Positions 1 to 64,000 of a DNA stretch of 64,000 nucleotides are shown here, piece after piece. The stretch's first letter is position 1. Each line of letters starts with the position of its first letter. The position numbers and the translations under genes were made by a program. The DNA comes from Absidia repens (lineage: Eukaryota; Mucoromycota; Mucoromycetes; Mucorales; Cunninghamellaceae), in the NCBI GenBank assembly GCA_002105175.1, contig MCGE01000002.1, forward strand, positions 248,001 to 312,000. The letters are read 5' to 3'. The notes beneath the pieces are model-generated. The model was not told the origin of the DNA. It did not search any database and was given only the letters and a program-made list of their open reading frames with translations.

Positions 1-195
1 GTACTCTCAGTCCATAATGCACGATACAACCGAAATCGAACCGGAAAAATATTTGTTTTTTGGTAATGACATGAATATCACTGGGCATTTTATTAAAAAC
101 AATAATTTAATGATAAATAAAGGATGATCAAGCTTCTGTTTTTTAAAAAAGAGTTTATTTGTCTATCTCGCATTGTATTATATCGTTTGTATTTA

Positions 196-254
196 CTATA
201 CACTACAGTACCCACACTGTACTCTACAGTACCCACACTATGCTCTACAGTACC
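196..254. repeat. short tandem repeat, about 20 bp unit, 3 copies
   Basis: The motif CTACAGTACC followed by a CACAC-type spacer occurs three times in close succession upstream of the first gene. I see no coding potential. It is a small minisatellite in the 5' flank of the dioxygenase gene; a regulatory role is not supported by anything visible. Confidence 0.6.
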
Positions 255-445
255 GGAAAATGCATGTTGATGAGCTTCTACTTTATAGTATCAAAGTGTC
301 AGTCATTTGACATGAAGCTTATTTTCGTCAACGCTGACATAATAAATCGTGCGAGAAATTGAACTTCGACCTTTTATAAGTCCCGCTCGCATTTTCATCT
401 CTTCATCTTTTTTCTACGTTTTTTTTAATTTTTATTTGAAAAAAA

Positions 446-1566
446 ATGTTGACTGATATCCATAATGTACCTATTGATGAAGCTCTGAAGAAAGACGGTT
501 TTGTAATTGTTGACAATCTCATTACGGACGAACAGCTGCCCAGGCTCAAGGACGCCTGTGAACGAGTCATCACAAAGGCTCGAAATGGCGAATGGAAACA
601 CAGGTACGTTGATGAACCGGAGAGAGGAGGGGTTAGAGAGTGTGTAGTTGGAAATCCGTAAATAACTCGATTCATTTTATGTATTTATAGGCGTTTAGTT
701 GGTACTCAGTTTCCTCCCTGGACTGAAGGTGACGACGTTTGGGGCGTCCAGCACTTGTTACATCCCGACTTGAATGAAACTGTCTTTATGGAATGGTATG
801 GCTCTGAGGCACTCCTAGCCGCTGTCAGTCAACTGATCAATACAAAACGTGATGATTTACAATTTGGTAATATATTGATTACTGTTTGGCATATAACACT
901 CATTAACAACCAACGAGTTATATTGTAGAATTGTTCAATCTTTTGATCAACCCTCGGGACCATGATTTTGATCTGACTTGGCATCGGGACTCAATTCCTG
1001 CCGATACTTTGCAAGATAAAGAAGAGGAATTATTGACGATTCCTCACTATGGAACCCAATGGAATACGTAAGTTGAAGAAATATTATACAAAGAAACGCT
1101 GGGTAGTTGAACCAAGTGATTCACACACTGACTCTCACACATAATATAATATATATTTAGTGCTCTATATGAAGATGATTGTCTTTATGTTGTGCCCAAC
1201 TCTCATCGCCGTGTTCGAACACCTGAAGAACGCGATATTACCATCAATGACCCTAAAAGCCAAAACATGCCCGGACAACTTCGCGTGAACCTGAAACCTG
1301 GACAAACTGTGTTTTACGACAACAACATCCTTCATCGAGCAGCTTACTTTTGCAGTCAGAAACGCGCTACTCTCCATGCATCTATGGGTACCATCGAAGG
1401 TGGACATCATCGAGCCAAGACAGCTTTCCAGCATGGTCTCGATTGGATGAACACTGATGCATTCAAGGCTTCCTTGGTGGATTCGCTGAAAACTCCTTTT
1501 GCCAATACCCAAGCAATGGCCGCTCGTGCTGGTCTTGACAAATATGAATCCAAACCTATCCATTGA
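446..1566 (+). CDS. phytanoyl-CoA dioxygenase (PhyH) family Fe(II)/2-oxoglutarate oxygenase
   Basis: Four exons (446-603, 691-866, 929-1067, 1161-1566) join in phase to a protein of about 292 residues. The family uses Fe(II) and 2-oxoglutarate to hydroxylate small molecules; the substrate here cannot be told. The iron-binding HxD motif is seen as WHRDSI in exon 3, and the distal histidine lies in exon 4 in the segment FYDNNILHRAAYF, followed by basic residues suited to binding 2-oxoglutarate. The N-terminal DGFVIVDNLI is typical of PhyH enzymes. The start codon follows an A-rich leader. No peroxisomal PTS1 is visible at the C-terminus (ending KPIH). A polyadenylation-like AATAAA lies near 1692. 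Family assignment is firm, exact function unknown. Confidence 0.85.
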
Positions 1567-2146
1567 AATTGAACATATCATAGTTTAGATAGTATTATTA
1601 TCCCTCTTCCCTCTCCTCCACTTAATATATTGTATTACTTTGTGTATGCGCTCCCCCTCCCTTCTTATATATTCCCATGTCTTCCCGTCTTAATAAAAAT
1701 CAAATTCCATTTTTTACCCGCTAACAAGTGTTTTGTTTTGTTTTGTTTTGTTGTATTTGTTTAATGGTCATTGGACTATACATTCACGTTAAACCAGAAG
1801 CCGTATGTCATCAATCATAAGTGCCTTTAGAAAACCATGTGCCCATACCTTTCCCTATGACTTTATCCGACTTTTTTTAAAAATCCCTTTAGAACAACAA
1901 CCAATGTTTACAATTTTTTTCCCCTTCAAATTTCTAAATCGAACAAAGTTTACTTTTCCCATAAATAATAAACGCTATACCCATCATTATGATATTCGTC
2001 AATAAATATATATATATATATATATATAATAAGGTTTATTAAAAATGCATGTGTGATGATTGGTATAATATTTGACCAAAGTAAAATAAATTCATGAAAG
2101 AGTCCTTTTGTAAATCTACTATATAACTATTTCCAATCTATGTGAT
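1567..2146. other. intergenic region between convergent genes
   Basis: This is the space between the 3' ends of the dioxygenase and the bHLH gene. It contains the dioxygenase poly(A) signal region (AATAAA near 1692), a TTTTG repeat around 1733-1752 and an AT dinucleotide run near 2006-2027. I see no gene in it. Confidence 0.6.
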
Positions 2147-3475
2147 CTAAAATCCATAGTCCATTTCACCTTCCGAGCTCTATTGCATAGAAAGAAGAAA
2201 AAAAAAAACGAGTGAGTAATAACACTATCCCAAAATTGGCCAGTCCGTGCCCCCCTCATTCCCGTCGCCATACACACAGCACTTACATCTTCATCTGGTA
2301 CTTCACCCAACACAGTTTGCAGTTCCCGGACACGATCCCTTAATCCATTTTTTGTGTCAACCAATTGTCGAATATAATCAGCAGCTAAATATATATGTAT
2401 ATAATCATTAGTGAGTTGATGTTCACTATTATTATTATTATTTTTTTTTTGATTCTCATTACTTACATTTCTGAAGAATCAAGGATTCACTTCGTTGACA
2501 TTCATTCAAATTCGGTACAATATCCACTAATTGATCAAACCCAATGCGAATATTGGCCCTGCGTTTTTGTTCCGAAGCAATATGATTTGCTTTTTTTTGA
2601 TCGTCAGAAAGGAGTTCATGCACCGGTTTTCTTCCACGCCCGCTTCCTTTTGGTTTCGTTGCTGGTGATGGTGATGGTGGTGTAGCGTCTTTTGTGTCAG
2701 AAGGAGTAGCAGCAGACTGATCCATAGTCATATTTTCTTCTTTGATATAGGTGGGTGATGATGGTGGTGGTGGGCGTGGATGAGAGTAATAGTCCATGAG
2801 TGGTGTGGAGGGGTCCTCTAATAAAACTCTATACTTGTTGTCTGTTGCACTGACACCGATATCGTCCCGCATGCCTTTCAAGTTACTTCGTTTTCGATGG
2901 ATAGGATGTTGTTGTTGTTGCTGATCAAAGGTTATATTTCTTGAATAAGGCGGTGACAATAATACTGGTGTAGGTGCAGGTGAAGGTGGCGATGAAGTGA
3001 CTAAGAAAGAAATAAAATAAAATAAAAAATGAGTGATCAGTCAAATCAATGGTAGACACAAAAGGTGTGTAACAACACATGTGTGTCATTCTTTTTTTGC
3101 CTGATCCAGTAACGAAATAGATAATTGTTATACAGAACTTTTTAACATCTGACAAGTCTATCCACACTTATGAATTCTTTATAATTTACCTGATGCATAG
3201 GGTCGGTTCCTGACTTTGCTGGCTGTAGTAGTCTGTTGAGTATGTATATCTGTTGTAGAATAGAATTCCTCAGGAGCACTCAGGGTATCTAAGAAGGAGT
3301 GAAGTCGTTTTCTTCCAGTATTGGAGATCAAACCAATATCATTGTTTGATGTACTTGATGTAGATCTTGATGGATGGTGTGGTATGGATTCTTCAAATAA
3401 AATAGCAAAAGTTGAAGGTTTATTAGTGCTTGGTTCATAATGGTTACTTTTATCGCATTTTTTCTTTTTTACCAT
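2147..3475 (-). CDS. basic helix-loop-helix transcription factor (INO4/MLX-like)
   Basis: Four exons on the minus strand (3475-3190, 3000-2467, 2384-2287, 2179-2147) join in phase to about 316 residues. The bHLH is in the C-terminal third: the basic part reads NHIASEQKRRANIR, then helix 1 with the loop around VDIVPNLNECQRSE, and helix 2 SLILQKSADYIRQLVDTKN crosses the second intron. A short coiled-coil-like tail follows, and the protein ends in EMDYGF. The H/E/R pattern of the basic region (H-x3-E-xx-RR) predicts binding to CACGTG E-boxes. The N-terminal half is Ser/Thr/Pro-rich and probably disordered. Fungal relatives regulate lipid or metabolic genes, but the target here is inference. It shares an 841-nt upstream region with the divergent GT49 gene. 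Confidence 0.85.
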
Positions 3476-4316
3476 TGTATATACTGTTTGTCATGTCTGT
3501 AATGATATGTTACTGTGATTGAACAAAGTCAACGATGGTAATGATGTTAAGCAAGGCAAGACATTCAAAAAAAAAAAAAATGAGCTGAATAAAATGTGGA
3601 AAGTGAGAGATCAGAAATTTTTGCACGTGAATTTTTTTTAATGGACTTCAGACGGAGTGACCCTTTTTTGCTCGCCAGGGGTAAAAAAAAAAAAAAAAAG
3701 TAAAAAAAAATCCCACTCAGTGTTTACCTTTTGATTTGGGCAGTCGCGCGGCTTGAATAAAATACCTGCCGTTCGTATGACATGAATTTGAATCTCCAGC
3801 ATGAACCTTGATTTGTTTTTGTACCTTTGCTATTGCACAACAAATGAGCCACATACCTCTTCCGCCAATGACCTTCAATCAGCCAATGAATAAAGGAATG
3901 CAGGTTTTTTTCTTTATTTATGTGAGATGTTGTGTGATTCCAAATGAAACGAAGCCAAGCCTTTTTTGATGTAGTTGCCATTGATAACTTCTTTTGTCAG
4001 AAAGCTTGTTTTTGACATGTACAGTATAACCTTCTGAGAAGTGATAGTTTTGATTACATATACATATATAGATAAAACAATTGATGATGATTGCTTATAG
4101 TTATTTATATTGTTTTTCTTTGCCCAGAAAAGTATGTTCAGCAAGTATTACTTGTAGGCTCGGGAGCGCGTTCGAAGTCGGGATTTCAAAAATATCCACA
4201 CCTTTTTTTAGATATAAAATTTTTTCTTTTTTTCTTTTTGCTCTTCTTTCCTTTCTTTTCTCTTATCATACTTTTACCATTCCCCAACCTTTTTCACAGT
4301 TAGATATTTATTCTTG
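3476..4316. promoter_or_regulatory. shared upstream region of divergent bHLH and GT49 genes
   Basis: No convincing gene is seen. The stretch has several A runs (about 3568-3580, 3686-3709), a pyrimidine-rich tract just before the GT49 start (4200-4310), and a half E-box GCACGTGAA at about 3624. Short ORFs here lack domain signatures. Confidence 0.5.
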
Positions 4317-5828
4317 ATGTCTTTTGAACACGTAGTCTCATATAGAAAAGCAGCCAAGGGACTGATGGTAGCTTGCTTCGTTGGTCTTCTTGTTATATGG
4401 AGTGTAGATTTATTGTCCTTCCGTTGGAGTCAGAAGTCGCCTGAAATTAGTGCTTTATGGACTCCACCTACTACCACAACCACAATGGATGAGTCACATC
4501 AAATTATGCTATCAAGCGATAGTATTACAGTCAACAAGAATAAATTCAGCTGGATTGATGATCGAAATGGTAAGAATAATAGAGTAATACTTGGTGCAAA
4601 TCTTACTAACAATTATCCTATCCTACGTGGTTCTGTTGTTTGTTTTTTTAGACCAGCAACATCAACTTGAAATGAAATCCGTTTTTGCAAAAGCATTCTC
4701 GACATCAGTAGGCAACAGTGATATTCATCCATTTTATTACAAAGCCAAACACAATCCTGCGGCAAACGATATCACCATACTCACAACAATCACCAAAAGC
4801 CGCATCCATACATTGGCTACTTTGACGCAGCGTTATCAAGGACCCATATCTGTCACCCTTCATATTTCACCTGATGAATCTGGAGAACAAGCGCTTGATC
4901 TGCTAGCGGCAACCATCCAACAAGAACCAGCCATGCAAAAATATGTGGATGTCCATTTGATCAAGGACAAAATGGACCGGCAATTGAACCTCTGGCGAAA
5001 CGTGGCACGATTCTTTGCCCGAACGGAAAATGTGATGATGCTTGATGTGGATTTTTATCTTTGTACCGATTTCCGCAAACACATTCTCACCAATCCTGCT
5101 GCAATGGAATTACTGAACAATGGACATTCTGCACTTGTGATCCCGGCGTTTGAATTCACCAAACAGGAAGATGGATTGGATTTCAAGACATTCCCTACCA
5201 CCAAAGCTCAACTTGTGGAACGATATCAGGATAATGCCATTGATATGTTTCATGCTTTTTGGACGCCTGGTCATGGTCCTACCGATTATCCCAAATGGCT
5301 TTCCCTTTCTTCAACCAGCAGCAACGACGATACTCACCACCAACAACTTCCCTACAAAGTCACTGAATACCAACACTCCTATGAACCTTATATTGTCTTT
5401 AAAAAGGAAAACCATCCATGGTGTGATGAACGATTCTTTGGCTATGGTAGCAACAAAGCCGCTTGTCTCTTTGAGCTCTATGTCTCTGGAGTGGACTACT
5501 ATGTTATGCCGCAAGACTTTATCATTCATCAAACGCATGAATACCCAAATGAAGCTCGTTCCTTGGAGGTAAGGGGCAAAAACAAAAACAAAAAACAATT
5601 AGCCACGTCGTACTAGGTTGCTGTTACTGACTCGATAGTTTTTGTTACTATTTTTAATAGCGCTACTATAATCGTCGATTGTACAACCAATTCCGTGAAG
5701 AAGTTTGCCTACGTTATGCCCGCATGTTTGTCACACAAGGGGAATGGGAAACTCCATCATCTGCCAATTTGATTGAGCAATGCAATCTTTTGCCTCGATT
5801 CCAATCTACCATCAAAGCCTTCCTATGA
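4317..5828 (+). CDS. glycosyltransferase family 49 (LARGE/B4GAT1-like) type II membrane protein
   Basis: Three exons (4317-4569, 4652-5568, 5661-5828) join in phase to about 445 residues. An N-terminal hydrophobic segment (residues about 15-35, GLMVACFVGLLVIWSVDLL) predicts a type II Golgi protein. The DxD metal-binding motif is in MMLDVDFYLCTDFR. The C-terminal block HPWCDERFFGYGSNK followed by HQTHEYPNEAR is characteristic of the LARGE C-terminal/GT49 family, which adds glucuronic acid or similar sugars to glycans. The acceptor in a fungus is unknown. ATG 4317 is chosen because it is the first in-frame ATG and puts the anchor near the N-terminus. Confidence 0.78.
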
Positions 5829-5859
5829 TTCTTCTCCCGTGCTTCATTATATAGTCACC

Positions 5860-5940
<81 letters not shown>

Positions 5941-6233
5941 ACACACACACCTATACACATCCTTCTTGTAATTAGATTCTCCATTATTTTTTTTTGTAAA
6001 GTATCAATATTTATATAGACATCTCTTCCTCCATTCATCCTCTATTATTATTATTATTTATTATTAAATAAATTATTTTTTTTGACTTAATAACTGATGA
6101 CTGCCCTGATGATATCATTCTATTTGTTGTTTGTTATATTGCATTGTTAGGGAAAGGGCGGAGTCTCAAGATACAGGCTAAAAAAGGGGGACTTTTTTTT
6201 ATCTTTTTTTTTTTAATTTTTTCGCACACCATC
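5829..6233. other. intergenic region, GT49 3' end to GH36 start
   Basis: It holds the AC microsatellite, a TTA-rich run near 6045-6078 that includes AATAAA-like poly(A) signals, and a poly-T/pyrimidine tract just before the GH36 start (6190-6225). No gene is seen. Confidence 0.55.
5862..5951. repeat. (AC)n microsatellite
   Basis: A nearly perfect AC dinucleotide run of about 90 nt lies just after the GT49 stop codon, with two single-base interruptions near its right end. It falls in the probable 3' UTR. Confidence 0.95.
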
Positions 6234-8828
6234 ATGGATGCTTTACCGCTTGGAATCACTTGTCATCCCGATCAACATCGGTTTTACTTGGTCACTGAAA
6301 ACAGCACCTATGTCATTGGGATTACACAAGATACTGGTCAAGTACTTAATCTTTACTGGGGTCCTCGCTTATACTCCGTCGATGATATACCAGCCGCAGA
6401 ATTACAACAAGAACGCAGCTCCCAAGACCCTTCATTAACCACTGCGCCGGAAGAATACCCTGTGTTTGGTGGATTACGTTATGGTCAAGATAGTCTAAAG
6501 GTCACGTTTGATTCTGGCACCCGAGAACTTGATCTGGCTTACACTGAATTCTGGGCTTACTATCAACCGCGACTGGAGGATCACGTCCAAGGCCAGCAGC
6601 CAATCTCGACAACGATGACGACGGATGAACATGCACACAACACACTGGTTCTGGTACTTTCAGATCAATACTACAAGCAACTCCAAGTACGTCTCGCCTA
6701 TCAACTTTTTTGCGATACCGACATTATTGAACGATCAGCAACTATCATTAACAAACTCTCGAATCCCGCTACCGGCAGCCATGGCGACAACAACAATCAG
6801 TCATTATCATCAACATCAGTCACCATCCATATTGAAAAAATTCTCTCTGCAGCTTTCCATTTACCTCCAACACTATTAAGCGAACCGCGACAACTGACGA
6901 CACTGAATGGCGCCTGGTCGGCTGAAACGCAAGTCAACACAACGCCCTTACAGACGAACAGCAACAGTGGAGGTAGTGGACTGCGGTACATGATTGGCTC
7001 GACGCATGGCATTCCATCGGCGCAAGCGTACCCGTATTTTGCAATAACAACAACAGGCAACGCGTGTGGTGGTGGTGGTGGAAACCAAGAAGACACGTAC
7101 TTTGGGTCGATGGCGTGGAGCGGGAATTGGATGATCACGGTGGATGTGGATTATCAGGGGCAAACCAGGATTTCCGGTGGATTGCATCCCCATGATTTTG
7201 GCTTGACACTGTATTCAGGGGAAACGTTTACAACACCGGTGTTTATGGCTGGGTATAGTCCATCGGGGCTCACGGGGGCAAGACGACAGTTACCACGGCA
7301 TATCACACATCGACGCCATCAACAGTTGTTGCAACAACAACAACAACAACAGCAACAGAAGCCTCGTTTCAATCCGGTGCTCTACAACTCTTGGGAAGCG
7401 GCAGGATTTGATGTGAATTTCCAACAGCAAATGGCATTGGCAAATCAGGCAGCAAAGATGGGGGTGGAGTTATTCGTGGTGGATGATGGTTGGTTCCGTG
7501 GCCGTACAAGTGACCGTGCTGGGCTGGGCGATTGGTTCTATGATCAAGACAAATTTCCTCAAGGCCTAAAACCATTGGCTGATCATGTGCATTCTATGAA
7601 TATGAAGTTTGGGCTTTGGTTTGAACCTGAAATGGTAAAAATTCAATGAATAGATATATATGTATATATATATGTATATATATGTGCGTGTGTGCTGTGC
7701 TAACTTTTGTCTCATGGTCACCCTTTTTCTTTTAAAAAAAAATAGGTCAATCCAGATTCAGACCTCTATCGGCAGCATCCTGATTGGGTATATCACTATA
7801 GGGAAAGGCCTCGAAGTCAAGCACGACATCAACTGGTACTGGACCTCACCAATCCACAAGTTCAAAATTATGTGTACGAACAACTCAAACGCAACATTAA
7901 TGAAATTGGAATCGACTATATCAAATGGGACATGAATCGACCTATTAGTGAAGCTGGCATACAACAACTGGATCGCGATGGTAGCGGTGGACGCTGCAGT
8001 GGCCGTGATGCTCGTGAAGTATGGATCCGCCATGTCAACGTCTTTTATACTTTGTTGCAAGATCTCAAAACAGACTTCCCCCATTTATTGATTGAATCCT
8101 GTTGCAGTGGTGGTGGCCGTGCGGATCCTGGAGTTCTTAGACTGGTGGATCAATGTTGGACAAGTGACAATACGCAACCAGATGCACGATTGATTATTCA
8201 ACATGGAATCTCATTCATTGTACCACCAAAAATGATGAGTTGCTGGTAAGTTTATTCCTTCTGCCTGCTTGCTCATACGTAGACAATTTAATCATTTTTA
8301 CTTTTGGTTTGTTTTCATAGGGTGACAGATATGCCTGCAGATGACCCTGGATCAAAATCTATACCTCTTGGCTATCGGTTTCATGTATCTTTCATGGGGG
8401 CATTAGGTGTTGGATCAAACATTATGAAATACACGGATGAACAACAAAAGGAAGCAAGGTATTGGATTCAAGTTTACAAACAGCTACGGCATGTTTTGCA
8501 ACTGGGTGACCTGGATTGGATTCATGCTGATCATACCCGTCTCGTGGCGACAATGACTACTACACACGATCGAAAAGAGGCGGTTGTATTGGTATTCCGG
8601 CCTTCAAGTCCATTTTGGCTTCCTATTCCGCCTATTCGACTACGACATTTGGATCCTCAAGCAAAATATAGTCTCAAAATATGGACAAGTATGGCAGCTA
8701 CCGATGATCGTGATGTTGAATGGAACACCTACTCTGGGGCAAATTTGATGTATAAAGGATTGAATCTACCATATTTGGCATCTGGTGCGAACAAGAGTTT
8801 GGTCATTTGGCTCAAAAGAACGTCTTAG
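6234..8828 (+). CDS. alpha-galactosidase, glycoside hydrolase family 36
   Basis: Three exons (6234-7634, 7746-8245, 8321-8828) join in phase to about 802 residues, a normal GH36 length. The family hydrolyses terminal alpha-1,6-galactose from raffinose-type sugars. The catalytic nucleophile Asp is seen in IKWDMNR (exon 2) and the acid/base Asp in WTSDNTQPD; the GH36 marker ESCCSGGGRADPG lies between them. The TIM-barrel start EAAGFDVNF and ELFVVDDGWFRGR is at the end of exon 1. An N-terminal beta-sandwich precedes it. No signal peptide follows ATG 6234 (context ATCATGG), so an intracellular enzyme is inferred. A CAA/CAG run encodes a short Gln stretch near residue 370. Confidence 0.92.
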
Positions 8829-8978
8829 AAATATACGGTTGTATATAGTTTATCTTTGATCACTTACCCCTCCCCTCCCTTTTTTTTTTTTTTTTTTTTG
8901 GTCCACACGCACAAATAAAATTCGGGCATTCAAATACCTTTTTTTTTTACTTCTTTTTTTCCTTGTCTGTATATTCTT

Positions 8979-10274
8979 ATGTTTATCCCTACACCTCAAC
9001 ATTCTTCATATATCAAAGCTCTTTACAAACGCATTTTATCTGAAGCCGGACACTTTTTTGATGACAGATCAAGGTAGGCTGGAATGTACGTATACTTGCG
9101 AATTCAACCCAATTAATTACCCTCGTCTCTTTTTTTTTTCACTGTAGAACTTTTGTAGTCAATCGCGCTCGAAAGCTTTTCAAGGAATACAAGACCTGTC
9201 AAGATGAAGCTAGAATCAAAAACAAATTATTAGAGGCTCGGAAGGTAACGTGATCTAAAAGAGCCAAAATATAATACTTCTACTAATACTGATCCTTTTC
9301 TTCGCCTACATTAGCGCCTCCATCGACTCGAAAGAGCCAATCAAGGGGATCAGAAAAGCGCCCTCAAAGTTCTCGAAGCAGCTTATGGCAGATCTGGAAA
9401 AACAAGGCACAAGCTAATGCATGTAAGTGAATGACACATTGAAAATGACTTGTAGAAACGCAAAACTGATCTCGTTTTCTTTTTTTTTTTTTCTTAGTGC
9501 TATATTCACGAAAACTTTCCTGCTGACATGAAATTCCCTCTCCCGCTGATTCCACATATACCACACACGGCCCCACCACCGCCACTCTGTTATCCTTTGC
9601 AAACCATAGTGACCAAGCAGCTGAAGAAACGATTGGATCCTGAACTCCCTGTACCACTTTACAAACCATTACATCGTGGCCGTCAAGCGAATCTACTCTG
9701 GCGATGGCGCTCCATGTTGATACAACGACTGGAAGTCCCTTTACCATTTGAAATTGTTTGCGAACTTGAATTAAAGGCTGGTGCAACACCTGATCATCCT
9801 TGTTTCTCTGGCGTTTTATTACAAGGCGGACCTCGCTGGAACGATATGTACTTGCACTATGAAAAGGATCCCGATCTTGCTCACCTTTGTCCAACAGCAA
9901 CAGCAACGCCACTTGTGCCATTATCCCACCTCCATCGACGTCTCCCTCTTCCTCGTTCTCCATTTTCGGCACCAGCTTCTGTTTATGCTACTTCTACCCT
10001 GCTTGAAATGTCACCTGCTACAGCTGCTGCTGCTCGCCAATCAGCAACCAAAGACGATAACGAATCTACTTCTCAAGAAACATATCACCAGTACAGACCA
10101 CGACAGGTACGACGACTCTATGCGAATCTTTTAAAAACCGTTCCTCTGATTTCTCCTATACCTCAATCCATCTCCTTGCATGACCCAAAACTGAAATATT
10201 CATTCTCGCGATCCCAATGGACTGCCGGCTCGGTCACCAAAATTCTCGATCTGAAATCCCTCCCTCCTTTATAG
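8979..10274 (+). CDS. LYR-motif (Complex1_LYR) protein with long C-terminal extension
   Basis: Four exons (8979-9073, 9148-9244, 9315-9422, 9498-10274) join in phase to about 358 residues. The N-terminal segment ALYKRILSEAGHFFDD, followed by VNRARKLFKEYK and ARKRLHRLERANQG, fits the three-helix LYR fold used by mitochondrial Fe-S and respiratory-complex assembly factors. The remaining 230 or so residues carry a conserved-looking block with two Trp (LLWRWRSMLIQRL) and an Ala/Ser/Thr-rich linker; I do not recognise it. Most LYR proteins are about 100 residues, so this is an extended member. Location in mitochondria is inferred from the family. Confidence 0.68.
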
Positions 10275-11450
10275 ATGGGGGCGGAGAAGGAAGGTGTGGA
10301 CCACTTGTGAACGGTGGTTTTTAGTATAGTCCTTTCTCTTTCCCTTTATTGAATTTATAGAAATAGCTTCATTAGTTTAGAAGAAGAAAAATAGTAACGT
10401 TTGATGTTGTTTTACTTCAATAAAGAAAAAAAAATCAATCAATCAATCAACAGAACTCGTCGTTGTTTTATTTTCACAACCATGCTTGGCTTGTACTAGA
10501 CTGATTTGGCCGATCGGGATTCAGAGGAGGGGAGGTCATTGTTTTAGTTTGATGAGTCAACGGTGTATGGGGAAAGGGGGACGGGAACATATGTATATGG
10601 TTGGGCGTATGTGTGTAGGTCTTGATAGAAATATTTATTTATGGTATGTAGGACAACGTTTGTGTAGTGGCTATGTAAACCTATTTAAAAGAGTGACCAT
10701 CACTTGACAAGCTCAAGGTCAAGAATAAACTGCACTCTAACACACACAAGTCTATTTTTTGGTGCTTGCAGATGATCTCTTTGTTTTTATCAAATCAATC
10801 AATCAATCAATCAATAACCCCTCCCTTCTTCTTTAACTCCATCCATTGTTTCCTCTTAATGTCTTCTTTTTTATTTATTTTTTATTTTTATTTATTTTTG
10901 ACTGACATGATTGACCCATTAAAAAATAAAACCACGACAACCGATCAAGTCTTACCATTCAGGCACCGCCTATTTTTTGAAAGGGTCGCTATGAATCCTT
11001 TGTTTGACTCATTGACGTACTATAGTAAGTCACACCAGGGTTCATATACATTATGCTACCTGGCATTCGTTTGGCTTTTCAGTGATTTTTTTGTATGGTA
11101 CTATACACAATGAAAATATTGAACTATATATATAAGGTACAACCAGTAAAGTGGAAGCTATATTATTTTATAGGGGAAAGGTACACTAGTGGTCCGGTCT
11201 AGGTTGAGTAATATGAATGGTAAAGGGAAGAATAGAGATTTTATATCGACTAGGCACTGGAAATCAGTAGCTGAAGCCCTAGGGAGTGGGGGGAGTAAAT
11301 TGAAAGCAGGTATTTGATAGTACACTCACCAAATAGCCACAATAACGAATTTGCTCATTGTATAATGGGTTAGAGGGTTTATAATAAAAGGACATATTTT
11401 ATTCGAAAGAGTACGGTAGATACTAAGCTAAGGTTGGGTTCATCTGGGAG
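10275..11450. other. gene-poor region with poly(A) signal and AATC repeats
   Basis: An AATAAAG poly(A) signal for the LYR gene lies at about 10419. Two short (AATC)n runs are at about 10433-10452 and 10792-10814. Around 11380-11436 a fragment resembling part of the dispersed repeat described next is visible (ACATATTTTATTC and ACTAAGCTAA). No supported gene. Confidence 0.55.
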
Positions 11451-11893
11451 TCTACTGGAGGTAGCATGAGCGAGACTAATAGGAGGTCTGAAGGATGGCC
11501 AACGCTAATTTAAATGGACTACTGCGAAGAGTAATGTAATATATTGTATTCTACACGGCACAAAGAAAAGACTGATGGGATATCATTTATTTGAATCATA
11601 CCAACAGTCAACATTAACCTAACGGAGCGCCGGCAAAACGATCATCTATTGCTCAAGACATGAGAGAGACTAGTAAGACATTTTTTATTGAAGGAAGTTA
11701 AAATATATATATATTATTCAGAAGTGGATACAAAACTATGACAAACTAAGCTAATGAAGGCTTCAAAAAGCCAACGAATGGGGGATGCTAAATCCTGAAT
11801 CCAAAATGAAAGGGTTTCCCCATGCATCTTATAATCCCTGAGATGAAACCCCTTCTAAACTAGTCCTAACGCTAATCTAAGTCCAACATAATC
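11451..11893 (+). repeat. dispersed repeat, copy 1 (longest)
   Basis: The copy begins TCTACTGGAGGTAGCATGAG and ends near CGCTAATCTAAGTCCAAC. It matches copy 2 (44652-44998, same strand) over most of its length, and copy 3 (40560-40796, opposite strand) over its right half. Shared blocks include GACTAGTAAGACATTTTT, ACAAACTAAGCTAAT, and AAATGAAAGGGTT...TGCATCTTRTAAT. Relative to copy 2 it carries about 100 nt extra near 11550-11650. There is no ORF. It lies 340-780 nt beyond the 3' end of the Fanzor gene. It may be an element end or a non-autonomous element. Confidence 0.8.
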
Positions 11894-12230
11894 CCTAGAG
11901 GTGACAAATGTGAAAAATTAAAGAAAAAAAAGAGAGACGGAGAGTCGTGGGGAAAAGAGTTCAGTGTACAGCTTGGGTATTTGCAATGGTTCAACTTGAA
12001 TTTGAGACGGAGTGTAAAATGGTTTTAGACGATGGCAAAATAAAGTTGGGAAGGGAAGTAAAATAAATTGGGATGAAGGGAAAAGGTAATTTGGACAGGA
12101 GGCAAAAGTAGGTGAGACAAACAGGTGAGCCAAGATGAGAGTAAAGGAAAGTGTGAGTCCAATGAAATATCTTTGTGTTTCATTTTCTTGTAACTTACGT
12201 GTATACATCAACACATATTTGTTATGTGGA
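11894..12230. other. 3' flank of the Fanzor gene, candidate guide-RNA (omega RNA) region
   Basis: This 337-nt stretch lies immediately downstream of the Fanzor stop codon on the minus strand. In TnpB/Fanzor loci the guide RNA is usually encoded over the ORF 3' end and the adjacent downstream DNA, so this is where one would be expected. On the plus strand it is purine-rich. I could not demonstrate a structure by eye. Confidence 0.3.
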
Positions 12231-13156
12231 TTATTGTTCAGTGGTCGGTCTTGCCAACAGCCCAGGGCGTCTTCCAGCAGTGACAAGGTTCATAAAAGCG
12301 GCGCGCAGATTCCGAGATGCATTGGTGTCCCGTTGCCACACAGTGTTACAGCGACGACACGCTAACACTGCGTACATACGTTTCGCCTGTTCACCAGGTC
12401 GGGTAATCACCGCGTTCGTGAGCTTTCTGTGACCACATTTTGAGCATACTTGCGACGTACGATATTCATCCATATTCACAAAAACAAGTTTCCCAGACTT
12501 GTCCGCCTTTGACAAAAGATGTCGACACTTGTCAGCAAGGGATCCTTCGCCTTTTTTGTTTCTGCCGAACTTTGCGTCGCCGAAAACCACAATCGGTACC
12601 TTGTCTTTGTCATTGTTTATGGGAGCCTTTTTCCATTTCCTATGTATCAGAAATATGTACAACAGATGTTATTATGCCTTGCATATACATTTTTAAATTA
12701 AATAAACTTGCCTAAGCTTCGGCGGCGGCGGAGGAAGAGGAGGTGGATCATCAGTATCGTAAGACCTTGTTCGTCGTCGTCTTCTTTGTTGTGTCTGGCC
12801 AATATTTGATGATCTTTCCATGGCACCTGGTGGAGGTCTGTACTTGTGGCCGCCATCAATCAACACATTTACCAATTCGGCGTCCATCTTTTGTCTTCCT
12901 TGGTAATTGGCGAACTGCAGACCGAGAATAGCCTCTTGCCCATAAAATTCAGTCAAAGGACTTAGCGCTTGTAATGATGATTGAATGTATGCCTGTATCC
13001 CTTCCAAATCAGTGGTTTTGTTTGTCGTTATTTGCGCCTCCACAGTTCGAATTGCCTCAGTTTTCAATATGTTGATTTTGTTGGACGTTTTTCTGAAGCC
13101 TGCACGAGTATAATATTCGATAGAGGATATACGTCGAATTTCAAGACCTTAACACA

Positions 13157-13209
<53 letters not shown>

Positions 13210-16200
13210 TTAGAATGTCGTCTGTCTGCCATTAGATGTCCTTTTCAATTACTCTCTTGTTCGTGGTCAGTATCGACTTGAGCATCAGCATCAGCGTGGG
13301 CGGCAATATCAGCGTGGGCGGCAACATCAGCGTGGGCGGCATCATCAGCGTGGGCGGCAATATCAGCGTGGGCGGCAATATCAGCGTGGGCGGCATCATC
13401 ATCTTGGGCGGCATCATCATCTTGGGCAGCTCCTAGCAACGATATTAGTAAATAAACCAAAGAAAAAAGAAAAAGTCAATACATAAACAATAGTTCTTGT
13501 AGTAAACCACCATAGCCACTTACCCTCCTGTTCCACTGCGTAATTGTAAACGTCATCACTTGAACCATTGCTAGCCACATAGATTGAATTCATGCCAGGA
13601 TCTACACCCCACACATTCAAATACGGGAATTCCCACGCTTGGAAGTCTTCAGGTTGCAAATCAGGAAGAGCAGCATCATTTCGAATCGGCTTGTCGAAAG
13701 GGATTGATACAGAAAATCCGTTCGTCACGATGTACTTTGCAAATATCATCCCATTCCCTTTTCTGATTTTGTCAACGTTGAGGATGTTCGTCAATGTTTC
13801 ATCGCCATGGATATATTGTGTGAGGCCCACTGATCGAAGGATTTGCCCCATGGATATGTTGTCGATTTTGATGCTTTTCTTTGTATAGGACGGTTTCGGC
13901 ACCAAGTTGTAAACTTGTTGCTTTTTCATCAAGTGATCGACTTCAGGTGTAAAGCATATTGGTAACAAATCCTGGTGGTGTTCAGGGTCCTGTAAGTATT
14001 CAACAGAATGAAGAATTTGCTGGCGAGTGTTGGCGATGGTGTTTTGTAAGGATGTAAATGACAAGTCCGACAGGTACGATAATTGTTGGCGGTCAAGGTT
14101 GTCGTTTGTCGGTATAATTTGTTGTATTGTTTTTGCCAATTTTGACCGTCGGCGTCGACCTATTCTTGAGTTTTCATCAAGTCCACGTACTACTTCAAAG
14201 CACCAAGTGCGAGGAACTACGGTCTGTACTGGGTTTACTGCATTTGCGGTGTCGATATTGTGTTGGTCAAAAGCGCGGACAATGTTATAACCATACTTCG
14301 TGAAGATATCGCAATGGCGAGAAATATATGCAGTTGACAGTTGCGTAGTCGAATTGTCTAGCAATGTTGCCGGTGCCCCCGCCTGTTGACAATAGTTGAT
14401 CAAATTATTCAGCAAATGACGATTTCCAAGTTGATCGTTGTCGAAGTATTGTCGTTGAGCTTCCAAAAATTGGCGATGTGGGTTGGTGTATGTATCCTGA
14501 CGAGCGCCGAGATCATCAAGTAAGGGCCGTACCTCCATAATAGCAAGATCCAAGGAGTCAAGAAGTTCTTGCGTTTCCTGGTTGATGTTATCTGCGCCAT
14601 CCACTTGCTGTTCCATCATCGTTTGCAAAGATGTCATCACACCGTTCACCATGCTGTCATTCCATCGTTCGTCGTTTAGCTGGTGTTGAAAACCGAAGTG
14701 ATTTGAGACATTCAATAGCAATTGGGTTGAAGCTTGGTACAGACGAAGCAGTTCCTGGAGTCTGGTGGATAATTGGATCAAAGAGGCAACAATCGTGGGA
14801 TCCATGGCTTCCGCTACTTCGGTTGACATTGTTCCAATTCTTGAGATAGTGATTGTGATGACTGACCGAAGGCCGGTTTCCCTGTTCATGATACGTCCAT
14901 GAAGAACACCGTATGCATTTTCAACTTCTTTTCCAAGTGAATCAGTTTGTTCTTGTAGAGCAGCCATATTATAAACACACAAAAGGTCCACTTTCCCATC
15001 ATCTAGTACAGCATTTACATCGTCTTTTATTTCGTCAGTAATGCCAGGTTGAGACAAAGCATCAGAAGACACGATTGCAATATCCGCATTGTTGACCAGA
15101 CTTGCTAGGATGTGAAGCCCCAATACGTTGCAAGTTTTTTCAATCGAATCCTATGAATACAATACATGGCGGTAAGTATCAAACATTGACCTCTGTATAC
15201 TTTTATTGTATTGTATTACTTACCTTTTGTTGTTCCTGTTCTAATATTTGTTCTTCAGGATCCTGCTGCTGGAGAAGTTGCTGTTGCTGTTGTTGTTGAT
15301 GCTGTTGGTTCTGGCGTTGCACCATTCGCTGACGAAGACGTAAAGAAAATAAATTTGACATCCACTGCGTAAAGTCCTCAACAATTCGATTTGTAAATTT
15401 TGTCGCATATTGGGCCAACATTGGAGTCAGAATACTCGCATACGCTTTTCCATGAATTTTTCGTACAAGAAAAGCTTGTCGGGACGCTTCTGTTGGATTC
15501 AGTTGCTGATACACATTGTCGATATTCGTCGCCAAATCCATGCTGATTGAATTGTTGATGGTGATGTTGCTGCCAGTGACTTGTTGAAAGATAGCATAAA
15601 AAAAACTCATCGTAAAGAGCTGTTTTGGTATGGGTTGGTGGTTCGTCAAAGAGTGATATAGATAAAATGTAATAAATAGGTGCACTTTTATGACTGTATC
15701 CGAGTGTACGAAACAACGTCGCTGATTCCCTGTAGAATTTGTTGATGATGATCCTGGTTTTCAATCCGCAGCAATGATTTCAGTCCCTGTTTCCGGCAAA
15801 CCGTCGTCGTTTTACCCAATTCTTGTTGTACTTGTTGTAGTCGAGTCTGTTTCCGGAAGGGGCATTTTCGATTTGTTGATCGTGAATGAGTGGTTGCTGT
15901 TTCAAAGCTACGATGTTCAAGGCAAACCGGGCAAGAACGGACTGATTGCTTTTGACCAAGTTTTTTTCGCATTAAAGAGCCACCCCGTTTGGCCACCTTT
16001 TCGAGAGTACCTTGTTTGCGCTTACGCTTGGACCCAGCTAACTGTCTTGAAGTTGAGCCGCGAGTTGATAATGAGGAGGCATCACCGTCGCTGTTATCAC
16101 TGTCGGTGTCATCATCGTTTTCCGCACGTCTTTGTTCATCTTCAGCTTTTTGTGTAAAAAAAGAAAGATTAGTAAGATTACCTTGTTTCTCATACTAATT

Positions 16201-16377
16201 TGTTTAGCACTTACCATGACGCAGGTTCGCTTGCTGTCGTTTCCACCGTTTTTTGTACATAATGATATCAAAAACTGTCATTCCTTCATAAGTTGTTAGG
16301 GGTTGAATAACATCATCCTGTGTCATATCCATCAATCTAAGCAAGTCATCCTCGATAATCAATTGATTGGCGGCCAT
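12231..16377 (-). CDS. Fanzor / TnpB-like RNA-guided endonuclease (OMEGA family), one apparent frameshift
   Basis: Seven minus-strand exons are proposed: 16377-16215, 16145 to about 15691, about 15691-15224, 15150-13524, 13432-13253, 13147-12712 and 12639-12231, giving about 1,245 codons. Visible parts: an N-terminal CPVC...H...RKCPF zinc-like cluster; helical middle; RuvC-I as WGVDPGMNSIYVAS; RuvC-II strand VPIVVFGDAKF; the Fanzor marker NMDEYRTSQVCSKCG; zinc ribbon completed by ACRRCNTVW; RuvC-III QRDTNASRN; and the typical end GRRPGLLARP. The family cuts DNA under guidance of an RNA made from its own locus. All junctions agree in phase except one: between RIQ and IKVHLF near 15691 a single base appears missing. 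The last intron is GC-AG (AG|GCAAGT at 12712). A Gln-rich run sits near 15250-15320. Function today is uncertain because of the frameshift. Confidence 0.82.
13282..13432. repeat. 18-bp tandem repeat inside the Fanzor gene
   Basis: About eight copies of an 18-bp unit (plus strand GCGTGGGCGGCAATATCA with variants) fill almost the whole fifth Fanzor exon. In the Fanzor frame they encode hexapeptides of the type AAHADI, with AAQDDD variants at the start. Because the unit is a multiple of three, expansion keeps the frame. It lies directly after the RuvC-I motif. Confidence 0.9.
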
Positions 16378-16939
16378 ACTGATGATAGGGACCTGGAGGT
16401 ATTGGTGTTTGTTAAAAAGAAAAGAAAACAAAACGCTGTTGCGGCTAAATTTGTGATTTTAGTCCAACTGGATTGTTCCTTGGGCGGAATTTGAAATGAC
16501 TTGTTCCTGAATCGGACAAAAATAGAATTGAGAGTAGTGAGCACCAGAACTTTTGTAGATAAAGTCCAACTGTAGAGAAAGTTTATAAAAAATAAACTTG
16601 AAAGAGTAAAATAAAATAAAAAAGAAAAGTATTGACCTTTGTTGGTTCAATAAAAATAAGTGTATAACACACAGTAAAAATAAAAAAGAGGACTTGTAGT
16701 CACAAAAAATAAAAGAAAGTTTCTATATAGACGATAGAAACAAAATAAAAATAAGACAGTGGTTTGGTGGTTAAAAGCCTTTGTACTGAATTTTATAAAA
16801 AAGATTGAGATAAATATATGATAATAGATAGCTTAAGAAAAAAGAGAATTGGCGGGGGAAAGGTGGGGTATTTATACTAAAAAATAAAGTGGCGGCGAGT
16901 ACTGAACGTGATAAAAAAATATAAAAATAAAAATGATGA
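16378..16939. other. upstream region of the Fanzor gene
   Basis: AT-rich DNA with many A runs. A GCGGAATTTGAAAT motif is at 16484-16497, about 107 nt upstream of the proposed Fanzor start, and near-identical motifs occur at 18525 and 26467. I see no further gene. An in-frame open stretch extends from the Fanzor start back to 16431. Confidence 0.45.
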
Positions 16940-17196
16940 TCGACCAGTATCCTAGACCGGATAGGAAATCAGCGGCTTCCTGTTTTCGTCCAGTTCGATA
17001 CTTGATTTCAAAGTCATATTCAGCCAAGTATTGGATCCATCTTGCTACAATACCAGATACTTTGGGTGATTGTACCAACCATCGTAAAGGTGAGTGGTCT
17101 GATATGACAGTGAATTTTTTGCCAAGTAAATAAGGCCTGAATAGTTGCAGGCTCCATACTAGGGCGAGACATTCCAATTTAGTAGCACCGTAGTTT
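16940..17196 (-). pseudogene. Ty3/gypsy retrotransposon RNase H fragment
   Basis: On the minus strand the frame reads NYGATKLECLALVWSLQLF, then RPYLLGKKFTVISDHSPLRWL, then ARWIQYLAEYDFEIKYRTGRKQ and ADFLSGL. This is the RNase H-like part of a Ty3/gypsy reverse transcriptase: the ECLALVW and TDH-like SDHSPLRWL motifs and the spacing to the NxxADxLS-like end (AADFLSG) are diagnostic. No reverse transcriptase core or integrase is found on either side, and no LTRs are evident, so this is a relic of roughly 85 residues. It lies next to the Fanzor gene in the same orientation. Confidence 0.88.
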
Positions 17197-17427
17197 TGTT
17201 GTCAATGGAAGATTCAGTTGATTTATATTGTTACAAATATACCCCAATCAGCCAATAGAGGAAGATATTGTATGAGTCATCTTTTTACAAACACCCCATT
17301 TCCCCTCCTCCCCGTTCATACGAGTATTCACAAATACAACATGTCTACTGTGAGTATTTCTCTTCCACAACACAACGCTACTATACCCTACAAAGCAATA
17401 TAATACATACTCTACAAAAACAAATCA

Positions 17428-17545
17428 ACACATACCCTACAAACAACACAACATATACCCTACAAACAACACAACATATATCCTACAAACAACACAACAT
17501 ATACCCTACAAACAACACAACATATACCCTACAATATATAACAAC
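17428..17545. repeat. minisatellite, about 23-bp unit, 4-5 copies
   Basis: The unit AACACAACATATACCCTACA plus AAC repeats in direct tandem with few changes, bordered by decayed copies on both sides. There are no unique spacers, so this is not a CRISPR array. Confidence 0.85.
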
Positions 17546-17878
17546 ACATATCCCTCAAAGAATAGTATATTTAACACGAAAACAACACACGTATTCCACA
17601 AAAACAGCGTACACAAATATTTTTTCAAATGTGATTTTCTTTATTGCAGTGACATGATAAAATAGACGGTAATAGTAAAATAAGAGACAATATACTGTAT
17701 AGTAACATATAAGAGATGAAGAGGATACTAACATTGCCTTCAACAAAACAGTACACTCATACTATTCTCTTATAGCACAATCTCCCCTGTTTCATACTGA
17801 AATGCTGCTGCGTCCGAGGTGATTATGGCATATCTTTGCTTCTGTTGGAGGAAGCTCCCCCAGAAGCTATTTAGTAGT

Positions 17879-17917
<39 letters not shown>

Positions 17918-18099
17918 CTGAAGTAAAAATGTGGAAGTGTTTCGAATGTTGCGTACAAAAAAAGAGACAGGTAACATCATCATCATCAAACAAAAAAGTC
18001 ATTTGGTTGGTTTCAATAGAAGATAGATTTTATTTATTTGTAATACCACAAGAGTACATACCAGCCAAAAAAAAAAAAAAAAAAAAAAAGTCCTGACTG

Positions 18100-18170
18100 A
18101 GCGCTGAACAACGACGGATGGGCCCCAAGGGGCTGCCCACCAAAGTGCGAAAGGGCGGAGGCTTTAATCC
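18100..18170. repeat. candidate short repeat centred on CCCCAAGGGG (copy A)
   Basis: The segment GCGCTGAACAACGACGG...CCCCAAGGGG...CCCACC resembles GCGCTGAGCAATGTAGG...CCCCAAGGGG...GCACCC at about 41942-41992. The central decamer is a palindrome. The match is short, so common ancestry is only suggested. Confidence 0.4.
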
Positions 18171-18517
18171 TATCCCATCAAAACCCACACTTTAATAAAA
18201 AAAACTGTGACACCCTGTAAATCGAAAGATTTCCAAAAGCTCCAGCGGAGCGCCAGAGCGTTTATTAATTTAATATACTTAAAGAAAGAGGGGTAAACCA
18301 TTAGGCACGTAAAAACATATTGGGAGAGGTGTCTTCAAAAAGAGATCGGTTTAAAATAAAATATACGATTGTCTAAACCATATTATCATTTAGTCTAAAC
18401 TATGTTGAATAAAATGTCCAAAATTGAAAGCTGAATCGTCTCGAGCGGAGTTTATTCTCGTCTAAAAAAAAAAGGAAAACGTCTCAAGTTCAACCGGAAA
18501 ACCTGTAAACAAAAATT

Positions 18518-18528
18518 CACGTGGGCGG
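18518..18528. promoter_or_regulatory. E-box element CACGTGGGCGG
   Basis: The same 11-mer occurs at 45091-45101 and, on the other strand, at 40449-40459. CACGTG is the expected site of bHLH factors such as the one encoded at 2147-3475. Here it is immediately followed by the GCGGAATTCGAAAT motif. No gene start is close. Confidence 0.4.
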
Positions 18529-19734
18529 AATTCGAAATGATTTTTTCGAGGCTCTTGCGAGGATTTGGTGGACGATTTTTTTTTATAGATACAAAATCTC
18601 CTCTTTTTGGCATCTTTCTCGGTTTTCTTTTTTTACAATATCAATGTGATGCAACATAATTATTATAGTGGGGTTTTTTACAACGATAAACACCACTCAA
18701 CAGCGGCAGCATGGTGGTTCACCTTTTTTTTTTTTACAGCAGCACCTCCCCCCCCCCACACCCACCCATTCAGTATCGGTCGATACTGTCACAATACCTT
18801 TGCATTTCCTCTTCACTGTGGAGTAGTATGTACGTTGTAGAATAATTTATCCCATCTCTCTCTTTCACTAGGATAGTTTGACAGTCGCCGTAGAGGCGCA
18901 TACCATCTTGGTTTACTGTATGTTCTATTTATTCTACCAATAAAAAAAAACATTTTTATGTCTTCAATGAACGCCATAATTGTTTATAACCTGTCATAGT
19001 GTTGTTTTTTTTTTTTGTAAAATAAAGATTCCGCAAGGACGGCTAGTATATATACCCATCATATCCTCTTCACTTCTCAGCCCCAGCCGTCTACCCCTCC
19101 CCCTTCCCTCAGTTTCTCACAGTTTCATAAAAGCTCTCCCCTTTCTATCTGCCTTGATGATACCACAAAAAAGAAGGTGCTCTTACTCAATATCCACTTT
19201 ATTTAAAAAAAGTAATCCGTTGGCGTTGCTCAGGGTCTACCATACTGATAACAAAAATTACTGGCGGTACTCTACTTCATTGACATCACAAAAAAAAAAA
19301 AAAAAAAAAAAAAAAAACTTTTCAACTGCATACTATACTCGGCGTATTGTATATAATTGCACCCTTTAAATGGTATATATGTGTATGTCGAATAAAACAG
19401 ATGTGTGTGTGCATCTCCTCCCATTCCTGTATTTTAATTTTTTTGGAATTCGGTAGCGCAAAGAACAAATATCGTCTATCCTTTCCTACAATTCATCCCA
19501 ATATCTCCCAATATAATGCACAAAGTCCTTTCCGTCGTCAATTTTACCCCAGGAATTTGATATCCAAATCGACAGTCCTACTAAACCCACCTAATTCAAA
19601 TATCATATTTTAAAAAAGACAAAAATAAAAATCTAAAGAAAGAGTTTTATTGTAATCTGCCTTCACGCTTCAACAAATACACACATGTACAAACAGAATT
19701 AACTAATAACTAAAGCTACTTCTAAACAATATCA

Positions 19735-21375
19735 CTATACTACAAAGTCGTCCAAGTTTTCATCATCACCCAATTCGTACGGTATACCATTTTTCTTCAA
19801 ATAATCGTCACTCCTAAAAAAGCAATTGAAACTGTCAGTGACACTAATTTTCCTTATCAACACATAATCCTTTTTTGGGTGGACTGTTGGTTACCAGAAT
19901 TTAGTTAAATGACGTTGACCAGAATCATTTAGCAAAGTGACAATAACATGACCTGGACCCAATTGTTTGGCCACACGCACTGCTGCAACGCAATTTACTG
20001 CCGAGCTACTACCCAGGAATAAACCTAAAGAGAGACAAAGAGAAAAAATAATACACATAAGACAATCGTTCCACCTACTTTGTAACTTGATTTTTTCTCA
20101 AAAAAAAAAAAAAAAGACTTACCATCTTCCCGTACCAAAAAACGGGACATTTTGACAGCCTCTTCGTCCGTGACTCGATAAGCGTCATCTACCAATTGTC
20201 GGCCCAAATCAAAGTTTCGCGTCAATCGATTGACACCAATGCCTTCGACCACAGTATCAACCTGATGTCGTCGCCTTGTTCCTTCCTTTTCGGTCGGTGC
20301 ATACATGGTATTGAATTTCACCTTGTTGTAAAGCCCTGAGCCCTGGGGATCCGCCAAGAACACTTTGAGATTGGGGATACGTGGTTTCAAGTAACATGTC
20401 AATCCAGATAATGTCCCACCGGTACCAGCACCCAACACCAATGCATCGAGCCGACCTTGTGTTTGTTGATGGATTTCCGGTGCGGTGGCCTGATAATGTG
20501 CACGGAAATTGGCCTCGTTTTCAAATTGATCGGCAAAATACCCCACCATGTCCGAAAGTTTTTGTTGTCCATCGTCGACTTTTCCAAATTGGCTGGCGCG
20601 GACTCGCGCAAGGTTTACAAATTGCTTCTTGTCGATGATACTGACCGGTCGTACTTTTTCCACATGCGCACCTAGTTTTTCGAGGAGTTGGTATTTTTCT
20701 TGAGCTTGGTCATCGGGCATCACAATCCATGCCTTGTAGCCCTTGGCACGTGCAATCATCGCAATCGAAATCCCCGTCGAACCTACAGTGCCTTCAAAGA
20801 TCGTGCTGCCATTGTGTGGTTTCAAAATGCCATCTTCTTCGGCCGATCGGATAATGTTCAACGCCACACGGTCCTTTGAGCTTCCGCCTGGATTCAAAAA
20901 CTAGCCATTTAAAAAATTAAGTTAGTTTCAACTGATGACTGACATTCACGGCCTTCCTCGATCAAATGTCAACCACGCTTTCACATTCTCCCTCTTTTCC
21001 TTATAATGTACTCACTTCAGCTTTACCCTAACGTATCATAATCGAGATCGACAAAAAAAAAAAAAAAAAAAAATAGTGAGTTCAAGTAAAGAGTGTCAAC
21101 TGATAGGTATTTGTGTTTCTTACAAGGATTGTACAACCAGTTGCTTCAGATAAGCTGCGTATCTTCATGAGTGGCGTATTTCCAATGAGCCCATCAACAC
21201 CTTCAACGATGACTGATCCTCGCCCCGCTGCTGGTGGACTTGCTGCTGTTTTCGAGTTTTGCAAGAGACGGGTAGAATAGTAATAGTAACAAAGGGCTCC
21301 TGTCGACACTATTGAGAGGATAGAGCCAGACAAGAGACCAATGAGTAGATCACGTCGGTCATTAGGAAGTGACAT
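19735..21375 (-). CDS. MCY1: membrane-anchored cysteine synthase-like protein (MCY1-like, PLP fold type II)
   Basis: Five minus-strand exons (21375-21124, 21027-21016, 20900-20123, 20024-19895, 19813-19735) join in phase to about 416 residues. The second exon is only 12 nt and supplies Gly-Lys-Ala-Glu, restoring the family segment ILGKAEFLNPGGSSKDR, where the Lys binds pyridoxal phosphate. The substrate loop GTVGSTGIS and the phosphate-binding GAGTGGTLSG are present; the end GQRHLTKFW is typical of this group. An N-terminal hydrophobic stretch (about residues 10-32) predicts a membrane anchor, as in yeast Mcy1 at the mitochondrial outer membrane. Catalytic activity of that yeast relative is not settled, so cysteine synthase activity is inference. 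It shares a 173-nt promoter with divergent BCS1. Confidence 0.88.
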
Positions 21376-21548
21376 GACTACAAACAAAAGTGGGGAAAAA
21401 AAAAGAAAATTGAAGAAAACAAAAAGATTTGGTTGAATATGCATGGTCTGGGTTTGAAACATTCCTATTTTTTTGAGACCAGGATTCTTTTTTTCGATTT
21501 TTTTTTTTTTTTTTTATTATTATTAACACTTGATCAGTATAGCATTCC
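21376..21548. promoter_or_regulatory. bidirectional promoter, MCY1-like / BCS1
   Basis: Only 173 nt separate the two divergent start codons. The interval has a T run at about 21499-21516 and A-rich stretches near 21396-21420. Both products are expected at mitochondria, so co-expression is plausible but inferred. Confidence 0.55.
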
Positions 21549-23790
21549 ATGCCGCCCAAACTGTTAGGCAGCTCTTTGTTTTTTACACCGCCTTACGCAT
21601 CCATGATGCTACGAAATGCGCAGGGATACTCGAGAGGATTCAGCAGCTTACCTCCCTCTTTACCTCCTTCGTCTGATCCCTCGTCCATTGGTGGAGTGAT
21701 TTCTTCGATTGCGGAAAGACTTGGTGTAGGCGAGTAAGTTGTCTGAGGGACATATATGTATCTCAATAAGGAAGGAAGCTAACTGTTATGTTTAGATTAG
21801 CAACAGGAGGTCTTCAACTGGCGGTTATTGGTGGTAAGTAAAACCGAAACACCAAACTTGACAGATAGGGAAAAATTATATCTTTAGATAAATTCACTGA
21901 AATACCATTTCTCTTTTTATTGAATAGGATTTATTGCTGGTGCTCGATATTTTGGCGGCTTCTTTGTTGAATTCATGAAAAAGAAGACGATTGTTACGGC
22001 TCAATTTGATAGCAACGATGAATCTTTCTCTTGGATATTGAATTGGTTATCAGAACATCCATATGCAAAAAGCGCGACCCAATTTTCGGTATCAACAACT
22101 ATCACACGTGCTGGACAACGTTTGAATGGTGAAGGTCTTGATGCTGTGCTTCCACCTGTTTATTTTCTGCCTGCTCATGGTACGGAACCCCTCCCTTCTC
22201 CCTATCTTTTTTTTTTTTGACATTTTTCTCTCTTTCAAACTTAAAATATATCATATAGGCATGGTACATTTTTTTACTTATCAAAACCGGTTAATCTGGC
22301 TTACCCGTGAACGACCTCAGACAAGCACAGGTGCTCCTGCTACCTCAGGCAATGCTATTATGGAACGGATTCAAATATCAACCATTGGAAGATCTCGTAC
22401 GGTCTTGCAAAACTTGGTGTTGGAAGCTCAAAGATTATTCATAGAACGCGATCGAAGCAGGACGGTGGTGTTTGCTGCAGGTAATAAAATTAATAGTAAC
22501 AAAGAACAAGGAACAACTTGCGAATTTATACACATCCTTTTGTATTAGATCAATATGGTGCTTGGCGACGTACTCGATCACGACCCAAACGACCCCTTGG
22601 CACCATTGTGATTCCACCGAATGTCAAGCAACACCTTATTTTGGACACTAAAGAGTTCTTATCTTCTGAACAGTGGTATAGTGATCGTGGTATTCCTTAT
22701 AGACGTGGTTATCTCTTATATGGTGAACCTGGCTCAGGTAATGATATCCAGAGGCTGAAATGCATATGGCGTTATTGAATCATCTTATCGTTTATTATGT
22801 ATACCAGGAAAAACAAGTTTTGTCTATTCCATGGCGGTAAGTTTATTATATTTCTGGTTACTATACGATTGATTTGAGTGTTGACTCTTTTTCATTATAG
22901 GGCGAACTGGGTCAAAATATTTATGTGGTCAATTTGTCAAGTAAAGGACTCACTGACGATGTACTCACCGAACTACTCTCAGATACACCCAGCAGGTAGT
23001 CCATTTGATTTGCTCTGCACCGACTGCTGACTCACTAATATTTTATTTTTCCTAGGTGTATTTTATTGATTGAAGATGTTGATGCTGCGTTTGTCCAACG
23101 AACTCGCGGTGAAGGTTCAGTCGGAAACAATGTCACCTTTTCTGGTTTACTCAATGCAATTGATGGTAACAGATAAAGAGATATAACTAGTGAATGCCTC
23201 CCAATTGACCTTTATTTTTATTTTATTTTTTGTCTCTATAGGTGTGTCTGCACAAGAAGGACGTATTCTCTGTATGACAACAAAGTAAGTGTTGCTTGAT
23301 CTGTAAACAAAAGAAGAAAAAAAGTCAAAACTAACAAATCTTCATGATTGATAGTCATCCTGAAAAGTTGGACGAGGCTTTGATTCGACCTGGAAGAATT
23401 GATGTCCGGGTACATTTTGGAAATGCCACTCAACAACAAGCCGAAGAATTGTTCAACAAATTCTACCCTCATTTGGATTCTGATTACATTTCGACTTTGG
23501 CATCGCGATTCGCATCCAAGATACCCCACAATCGGTTCAGCATGGCTCACTTGCAAGGATTCCTCATGGTGTATAAAAAACGGCCAGAACAGGCATTGGA
23601 TCATATTGATGGCTGGATAGTGAAACAAACTGAACGAAATGGGGCTTCATCAACAACATCAACAACTACAACCACGGCAACAGTGTCAACAGCGTCAACG
23701 GAATCAGCAATGGTTCGAGATGACAGCATGACTGAAGATATCGACACGGTTATCCAAGAACCATCATCTCCCAAGAACAGCCAATATTAG
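21549..23790 (+). CDS. BCS1: mitochondrial chaperone BCS1 (AAA ATPase for Rieske protein)
   Basis: Ten exons (21549-21733, 21796-21833, 21928-22179, 22259-22480, 22549-22737, 22808-22836, 22901-22995, 23056-23165, 23242-23284, 23355-23790) join in phase to about 532 residues. BCS1 sits in the inner mitochondrial membrane and moves the folded Rieske Fe-S protein into complex III. A transmembrane stretch follows residue 60, then the BCS1-specific domain ([16 protein letters not shown]). Walker A is YGEPGSGKTSF, split by an intron; Walker B is [11 protein letters not shown]; sensor region [20 protein letters not shown] follows. The tail is Thr/Ser-rich. Its downstream partner complex III subunit QCR8 is also encoded in this window. 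Confidence 0.95.
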
Positions 23791-24342
23791 CATAGATAGT
23801 CATTAGCATTTAGATTAGAAATAGATAATTTATTGATTTACATATTGAATAAAGAAAAACATTGTGTATTTTTTTTTATCAAATATCTTTTTTAACTAAT
23901 GTGTCTTCATACTACATCGTCAAACAACAGTAATTACATAAAAATTCTCATTCTATCCAGCTTAGCCTTATCACTACATATAACAAACACATTCCCCTCT
24001 TTTACAATGGTTAATTTCGTTGCTTATGCCCCATAATCTAGTCAATCTACCAACATATACACGTTCATTATCTTCATCAGTAAACTATAACACAGTGTCT
24101 TCCTTGATATTTATCTTTCGGCTGATAGTCATACCTTTTTTTTCCAACAGGTACAAGCGATTACCCAATCATTTGCTCCCACCCATCTACCTCATCCCCG
24201 ACCTTCTTCCCCATCAAATATAATCAAAACAATTCAATATGATTAAAAAAAAAAGCAACAAATTTATTATACAAAATAAAAACAATGATAATAAACTACT
24301 CTAACAGTAAACTAAACTAAACTAAACTAAAATTCCACTCTC
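23791..24342. other. intergenic region between convergent BCS1 and DERA
   Basis: A probable BCS1 poly(A) signal, AATAAAG, is at about 23848. The reverse-strand equivalent for DERA lies in the A/T-rich part around 24240-24290. A short (AACTA)n run occurs near 24310-24330. No gene seen. Confidence 0.55.
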
Positions 24343-25053
24343 TTAAAGACCACGACGTTGCTTGAATTCATCGAGAATCTTGTCAGTAGTAGAAGACCCA
24401 CATCGCGTAGCACCGTTGTTCATCAAATCGACGACTTGATCCAATGTCTTGATACCACCGGACGCCTTGACTTCGATATGATCGGGGACGTTGGCGCGCA
24501 TCAGAGCAATATCTTCCAAGGTAGCACCACTGGAGGCAAATCCGGTACTGGTTTTGACGAAATGGGCACCGGCGGCCACGGACAATTTGCAGGCTTGGAC
24601 AATTTCATCCTTGGTCAAATAAGCGTTTTCAAAAATGATTTTGAAGATGACATTGGGGTTCTTGGCATGACAAGCATCGATCACGGCCTTGATTTCATCT
24701 TGACAGGCTTGGACTTGACCGGACTTGAGATGACCAATGTTGATCACCACATCTAATTCAATCGCACCATCGGCCACGGTTTGAAGTGCTTCCGCTACCT
24801 TGGCAGAGGTGGGGGAGTTGCCATGAGGGAAAGAGATCACTGTGCCAACAAGAACACGGCTACCGGCAAGTAAATCGCTGGCTTGCTTGACATCACAGGG
24901 CTTAACACACACCGACTTGGCATCGTATTTCTTGGCGAGTTCACATCCAGTAATCACGTCCTTGGTGGTTTGTTCGGGCTTCAGAATGGCGTGATCAAAT
25001 ACTTTGGCAAGTTGTTCATAGGTCAGGGATTCAACAGAGACTTTTTCGACCAT
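24343..25053 (-). CDS. deoxyribose-phosphate aldolase (DERA)
   Basis: A single intronless reading frame of 236 residues, the usual length. The enzyme cleaves 2-deoxyribose 5-phosphate to glyceraldehyde 3-phosphate and acetaldehyde in deoxynucleoside breakdown. The Schiff-base lysine is in HFVKTSTGF and the second active-site lysine in IEVKASGGIKT. The (beta/alpha)8 barrel elements KSVCVKPCDV and VGTVISFPHG are present. ATG 25053 is chosen because upstream in-frame codons run through a T-rich leader that does not look like protein. Intron absence and an unusually bacterial-looking layout could mean old horizontal transfer, but this cannot be judged without a tree. Confidence 0.93.
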   Translation of the reverse strand: MVEKVSVESLTYEQLAKVFDHAILKPEQTTKDVITGCELAKKYDAKSVCVKPCDVKQASDLLAGSRVLVGTVISFPHGNSPTSAKVAEALQTVADGAIELDVVINIGHLKSGQVQACQDEIKAVIDACHAKNPNVIFKIIFENAYLTKDEIVQACKLSVAAGAHFVKTSTGFASSGATLEDIALMRANVPDHIEVKASGGIKTLDQVVDLMNNGATRCGSSTTDKILDEFKQRRGL

Positions 25054-25527
25054 GATGTGTGGATGTTGGTGGGATAGACGAGAAAAAGAAAAAAGAAGGG
25101 TGGGAAAAAAAAAAAAAAAAAAAAAAAGAAGGGGTGTGCGCGTATAAAAAAAAAAAATTAAAAGCCCGTCCTTTGTGCAAGTGGCTCTGTATACTGTATA
25201 ATGGATATACAAGCGTTTAACAGTTCCGTGAGACATCAGGTGATTAGTTTTTCATCATTGTGTGTGGCATATAATGAATTTAAATCAACAAAACCTTGTT
25301 TTCCCCAAAAAGAATGAAAATCCTGGGCAGAATCGGTTTCTATTGCAAAAATATCCACACCCAACCAAATTCACCCTCCCTCACAAATTATAACAGTATC
25401 AAAACAAAAAAAAACAGCATGATTCAAAAGAAATAATATTTTTATTTTTCAAAAAAAAAAAATTAAGCATGGAGTACTACACATATATAATAAATAACAA
25501 GTATCCAGACCAAATAACCAGAAGTAC
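25054..25527. other. intergenic region upstream of DERA and downstream of RPS16
   Basis: It contains a DERA leader with A/T runs (25105-25126), and, near 25430-25460, the AT-rich 3' end of RPS16. No gene is visible. Confidence 0.5.
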
Positions 25528-26125
25528 TTAACGGTAAGACTTTTGGAAACGAGCACGGGCACCGGGACCACCGAACTTCTTGGGTTCACAGCGACGAGGA
25601 TCGGCAACGAGGAGGGTACGATCGTATTGGACGAGGATTTCCTTGATTTCCTTCTTGGCAGCTTCGTCAACGTACTTTTGGTAGAAAGCAACAATGGCCT
25701 TGGCAAGGGCTTGACGGATAGCGTAGATTTGAGAGGTGTGACCTATCATATAAAAGAAAAGCAGGGGCGATCAATATCAATGTTTTATCTATTCCAGCAA
25801 AGAGGATCAGAGCAAAACTTACCACCACCTTGGACGCTGAGACGGATATCAACGTTGGAGAAACGTTCTTCACCGAGGAGAAGGACAACTTCGTAAACCT
25901 TGAACTTCAAGATTTCGGGTTCGAGGAGTTCGAGAGGAGAACCGTTGACACGGATAAGACCACGTCCACGCTTACAGTGGGCAACAGCAGTGGCGGTTTT
26001 CTATTAAATAAAGAAAAATAATACACATACACACAAGATTAGTTTCCATAAGTATAACCTTCAAACATGCGGATCTACCCAATCAAAAAACATACCTTGC
26101 GACCAAAAGTTTGTACAGCTTCCAT
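25528..26125 (-). CDS. RPS16: 40S ribosomal protein S16 (uS9)
   Basis: Three minus-strand exons (26125-26096, 26000-25823, 25742-25528) join in phase to 140 residues, the family length. uS9 is a small-subunit protein whose C-terminal tail reaches the P-site tRNA. The N-terminus [10 protein letters not shown], the central [18 protein letters not shown], and the invariant C-terminus [14 protein letters not shown] are all present. As common for ribosomal protein genes, the first exon is very short and introns lie close to the start. It is divergent from the LRR gene at 26550. Confidence 0.98.
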
Positions 26126-26549
26126 TTTTGCTATGAGAAGAAGGAATAAGAATTTTCGAGTTAGTCACAAAAGTTCACCGTCATCGATTTTTTAATCAAT
26201 TGATGGATGAATGCAGACGTAGGTGACGGAGAAAGTAGTGGTGATGAGTTCTCCCTGTGGGGTTTTATTCGTGTATTCGTATTGCCATCCATCCATCCAT
26301 TCATCCATTCATCCGTTCATCCATTCATCCAAATCATCATACGCTGCATTCATCCATCGGTTGGTTCATTCTATTCATTGCATGTGTACCTTGAGCGCTC
26401 ACAGTGAAAAGGAAAGTATCAATGGCTTTTGAGATTTCCCAACTGAACCTATGCCTTCGGTCGGCGGCGGAATTTCAAATTTATCTCGATACCCTTTTTC
26501 AGGAAAAAAAAAAAATTGAGACCTCGCCCTTTATTCTTTATTGATATCC
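26126..26549. promoter_or_regulatory. divergent promoter region, RPS16 / LRR gene
   Basis: The 424-nt interval includes a CATC-type simple repeat at about 26286-26332 and a GCGGAATTTCAAAT motif at 26467-26480, 70 nt before the LRR start. That 14-mer nearly equals those at 16484 and 18525. No gene inside. Confidence 0.5.
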
Positions 26550-27260
26550 ATGGTCAATACACTTTACAATATATGTATTGAAAAGCTTGTTTTACAGTCA
26601 TCACATATTGTGGATCTAAATGGAGTTCCGTTTGAACCATATTTATTGGACCTTCTTGACTATGTTTTTACAGACAGCACTTGCTCCATGATACACCAAC
26701 ACCATCAGCGACAAAAGAAACAGACGACTGTCAACATACCAAACCTTCTTTCTAGAATTGGGGATGCACACGGCTCAATACTACGTCAACCTAGATATAT
26801 TCATTTTGGTTCCTTACGACATAGTCGGATGGGGTATGGAAACAAGCTATTGCAACATGATGCCTTCTCTGACCGAAGTGGCGCGCCCCAATTTATCACT
26901 CGGCTCGATCTGTCCATGTCTGACTTGATGGATGATGATATTCTCTACTTGAAATCCATGGTGAACTTGGTAGTTTTGGACTTGACCTCAACCAAAGTCA
27001 CCGATTATGGTGTTAGTCATTTATCTCGTCTCTCACAACTGGACGACAAGCAGCGCGTCGGTTTACGGCACCTTCGAACCCTTAGCTTGGCTTACAACAG
27101 AAATATCACCGATGGATCTCTCAAACATTTACCCAAGATAACAACACTATGTGGCATCGATCTATCATCAACCAATGTACATCTACATGTGGCGAAGTTG
27201 TGTTTAGAAAAACACGCCTACATATGCAATCAAAAGGGACCAGGCACTTCTTCTAGGTTT

Positions 27261-27299
<39 letters not shown>

Positions 27300-27845
27300 A
27301 CACTAGCTCCGCCATCTGCATGGAATTCAACACATGTAACCACTCAACGACTGAAAACTGAATTCTATCAAAGTCGCCAGAGGGACAGAAGAACCATATG
27401 CCCTTCCCATCCTCTCACACTCATCACCTACGAATCACCAAGTCAGGCATCAAACGTCAAACGTAGCCCCCAACAACAAGAAAAACAACAACAGTGCAAA
27501 GTGACCATCAACGACAATTTGTATTTACTCATCACTGGGGACGACATGTATGGACATGACAGGGCAAGGACGATTGACGCGGATAGACGACGTTGGGTGA
27601 CACTATGCGACGAAGAGTCGACTGTGATTGTTTTTACTCGATCCCCTTCTTTAGCAACAAAAGTATCAGAAACAACAATGACAACAACGTCTAGTATGAG
27701 CAAGAAACGATCATTTGAAACGACGGCGGATAATGGTGGTGGTGGCGGCGGTGTTATTACTACGGTTAGGGTGCCTCAACGTCGCCCTTTACAAGTCAAA
27801 CAATCTCAAACAGCACTGTCTCTTCTAGAAAACTTTCAATGGTAG
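26550..27845 (+). CDS. leucine-rich repeat protein of unknown function
   Basis: An intronless frame of about 431 residues. Between residues about 125 and 225 at least three LRR-like units are visible: TRLDLSMSDLMDDDILYLK, NLVVLDLTSTKVTDYGVSHL and LRTLSLAYNRNITDGSLKHL, then TLCGIDLSSTNV. The DxGVxHL pattern resembles the cysteine-containing/AMN1-type LRR of F-box and mitotic-exit proteins, but no F-box is seen. The C-terminal half is basic and low-complexity with Ala/Thr and Gln runs. ATG 26550 is the first in-frame ATG after the TTTATT-rich leader. Function is not assigned. Confidence 0.7.
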
Positions 27846-28059
27846 TCATGTTATACTGTATTTAGCTTAGTATTATTAGTTGTATATATATATATTTATT
27901 TATTCGTTGTATTCATACCCTCACAATAAAATTATGCTTTGATGAACTTTGAAAAAGGGCAAAATCGGAATTTGAATGTGGTTGTTTTTTTGGAATTAAG
28001 GTGGTGCGATGGTGAATTCCTTTTTGATCCTTCCTTTTTTTTCCAACTCGACATCAATC
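27846..28059. other. intergenic spacer before RACK1
   Basis: A poly(A) signal AATAAAA at about 27926 ends the LRR gene. A pyrimidine tract precedes the RACK1 start codon, as in highly expressed translation genes. Confidence 0.5.
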
Positions 28060-29246
28060 ATGGATACTCTTACTCTTCGCGGCACTCTTGAAGGTACGAT
28101 CAATGAACCTTATGTGATATTGGGGAGGGAAAGAATAGATGGATGGAGTGAATAGATGGATGGATGGGTGGATGGATGGATGAAGAGAGAAAAAAAAAAT
28201 TCAGGCGTATACTAATCTTTTTAACTATGCTTGGTCATTTTCAATTCTAGGTCATGGCAACTGGGTCACTTCCATTGCTACCACTGCTGAAAACCCCGAT
28301 ATGGTCTTGTCTGCTTCTCGCGGTAAGTAATCATGTTACTTTGGGAAAAAAAAAAAAAAAAAAAAGAAGGTACTAATATAGACTTTTTTTACATCCTTTA
28401 GACAAGACTCTTATTGTCTGGCACTTGACCAAGGACGAAGTCAACTACGGTATTCCTCGTAAGTCCTTGACTGGCCACAATCACTTTGTTGAAGATGTTG
28501 CCATTTCCTCTGACGGTCAATTCGCTTTGTCTGCCTCTTGGGATAACACTCTCCGTCTCTGGGACTTGAACAGCGGTAAGACCACCCGTCGTTTCGTCGG
28601 TCACACCAACGATGTTTTGTCTGTTGCCTTCTCTGCTGATAACCGTCAAATCGTGTCTGGTTCTCGTGACAAGTCCATCAAGTTGTGGAACACCCTTGGT
28701 GAATGCAAGTACAACATCACCGAAGATGGTCACTCTGAATGGGTTTCCTGCGTCCGTTTCTCCCCCAACCCTGCTAACCCCTTGATCATCTCTGGTGGCT
28801 GGGATAAGCTCGTCAAGGTCTGGGATTTGACCAAGCTTAAGCTCAAGGCTAACTTTGTCGGTCACAACGGCTATGTCAGCACTGTCACTGTTTCCCCCGA
28901 TGGATCTCTCTGTGCCTCTGCTGGTAAGGACGGTGTTGTCATGTTGTGGGACTTGAACGAATACAAGCACTTGTACTCTCTCGAAGCCGGTGATGTTGTC
29001 AACGCTCTTACTTTCTCTCCTAACCGCTACTGGTTGTGTGCTGCCACTGCCTCTTCCATCAAGGTCTGGGATTTGGAATCCAAGTCCATTGTTGATGAAC
29101 TCCGTCCTGAATTCACCCAAATCGGTAAGGGTCGTGCCTTGACTCCTCAAGCTTTGTCTCTCGCCTGGGCTGCTGATGGTACCACTCTCTTCTCTGGTTA
29201 CTCTGATAACCTCATCCGTGTCTGGTCTGTCTCCCGTACCCTCTAA
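28060..29246 (+). CDS. RACK1: RACK1/Cpc2/Asc1 ribosome-associated WD40 protein
   Basis: Three exons (28060-28093, 28251-28322, 28402-29246) join in phase to 316 residues, the family length. RACK1 is a seven-bladed WD40 propeller on the 40S subunit near the mRNA exit and serves as a signalling scaffold. The repeats are plain: [64 protein letters not shown], and the last blade with [12 protein letters not shown]. Codon use in exon 3 is strongly biased toward C-ending codons, unlike most neighbours, which suggests high expression. Intron 1 holds a GATG repeat (about 28136-28182). Confidence 0.98.
28136..28182. repeat. (GATG)n simple repeat in RACK1 intron 1
   Basis: A run of GATGGATG units with a few changes lies within the first RACK1 intron. 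Confidence 0.85.
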
Positions 29247-29622
29247 ATTTTCCCACCCACCCCATCATCTTCCACTTAGTTATTAGCACAAAGTAGTATT
29301 TTAGTAGTTGTTGTTATATTTATTCATTTTTATTATTGGATCGACTTTTTTGTACTTTTTTATATATAGTTATTTTTAGAGACAAAATCAACCCCTCATT
29401 CAAATAAAGAAAGTCATGTCTTTTATATATATATGTATATATACTGCGAAGAGAGCGATCACCGTGGATCGCATGAAACGGAAAAGTAGCGTGCGTGAGG
29501 AAAATGCGGGGTTTGAAATTAACTCCCCTCATTGATTTGATCGCAACCCATTCCCCTTTTTTTTTTTTTTGTTCCCACTTTCTCTATTTTTATATTATAC
29601 ACATTCTTGTTTATTTTAGGAA
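29247..29622. other. RACK1 3' region and ERT1-like upstream region
   Basis: Contains an AATAAAG poly(A) signal near 29403 and an AT run at 29424-29440. A TTTTAG acceptor-like site directly before the next ATG suggests a 5' UTR intron. No separate gene. Confidence 0.5.
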
Positions 29623-31595
29623 ATGTCGAAAACATCAATACAAGGTCTAGAACTGAAAAATACTCTTGCTTTGGAATCAGAGGCGCATGGTCAACAAGGT
29701 ACATGTTCTCACGCCGAAGGAGTAAGATAAAAAAATACACATATATATATATATAGAACTCGCTCATGGTTTTACTCAAATTTCTCTTTTCTCTTTTTGC
29801 TTTATAGATTTGTCTAGGTAAGTCAACATATTCTCAGTTGGTTTATTGTGGTTGCTCATTATCAATCTTGTTTACAAATAGGAACTTGTCAAGGCAGCTC
29901 TCTCAAACGTAATAACGGGAACGGGAACAACAGCAGTAATGATACTAACCGCCAAAACCAGCTCAGCAACATCAACGATTCTTCCGCAAAACAAGGTAAT
30001 TCATTCAACTTGAAGGGAAAATAAGACGCCTAATCTTTTTTTTTAAATTATATTTATTGGTTTTTGTAGACTTCTCTTCAAGTGAACTAGTCCCTTCTTC
30101 GGCTGCTATAGGTAACTATAGATGAAATTATCTGATCATGAGATATTTATTTATTTACTTTTTTTATTTTGGTGACCTTTTTTTTTTCTTTTATGTGGTG
30201 GTGGCTATATGATATAGATTACTTGAACTCGTTCCCTTTTGCTATGGGTGATATTGATTTTGGTTCTGAAATGGCGAGTTTGGAATACGGGTTTCTCAGT
30301 GACATGGTCCAAACGCAGCAACAGATGGATCCTGCGCTTCTTGGGTCCTGGCCTACCACCTCCTCTACTTTGACAGCAGCAAATACACAACCACAAGCGA
30401 TGACTTCATTTTCTGGCAGCAGCGACAGCAATAACAGCAATAGCAACAGCAGTAACAATAACAATGCCCACTCTTCCACAACTGAATCCATGATCAATGT
30501 CAGCTATTTTCCTACACCAGTATCAAACGCATCAGGTGTAGGTTATCCTTCTTCTTCTTCATCCCAATTTGATACATTGACTACACCACCAATGCCATTA
30601 AATATATCTCAGCAACCTATGACACCCACCCCTTCTTCCTCCTCCCCTTCCTCCTCATCTACAGCCAACAATCCAATAGCTCATGCACCATCCATTTTGA
30701 CCTCAGGCTCAACTTTAACGTCTCAACCCCAAATACACTTGACTTCGCATGAGCAGCAACTGCACCAGCAGCAACAACAGCAACAACAGCAACAACAGCA
30801 ACAACAGCAACAACAGCAACAACAGCAACAACAGCAACAACAGCAACAACAGCAACAACAGCAACAACAGCAACAACAGCAACAACAACAGCAACAACAG
30901 CAACAACAGCAACAACAGCAACAACAGCAACAACAGCAACAACAACAGCAACAACAGCAACAACAGCAACAACAGCAACAACAGCAACAACAGCAACAAC
31001 AGCAACAACAGCAACAACAGCAACAACAACAGCAACAACAGCAACAACAGCAACAACAGCAACAGCAACAGCAACAACTACAGCAACAGCAAAATCAACA
31101 ACAACAGCAAAATCAACAGCAACAACAACAGCAACAGCAACATCAAAGACCACCATTAAATCAGTCGTCTTTAAAAGGAACATCGCCCCATGCACGTCAA
31201 AAAATAGAACCGACAAAATCCCCCATTACCCCCACCACCGACAATCACCTCCGTCCTGCTGCTGCCGCTACAACGACGACTATTACCACCACAAATAAAT
31301 CAACCGAAGACAAGCCATTCAATTATGCGGACGGATTCCATTACCTGATTCAATATGTGAAGGAAAAGTAAGCACTGCCCGCCCACGCCCATCAAAAAAA
31401 ACATATATCGTCACATCTTTATTTATTTATATATTTGTCATGTATAGAATGAATCGGAATGATTTGATGCGGATCAGCAAAGCATTGGCCAAATTCCGAC
31501 CTTCTTTTTTGGTGCTTATTATGAATCTGACAGAAGAAGATTTGATTTTTATGGAAAAGTGTATCCAAAGGACCTTAATGGTAATATTAACCTCA

Positions 31596-31639
<44 letters not shown>

Positions 31640-32278
31640 GATAAATACCATATAACTGATGACTTTTATTGTTTTAATGCCGGTGATGATCATTATCATC
31701 ATCACACCTTTTTGTTTTGTTTTGTTTTTTTTGCTGCAGGAATACGAAAAACTCATCAGTTTCTCTGGAACTCCGACGGTAGTCTGGCGAAGGACAGGCG
31801 AAATCTGTTTATTAGGGAAAGAGTTTTGTTTGTTGACTCAATGGACCAGCAAAGAACTTTTATTGGATAAGAAGACATATATTTATGAGGTAAAGGACAG
31901 ACTTGAAAGAGGGGGAGGGTCATGCATATGTAAGCCAAGTTAGTCATACGGGTTTATTTACACACACAAACACACATCATTTTGTTAGTTGATGGATTGT
32001 CCTTCAGCAGTGGAATATTGGGAACATTTTGGTCGGCATGCATTCGATAACACTGATACGTCCCGACATTATACTTGTATTCTGCAATCTCCTAAAAAAA
32101 GGCCCATCCCATGCACTTTTTGCTTTATGATCAAACGCGATATTTTTGATCTCCCCAGTGTCATTGTTGGAAATGTAAGTAGCATGCTCAAATCCCTTTT
32201 ATTTGGAAAATCACCGTGATTTGAACCTCTCAGTTTTTTTTTTTTTTTGACTTTTAGTTCCTTCCCATCCTTAGTTAA
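29623..32278 (+). CDS. ERT1: ERT1/AcuK-type PAS-domain regulator of gluconeogenesis, without visible Zn cluster
   Basis: Eight exons (29623-29698, 29882-29995, 30070-30111, 30218-31367, 31448-31580, 31740-31889, 31989-32174, 32258-32278) join in phase to about 623 residues. The segment DYLNSFPFAMGDIDFGSE and the C-terminal block AKFRPSF, NLTEEDLIFMEKC, SFSGTPTVVWRRTGEI, IKRDIFDLPSVIVGNFLPIL are signature parts of the ERT1/AcuK/AcuM family, which activates genes for growth on non-fermentable carbon. Family members in Ascomycota start with a Zn2Cys6 DNA-binding cluster; none is visible here. A run of 104 uninterrupted Gln codons fills 30766-31077. A 10-nt splice-site-flanked cassette (29808-29817) lies in intron 1 and would break the frame if included. 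Alternative upstream exons cannot be excluded. Confidence 0.82.
30766..31077. repeat. CAA/CAG tract coding for 104 glutamines
   Basis: Every codon from 30766 to 31077 is CAA or CAG, mostly in a CAACAACAG or CAGCAACAA pattern, followed by further Gln-rich sequence broken by Leu, Asn and His. The mixed-codon pattern makes slippage less likely than in a pure CAG run. Confidence 0.97.
31598..31638. repeat. poly(A) tract in ERT1-like intron
   Basis: About 40 consecutive A lie in the intron after exon 31448-31580. Such homopolymers recur throughout the window and are also sites of likely sequencing length error. Confidence 0.9.
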
Positions 32279-32330
32279 TCAAGAGTATCCCTATGTTACC
32301 CTTTATATATTTTACTACATATCCCCCGTC

Positions 32331-32363
<33 letters not shown>

Positions 32364-32630
32364 ATACACATATTTGTAGTCCTAGTTTTAGTTCCTTTTA
32401 TTATTATTATTTATTACTTATTATTTTTATGTAGATGACTCTTTTTTTTAGATTTATATCTGTATTTGAACAAATAAAAACGTACTGATTCCAAAATAAA
32501 AATAAAAAGCACTGTATTCAAACAAAACATTACAAACGATACGAGGGGTAGAGGGGAAAGGAAGGGGGCGATGAGGGTTGTATGATATACAATATCATTG
32601 ATTTGGGGGAAAGAAGGGTGATTGGGTAGA
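32279..32630. other. intergenic region between convergent genes
   Basis: Holds a T run (about 32331-32358) and AATAAAA signals at about 32473 for the ERT1-like gene. No gene seen. Confidence 0.5.
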
Positions 32631-33392
32631 TCACGTTGTATCGTCTTTTCCTTTTGGTGGAACGGTGACCTTTTGCGAACCGCCATTGGAACATCCATCT
32701 GTACCAATGACACACCAATCGATATCAATGACACCTTCTTCAGAAGATGCCAGTTTTTGAAAGACGGATGGAGTTAGATCCAGTGATTCTATTAGAAAAT
32801 AAGGTCCAAATTGTTTAGTTGATATGATATTTTCTGAATGTAATCATTTCTATCGGAGGGAGGAGGAGGAACTTACTTTCTTGACATCCAGGACAGGCAT
32901 CGGTGATGGTTGCTTTAGTCATCTTTCCTTTATAATGGATCTCGACTTCTTTGAAACACCACTCACTAATTTTATTGGCGCTACCGTATTGTGGTAAATT
33001 CTATATATCATTAGAAAATCAAGATGAAAAGGTATCAGATGACTATGGCTTCTTTTTTAAAAAAAAAAATTGAAAGGGAAAGGTAACTTACCAGAGCAAC
33101 AATATCACTATGATTATCTTCATGAGGACCACAAGCACCTAGAATTCGAAGGAGAGGGATGGGGAGAAAAGAAAGTGAGTTGGCGCGATGCCATATTAAA
33201 GAGAATTCGATTTTTACCAGTATCCCCGCCTTCTTCTTTAGGATCAAAGAACGTAGCCTTCCCGGCGAATTTCCCCTTGGTCCTTGTAAGGGCATCCTTC
33301 ACTCCACGTTCCTGAATAGGAGCCGCTTTCACCATCAGGATTAGCATCATCAGGGCAGGCACAAATAGAAGTGATAAAAATCGATTCACCAT
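32631..33392 (-). CDS. secreted double-psi beta-barrel (RlpA/barwin/expansin-like) protein
   Basis: Four minus-strand exons (33392-33218, 33138-33092, 33000-32877, 32788-32631) join in phase to about 167 residues. A signal peptide is clear: MVNRFLSLLFVPALMMLILM with a cleavage-like AxA site (VKAAP). The mature domain begins GKATFFDP and continues GACG, ALNLPQYG, WCFKEVEI, and TITDACPGC, the usual marks of the RlpA-like double-psi barrel; it ends SEEGVIDIDW followed by Cys-containing CVIGTDGC. Fungal members are small secreted proteins acting at cell walls or as plant-interaction proteins; which applies here is not known. Confidence 0.85.
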
Positions 33393-34715
33393 GACGAGTA
33401 AAGTTATGAGACTAGAGTTCAGGTAGAATATTAGAAGAAAAAGAAAAGAGTAAATTCAAAACAGCAAAAAAAATAAAAAGTGGTTTTATATATACCGGAT
33501 CAAAATGTACATAAACTTCTTTGCATATCCTTTTTTTTTTTGTTCCAGGGGAAGAGGACATAAAGAGAATGAATACTGGGACAGTTTTTGGAGAGAAAAA
33601 ACAAAGGGGGTTGTTGTGCTAATGGGACAGCTTGGTTAGAAAAAAAAATAGTGGAGAAGAACAAGGAGTAGTCTGTACGGTTTCGATTTATTTACTTCAA
33701 GGGATAATATTCTTCATACAAGGGGGTTGATCAAGGGCTTTTTTTTGCTACATTTTGCATTTTGTATCGTTATTCCATTGTCGGGTAGGATATGATATGA
33801 TAGCGCAAATAGGCTTTTCATGATGGACACTCAAATTCATGCAGTCGGATTTTGAAATTTTATTGACAAGTATGCTTCCTGATCATTCTATCAAGTATCA
33901 TCAAAATTGATATATACTTGTTAGATAAAATATCACTCTGTTAAATGTCTCTTTTTTTATTAGTTCAATAAAATAATATTTGATGAATTCCAATGATTAT
34001 GTTATAAGAGCTTATATTTTTGATAGTAAGATTGGTGGCCACCATCGGAGACCGGGTAAAAAGGAGTGCCAAAAAAAAAAAAAAAATAGGAGGGTATACG
34101 GGGTAAGATAAGGGCAACTAGCATATCATGTTTTTTTTTGTTTTGTTTTTTTTGTTTATTTCCGTCATCATCCTGACAATTCTGCTGGATGAAGTGCTCT
34201 TCCTCTGTTTCGTGTCAATGATAGTGAACCTGTTCGCATCAAGTAACAAAAAAAAAAAAAAAAAAAAAAAAAGATTGGTCGCGTAAGACTTCTTTTTTTT
34301 TTCAAAAGAAACGACAAGTCAACACTGGTTGACATGCTACCTTTCTTTACTAGTCATTGCCCCTTCCTTTCCACCAAGATTCATTATTATACTTCTATGC
34401 TTTTTTATTGTGCATTTTACAGAAGTGGATGAAAATGATGACGACATTGTATCATTGTATAACTTTTCATTTTATCAAATTGGTCAGGGGAACAACAATT
34501 TTTGTCCTTATGTCTTTTTTTTTCCTTTCTTTCACTGGCGATAACCAAACTCTACTGTAGAACCTGCCCCCTTCCCCCACTTGGTTGGCGGTAATTGAAT
34601 TTTAGTTCGGTGTGGGGTGTAGAAGCCAATCACAAAGCAAGCTAATTTTTTTTTTTTGATAAAAAAATTCTTTTCCGTTTCTTTGCTCCCTTTCATCGTT
34701 GTCCATGCGTTCTTC
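33393..34715. other. 1.3-kb gene-free region upstream of two divergent genes
   Basis: A-rich tracts (34072-34085, 34248-34272), T-rich pyrimidine tracts (34130-34160), and no ORF with a recognisable domain. It includes the promoter of the secreted barrel gene and, at its right end, that of the CCCH gene. Confidence 0.5.
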
Positions 34716-36570
34716 ATGACGGACCCATCACGGTTTCAAGCTCATTGGAAAACTCCTTTTTTCTTCAACCCTCGGTAAACACAGAATATCTCTTTCAGAA
34801 AAATGTATATATATATTCTAATACCATTGTCGTTTCTCTCTACGAAAGTGATAAAACATCAAACGATTTGCAGCAAGTAAAGTAAACTTCACGCAAATAC
34901 ACATTCATTATTGACTTACCTATTATTTTTATTCGATAGTGCTTTATTTTGCCACAAGCTACTGATACCAATTCATCCTCCCGATCCTCTCCCATACATT
35001 CTCCTATACCGCATCTTCCTTCTTCACCTTACCACCATCACCTTCATCAAACAAAATCTTGTTCATCTTTCCAACCTTTTGATCCCTTTGACACTCATTC
35101 TACACTTGATGATTCTACCACTACCACCACTACCGACATCAACAAAGATGCTGAATTGGACCAACTAAGCACGTTGCTCAGTAAACAATTTCTAGAAGAT
35201 GTGGATGCCGAAACACTACCACCATCGTTACCCACTACCACCACCAAAACAACGTCGCCAATAAATTCAACACCTAATGCTAGAATGTTAGGCTCATTTA
35301 CAAATTCAATATCTTCGCCTTGGGCCCTTGATGATGATGCTACCGGCGCCTTCAGGCAACCTTGGTCTCCTGCATTGAGCTCAAGTGGACATTTACCCTC
35401 TCCAACGATAACGACAAAGGAGCATACGACGGACAACGGATCAGTGTCAGCGGTTCAGCAATGGGATCGATTTGAGCCTTATGGAAACGATTCTGAATTT
35501 GACCCCACACTGACATTTTATCAAGGGGGCGATCAAGCCAACTCCCTAAGCACAACTACTACTACCATGACATCAAACCACAACAGCAGTAGCAGTATTA
35601 GCAGCAGCAACAGCAACAGCAACATTGGACATGGAAATCAACAGGACAATTTCAACATGATGACAGTGGCACTGCGAAAACTATCACTTCTTTTTCCGGA
35701 TCACGATGAAAAGGAACTGGAACGGACCTTGGCGACACTAGATTTTGATGTGGAACAAACGATCGAGGCTTTATCACCCGGGTCAGCATCAACAACAGCA
35801 GCAGCGTACACAAACATACCAGCACCAGGATTAGTATTAGCAGCAACATCAATATCAGCAGCGCCAGCAACCGCAACGGCAGAAAAGGTCCACTTGATGA
35901 AATTACCTGCGACTACTACTCCACACAGCACCACCTCCACCAATAATATCAACAACAACAATAACAACATTAATAATAACGAGCAACAATCATCAATGCT
36001 TCCTAATGGAACCGTCAGAAAACGCCAAGTATGTCGTCATTATCTTGCAGGGGAATGTTACCGAAAAGACTGCTGGTTTGCTCATGACTTGGAGGTGAAA
36101 CCATGCAAATTCTGGTAAGTGAAGAACAACAATAACAACCGGTTTGAGGCGAGAGCGAACGAGAGAAAGAAAGGCTGTGTGGATTCAGGGCTAATTATAA
36201 CGACGATGATCCTTTTTATTATTGTGTTTACTTTATTAGGTTACAAGGATTATGCTTGAAAGGTGATACATGCGAATTTGCCCATAGCCTGGAAGAACTG
36301 GAACAAGTGGCCAAAAACCATCATCCGTCATCATCACCATCATCATCATCACCATCGAACAACAACAATCATCACCACCATTCGTCCCCCACTCTGAATT
36401 CTCATCACCATCACCATCACCACCATCATCAACAACAACAATATCACCAAGAACAATCACTGCAACAACAGCCATACACATCACCCACTGTAGCCGATTT
36501 TCCGATTTTATTAGCTAGGTCCAAAAGAAAATCCAAAAAAAAATCACATAATAAAAAAATAAAAACATGA
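34716..36570 (+). CDS. CUE-domain and tandem CCCH zinc-finger protein
   Basis: Two exons are firm: 34940-36114 and 36240-36570, joining in phase. A CUE-like ubiquitin-binding helix bundle is seen at MTVALRKLSLLFPDHDEKE (LFP motif) with LATLDFDVEQTIEAL. Two CCCH fingers follow, VCRHYLAGECYRKDCWFAH (C-x7-C-x4-C-x3-H) and PCKFWLQGLCLKGDTCEFAH (C-x7-C-x5-C-x3-H), pointing to RNA binding. The tail is His/Gln/Asn-rich and ends in basic residues. The 5' end is unresolved: ATG 34716 opens a good-looking first exon (MTDPSRFQAHW, to 34774) but its phase misses the 34940 exon by one base, so a small exon or a local indel is missing from my model. Relatives with this order often end in an SMR domain; none is seen here. 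Confidence 0.72.
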
Positions 36571-37490
36571 TTTTATGATATCGTCTTTTTTCTTTTTGGT
36601 CGTCTCTTATCTTTAATAAAGGATTGGTGCTGGTGCTTTTTGCATGACCAGGCAATCATTTTATGTGTGTGAGTGTATATGCGTGTGTGTGAATATGGGC
36701 TGTATCATTGCAACATTGGTGCTGGTACCTTTTTTTTTTTTTTTTTACATGGTCAGGCAATTCAATTTGTATGTGGGTGTGTGTGTGAAGAAAATGGTGA
36801 TAGTCGGTATGTCATCGTTTGTGCGTGTGTGTGATAATAATTATAATAATTGTTAATATGTATCATATGTGTGCGTGTGTATCTTATCTTAATAGGTGAA
36901 CAGGTTGTGTGTGTGAGTGAACATGTTTGCTTCTATAAATATCATCAATTACAGTTCAAACCCAGGTCGTACCTCCTCAGGATGATGAAAGTTTTCACGT
37001 TGCAACGATGAAGATCACATCTGATTGGAATAAAAAAAGATTGTCGGATAAAGCGGCGTTGATTGAATGGAAACCATACCAATAAAAGATAAACATCCCA
37101 TTTAATTTTCGGTGCGTCATTTTTTCATAAATCTGAATTCTGTCTGGATGTTATGTAGAAAGAGAGAATTCTGAAGATAAGCCGATACTATGAAAGCGAT
37201 CAAGAAAGAAGGTTGCGAAATAAGGAGGTTATTATTTTCCTTTGTGTTATTGTGATAGATGATAGATTATATGGAGTAAAAAAGAAAGTATGATCCCTTG
37301 AAAATTCAATCGAGTCATAGGGGGAAGGGGGATTTTTTTTAAAATTTGGGAATGGAGGGCAAACACAGAAATATATAAAAAATCCCCAATTTTTTTTTTT
37401 TTTTCTGCTTGGCTTTTTTTCCTTTTTCTTTTTTTCTCTCTTTTTCCAAGTTCCTCATTGACAATAACACTCATTCTTGAAAAAAAAAAA
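36571..37490. other. 0.9-kb intergenic region with GT-rich stretches
   Basis: GTGTGT-rich segments recur (36664-36690, 36770-36790, 36870-36885, 36906-36918) and an AATAAAG signal lies at 36616. A T/C-rich tract precedes the next start. No gene seen. Confidence 0.5.
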
Positions 37491-38747
37491 ATGGCTCAAC
37501 CATCATACTATACATGCAACGATCAACCCGTTTTACTCTCTCACCGCTACCCATCACCCAAACTGGATGCTTCCCTTCCACCCTTATCTCAATTGCTGAC
37601 TACTGGCAACAATAGCAACAATAATACCAGTCAGCTTAAAAGCGATGCTTTGGTTTCTGGTGAAGGGTACTACTCTACACAACCTCCATCTACTGTACTG
37701 GCCAATACTGATACTGCTCTCGCTACATCGGTTGGCATGTTTGATCCTGTTACCCCTTCGGTGACCTCAACTGATACCACTGGCTATGTATTGACCTCTA
37801 CGCCACTGCCGACTGTTTCAGCCTCATCAACAGTACATACTATGCAAAATGCAACGCCTTTGTACAAGAACGATCCTGCCACTGCTGCCGCGGCTATGAA
37901 TACAGCAGCAGCAATGATGTATGGTCCAACGATGCTTCAGCCCACAACAGCAGCTACGACAACTACTACAGCTAATGCCACCGCCTCTTCATTATCATCG
38001 CCATCCTTATCATCGTCCCTCTCCTCTTCATCAACATCCTCATCCATGGATCCTTTATTATTATCAGCAGCGGCGGCGGCGGCAGCAGCTACAGTAAATA
38101 CCGGTCTTGATGCATCCGTACCTTATTTCTTCCCAACGCCATCCCTTTCTGCACCATACAACAGTAACAATGCCACCACCACCACCACTACTACTATCAA
38201 TCGGCCTCGTCAAAACTCCATTTCAAGCAACTCATCTTCTTCGGACAAGGTATATTCATTTGTGGCCATCCCTGGCATGGATCAGAAAAAACGACCTCGA
38301 CGAAGATTTGATGAAATTGAACGATTATACCATTGTACCTTTTCCGGTTGCAAAAAATCATATGGGACTTTGAATCATCTTAACAGCCATGTACTTATGC
38401 AAAGTCATGTAAGTGAAAAGTAGAAAGAGAGGGAGATATGTATACATATATAAGGTATGGGATTTCTCATCTCTTTTTTTTATATGGATGTGGTATTTCT
38501 TATCTAGGGACCTAAACGACACCCTTCGGAATTCAAGGAAATGCGAAAAGAATGGCGCCGTCAAAGAAAACAACGGGAACAACACAAAAAACAAGCAGAA
38601 AAAGCCAACCAGGAACAACAACAAGAACAAGAACAGCAGCAGCAGCAGCAGCAGCAACAACCTATTCTGACTACTGTCTTCCAACCACCTTCCTTCGTGC
38701 CTGCGAATTTCCCTTTGCAATCAATGCCATTGCCTGGATTCTATTAA
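37491..38747 (+). CDS. CON7-like C2H2 zinc-finger transcription factor
   Basis: Two exons (37491-38408, 38508-38747) join in phase to 385 residues. A single C2H2 finger lies near residue 285: YHCTFSGCKKSYGTLNHLN with histidines in SHVLMQSH; the intron falls right after the last His. The segment before it, VYSFVAIPGMDQKKRPRRR, and after it, GPKRHPSEFKEMRKEWRRQRK, match the fungal CON7 family, which controls morphogenesis genes in Magnaporthe. The N-terminus is Ser/Thr/Ala-rich, the C-terminus has an AGC/CAG Gln run. ATG 37491 follows 12 A residues. The family call is firm; the role in this fungus is inferred. Confidence 0.85.
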
Positions 38748-39123
38748 TTTTTTTTCTGTTTTACTTCCCCGTTCTAGTTTATTTGTTTATTATTGTATAT
38801 TTTTCCCTCACACATATCATACTTTTTGTTATCCATATCTATGTCTTTATTTATTTTATATATATATTTATTTTCTTCCTCTTTCCCCATTGACAGCATA
38901 TCTTTTTTCAAATATAGTATATATTTACAAATAAAAAAATCAGCACTATTCATATGATTTAAAGTTTGTCCAACCTGGTTTTTTTTTTTTTATTATTCTA
39001 TAATATAAAAATGATTGTTACATGGAAGACAAAATATATAGAATATAATGATGCATTATTATTTTTTATTGATTGATTGAAGAATGATAAAAATAGATGA
39101 AAGCTAAAAAGGCCAGTACAATA
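38748..39123. other. intergenic region between convergent genes
   Basis: AT-rich, with AATAAAA at about 38929 as likely poly(A) signal. No gene seen. Confidence 0.5.
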
Positions 39124-40343
39124 CTATTCTAAATGATGGGATAAAAATGACTTCAATTCTTGCGAGCAAAGATCGACAGGGGTCTTCCCATCACCGTTCA
39201 AGCGATCAGGATCACCACCATTTTCCAACAAGACCACAGCTGTATCACCATGCCCTTCTTCACAAGCCAAGTGTAACGGAGTGTTCCTTGCTCCATCCGA
39301 TGGATTGACTCGACTTGCATGTTCCAATAATAACTTGACCAACGCCGTATATCCTTGAACTGAAGCCCGATGTCTATATGACAAAAAAAAAAAACCAAGC
39401 AATGATCAGTTTACCTTACTTTTCTATCACATGGTATGTTTATGAGGGGAACGACTTACATTGGGAATTGCTTGATTTCATTGGCTTGGTTCACATTTGC
39501 TCCATGTTTCAGTAAGGTCTTGGCAATCTATAATAAAAAAAAAATTATTAGCCAAACCTCATGCTTTTTTTTTTCTTGGGGGGTGGGGGAAATATTTGGC
39601 TCGACTTGCCTCGAGTCTATTTTTTGAGGCTGCATAATGTCTACAGAGGATCGGAAACAAAAAAGCGCATGTGGTGAGTTGTAATTACAATATCCTTGAC
39701 ATCATCATCATCACCATCATCATCACCATCATCACGCTATCACACTTACAATGGCGTTTGTCCACTTTCATTTTGAGAATTTGCATCGGCGCCATTTTCC
39801 AGTAAAAGTTGAGCTACCTTATCTTTGCCACTAGATGCTAAATGATAGAGTTCCCACCCCCCAAATTGAGAGTATCACATTAATACTCTACTATGACCCA
39901 GCATATCACTCTCTTCTACTCTCTTTTCCTTATACATTACCTGCAATAGTCAAAGGTGTCCATCCAGACTATATTTAGCATAAAGAAGAGAGACGAGATG
40001 CCTATGAGTTGCCTGCGACACATACATGATACTTGGTGGAGGGAGGGTTTCTTACAGCACTTACATCATCTTTGACATCAACCTTGGCACCCTTTTCAAT
40101 CAAAAAAGCAACCAAATCAGCGTGACCGCCAGAAGCTGCCCAGTGAAGAGGTGTACGTTCATCCTATTTCAATTAAAGATACCCATGTTATAACTTGTTG
40201 TGTTTTCTTTTGCATTGATTATCTCCCTAACTATCCCATTGACTTACTTCATCTTGACTATTGATGGATCCTGGCTCCTTTTCCAATATCTGTTGAACAA
40301 TAAATTGCTTTCCCTCCAAGGATGCTGTATATATGTTTAACAT
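39124..40343 (-). CDS. NAS6: Nas6/gankyrin (PSMD10), proteasome regulatory-particle assembly chaperone
   Basis: Seven minus-strand exons (40343-40248, 40163-40065, 39968-39941, 39837-39750, 39640-39610, 39527-39460, 39373-39124) join in phase to 219 residues. Six ankyrin repeats are visible, including DERTPLHWAASGGHADLVAF, SGWTPLTIA, SGQTPLHYAASKNR, KQFPIHRASVQGYTALVKLL and NTPLHLACEEGHGDTAVVLL. Order, length and the ending PVDLCSQELKSFL match Nas6/gankyrin, which binds Rpt3 during 19S assembly. The intron after 39610 has a GC donor (AG|GCAAGT); using the nearby GT would break the frame. An E-box CACGTGGGCGG (reverse strand) lies about 106 nt upstream of the start. Confidence 0.9.
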
Positions 40344-40448
40344 GATAGTTGATTTGATTTGGAGAAAAAGAGTAAAAAAAAAAAAAGATATGAGAAAGCA
40401 CTTCTCGCGGTTGGATTCAAAGTCCGGTTGTGACAATCATTTCAACGC

Positions 40449-40459
40449 CCGCCCACGTG
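40449..40459 (-). promoter_or_regulatory. E-box element CACGTGGGCGG upstream of NAS6
   Basis: On the gene's strand the motif reads CACGTGGGCGGGCG and sits about 106 nt before the start codon, a reasonable distance for a promoter element. Identical cores occur at 18518 and 45091. Confidence 0.45.
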
Positions 40460-40559
40460 AATCATTTATTTTTTCCCAAATTTTTTTTCCCCTCGCTCTC
40501 TTTCTTTCCATTTTCTTCTTTTTTTTTCTTCACCATTCAACTTCTTTGAGGTGATGTTG

Positions 40560-40796
40560 GACTTAGATTAGTGTCAGGATTAGTTTAGAAGGGATTTCAG
40601 ATCAGGGATTACAAGATGCATGGGGCAACCCTTGCATTTTGGATTCAAGATTTAACACCATTCGTTGGCTTTTGGAGTCTTCATTAGCTTAGTACAGTAT
40701 TAGTTGTCCATAGTTTGCTTCTACAACTGAATAAAAAATGTCTCATTTTGTATGCTTTAATTGAATCTGTCCCATTAGTCGCTTTCTCACGTCTTG
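40560..40796 (-). repeat. dispersed repeat, copy 3 (partial, inverted)
   Basis: Read on the minus strand this segment matches the right half of copies 1 and 2: GACTAAT-type start, the ATTCAGTTG block, AGCTAATGAAG, AAAAGCCAACGAATGG, AAATGCAAGGGTT, TGCATCTTGTAATCCCTGA and the end CACTAATCTAAGTCC. It is diverged by many substitutions. Confidence 0.75.
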
Positions 40797-42606
40797 TGTG
40801 TAATAGATTTTTTTTTTCTTTTTTTTACCATCACCCCTTTTTGATTAGTGTTGCTTATGTTGCGTTTCAATAAAGTATATCCCTGTCGTCTTTCTTATGC
40901 CTTGTATATATGAGATCCCTTTTTAAAGTAGATCTTTTATATTTATGTTGACAATTCGTCGCATCTCCTGTTACTCTCCCTTATGCTATCTATATTAGAC
41001 CCCATTTTGCCCTTTTGACCTTCGTAGTATTTTTTTTTTTTTTTTTTTTTTTTTTTGCTTATGCTTCAATAAAATATATCCTCATGATATGAACTAAATA
41101 GTGTGCCATAGATAAAGATAAATTCCGGTGAGACTTGGGTGAGAATATTTGAACGACTAGCGTTACTTTGTTGGTATGGTGCGCCTAGCGGGCGTGCTTC
41201 AATCTACTTCCAATAGCTATTGTGAAACCATCTGATTGTCAATGGTGGAGGATTTAAAAATAAGAACTCTGTTACAGGTAACACGTGTGTATGATAATTT
41301 CATGAAGTCTTTGAAGATACTGTATAAAGGATGCAGCAGCTTATGGATCCTTTTACAAACACTGTGTAGAGCAGGATCAGTATTTTTTCACTGCTGATTG
41401 ATATTCAGCTCTACCATTTTTGAAAAATTCCCTCCAGTTCGCTTATTTCAATAAAAAGGCTTTCCAGCCAAAATATCCAAACGTCAGCCGACTTTGAATG
41501 CTTGTAACTGACGCTTTTTTTTTCGCAAGACATAGAGACAACTAAACTTCAGTAAACTTTCCTGGCGGCGCTAAAAATGAAGACGTGCATCATAATAAAG
41601 CTGTTTTTATTTTTGTACACATACTGGACTTTTTTTTCTTGATGTGTCTATAATGTGAGTGGCTTTATTTTATTTTGTTTTTATGTCGACAATATGAGGC
41701 TACCTTTTGGGGGGGAGTACCGTCTACGATGGTGGGGGGTGGGGTTTCGACTTTGGCCGAATAAACATAAATAAACAGCAGATAGTAAACAAAGGTGAAA
41801 GCAAATGGGTGATAAAAATAAAATAGGTTTTATTTAGTGGAAGTCGATATCATAACAATTTCTATGACTACAAAATGAAATAAAGTTTTTTTCAAATGAT
41901 TATGAGGATTTTATTTGCGACTGCTTCATTGGGGCGACGACGCGCTGAGCAATGTAGGTTGCACCCCAAGGGGTACGCACCCGGGATGGAACAGTGTGGC
42001 TAGTCTAAACAAAAAAAAAATATCATGGATGAATCAGGTTCATTCACAAGCAAGGTACATATGTCCTCAATAAAGAATTTACAGCGTACGTTAGAAAAGT
42101 CTATCAATTAAAGTTGGCCTAAAGTAAATAAAATACAAGATATATCTATTAATAAGTACTCATATGTGATAATGCCCCAGTATTTTAACAACGAAAACAC
42201 AATAGAAAAGAAAAAAAGTTTGGTTTTTATTGCGAATATCAAGTGAGTAGTGTAAAATATATAAAATAAAATCAATCTATTTCAGAATTGCAAGTAACCT
42301 TGACCACGCTAAACTAATCCTCGAAGTAACAATAGAGTCGAGCCATACCAAAAAGCGGATCGCCCATTACCGGTAAGATCGACGACAGGCCATCCTTCTT
42401 TTATGATTGCTTTCCCTAGAAATAAGCAAGAGTAACAAAAAAAATCAACCAACCTGGAGGCAACAGGCGTCCTAAAGCACTTCCATACATGTAGGGAAAA
42501 AAAAAAAAAAAAAAAAAGAGGGGAAGGGAAATGTTTTTATTATGAAAGATAAGATAAAAATATATACTACTAAATACTAAATAATACTACGTTCATTGTC
42601 GCTTGT
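40797..42606. other. gene-free stretch with decayed repeats
   Basis: Two similar segments, CTTATGTTGCGTTTCAATAA at about 40855 and CTTATGCTTCAATAAAATAT at about 41059, suggest an old local duplication of about 200 nt. A T run is at about 41031-41056. The CCCCAAGGGG-centred copy B is at about 41942-41992. An A run is at 42499-42519. No gene is supported. Confidence 0.5.
41942..41992. repeat. candidate short repeat centred on CCCCAAGGGG (copy B)
   Basis: See copy A at 18100-18170. The shared part begins GCGCTGARCAAYG and continues to the palindromic CCCCAAGGGG and a C-rich end. Confidence 0.4.
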
Positions 42607-43838
42607 TCAATATAGGATATCATAATGACCTGAACACAAAATAATAAGAATCATTAGTAATCTAGCCATTCCCACGTCATGTCCCTTTTTTTCGGTAATT
42701 ACCCGGTCGATAAATAAGCTGCAATGGTTCGCGTTGCCCTTTATCCTCTTCATTTGGCCAGAATTCGTGTACAGCAGCTTCCGCATCATCACTTCCATCC
42801 AAATAAATCACTTGCACAGGGGTGTCGAGCGCCTTTGTCAAAGCAATGATTTGTAAATGATCCGATTCTCTTCCAAAGGCTTCCACATGCATTGCGCAGA
42901 ATTCATCAATTGAGATCATTTCGGCGACCAGAAAAGGTTCATAGTCATCGGCATGGACACGCAAATAGGCAGAAGTGACAAAGCGCAGGTGCATCACAAT
43001 GGCATTGCTGATTTCTTCAGATTGGAAGTTGGCCAAAAACAAGTCGGGATCAGAGGCATAGCTGGGTATCTTTTCGAATTGCTCCAATGTCACGTCGTAA
43101 AAGTCTTCAAATGCAAGTGTTTGGAAGCCACTTTTTTCTAATAACTTGGGTGTATTCTTCAAATGAGCCAACGCCGTTTCATATTTGGCCTTGTCGTGTA
43201 ATGCACTTTCAAACCAAGAAAATGCAAATGCTATATATATATATATATATATAAAACAAAGACAAGGATGAAAAAAAAAAGAAGATTAGCGATATTAGCA
43301 GTTGTGCTATTGTATTTCCTATTGACCTTACCTCGAAAGAAGCAGTTTCCTACCAAAAATCCATTCAGTGGAAAAGAAAAAAGAATAGGAGTAATACCAT
43401 GATGTCAGTCATAAATGTAATATATAATGCAACTGACTCGAGGTCATCATTCTTACCATCCCCTCGGCATTTTCGTATTTTCCTGTGGTTTCGAGAGAGA
43501 TTCTATCAGGAGAAGAAAAGAAATAGTGGCAATATGAGTTGATAATTATATGTCACAAAAGTGCTCCTGTTTTTTTTTTTTTTTTGAGGGAATACTAACC
43601 TTTATCTTGCGCAGAAAAGAATCATTATCTTTGAATTCTTCTTCTAATTTTGATAATGGTTCGTCTTGACAAACGAGTGGAATCTACATAAAAATGTGGG
43701 GTGGTTTTGCTCAGAGTTACGTATTATATATACTGTAATAATGTTTCTGACCTTTTGTGCTTCTTGATCTTTGATTTGTTGTTCAAAGGCAAGAATCTGT
43801 TCATCTGTAAGTTCTGGTTCAGCTTGAGTGGAAGACAT
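42607..43838 (-). CDS. otubain-type deubiquitinase (peptidase C65)
   Basis: Six minus-strand exons (43838-43752, 43683-43600, 43502-43457, 43349-43332, 43230-42703, 42629-42607) join in phase to 261 residues. Otubains cleave or block Lys48-linked ubiquitin chains. The catalytic Cys is in CRGDGNCFFRAFAF; it is carried almost alone by the 18-nt fourth exon. The catalytic His is in YRPGHYDILY at the C-terminus, reached only by the 23-nt last exon, with the preceding LQLIYRPG typical of the family. N-terminal residues EPELTDEQILAFEQQI resemble the ubiquitin-binding helix of OTUB1. An AT dinucleotide run (43238-43254) lies in an intron. Confidence 0.93.
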
Positions 43839-44651
43839 GATAAGTAACGATGATTTAAGTGGTATAGAAATAATTGGGTCAAGAGAAAGAAAAAGAAAAA
43901 GAAAGCATGGTGCGCACAATTCCAGTTATCCCAAATTCACACTCCGTCAGCATTCACGATCCCTCAGAAAAAATTATTTACAAGACATTTTTTACCTATC
44001 AATTTATAATCAGCTATTTGATATATAAGTTAGTTTGTCGTATATGGTGTAGTGTAGTTTGATTATTGCTGTCCATTCTATTCAATAATAAAAAATTGAA
44101 CTTAAATATGACTTGTAGCTCAAAAATGAACGGAAGGGGGGAGTTGCTATTTACAATCTCTTCAGAATGAGAATTGATCATAAATCAGACCTCAAAATAA
44201 AGAGGAATTTGGTGTTTTGATGGTTTAGCGTCAGAGCATAAAATTAGAAATTGAAAATACGTATAAACGGGCAACGGTCGGGACACTCCCATTTTACACT
44301 TTCAAAGTTAAAAAAGGTTCATCCTTCTGTTTCAAAAAAAAAAAAAATCTACTGAGTGTGAAGGAAGAAGGGATGGAGAGCTGAAATAGAACGGTCCCTG
44401 GATGATACTTATTATGAGGTAGGTTCCGTTGATCGGTTATTTTGTGCGTGCGGGCAAACCCTCCCCCAGGATAAGTATTGACGCTTTCGCACTTGAAAAA
44501 TGAGCAGCTCCTCAAGACCCAAAATAGTCTCAAAAACTGGTTTGTACATTATATAATGGATCAGAGGATGAGTAATAAAAAAAAAGCATACTTTATTTAA
44601 AAGATCATAGTAAATATTAAACCAAGTGCGCAATGTTCATTGAACAACCGA
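43839..44651. other. upstream region of otubain gene and gene-free DNA
   Basis: No gene is visible. AAAGAAAAAG-type purine runs lie in the otubain leader (43880-43905). An A run is at 44335-44347. Confidence 0.45.
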
Positions 44652-44998
44652 TCTACTGGAGGTAGCATGAGCGAGACTTGTAGGAATTCTGAAGAATGGT
44701 CAACATGGATCTAAGGGTACTACTGTAAAAAATAATATACTACATTGTACTCCGCAAGACATGAGCGAGACTAGTAAGACATTTTTCATTAAAGCAAATA
44801 AGAAGAGACATGTTTTATTCAGTTGTATGTACAAACTATGGACAAACTGATACCAAACTAAGCTAATCAAGGCTACGAAAAGCCAACTAATGGGTGGGCA
44901 TAAATCCTGAATTCAAAATGAAAGGGTTCCTAATGCATCTTGTAATCTCTAATCTGAAACCTCTTCCAAACTAGTCTTGGCACTAATCTAATATCACC
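44652..44998 (+). repeat. dispersed repeat, copy 2
   Basis: Begins TCTACTGGAGGTAGCATGAG like copy 1 and ends GGCACTAATCTAATATCACC. The inner motif GCAAGACATGAGCGAGACTA parallels copy 1, but the 100-nt insert of copy 1 is absent. Similarity by eye is high at both ends. No ORF. Confidence 0.85.
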
Positions 44999-45090
44999 AT
45001 ATATATGAAGTCGAATGATGAAAAAAAAAAAAAAAAAAGGAAGAGTGCGAAAAAATAAAAAAGGCGGGGGTAAATAAAAAAAAAAAATTC

Positions 45091-45101
45091 CACGTGGGCG
45101 G
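45091..45101. promoter_or_regulatory. E-box element CACGTGGGCGG
   Basis: Third occurrence of this 11-mer in the window, 396 nt before the tRNA gene and with no protein gene start near it. Confidence 0.35.
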
Positions 45102-45486
45102 GATTTAGATTTTCAGGGAATCTTTGAGCAATACTGGATATAATGAATATATTTCTACTATCGATTGTATTGCCTTTTGCCTCTTTGACTTGATAGTTAT
45201 TAAAGAGTCAACACAATTTTTTTCTCTTTCAACTACATTCTGCTGCAAAGATGGACACGATATTGCTATACTTTCTACTTTCTTTCTACAATATGGGCCA
45301 AAAGACGGGGTAAATAATGCATTTACCATCCGCCCGGACTGTGATATTTGACCAATCTCAACAACACCTTGGTTTAAAACCCACCACCACCGCATGCAAA
45401 TCAACCAATCGAATGCCACAGAAGAACGCCACGTGGCCTTTTCCATACTGCCTGATATACTACATTTATTTTTTTGGTTCGTAGCC

Positions 45487-45568
45487 GTCAGTTTGTCCGA
45501 GTGGTTAAGGAGTGAGACTTGAAATCTCATGGGCTCTGCCCGCGTAGGTTCAAACCCTGCAGCTGACG
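45487..45568 (+). tRNA. tRNA-Ser (anticodon UGA)
   Basis: A full class II cloverleaf folds by eye. Acceptor arms GTCAGTT and AGCTGAC pair with one G-U. The D arm has TCCGAGTGGTTAAGGA. The anticodon stem TGAGA/TCTCA encloses CTTGAAA with anticodon TGA. The long variable arm TGGGCTCTGCCCGC and T arm GTAGGTTCAAACCCTGC mark a serine tRNA. There is no intron, and the internal A and B boxes are normal. Confidence 0.97.
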
Positions 45569-45571
45569 ATC

Positions 45572-45576
45572 TTTTT
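45572..45576 (+). terminator. RNA polymerase III terminator (T5)
   Basis: Five T residues follow the mature tRNA-Ser end by three bases, the usual polymerase III stop signal. Confidence 0.8.
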
Positions 45577-46800
45577 GTACTTTTTCCTTGTTTTGTGGCT
45601 TGTCTTTGAGTTTCGTTGGTAAAAGATGTTTTGTTATATGATGTTTTCTTTTGCTGTGGCTAATTTTGGCTATTAGGTCGTAACTGAGACTTGTTTTTGT
45701 AGGTTTTTATTTTTCATTGCTGCGTCTTTAAAATTCCGCCACTAAGCGTTCAGTGTAACACTTTTTATGATTTCGGATCATCGTCATGTTATAATTATAA
45801 TTTGTTATTGGCCTGTAGCTGGATTGCTGTTTTATGTAATGAGCACCAGGATTTTTAGGCTCAAGTTCAGTCGTTTGCTTTGTAGTGGAATAAAATAAAA
45901 ATGTAACTCCGATACGAAATGACTGTGCACTGGGAAGTGCTCATAGTTAGCCTCTTCGGCACCCAAGGAGCTTAAGTGTTCTATTAAAAATCCACCCTAA
46001 GGAAAGAAGAAAAAGGGTGTAGGGAAAAACGTTTACCTGTTTTCAACAACAAAAAAAAAAAGTTATAGGCAGATAAAATTGTTTTTAAATAAAAGTCGTC
46101 TGATAGGAACGAAAAAATCCCAATTACTTAAGTCCAGGTTTGACTGGACAGCACTGGAATCTCCTTTTTTTTTTTTTGAGGCGGTGTGTGCGTGTGGGGG
46201 GGGGGAGGTGATTCCTTCCTACGTTATAATATACGATCCTGACGCGACATCCTTGAAATGACGATGTTAATTATTATATCATTTTTTTACGTAGCATAAT
46301 AGTTAAAACAATGGGATAATGCAAAAAGCACCACTTTCCATAAATGGAGATACTATGTATCACCCTAGGGATGAGTGAAATGGGTCAAGCAAAACATGCG
46401 AAAATGTCACATTAAACTTGGGATAGTAGTATGGTTATTTCAAGGGGGAGGGAGGGAGAAATTAAAATAGCAGGTAAAACGAGGCATATGAAAGAAGAAA
46501 AAGATGGTTCATGCATTGCCTGGACATTGTTTTTGTATTATTTACTTTAGTGTTGCATGTTAGCGGGATGGTCCTCCCATGATAGTGTGACGGTACGAGG
46601 AATTTTAAAACCAAAACTTGTAAAATGACACCTAAAAAAAAAAGTATCCGTAATAGATCAATACATGGGTAAGTTTCAATGGGGTTTTGAAGAACGAACT
46701 AAATGCAATATTTTTCAACTCCCGAAAGGGGCAATTGAAAAACGGTGTTTCCCTTTTTCTATTTTCCATTCAGCTCTTTTTTATTTACGTTGACAGATCA
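45577..46800. other. 1.2-kb gene-free region
   Basis: No ORF with a domain. A G run with GTGTGCGTGTGGGG lies at about 46185-46206 and short A runs occur throughout. The right end is the promoter of the BAR-SH3 gene. Confidence 0.45.
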
Positions 46801-48895
46801 ATGATCAAAAATTTTACAAGAATAAGACAGGTAAACTACAAAACTAAAGAAAAATAAGCATAGTCAAAGAGTCATGAAAATGCTTACCATGATCAATACT
46901 TCATAGTGGGCAGCGGAAAAATTGGGGTCTTCTCATGGCACTCTACCTTCTGAAGAATTCAAGGATTTCCAAGTGGAAACTAGACTACGGCATGAAGACT
47001 TTGACGAGATGCGACATACAGTTAATACAGCAATAAAACACATACCACTGAAGAAGAATACAAACGATGGTGGACATAGGCGATCACTCGTAGGTGACTT
47101 TGGTGAATCTTTGGTAACTCATGCCAGTATGTTTCCAAAAGACACTGTGTATTGTAAGTCCAACATCAACACACACCAAAAAAAAAAGGCTCATTTTACT
47201 TATGACATTATATGACGTTGTTATTAGGGAAAATGCTGACAGCTCTTGGTCAGGGTGAACGACAGATATCTGAAGCGGAAGGCAATTTTGCTGATGTTAC
47301 CAAGGACAACTACATAGCTTTACTTCGTAAATATGACCAACACTACAAAGAATACCAATCTCTTTGTCGAAAACTGGAATCAAGGCGGTTAGATTATGAT
47401 GCCAAATATAACCGACTTCAAAAGGCCAAAAAGGAACGTCCGGAAACTGAACAATGTGTTCAAGCTGCCAAAGTGAAATATGAAGAAACTGAACTGGATG
47501 TGGTACAATCTATGATCTATTTACAAGAAATGGAGGCAAGTTACTTTTCTATTTCTCTTTTTTGAATAAACTATGAGGAGGGAAGGCTGAGGATGATGAA
47601 TCAATGTCATATTTATCATTTTTATTTTATTTTATAGGTTGACCATTGTGACGCATTGCAGTTATTATTGGACTCGCAACTGGATTACCACAGACAGGCG
47701 TTTGATATCTTGGAACGTGTAAAGAATGATTGGGACCATTGGACTGAAAACTGCTCTAAAACTGGATTCTCTCCTATCTCTACGACACCCAATCAATTTG
47801 CAAATTGTGATGGCAAAACTCATGGCAATGGTAAATTTTGGAGAACAGAAAGAAAGGATTTATATATATATATATATATATTAACTACTTGGCTCATGTC
47901 ATTTACCATTAACAGATCGAAACAAACCGACTTTACGGCGTGCACTTTATGACCATGTACAATCCTTGGACGACGAACTGACTTTCCACGTGAATGATAT
48001 CATTACTGTACTACATAAGGTGGATGATGGATGGTGGCTGGGTGAACTAGTAGATAAAAACAATCGAATACATCGTGGTATATTCCCGGTCAATTACACT
48101 GAGCCGCACACAAACGAAGATGACGACGACGACAACAACACTGATGGCGATGACAGCAATTACGACCAAGTGAACCCAGTCAGCATTGGTATACTACCAA
48201 GTGAAAATACTTATCAGACTCCTGATCAGATCGACGATACAGCAAACAATGACATGAAATTTAAGGAAAATAACAAAGATGAACGTGATCAGGGCAATCG
48301 CATAGATGATGATCAGGCTATGACAAGACACACAACATCGAAAATCAATGAAACAGTACCTCAGCACATAGATACACAAAATATACGATCAACATCGCCC
48401 TCAACAAAAACTCCCTTATCATCAACGTCGTCATTCGTATCACCATTAGTATCATCACCCTCTTTACCTGAGAAATCAGGAATCGATCATCCTATACACT
48501 CTCAATCCAAGCAGTCTTCTTTGTCATCAGCATCATCACGAAAGGCATCAGCACCAATAGTACAACCGCAAAACTGGCATGAAAAAACACCAACGACACC
48601 AATGACACCAAATACACCAATGACATCAAATACGCCAGTGACATCAAAAACACCAACGACACCAATGACACCAAATACGCCAGTGACATCAAAAACACCA
48701 ACGACACCAATCACACCAAATACGCCAGTGACATCAAATACACCAACTACACCAACTACACCAAATACGCCAATGACACCAATGACACCAAATCGCCAGA
48801 AACTTCCGGCGCCGCCACCTCCTTCTTCCCCGGACTTGTCGGCATCTACCGATACTTATTGCCGTCCTTTACCACCTATTCCCTTAAACGATTGA
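46801..48895 (+). CDS. BAR domain and SH3 domain protein (endophilin-like)
   Basis: Five exons (46801-46830, 46907-47153, 47228-47535, 47638-47830, 47916-48895) join in phase to about 585 residues. The N-terminus MIKNFTRIRQWAAEKLGSS is the amphipathic start of an N-BAR domain, followed by helices with GQGERQISEAEGNFAD and a coiled region ending near residue 260. An SH3 domain follows: RALYDHVQSLDDELTFHVND, DDGWWLGEL, GIFPVNYTE. Such proteins bend membranes during endocytosis. After the SH3 comes an acidic stretch, then a tandem (NTPxTS/TP) repeat and Pro-rich end. The intron after 47535 uses a GC donor (AG|GCAAGT); the nearby GT would give a stop codon. ATG 46801 is chosen for the short first exon. 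Confidence 0.88.
48584..48798. repeat. coding tandem repeat (Thr-Pro-rich)
   Basis: Units of 12-15 nt such as ACACCAATGACACCAAAT and ACGCCAGTGACATCA alternate in frame, giving TPMTPNTPVTSKTP-type peptide repeats between the SH3 domain and the C-terminal Pro-rich end. Confidence 0.9.
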
Positions 48896-49188
48896 TACGG
48901 ATGAACTATGTAAATATGCTTCTGGTTTGAACGATGGCGTGGAAACTCTTGTAAGTAGAAAACTCAAAAAAAAGGGGTTGGGGACGAACTTAATGGGAAA
49001 CGCGGGAAGTTTATTTTTCTCCGATCAGCGCATCAAAAGGGCAAGACTTTTTTATTTTTCCCACTAACTTCCTTTTCTCCTTGATTTTTTTTCTTTATTA
49101 TAGTACTATATACCAATTTATTGTATATATCCTATTTTTCTCTGTCTCCCTCTTCTGGTTTTTTTCTTTTCTACTTTTACACAAGAAA
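48896..49188. other. short intergenic region upstream of the hydroxyacid dehydrogenase
   Basis: T/C-rich leader before the next start codon; no gene. Confidence 0.45.
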
Positions 49189-49442
49189 ATGTCGCCTACT
49201 TGCCTTATTGTTGGATGTGTCACCTTTGCTACCGATCGTTTAGTGGAACTTCAGCAAGAATACTCAATTGACTATTATACATCACGCTCAAGACAAGAAT
49301 TCATCTCAGATTGCAGCAACAAATACAAGGATATCACATTGATCTATCTCTCGTCTGAAGCAAAATCAGTAGTGGGTGCATTTGATGAAGAATTGGTAAA
49401 CCAATTACCATCAAGGTAAAGTATATAGACCCTTCTCCAAAC

Positions 49443-49513
<71 letters not shown>

Positions 49514-50634
49514 GTTGTGGTTGGATTGACATACTTATATATAATTCCTCTTATTCCGTCTTAGTTTGAAATGGATTGTCTTTTGTGCAGCTGGTTATGA
49601 TTATATTGATGTGGGTGCTTGTGCTGCTAGAAAAATCATGGTGTCTCACACACCTACTGCCGTTGATAACGTTAGTATGCTTGTCAAAAAAAAAAAAAAA
49701 TAGCGGTTATCTGATGTGTTCTTTTAAATTTAGGCGACTGCCGGCATTGCTGCTTTATTGATCCTGAACTGTTGTCGAAATGCCCATCAAGCTGCCCAAA
49801 ATCTTCGTCAAGGTAAAGCAACTACCTTCTTTTTTCCATCAATGATGCTAACGGCCCACTCTTTATTTGCTTTTATTTAATTGATTTACTAAATGTTAGG
49901 TGCATTCCGACACGGTGTCTCCATGGGATTGGACCCTGAAGGGAAAACATTGGGTTTACTCGGTATGGGTGGAATTGGGAAAGCCATTGCAAAACGCATG
50001 TCCGGATTTGAAATGAACATTATCTACCACAATCGAACAAGACTTCCCATTGAAGGTAAAAAAAAAAAATACAAAAAAAAAAAGTACAGCCACTTGGAAG
50101 AAGAATAGTTTCCCTTTCGCATTTTACTCACCCGCCTTTTTTTTTTTGTGCTCTATAACCATACTTGTGACCGGGGGAAAAAAAAAAGTGGAAAAGCAAT
50201 ACAATGTGACGTATGTGGACTTTGAAACCTTACTCAAGACATCTGATATTCTGTCGGTCAGTGTACCTTTGAACAAGCAAACAACCCATCTCCTCTCGTT
50301 CCGTGAATTTGCCATGATGAAAAAAGGGGTGATTGTAGTGAACACAGCTCGTGGTAAAGTGATCAACGAAACCGCTCTAGTGCAAGGATTGGAAACGGGC
50401 AAGGTACTCTCTGCAGGTCTGGATGTGTATGAAGAAGAACCCAAGGTGCATCCTGGTCTCCTCACACATCCTCGATGTGTTTTGTTGCCTCACATTGGAA
50501 CGTTTACAAATGAAAGTCAAAAGAAAATGGAGGACTTGGTGTTGGATAATCTGGTTGCCGCATTGACGAAAAATACGTTGCTGACCCCCGTGCCAGAACA
50601 CAAATCCTTCTTCCAAAATGGTGCCTTAGTGTAG
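49189..50634 (+). CDS. D-isomer-specific 2-hydroxyacid dehydrogenase (glyoxylate reductase-like)
   Basis: Five exons (49189-49415, 49565-49670, 49734-49812, 49900-50055, 50189-50634) join in phase to 337 residues. The family reduces glyoxylate, hydroxypyruvate or similar 2-oxo acids with NAD(P)H. The Rossmann motif is [17 protein letters not shown]. Catalytic residues are the Arg in NTARGKVIN, the Glu in DVYEEEP and the His in [10 protein letters not shown]. After the Rossmann strand the segment [10 protein letters not shown] has Asn-Arg, suggesting NADPH preference. Intron 1 carries a long GT run and intron 4 ends in an A9G acceptor, which is unusual. Substrate is not certain. Confidence 0.93.
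49445..49511. repeat. (GT)n microsatellite in an intron
   Basis: About 33 uninterrupted GT units lie in the first intron of the hydroxyacid dehydrogenase gene. Confidence 0.97.
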
Positions 50635-51293
50635 TTTGGATGACTAGATTTGTTGTGTGTATTTTAGTACTTTTATTTTTATTTTTTATATTTGGTTGTG
50701 CTAATAAAAAGAAAAATCTCGGTTGACTGTTTGGTAGTTGTTATTTGTTTTTCTACAATGTGCATTTTACATGATGATTGATCTCTAAAAATACATTGAA
50801 AGGCGAAACATTTAATATTGTGGGGGGGGGGTAAACATTATGGTGATGGAAAGATTGTCACCACACGTGGTTGATAGATATACATAGAAGTAGAGTGGAG
50901 ATGGACACATGGCAAAATGATCTGCAAGAGGGGGATGGAGGGAAAAAAAAGGTAGGAGACAAAAAAAGTTGTTTGGAATAGTGATCCCATGATTTCCAAA
51001 AAAAAGAGACGTGTAAACAAATATGTAGTAAAAAAAAAAAAGCCAGTTTTTATTTTTTAATGATACAATATAAATGAATCTAGAATATAATGAGGGAATA
51101 AATGTTGGTGAGGGGATAACAATGGGGGAAAAGAGTAGTCCAAAATATACAATAAAATGAAGCGGGGGGATAATAAATATAATAACTAACTAAACTAAGA
51201 AATAAGACAATGGAATAATATCAAATACAATGAGGGGGTGGAGGAAGTACAAACAAGAAAGGGAAGGGGGTGATATATTAATCGATAAATCGA
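50635..51293. other. intergenic region between convergent genes
   Basis: Contains AATAAAA at about 50703 for the dehydrogenase, a G run at 50822-50830 and A/G-rich sequence that would be the 3' UTR of the minus-strand kinase-like gene. No gene seen. Confidence 0.5.
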
Positions 51294-52447
51294 TCATATC
51301 GTTCGCACCAAATCACGGTAAGGTTGTTTGGGAGGTGGATAAGGACCTTGTACAATAAACACCATGACCTTTTGAAAATGTGACGCTAACGATGATTTCT
51401 TTCCATGTTTTTGATGATGATGATGATGGTGATGCCAAGCATGAGGGGGGAGTGGAGGAGGATGAGGCATAACACGTGGTGATGGCGTCGGACATGTTAG
51501 TGTGGGCTTGATGATCTTGGTGTCAAGGGAGGGAAGGACCACCGTATAAGGCTTCAGCCATGGATGAAACATGACCAAATCCAATGATGCTCTTGACTGT
51601 TCCGGAGCCAGCATTCGACGTAGTAAATCCTTTGCATCTATATAATAATAAAAAGCCCCCCATCCAAATCAAAATATAAGTCTAGTCAGTTTGGCAGTCG
51701 AGTATGTTTTTTTTCCAGTTACCAGGTGATAAATGCGATGGGATGCCAAAATCGGCATATTGCATCTTGTTGAATAAGCGTCGATCATTATTTGCATGGA
51801 ATGGATATTTTCCCACAAGCATTCTATATAGAGAGATTCCCAACACCCACACATCCACCAAATCACAATGGTAAGCACAACGACTAGACAGTTCGGGGGG
51901 AATGTATTGAGCATCACTAGTATATCCAAAAAAAAATAGTTGGTTAGATTGGATCCACTATTACACTTTTGTTGTTGTTGTTGCTTACCCTTGAAAAGAA
52001 TGATATTGGATTTTATTATGTATCCATAAACGTAGATTGATGATATTGTCTTGGGAGTCAAATAAAATTTCCATTTCAGATGGCATATGGTGCTTGTTGT
52101 CTTGTCGGAACTTGACGGCCGCCTGGATCATTTTGATGAATTTTCGTTTGGCTTTTTTTTCATTAGTAGGTAAAGAAGAAGGAGTTGTCGACCAGCGACG
52201 TTCTGTTTTGGGGTGTATCGGCCATGCAGGCGGGGGTTGGAATGAGCCGCCTGATGACGATGAAGAACCAGAAGAAGAAGCAGATGAAGATGATGTGGAT
52301 GTTCCGGATGATGATGAGGTTGAAGAAGGACGTGAAGGTTCATTGGGCGGTAAAGGTGGTAAAGGGATAACGGCGATATCATTGTTCTTGTCTGTGTTGG
52401 GTCGACTTGGGGATACTGTTGTTCCAGTATGAGTGGATGATGGCGGC

Positions 52448-52487
<40 letters not shown>

Positions 52488-53163
52488 GCTGTTGCTGTTG
52501 TTGTTGTTGTTGCTGTTGTTGTTGTTGTTGCTGTTGTTGTTGTTGTTGCTGTTGTTGTTGTTGTTGATGATGGTGATGATGATGATGACTATTGCTGCTT
52601 CGTGGACTGACTGAGATTTCCGTCACAAGATCGCTTTCTTCAATAATAGTTGATAGTTTTTGTAGCTGGCCGTCACTGAGTGATTGGTGATACCTCTTCG
52701 GAATAGGAGCGCGCTAAAAAAAAAGAGAGTGGTTAGTTTCTATCAACGGTAGCTTATTCACCCCCCTTTCCGCAAATCGGTGAAGTAAAAACAATTTTGT
52801 TAGTGAGAATAGAGAGGCAAAAAGTGACACGATACCGATAAAGTGTAACAAAGAGGAATTGTGCGTATTTGTATGAAGCGGCAAACGGAAAATCACACCA
52901 CCCACCCACCAAAATCCATCACAGTTTTTTTTTTTTCCCGTTTTTACCTTCGGAGGTTGTTCCGATGACTGAGTATGTATATTCGTATCGGTGTTAGTTC
53001 CAGTGGGATCATTATCAAGAACAAAAGGAAGAGGGGGATCGTTCGGTGATAGAGATCGCCAATCACGTGTAGTAGCGCCAGTTGCAGTGTCATCGTCTTT
53101 ATTGTTGTTGTTGTTGTTGGTGTTGGTACCGCTGCTGAATTTTGATATTTTTGTCGCCACCAT
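51294..53163 (-). CDS. protein kinase-like protein with C-lobe only (Tribbles/CAMK-like pseudokinase)
   Basis: Four minus-strand exons (53163-52948, 52713-51989, 51916-51723, 51637-51294) join in phase to about 492 residues. The C-lobe is clear: YIPPELSS in place of APE, then VDVWVLGISLYRMLVGKYPF (F-helix Asp and Leu-Tyr), MQYADFGIPSHLSPDAKDLL, and RASLDLVMFHPWL. Upstream, VKFRQDNKHHMPSEMEILFD aligns with the catalytic loop but HRD and PEN are lost, and NLRLW stands where DFG should be. No glycine-rich loop or VAIK lysine is found; the first 300 residues are low-complexity (about 50 mostly Gln residues, Ser/Thr/Pro). Tribbles proteins look most like it. It is probably a scaffold, not an enzyme. 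Upstream exons could exist beyond 53163. Confidence 0.68.
52449..52567. repeat. poly-glutamine coding tract (CAA/CAG)
   Basis: On the minus strand this stretch encodes about 40 consecutive Gln after a His run, within the low-complexity N-terminal part of the kinase-like protein. Confidence 0.95.
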
Positions 53164-54374
53164 GAAGGAGAAACAATCGATGAAATTCGTGAGCGTAAAC
53201 TGTTTCCATGATATAAAAGTGGCATCCTGTAACAAAAGAAAAAGTCATGTTAGCCAAACTATCTATACAGTAGTGATAATAGTAGAATTTACAGGCACTT
53301 ACCACGACCAATATACACTACGCTGGTGTCTTCGTTTCTTTTTTTTCTTCTTTTTGTTTTCTTAATGGAAAGGAGTGACCAAAATAGAATTGACAAAAAA
53401 AAAAGAAAAGAGAAAACCAAAAAGTTAGCCAGAGTGGTGTGATGCAATTGTATAAAGCCAAGGTGAACGAATGAAATAGCGAAGAAAAGAGAAAGAGAGA
53501 GAAAGAGGGGAACGCAAAAAGCGCCACCTTATAAAAAGAAAGGTCAAAAAAGTTAAAATTAAATCACCGATCGGAAGGCTATTTATTGCTTGGAAAAAGT
53601 AGGACAAAATTTACCTATGATATGGGTTACACTAGAACTTGTTTCCATATAAATTACTCACTGTTGTCTTTTCAGCCTACCTCCTTGTTTTTATTCCTTT
53701 TTTTGAGACTGATCTTCATCATCCCTGGACCACGTTTTTGAGAGAGAGAGAGAGAGAGAGAGAGCGAGAATCGACATTTTTTTTCTCTATACACATTGTA
53801 ACTATAATAAATTATTCCTTCACTGAAATTTCTATCCATGTATAATATCCACGCTGACGAGCCAAAAAAAAGCGGCAACACAAAAGGAGAAGAAAGGGTG
53901 AGTAGATCGTAACTGTAACAGCTATTATATCTACAACGTTTGTATCACTTTGTCTTCGTTTATTGCCACTATTCTCTAACTAGAGTTTAATCTATCGTAT
54001 TTCTTATCGTCAAAGACCGTCCGTTCTCCAATTTAAGAATTTTCCTATTGGAAACGTCTTGAATCGTTCAAGGGAGGTCGATTTTTCAGGAACTGGGAAT
54101 TTCCTCACATAAATCCAACAGCAATAGAAGGCCTCATCGGTGTTTAAATGTGTCCGGCCTATGGAGCCAGCCTTGACATGGGCTAATCAAAACAAAAAAA
54201 AATATTTTTTTTTTCTTTTCTTTTTCTTCAAAAGAAACACATTTTCTTCTCCCCACTCTTTTTTTTTTCCACTTTACCTTTTTATTCAAGGTAATTCATT
54301 TCGACGTTTATAAAGAGAACAATCAGCTCATTAACATTTTTTATTAATATACGATCATTTAGAAATCTATCAAT
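53164..54374. promoter_or_regulatory. divergent upstream region, kinase-like gene / QCR8
   Basis: No gene seen in 1.2 kb. An AG repeat (53741-53766) and T/C-rich tracts just before QCR8 (54210-54290) are present. An intron-like pair of splice signals near 53230-53300 suggests 5' UTR exons of the minus-strand gene. Confidence 0.45.
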
Positions 54375-54826
54375 ATGGGCGGCGGTCATGGTTATATGGG
54401 ATGGTAAGTGCACAATGACAACTATGACCATGAATAGAGTATGTTTACAACATTTACTAACCTTCGTCTTTGATGATTTGTTTTGAATAGGTGGGGTAAC
54501 ATGGGTGGCCCTACTCAACGTGTAAGTAAACTCGACTATTTATACATTCGATAAATGCTGGATTCACATAGCACACACAATATTTTATTAACCATGTATA
54601 TATTCTTCTACAGGGTGTCGTTACTTACATTCTCTCACCTTTTGAACAACGTGCTTTTGCTGGTGTCGTCCACAACGCTATCTTCAACACTTCTCGCCGT
54701 ATCATGTCCAATGTGCCTTATATGGGTACTGCCTTTGCTTTGGGTTACTTCATCTACACCTCTGCCAATAAGAAGCATGCTTATCTTACCTCCAAGGCTG
54801 GACATGCTGCTGAAGGTGACCACTAA
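54375..54826 (+). CDS. QCR8: ubiquinol-cytochrome c reductase subunit 8 (QCR8/UQCRQ)
   Basis: Three exons (54375-54403, 54491-54521, 54614-54826) join in phase to 90 residues, the family length. The protein is a single-span subunit of mitochondrial complex III that contacts cytochrome b. The N-terminus MGGGHGYMGWWGNMGGPTQR, the segment VVTYILSPFEQRAFAG, and the transmembrane helix GTAFALGYFIYTSANKKH are characteristic. Two tiny first exons of 29 and 31 nt precede the main exon. Confidence 0.95.
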
Positions 54827-55510
54827 ATATTAGAACTTTATTTTTTTACTTTATATTATTGTCAATAAAACAACAACCACATCAACCACACCCTGTTTTG
54901 TATTCTATGCAGCTCTTCTTTACGGTATGTGTGTGGGGTCTTTATTTTGATAGTTGGGGGGGAAAGGGAGGAAAAGGGGACGATGGGAAGGGGGTGTTTG
55001 TGTATTTGGCAGAAGGTGATTGGACGATACTGAGAGATATTGTCTTATGGGGTCCTTCGTAGTCGTAGTATAGATAACAGTTGGAGTGGATATGATACAG
55101 CTATTAGGAATGATTGGGTTTTCCTGGCTTTATAGTGTGTGTGATGGTCTGTTTGACAATTTATTAGGCTGGGCCCGTCAATTAATTTGCTGGTGGGGCA
55201 AATAGAAAAAAACGATGGAAAAAAAATATTAGCGGAGTTACTTGGCGATGGTGATTGGCCGATATCGAATATTGACCTGATTTAATCTCTTTTGGTCCAT
55301 TTTTTTTTTCTTTTTTCCCTTCTTTCTCCCTTTACTTTCCTTTTGTCATCCTTTCCGACTTGGCCTTTTTTTATATATATATCTTTCCTTCATTTACACT
55401 CCCTTCCTTTAAAGGATATATATATCTCTTCCCCTTCCTATTCATCTTCTTCTTCCTATCACATAGATTTGCATAGACCTCTTTAACAGTTGTCGATTCT
55501 TATATACAAC
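54827..55510. other. intergenic region downstream of QCR8
   Basis: AATAAAA at about 54863 is the likely poly(A) signal. G-rich DNA near 54955-54990 and a long pyrimidine-rich leader (55290-55490) precede the transporter. No gene. Confidence 0.5.
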
Positions 55511-57130
55511 ATGTCAGCAACCCCTCGATCTTTAGATAGTGGATATATGTGGCTCGGTGCCTACTTTATTCTTAATTTATCATTGACCCTCTATAACAAG
55601 GCCATTCTCATTGATTTCCGCTACCCTTGGAGTCTTACCGCCATACATACTCTTTGTGGATCGGTTGGCTGTTATATCCTCTATGCTCTTGGTGTGTTTA
55701 CTCCTGCCAAACTCAACGACAATGAAAATATGGTCATGCTTATGTTCTCAGTGCTTTATACAATCAATATCGCTATCAGCAATGTATCTTTGTAAGTGAA
55801 TAGGAAAACTGGGGGGAAGGAATAGAAAGGAAATGATGGATAAAGCAGGTTTATACCAATGGCTTGGGTTTTGTTTTGGTTTATTGTTATTTTTGGAATT
55901 AGTAATAAGGGCTTACTCTCTTGCCAAAATAATGATGCAGGCTTTTAAACAGTGGCGGAGGACGGGGTGGAAGAGACGAGAAGGCAAAAAGGAGGGTAGG
56001 ATGAACGGGGTGAGAAAAGGAGAGGGGTTGGAGGGGTATCTTTTTCATTATTTTGTACTAACCATCATTCCATTCCATTATATTATATTATTTAATGATG
56101 ATTTATAGGAGTCTTGTCTCTGTAGCGGTAAGTGGTTGAACAGAATGGAAAAAAGGCAAAGCAAAAAAAAAACGCACTAGTTGGGCTGAAATTTGATCTT
56201 TATTTATTTTAGTTCCATCAAGTGATCCGGGCTATGACGCCAGTATTTACAGTGATGATCTCTATTGCATTTTTACAAAAATCATATTCTAGAATGATCT
56301 ACCTCTCATTGCTTCCTGTAAGTGTATATATTATACATATATAAATCACCTTGTTTAATTTTCTCATACTCTATTTTTTTTATGGTTTAGGTTGTAATGG
56401 GGGTGGGTTTTGCAACGATCGGGGAATACGATTATACAGTGATTGGATTTTTGTTGACAGTATTGGGAACCGTACTTGCAGCAGTGAAAACAATCGTCAC
56501 CAACCGTGTCCAAGTCGGCCGTTTGAAGCTTCATCCTTTGGATCTTCTCCTCCGTATGTCGCCACTCGCCTTTGTCCAATGTGTATTCTATGCGTATGCT
56601 ACCGGGGAATTGGACCGTGTGCGTGAATTTTCGTCTTCCAATATGACTATCAGTCTTGCTACAGGTTTATTCATCAATGGTCTTTTGGCCTTTGCTTTGA
56701 ATATTGTTAGTTTCACTGCCAACAAGAAAACCAGTGCTTTGACCATGACTGTGGCAGGTAAATCAACAATGATGATATGAAAACGGATTATGAAATACTG
56801 ATCATCATTGATTTATAGGAAATGTCAAACAAGTCTTGTCTATTATTCTTGCTGTGATCATTTTCAACTTGAATATCAACATGACAAATGCTTTCGGAAT
56901 TGCCTTGACTTTGATTGGTGGCGCTTGGTATGGGTAAGTTAACGTTTTGTTTCATCATCAAATAAAATAAAAAACGGAAGAACGGCCACTCAATCTGGGA
57001 TTTTTATTGTACTAGGAACGTGGAAATGTCTGAAAAGGCAAAGGCCAACGCTACTTTACCAACCACTCGGCCCAACATCTCCGAACAACAATCAACTACT
57101 TTGACCGAAAAAATGGCAGATCGTCCTTAG
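55511..57130 (+). CDS. nucleotide-sugar/triose-phosphate translocator (TPT) family transporter
   Basis: Six exons (55511-55791, 56109-56127, 56213-56317, 56391-56757, 56819-56933, 57016-57130) join in phase to 333 residues. About ten hydrophobic helices are visible. Family marks include LGAYFILNLSLTLYNKAIL, SVAFHQVIRAMTPVFTVMI and the Lys-Thr segment AAVKTIVTNRVQ, with TANKKTSALTMTVAGNVKQV near the end. These antiporters carry nucleotide sugars or phosphorylated sugars in Golgi/ER membranes. The substrate is not predictable here. The second exon is only 19 nt. Intron 1 is unusually long (317 nt). Confidence 0.9.
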
Positions 57131-57778
57131 TTTATAGTTTATTATATTTTATCCCCAAATATCCTTTATATATTTTCTATTTTTCATTATTTTTACGCAT
57201 TATCCATCCCTTCCTCATTCATTGTTTGTCTCCTTGATCCGATCTATCTTTCGTTGTACTTTATTTATCCCTGGCTTTTTTTTTTTGTTTTGTTTTGATT
57301 TTTTGACTCTTTTTTTTTTTTTTACCTCCTTCTCTCCTTCCAACATCTTCCTCCTCCTCTCCTCCTCCCTCCTTCTCTTTCTCCCTTACCTTTTTTATTC
57401 TCTGTATTTTCAAAATAAAAGAATTATTATATCAAATCAAATGGGTCTTGTTTATCTGTTGGTGTGACATATTTTAAACTTGTTGGATCGGGCGCATCCA
57501 TACCAAAATGAAATGATATGTGTATACCGGGAATATCCTTACGGGTTCTTTTTATTGTTTTTTAGTGGTATTACATTGCATTTATTACTTTATAGTACGT
57601 CTGGGTTAAGAATCGCCGGTTTACCCGGAGAATGGATGAGGTGATGCATTTTAGAGGGCGATCATTTTTTTTTTTTCATATAGTTGGATATGGGCTTCGG
57701 TCGCCAGTCATCTCCAAATGCTATGTATGTACGCATGAACAATTTTTTAAAATGCCGATTTTTTTTTGTTCAGTTTTC

Positions 57779-57810
<32 letters not shown>

Positions 57811-57919
57811 CTTTTCTTTTTTTTTCTTCTTCTTTATTCACTTTCCCCTTGTTCTTCTATTTTCTCTCTTTGTTGTTGTCTTCTCCTCACTTTCCTTTTT
57901 TCTACATTTAGCTCTACTC
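57131..57919. other. intergenic region before the RasGEF gene
   Basis: AATAAAAG at about 57414 ends the transporter gene. Long T/C tracts (57771-57900) and a TTTAG acceptor-like site just before ATG 57920 suggest a 5' UTR intron. No gene. Confidence 0.5.
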
Positions 57920-60900
57920 ATGTGGTTTTCTCAACGTATATCTGCTATCAACAAACAATTGAAAAAACCAACCAAATCGCACTCTTCAACTTTCCCAACC
58001 AAGTCGACCCGGCTCTCCTCCCCTTCACATGCAAAATCACTAGAGCCGAATAAACCTATATCGCCACCATTTCTTCCAGAGACAACAGCAACAACGCCAC
58101 CATCATCACCACTGTTTGCACATTCCAATGAGGATGCAGCAACAAAGATAACACCGAAAACGACAGAAACAACTGCCCCTGCCCAGGTTGCCTTATACAC
58201 TCAAAACATTCCACTAGAAATACTGGTAATTGGCGCCTCACAAGCGGCTAAATTAGCCGTGATTCGACTTGCCTTTGGCAATATCCGTTCTGTATCATCG
58301 AAATATAAAGGTAAACTCTTCTCGCAAAAGAACGAAAAATCCTAGACTAAGCACATGTAAATTGTATTTAGGTGGGCATACGTTCCAGGCGAATCTTGAG
58401 GTGGATCACAGTATATATCATTTGGATCTTGTTAAAATGGATTATGCCAATGCGATTGATAGCAAGAACGACACTCCCAAGATACGAAATGTAGGTTGTT
58501 TATCAATACTGGTCGTGGGCAATCAAGGAGACGGGGAAAGCACAGGGGAACAACGGGGTTATTGACATATAACTGTACTAACCGCGTCTTTTATTATTAT
58601 CATTATGTTATTTATGTATATCTCCATATTGTGCAAAATGTTGTTATTTGGCTTGCTTGCTATGCTCGGTACGCTTTTCTCTCCCTGTTCCCCCTTTAGG
58701 ACTTTATACATTTCGATGGCATCATTGTCTGCTATGATATCAATGACCACAACTCCACGGATTGTTTACCCGATTTACTCAGTAAGTACCTCCTCCCCCT
58801 TTCCTTTCCGCCACATGTAATACTTGATTTACGTTTTATTTTTATTTTTATTAATTAGGTGCATTTTTGGCGTGGAAAATTCCAACTTTTTTGGTGAGCC
58901 TAAGAACAACAACCGCAACAACAACAATCACAGACGACGTCGGTGATCCTCAAATAGGAAAAAAGCTGGCTGCCTTGTATGGAACACCTTTTGTCATGAT
59001 CGATGGGACGACACCGGGGGGTGAAACACAAATGCAAACGATCTACACAGCATTGGTCCAAAAAATCATTTATCCCCAAAAGCGGACATCCTCATTGGCA
59101 ACAAATGCGTCACGTCGTCACCACCACTCATCCACTGCTGCACCTCAATTATCACTGCAGGAACAACAACATTCAACAAGAAAGCGGAATAGCAACAAAC
59201 AAGCAGTATCATCATCATCTGCATCTGGGACAACATTGCCGACGAAAAGGGATACAGCCGTTGGAAGAAAATCCTCCTCCTCTTCAACAAAAAAGAGTCA
59301 TCACCGAGAAAGTCGATTACCTCGCTCAGAACACCGTTATGATTTGCTGGCTCTCGCTTCCTTGGATGGCACAACTCCAACATCGGCACCGGATCCATCA
59401 CAAGCCCAACAGATACCAGCATCAACGTCTCCAGAACCAACACCACTTCATGACCCACTTACTGGAATGTTCACCCCTCCTTTATCACCGGTTTCCCCAA
59501 CAACTGCCTACTTGCCATTGATCTCACCGGAAACAAATGACAACTCTGGTACTTATTCGGTGAATGATTTCAATAACACAGTACCTTTAAGGTAAGAAAC
59601 CCCCCCTATTTTTTGACACAGAGGCAGTGACATATAAGTTTTCTTCTTTTTTCTCCATCTAGCGAAGACACTGATTTGACAGCGGATGATATTGTGAAAA
59701 AACTAATATTATGGGATTATCATGATCAAGGTAACATTTTTTAAAACAAGAAGAACTACCGAACTGATTGACTGACAGCATTATATTATAGAAACTTCGA
59801 CCTTGATATTTCTGATGTTTTATCGGAAATTCATGACACCGTATCAACTATTACAATCTCTCATTGAAAGGTACTTCCAAAAAACAAAGGAGAAGACTTT
59901 TGGATTGTAAATGCTGATTGTACTTTCATATATATTTCAATAGATTCGAACAGAATTATGGATGTGATCACCAACCTACCAGAGAACAAGAAAGGTATGC
60001 AAAAAAAAAAAAAAAAAAAAAAAAAAAGGCGCTCTAGGAAGCAAATTGAACTCTATTTTATATAGGATTCGAACAATTTTATGTCTTTGGCTCTCACACT
60101 ACTGGGGAGATATTTATTACGGCCGGTCCCACCAAACACTAAATAGCTTCCTTCAACGACTTGGTCACAACCCTCAGCTCCGAACAATGTATCAATTGCT
60201 GGTTCCTTTGATTACTCGGCCTGGTCCATTATCTGATCCGGACTCAGTATGGGGTCTGACAGACGACGAAAGGGAATCGGACGACGGGAGCCCCACAAGC
60301 GACGACAACAATAACAACAACTTTTCATCTTTATGGACACATTCTCCAAGTATCACCACCATGTTATCCATGTCGACCTCCTTCCAAAGTCTTGCCAACA
60401 AGTATTCACCTCCTCCTGCCCCACGCTCCTCCTCATCCACGCTTCTCGATTGGTATGCCGAAACTGACAACGAAGATCATCATCCTTTTTCAACAACAAC
60501 ACATGCTCTTGTGTCCACTTCGCCAAGCAACAGCAGCAGCCAGCCCGCATTATCTACCACGTCATCATCATCCATGGATTCGTACGATACACTCTCCAGT
60601 TACAATAGCAGAAGCAAACGCAGCAAAGATAAAAAACGTAGCAACTTATCAACAGCAAAAGGAACGAAACGGCGCTCATCCAAACGTCCAGCTGACGGTT
60701 CGACTCTCTTTGGAGGCGGTCTTGTATTATTGGAAACAGCTGGTCGACGTCCATTCTCATTATTGGCTCTTCAATCGTCCCTTCATTCTATGTCCCATAT
60801 ACGTTATGCTATGCTAATGGACCTGTCTGTGGATTTACTAGCGGAACAATTAACCTGGGTGGAATTGACTTTATATCGGAATATCAAAGTAAGTGAATGA

Positions 60901-61907
60901 ATGAATGTATGCATTTTTTTTTTCATTTTTTTCATTTATGCCGATTTCCTGTTTTTTATTTTTATTTTTATAAAATAGCCTAGGGACTACATTCGACATT
61001 TATGGGGTGAAAAAGGTGCATCAGAGGCCATGGTGGCGTTTATATCGCATGGACAATTTATCAAGGGATGGGTGATGACGATGATTCTTATGCAAAAACA
61101 CCATTGCCAACGAATGGCTCTTGTGGAGAAGTTTGTGGATCTTGCATATCGATTCTATCATGACTATCGAAATTACAACACATTGGCATCTGTTCTTGAA
61201 GGATTGGGTCAAGTCATGACGGGGGTACACCATGATAATAATCTATTATTGGAACTGGATCAAGTGAAGCAACAACAATGGCAAGAACTGGAAACTTTGA
61301 TGAAAGCTGACAGGTAAAGTTGTAGTAACAATAAAGTAGTACAAAAAAAACAACCAAAAACTTGGACTTGATAATATAAATAATCATCTAATTATCATCA
61401 TTCCTGCCTCTCTTTTGATCGTTTTGTTAGGAACTATGTACTCTATCGGCAAGATCTAGAATTCTCCAATGATGGATCAAGTATTCCTTACCTGTAAGTA
61501 TTTTTTCTTTTTTTCTATCATGTCTTTTTATGGGGTCATAAATTATTTATAGCCTTCACTTTTTATTTATTATGCCCCTTCCTTCCTTTTATTGCTAGAT
61601 GGGTACATCGTCATGATATTGTGACATTAGCAGAAATGAAGCGTGATATGACTTTATGTGGGGGAATCCATTGGGACAAATTTAGATTCATGGGGGAAAT
61701 CATTCTTCAACTCACCAATACAATTACACTGGCCACTACAACTCAACCCAATCCTTGTGTCCTTGCCTTTATATCCGATACCACGCTGTTGACTGAAGAT
61801 GTAATGATATATTGAAAAAATACTAATACAGCTCACAACTGATCTTCCTTTTTTTTTATTTTCTTCAGGAACGGATTTGTAGATTAGATGAATTGCGGGA
61901 AAAATAG
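57920..61907 (+). CDS. Ras guanine-nucleotide exchange factor with N-terminal degenerate Ras-like domain
   Basis: Twelve exons (57920-58310, 58372-58490, 58700-58781, 58859-59591, 59663-59730, 59792-59870, 59944-59994, 60066-60888, 60979-61313, 61431-61493, 61599-61800, 61869-61907) join in phase to about 994 residues. A REM/RasGEF_N domain (DDIVKKLILWDYHD, IFLMFYRKFMTPYQLL, IRTILCLWLSHYWGDI) is followed by a CDC25 catalytic domain (DLSVDLLAEQLTWVELTLYR, RNYNTLASVLEGL, NYVLYRQDLEFSNDGSSIPYL). The N-terminus holds a small-GTPase fold: LEILVIGASQAAKLAVIRLA, FDGIIVCYDIND, PTFLVSLR. Its P-loop lacks the GKS/T and the NKxD motif is gone. Ser/Thr/His/Lys-rich linkers separate the parts. It should activate a Ras-type GTPase at membranes. 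Confidence 0.88.
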
Positions 61908-62065
61908 TCTATTTTTTTATTTGTTGTGATTTATAAAACTTTTTTTAAAAGTCCTCGTCTTTTTATTCTTTCTCTCTCTCTTTGTATTTTATTTTTTATT
62001 TTTTATTCTTTATTCCTCCTTTTTTGATCATCTCTTATTTTATATATTTATAATATATATTATAT
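61908..62065. other. spacer between RasGEF stop and the next ORF
   Basis: A T-rich stretch followed by TATATA-type sequence (62038-62068). No clear poly(A) signal is visible, which leaves open that transcription continues into the next ORF. Confidence 0.4.
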
Positions 62066-62992
62066 ATGGAAACGTGTGTTTTGCCACAGTCACTTCAAGT
62101 TACAACAACAAATGAGCAAGGTACGGAGTTGGGAAGCAGGGGCCTGACTATTCAACATCAAGACAACGCTTCTACTACCGACACAACCAATGTCGACAGT
62201 CGAAAATCTTCTTCAGCGTCCCTTAGTGATCTTATTCCAGCAGCAGCGGCAGCCTTACGGACTCGACAAGAGCTTCAGCGAAACCAACAACAAACCAACA
62301 TCAATTACAGAGGTAGTTCATCACATCCAACAACTACTACTACTCCTCAGGACTCGACTTTGTATCACCATCAGCAACAGTCAACCACCAATTCGACCCC
62401 GTTTGCTCGTGCTCTCACAAAAGTCAAGCTTCAAGTACAAACAAAACGCCTCAAGGAACGCTATCTAAGTCATGAATGGATTCGGCTGGCTTTAGGTCTT
62501 CCTGTGGATCTCTCTCGCATCAATCTTCACCATTGCTACTATTCGCGGGAACAGGCGGATAATGTCGGCAAACGACATAAATCAACTCAGCCTGATGAAA
62601 AGACAGATACAATGCCACCAGCATCAGCACCAGCACCTGCACCAGTTCTATCTTCAACTTCCTCACCACCTTCTCCAGCTCCAAGCAACACTACGATTTC
62701 CAGTACACTACTCTCTGATAACGACAACAAAGATCAGCAGCAAAGTAAAGAACTACAGATTCAACATGATGATGATAGTAAATCGACGACTTTACCCAAA
62801 CCAATCGTAAGCCGATCAATATCAGCAACAACAACACCACCAGCATCACCTTCCTCTTCTCGCACTGGTGAAATTGCTACATGGTATGAATGGAAATTTG
62901 ATCGATCCAAATTCTCTGTGGAGGAAGTGGAAGGCAAGGTGGATCGACTCCGAACAACAAAGCTTCGCGACAAACTGGCCTCCCCACCTTAG
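62066..62992 (+). CDS. unrecognised Ser/Thr/Gln-rich protein, or alternative 3' exon of the RasGEF gene
   Basis: An intronless frame of 308 residues from ATG 62066. I do not recognise a family. The middle (KVKLQVQTKRLKERYLSHEW, then RLALGLPVDLSRINLHHCYY) and the end (YEWKFDRSKFSVEEVEGKVD) look ordered; the rest is low-complexity. It starts only 158 nt after the RasGEF stop. A GCCACAG acceptor at 62080-62086 is in phase with the RasGEF exon ending at 61800, so skipping the 39-nt last RasGEF exon would fuse this frame to it. Poly(A)-like AATAAAG lies near 63267. Separate gene versus alternative C-terminus cannot be settled here. Confidence 0.55.
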   Translation: METCVLPQSLQVTTTNEQGTELGSRGLTIQHQDNASTTDTTNVDSRKSSSASLSDLIPAAAAALRTRQELQRNQQQTNINYRGSSSHPTTTTTPQDSTLYHHQQQSTTNSTPFARALTKVKLQVQTKRLKERYLSHEWIRLALGLPVDLSRINLHHCYYSREQADNVGKRHKSTQPDEKTDTMPPASAPAPAPVLSSTSSPPSPAPSNTTISSTLLSDNDNKDQQQSKELQIQHDDDSKSTTLPKPIVSRSISATTTPPASPSSSRTGEIATWYEWKFDRSKFSVEEVEGKVDRLRTTKLRDKLASPP

Positions 62993-63364
62993 ATACATAT
63001 ATATATATACTGTAGATACACAGTTCAATATCCCCTTACCCATCTGCCATTACCCCATCCATTGTTTATTCCCACATATACTACAAATAGATAGAACTCC
63101 CCGCTCCTTCCCACACCCCCTTTTATTGTAGTCAATAGTCACTCACATATATATACATACACGCACACTTTACCCTGTTTTTTTTTTTTTTTTTTTTTCC
63201 TATCCCCACCATTCCATATATTGTCCACATCTCCTCCTCCAACTAATAGTCAATCAATTATCAATCAATAAAGCCTTTTTCTTTTCATTAAAGAAATTCA
63301 AACACATGTATATTTTTATTGTTTTGTATCGAAGTCAAAATCAAAAAGAATGTTGATCATATCA
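62993..63364. other. intergenic region between convergent genes
   Basis: A T run (63178-63199) and AATAAAG near 63267. No gene. Confidence 0.5.
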
Positions 63365-64000
63365 CTAGTACTTGTATTTTGTAGAATAATCCTTGAGAGA
63401 TACCACTAAACCACGACCTTTTCTTGCACCTCGATAAACGGTCTATACACACCATTTTTTTTTTTAAAAAAAGGAAACTGTGAGAAAACAACATCATCCC
63501 ACGCAAATTTACAGCAGCCCTTACTTACCTCTGTCAAATCAATCATTTCTTGTTTATCATCCAAAGCCCAGTTGATCTTGTTGTTGTTACCGGTCCCCAA
63601 ATCAATCATGATATGCTTGTTCCGGAAAAAGAACATGGTCGTGCATGGATCATACAGTTCATACATCTATTCTCCCAGGAAAAAAAAAAGAGGTGTGTGT
63701 GAGTATGTGTATTATCATTGTAAGTCTTTTTGTTTTTGTGAAGTGTTACTTTTGTAAAATCAGGTACTTCAGTAATATCAACCTATGAAAAAAAAAGAAC
63801 GAAGCGTAAGTCCATAGTATGGCGCCATGCAGTGCTTTTGTTGATTTTCTTTGCCACTTACCAAGTAGATCACGGCGAAGTTCTTCACCTTTTCAGCAAT
63901 GCTATACAAGATCTCATCCATCTTCATGCAGATAGGATCCCAGTCATGTCCAAATCGTATAATCACCACCCGATCTTCTTCTGAGAGAATCGCTTGATCT
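63365..64000 (-). CDS. DIM1: U5 snRNP component DIM1 (thioredoxin-like 4A), partial at right edge
   Basis: Four minus-strand exons are inside the window (64000 or beyond to 63862, 63782-63750, 63666-63529, 63442-63365); the N-terminus lies beyond the right edge. Dim1 is a thioredoxin-fold spliceosomal protein needed for pre-mRNA splicing. The sequence is nearly invariant: VIIRFGHDWDPICMKMDEIL, VDITEVPDFTK, MYELYDPCTTMFFFRNKHI, GTGNNNKINWALDDKQEMID and the C-terminus VSLKDYSTKYKY. The exon of 33 nt (63750-63782) is the shortest. Confidence 0.97.

Follow-up and report, generated by a model that had tools for sequence, protein, structure and literature searches.

We are interested here in a minus-strand gene of the fungus Absidia repens, which a first-pass annotation had read as a large Fanzor nuclease. 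Is it a Fanzor, of which class, what carries it, and can this copy still make its protein? In the window, that is, the whole stretch of 64,000 nucleotides that we analysed, the locus very probably holds a Fanzor1 gene, damaged in this copy, that lies on a DNA transposon of the Tc1/mariner (IS630) type, a non-autonomous one. The host is a member of the Mucorales: a deoxyribose-phosphate aldolase encoded in the window has 93% identity to a protein without a name, and 90, 92 and 90% to the enzymes of Cunninghamella blakesleeana, Hesseltinella vesiculosa and Absidia cylindrospora.

The Fanzor gene in the window

The gene runs on the minus strand from 16377 to 12231 and, in our splice model, comprises six exons that encode about 1,245 amino acids, in agreement with the estimate first given for it, about 1,245 codons. 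Exon 1 (16215..16377) is followed by exon 2 (15224..16145), whose product contains a zinc-knuckle-like motif, CPVC..HSR..CPF. Exon 3 (13524..15150) carries the RuvC-I motif VDPG at 13594-13605; exon 4 (13253..13432) encodes acidic six-residue repeats of the AAHADx/AAQDDD type; and exon 5 (12712..13147) leads to exon 6 (12231..12639), which contains DEYRTS with an alternative glutamate at 12465-12467, a C4 zinc ribbon, and an RD motif whose aspartate lies at 12327-12329. The motifs listed by the first-pass annotation are all found on this strand: first VDPG, whereupon the last exon supplies VVFGDAKFG and DEYRTS..C..C, then C..C with RDTNASRN. The C-terminal end that it had named is likewise there, as GRRPGLLARPTTEQ followed by a stop at 12231.

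In the window copy, exon 2 is one base shorter than in other copies of the gene, so that it is frameshifted and the first stop falls at model codon 207. The gene is not intact, and the window copy cannot make the full Fanzor protein.

According to the splice model the first four introns are GT-AG and the last one is GC-AG. The GC-AG donor of the last intron (12712 / 12639 in the window) recurs in 11 of the 11 gene copies read. The number of acidic repeats in exon 4 varies among copies, in length steps of mostly 18 bp.

Assignment to Fanzor1

A profile search against the Fanzor/TnpB families, the check first suggested for this locus, returns a match. In Pfam, the last exon matches Cas12f1-like_TNB (PF07282), the TnpB/Fanzor nuclease domain, with E=8.5e-12 and 45.5 bits against a cut-off of 26.3. 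The motifs exceed what chance would give, by this match above a curated cut-off and by the recurrence of the last exon at 98-100% identity in 12 places in the genome. In Pfam, none of four frames taken from exons 2, 3 and 5 has a match above cut-off, and NCBIfam gives TnpB models, of IS200 and IS607 alike, only below their cut-offs.

A search with the protein of an open sister copy (L013), in which 7,997 candidates were scored, finds two proteins of Cunninghamella blakesleeana, P0001 and P0002, the one at 35% identity over 92% of the query and the other at 33% over 87%; a profile search then adds P0003 of Halteromyces radiatus, with 40% identity over 71%. These three unnamed or uncharacterized proteins are the same long Fanzor. 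P0001 and P0003 share with the Absidia protein the N-terminal zinc-knuckle-like motif, and P0003 as annotated stops near the end of Absidia exon 3, without the zinc ribbon. PF07282 is above cut-off in P0001 and P0002 as well.

When the L013 protein is aligned with the two Cunninghamella homologues, D879 of DPG, E1168 of DEYRTS, C1175, C1178, C1204, C1207 and R1213-D1214 are invariant in all three. The motif order described for Fanzor in PMC3627910, D ... [TS][TS]-X-X-C4-X(5,50)-RD, is found in the L013 protein as D879, T1171 S1172, C1175 C1178 C1204 C1207, five residues, and R1213 D1214. The spacing from D to [TS] is 291 residues, compared with the 125-275 printed there in 2013, and the intervening acidic repeat of exon 4 varies among copies; we read the longer spacing as length variation and not as exclusion from Fanzor1.

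The signature given for Fanzor in PMC10711439 is DPG in RuvC-I together with an alternative RuvC-II glutamate. DPG and E1168 are present in three of three sequences, and the FGDAKFG stretch, which we read as the putative canonical RuvC-II strand, is without glutamate, as are its aligned counterparts. The WED motif, TDG in the same source, is TNG in the Absidia protein and TDG in P0001, P0002 and P0003; this and the long D-to-[TS] spacing weigh against the assignment.

An unrelated zinc-ribbon protein might, in principle, show a RuvC-like pattern by chance, and there are weak matches to the zinc ribbons of RPB9 and transcription factor S. We give this explanation almost no credence: the order DPG, alternative Glu, TS, C4, RD is kept in the homologues, and PF07282 is above cut-off in the window exon, P0001 and P0002 alike.

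Comparison with solved structures points to Fanzor1. A three-sequence profile ranks SpuFz1 of Spizellomyces punctatus (8gkh) first, with E=5.6e-6, followed by Cas12m at 0.0043 and TnpB at 0.23. It is with the profile only that SpuFz1 comes first: P0001 alone matches 8gkh with E=1, behind Cas12m at 0.023, and the last exon alone gives weak, mixed matches in the PDB, with no Fanzor at E<=1. In the profile alignment DEYRTS pairs with DEYKTS and QRD with NRD, and the WxRD stretch is aligned. The metal ligands of SpuFz1 are given as E541, D383, N385 and D606 (PMC10432273); judging from the motifs, E541 and D606 would be the residues aligned here.

The carrier transposon

The gene lies on the minus strand within a transposon of 6,537 bp (11969..18505), whose limits are marked by sharp homology edges in the aligned copies. 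Its left (5') terminal inverted repeat (TIR) of 26 bp, at 18480..18505, is defined by the aligned edges and by a genome pattern search; its right (3') TIR, at 11969..12009, has in the window copy an interruption of about 15 bp near the tip. TA target-site duplications flank the element on the left (18506..18507) and on the right (11967..11968). The left repeat, CAGGTTTTCCGGTTGAACTTGAGACG, and the right repeat, CAGCTTTTCAACTTGAATTTGAGACG, are alike at 21 of 26 positions and are TA-flanked. The combined pattern, with at most three mismatches, matches 26 times in the 47.4 Mb genome, and its reversed control not once. In five of 12 copies (L010, L011, L014, L018, L020) the right end has small insertions, deletions or substitutions at one spot just inside the terminal AAGCTG-TA, and the tip is kept.

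The TIRs and the TA target duplication are features of Tc1/mariner (IS630) elements. Near the left end, at 18297..18359 on the plus strand, similarity to the genome's own transposase frames reveals a remnant of about 20 codons, the C-terminal tail of a DDE transposase of the IS630/Tc1 type. The same frames are resembled by the end of an open frame in two MITEs of 753 and 764 bp, L026 (C63:42093-42845) and L027 (C67:486393-487156), which have the left-type repeat at both ends. The resemblance is 49% over 37 amino acids and 58% over 26, and the L026 frame ends in the transposase tail. The genome's transposase frames are DDE_3 (PF13358), with E=2.2e-28 in the full-length L039, 4.6e-12 in L038 and 1.9e-9 in L036. 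It is the MITE frame that connects this tail with the element's ends, and its start looks helix-turn-helix-like to us; Pfam gives for this frame only a sub-cut-off match to Radical_SAM.

In the 6.5-kb form we find no transposase gene beyond this tail, and we therefore class the form as a non-autonomous derivative. A full transposase with matching ends did not turn up in our genome searches, which were non-exhaustive. Since the left end keeps the DDE tail, the element is probably a mariner-type transposon that has lost its transposase and is moved in trans.

IS607-type elements encode a serine recombinase and are not known to have TIRs. A Fanzor2 of such an element would account for the TnpB-type TNB domain, and the sub-cut-off NCBIfam matches include IS607 TnpB alongside IS200. 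The inverted repeats with TA duplications and the DDE tail, however, speak against it, as does the ranking of SpuFz1 as best profile match among solved structures, and Pfam finds no recombinase among six open frames of the element that were scanned. We consider a Fanzor2 highly improbable. The reading as a Fanzor1 is supported by the family match, by DPG with the alternative Glu, by the TA-duplicating inverted-repeat carrier, and by SpuFz1 as best solved match.

We also considered, and set aside, a 'giant' element of 22 kb on contig C32, with the left TIR at about 295 kb, the right TIR at about 273 kb and a helicase gene between them. Its right flank is that of C34 (99.6% over 2.76 kb) and its left flank differs, so recombination or an assembly error is possible. 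Contig C3 matches the region over 15.4 kb at 98.8%, up to the C3 contig end. Long versions on C32 and C3 (L023, L024, L025) have a Gypsy element and an open frame without Pfam match between the element ends; the C32 version has an AAA_11-type helicase gene there too.

Gypsy pieces upstream of the gene

The first-pass annotation had placed the gene beside mobile-element debris. Such debris is indeed present, but part of it is the carrier itself, the 6.5-kb transposon, with three Gypsy pieces inside it, all in the direction of the Fanzor gene (minus strand). A Gypsy-type RNase H fragment (16930..17201; PF17917, RT_RNaseH, E=1.2e-18) is followed by an LTR-like block (16473..16926) and by a 40-bp leader piece (16437..16476) that is 100% identical to L023 and L025; the leader lies between the LTR-like block and the Fanzor start codon, and the pieces end 60 bp before that codon. 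The block is 98.5% identical over 454 bp to L030, and the stretches upstream of gag in L023 and L025 match it at 95% over 217 bp and 93% over 259 bp; its 217-bp part occurs twice on C32. These similarities suggest that the block is an LTR, and it may drive Fanzor expression. Block and leader are found upstream in 11 of 11 gene-bearing copies, in contrast to the SPu-1 element of Spizellomyces punctatus.

Relation to known systems

SPu-1, with its protein SpuFz1, resembles the Absidia element: each is a short inverted-repeat element that duplicates TA, carries a Fanzor1 gene and is present in many copies (PMC3627910, PMC10432273), and the two proteins share DEYxTS and the RD stretch in the profile alignment. 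The resemblance extends to Gypsy insertions in some loci and to Fanzor-less relatives, both described for Spizellomyces (PMC10432273). SpuFz1 has 633 amino acids in one reading frame and its element a 33-bp TIR, whereas the Absidia protein has about 1,245 amino acids from six exons and its element a 26-bp TIR. The RuvC-I Asp stands at 879 in Absidia and at 383 in SpuFz1: the extra length is mostly N-terminal, plus the acidic repeats.

Most Fanzor1 proteins have 600-700 amino acids (PMC11423790); that of Absidia, with its extended N-terminal region, is about twice the usual size. PpFz1 of Parasitella parasitica and its Rhizopus relatives with an FRI domain (PMC11423790) are, like it, Mucorales Fanzor1 proteins with a proline-containing extra sequence inside RuvC, whereas the Absidia extra is mostly N-terminal and in the acidic repeats. 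None of the matches listed in our PDB searches is named Parasitella.

The Fanzor1 genes of Mucor, Rhizopus and Phycomyces are described in MuDR-like elements with a 9-bp target-site duplication (PMC3627910). These too are Mucoromycota Fanzor1 genes in elements without transposase, but the Absidia element has Tc1/mariner-type ends and TA duplications instead. Mariner-type elements that carry Fanzor1, show TA duplications and lack a transposase were reported in 2013 (PMC3627910). The kind itself is thus already known, and what is new is a long Fanzor1 subfamily of Mucorales in this mariner-type carrier. Among the Fanzor literature matches listed, no paper on this subfamily appears by title; other surveys may include members.

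Copies, selection and the 3' end

The last exon has 21 matches in the genome. They include the 12 places of 98-100% identity mentioned above and two others, more diverged, of 59 and 48%; PF07282 is above cut-off at 13 places, the 12 and one diverged. The element has multiplied recently, and its 12 copies are 98.06-100% identical over their common 3' kilobase. The gene is present in 11 of them, the twelfth (L012) missing most of it, and is open end to end in four under the same splice model: L010 (1,233 aa), L013 and L017 (1,245 aa) and L014 (1,251 aa). Disrupted, besides the window copy, are L009, L015, L016, L018, L019 and L020; in L015, L018 and L019 one exon edge has no match within three mismatches. 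With exon 4 left out, dN/dS among the four open copies is 0.40-0.51 in five of six pairs; the closest pair, with only seven differing sites, gives 0.71. These ratios suggest mild constraint and are not proof of function.

From the stop codon to the element end there are about 260 nt, and this 3' noncoding region (11969..12230, minus strand) shares blocks with L021 and L022, whose degenerate last exons have 61 and 47% protein identity. The best 20-base match of the L013 3' region is 18 to L021 and 17 to L022; the best of 20 plain shuffles reach 17 and 15, which makes this a modest control. A guide RNA from the 3' end would be expected from the family, and the region is a candidate source of such an omega RNA. 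Taken as a whole, the region is less stably folded than shuffles are on average (z +0.89); for its last 76-101 nt z lies between -0.8 and -1.7, again no convincing fold; and Rfam at gathering thresholds finds in the window only a tRNA elsewhere.

It is conceivable that Fanzor1 is a passenger here, its guided nuclease function lost in every copy, and that the copies are a decaying burst moved only by a foreign transposase. The disruption of the gene in seven of 11 copies, the 3' end without a convincing RNA fold and the failure to find a transposase are all in keeping with this. Four open copies, dN/dS below 1 in six of six pairs, and the near-identity of the 12 copies over the 3' kilobase argue against it, and we regard it as a minority possibility, unlikely but deserving of weight.

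Insertion sites and a possible role for guided cutting

Of the 17 left ends, we use 12, leaving out the four ends of the two MITEs (3/4 WWTA) and a decayed one without TA (L032). Eight of the 12 come from Fanzor-bearing copies, all eight with WWTA; one, on C32, is doubtful, and on C47, C5 and C38 the gene was not seen. WWTA is found in 11 of the 12 left flanks (background 0.43), with A at the first place in 10. The right ends give 13 rows, or 11 distinct flanks, since L009 recurs in the C32 row and has its flank in common with L015; TAWW occurs in three of these 11. The left flanks give p=6e-4 for WWTA, and Fisher's test of left versus right gives 0.003, the test having been chosen after looking and left uncorrected. 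The asymmetry is TAM-like.

Except in L016 and L019, thus in 10 of the 12 copies, there is homology beside the element to one abundant repeat, for which a first look gives 3,240 candidates in the genome, 40 of them scored. Because L009 and L015 have a common right flank, this corresponds to nine of 11 distinct sites. The repeat is about 500 bp long, lies in the window at 11400-11975 (the element's flank), 40485-41003 and 44652-45041, and often has the head CCGCCCACGTGAATTTT. By eye, the head reads CCGC(C/A)CACGTG in six of seven unoccupied repeat copies inspected and is a variant in the seventh. Compared with shuffled flanks, it stands out in five of 12 element copies (L010, L011, L012, L015, L018), 6-44 bp from the element. 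It is not above shuffles in L013 and L017 (29 and 38 bp) or in L020 (140 bp), and is not seen in the available flanks of L009, L014, L016 and L019. Precise homing to one base is rejected, because the insertion points differ among copies.

A preference of the transposase alone explains the association with the repeat, without any role for Fanzor; to give guided cutting a part in it is bolder.

For the life of the element itself we favour the following course. With a transposase provided in trans, it would be cut and pasted at TA sites. Intact copies would produce the Fanzor protein, its expression perhaps driven by the Gypsy LTR-like block upstream. An RNA from the 3' end, reaching about 15 nt into the right flank, would then guide this protein to the donor site once emptied, or to the allelic one, beside 5'-(A/T)(A/T)TA. 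The cut would be repaired from the filled copy, so that the element would be kept or would gain copies. The bolder reading goes further: guided cutting beside the left-flank WWTA (mostly A-W-T-A) would re-install the element at repeat copies that had been emptied or are related, and an LTR-driven, double-sized Mucorales Fanzor1 would spread in a homing-like manner. We think it a long shot. If true, it would mean that Fanzor shapes where its carrier persists, with copies concentrated beside one abundant repeat.

Since this recent burst includes broken as well as open copies, and provides 11 distinct right flanks as would-be guides and a predicted TAM, WWTA, both guide use and donor-site cutting are testable. 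SPu-1 differs in its TAM, CATA, with a conserved CA before the left repeat; joining the accounts in PMC3627910 and PMC10432273, we take the SpuFz1 TAM to be that CA plus the TA, likewise a motif of the left flank.
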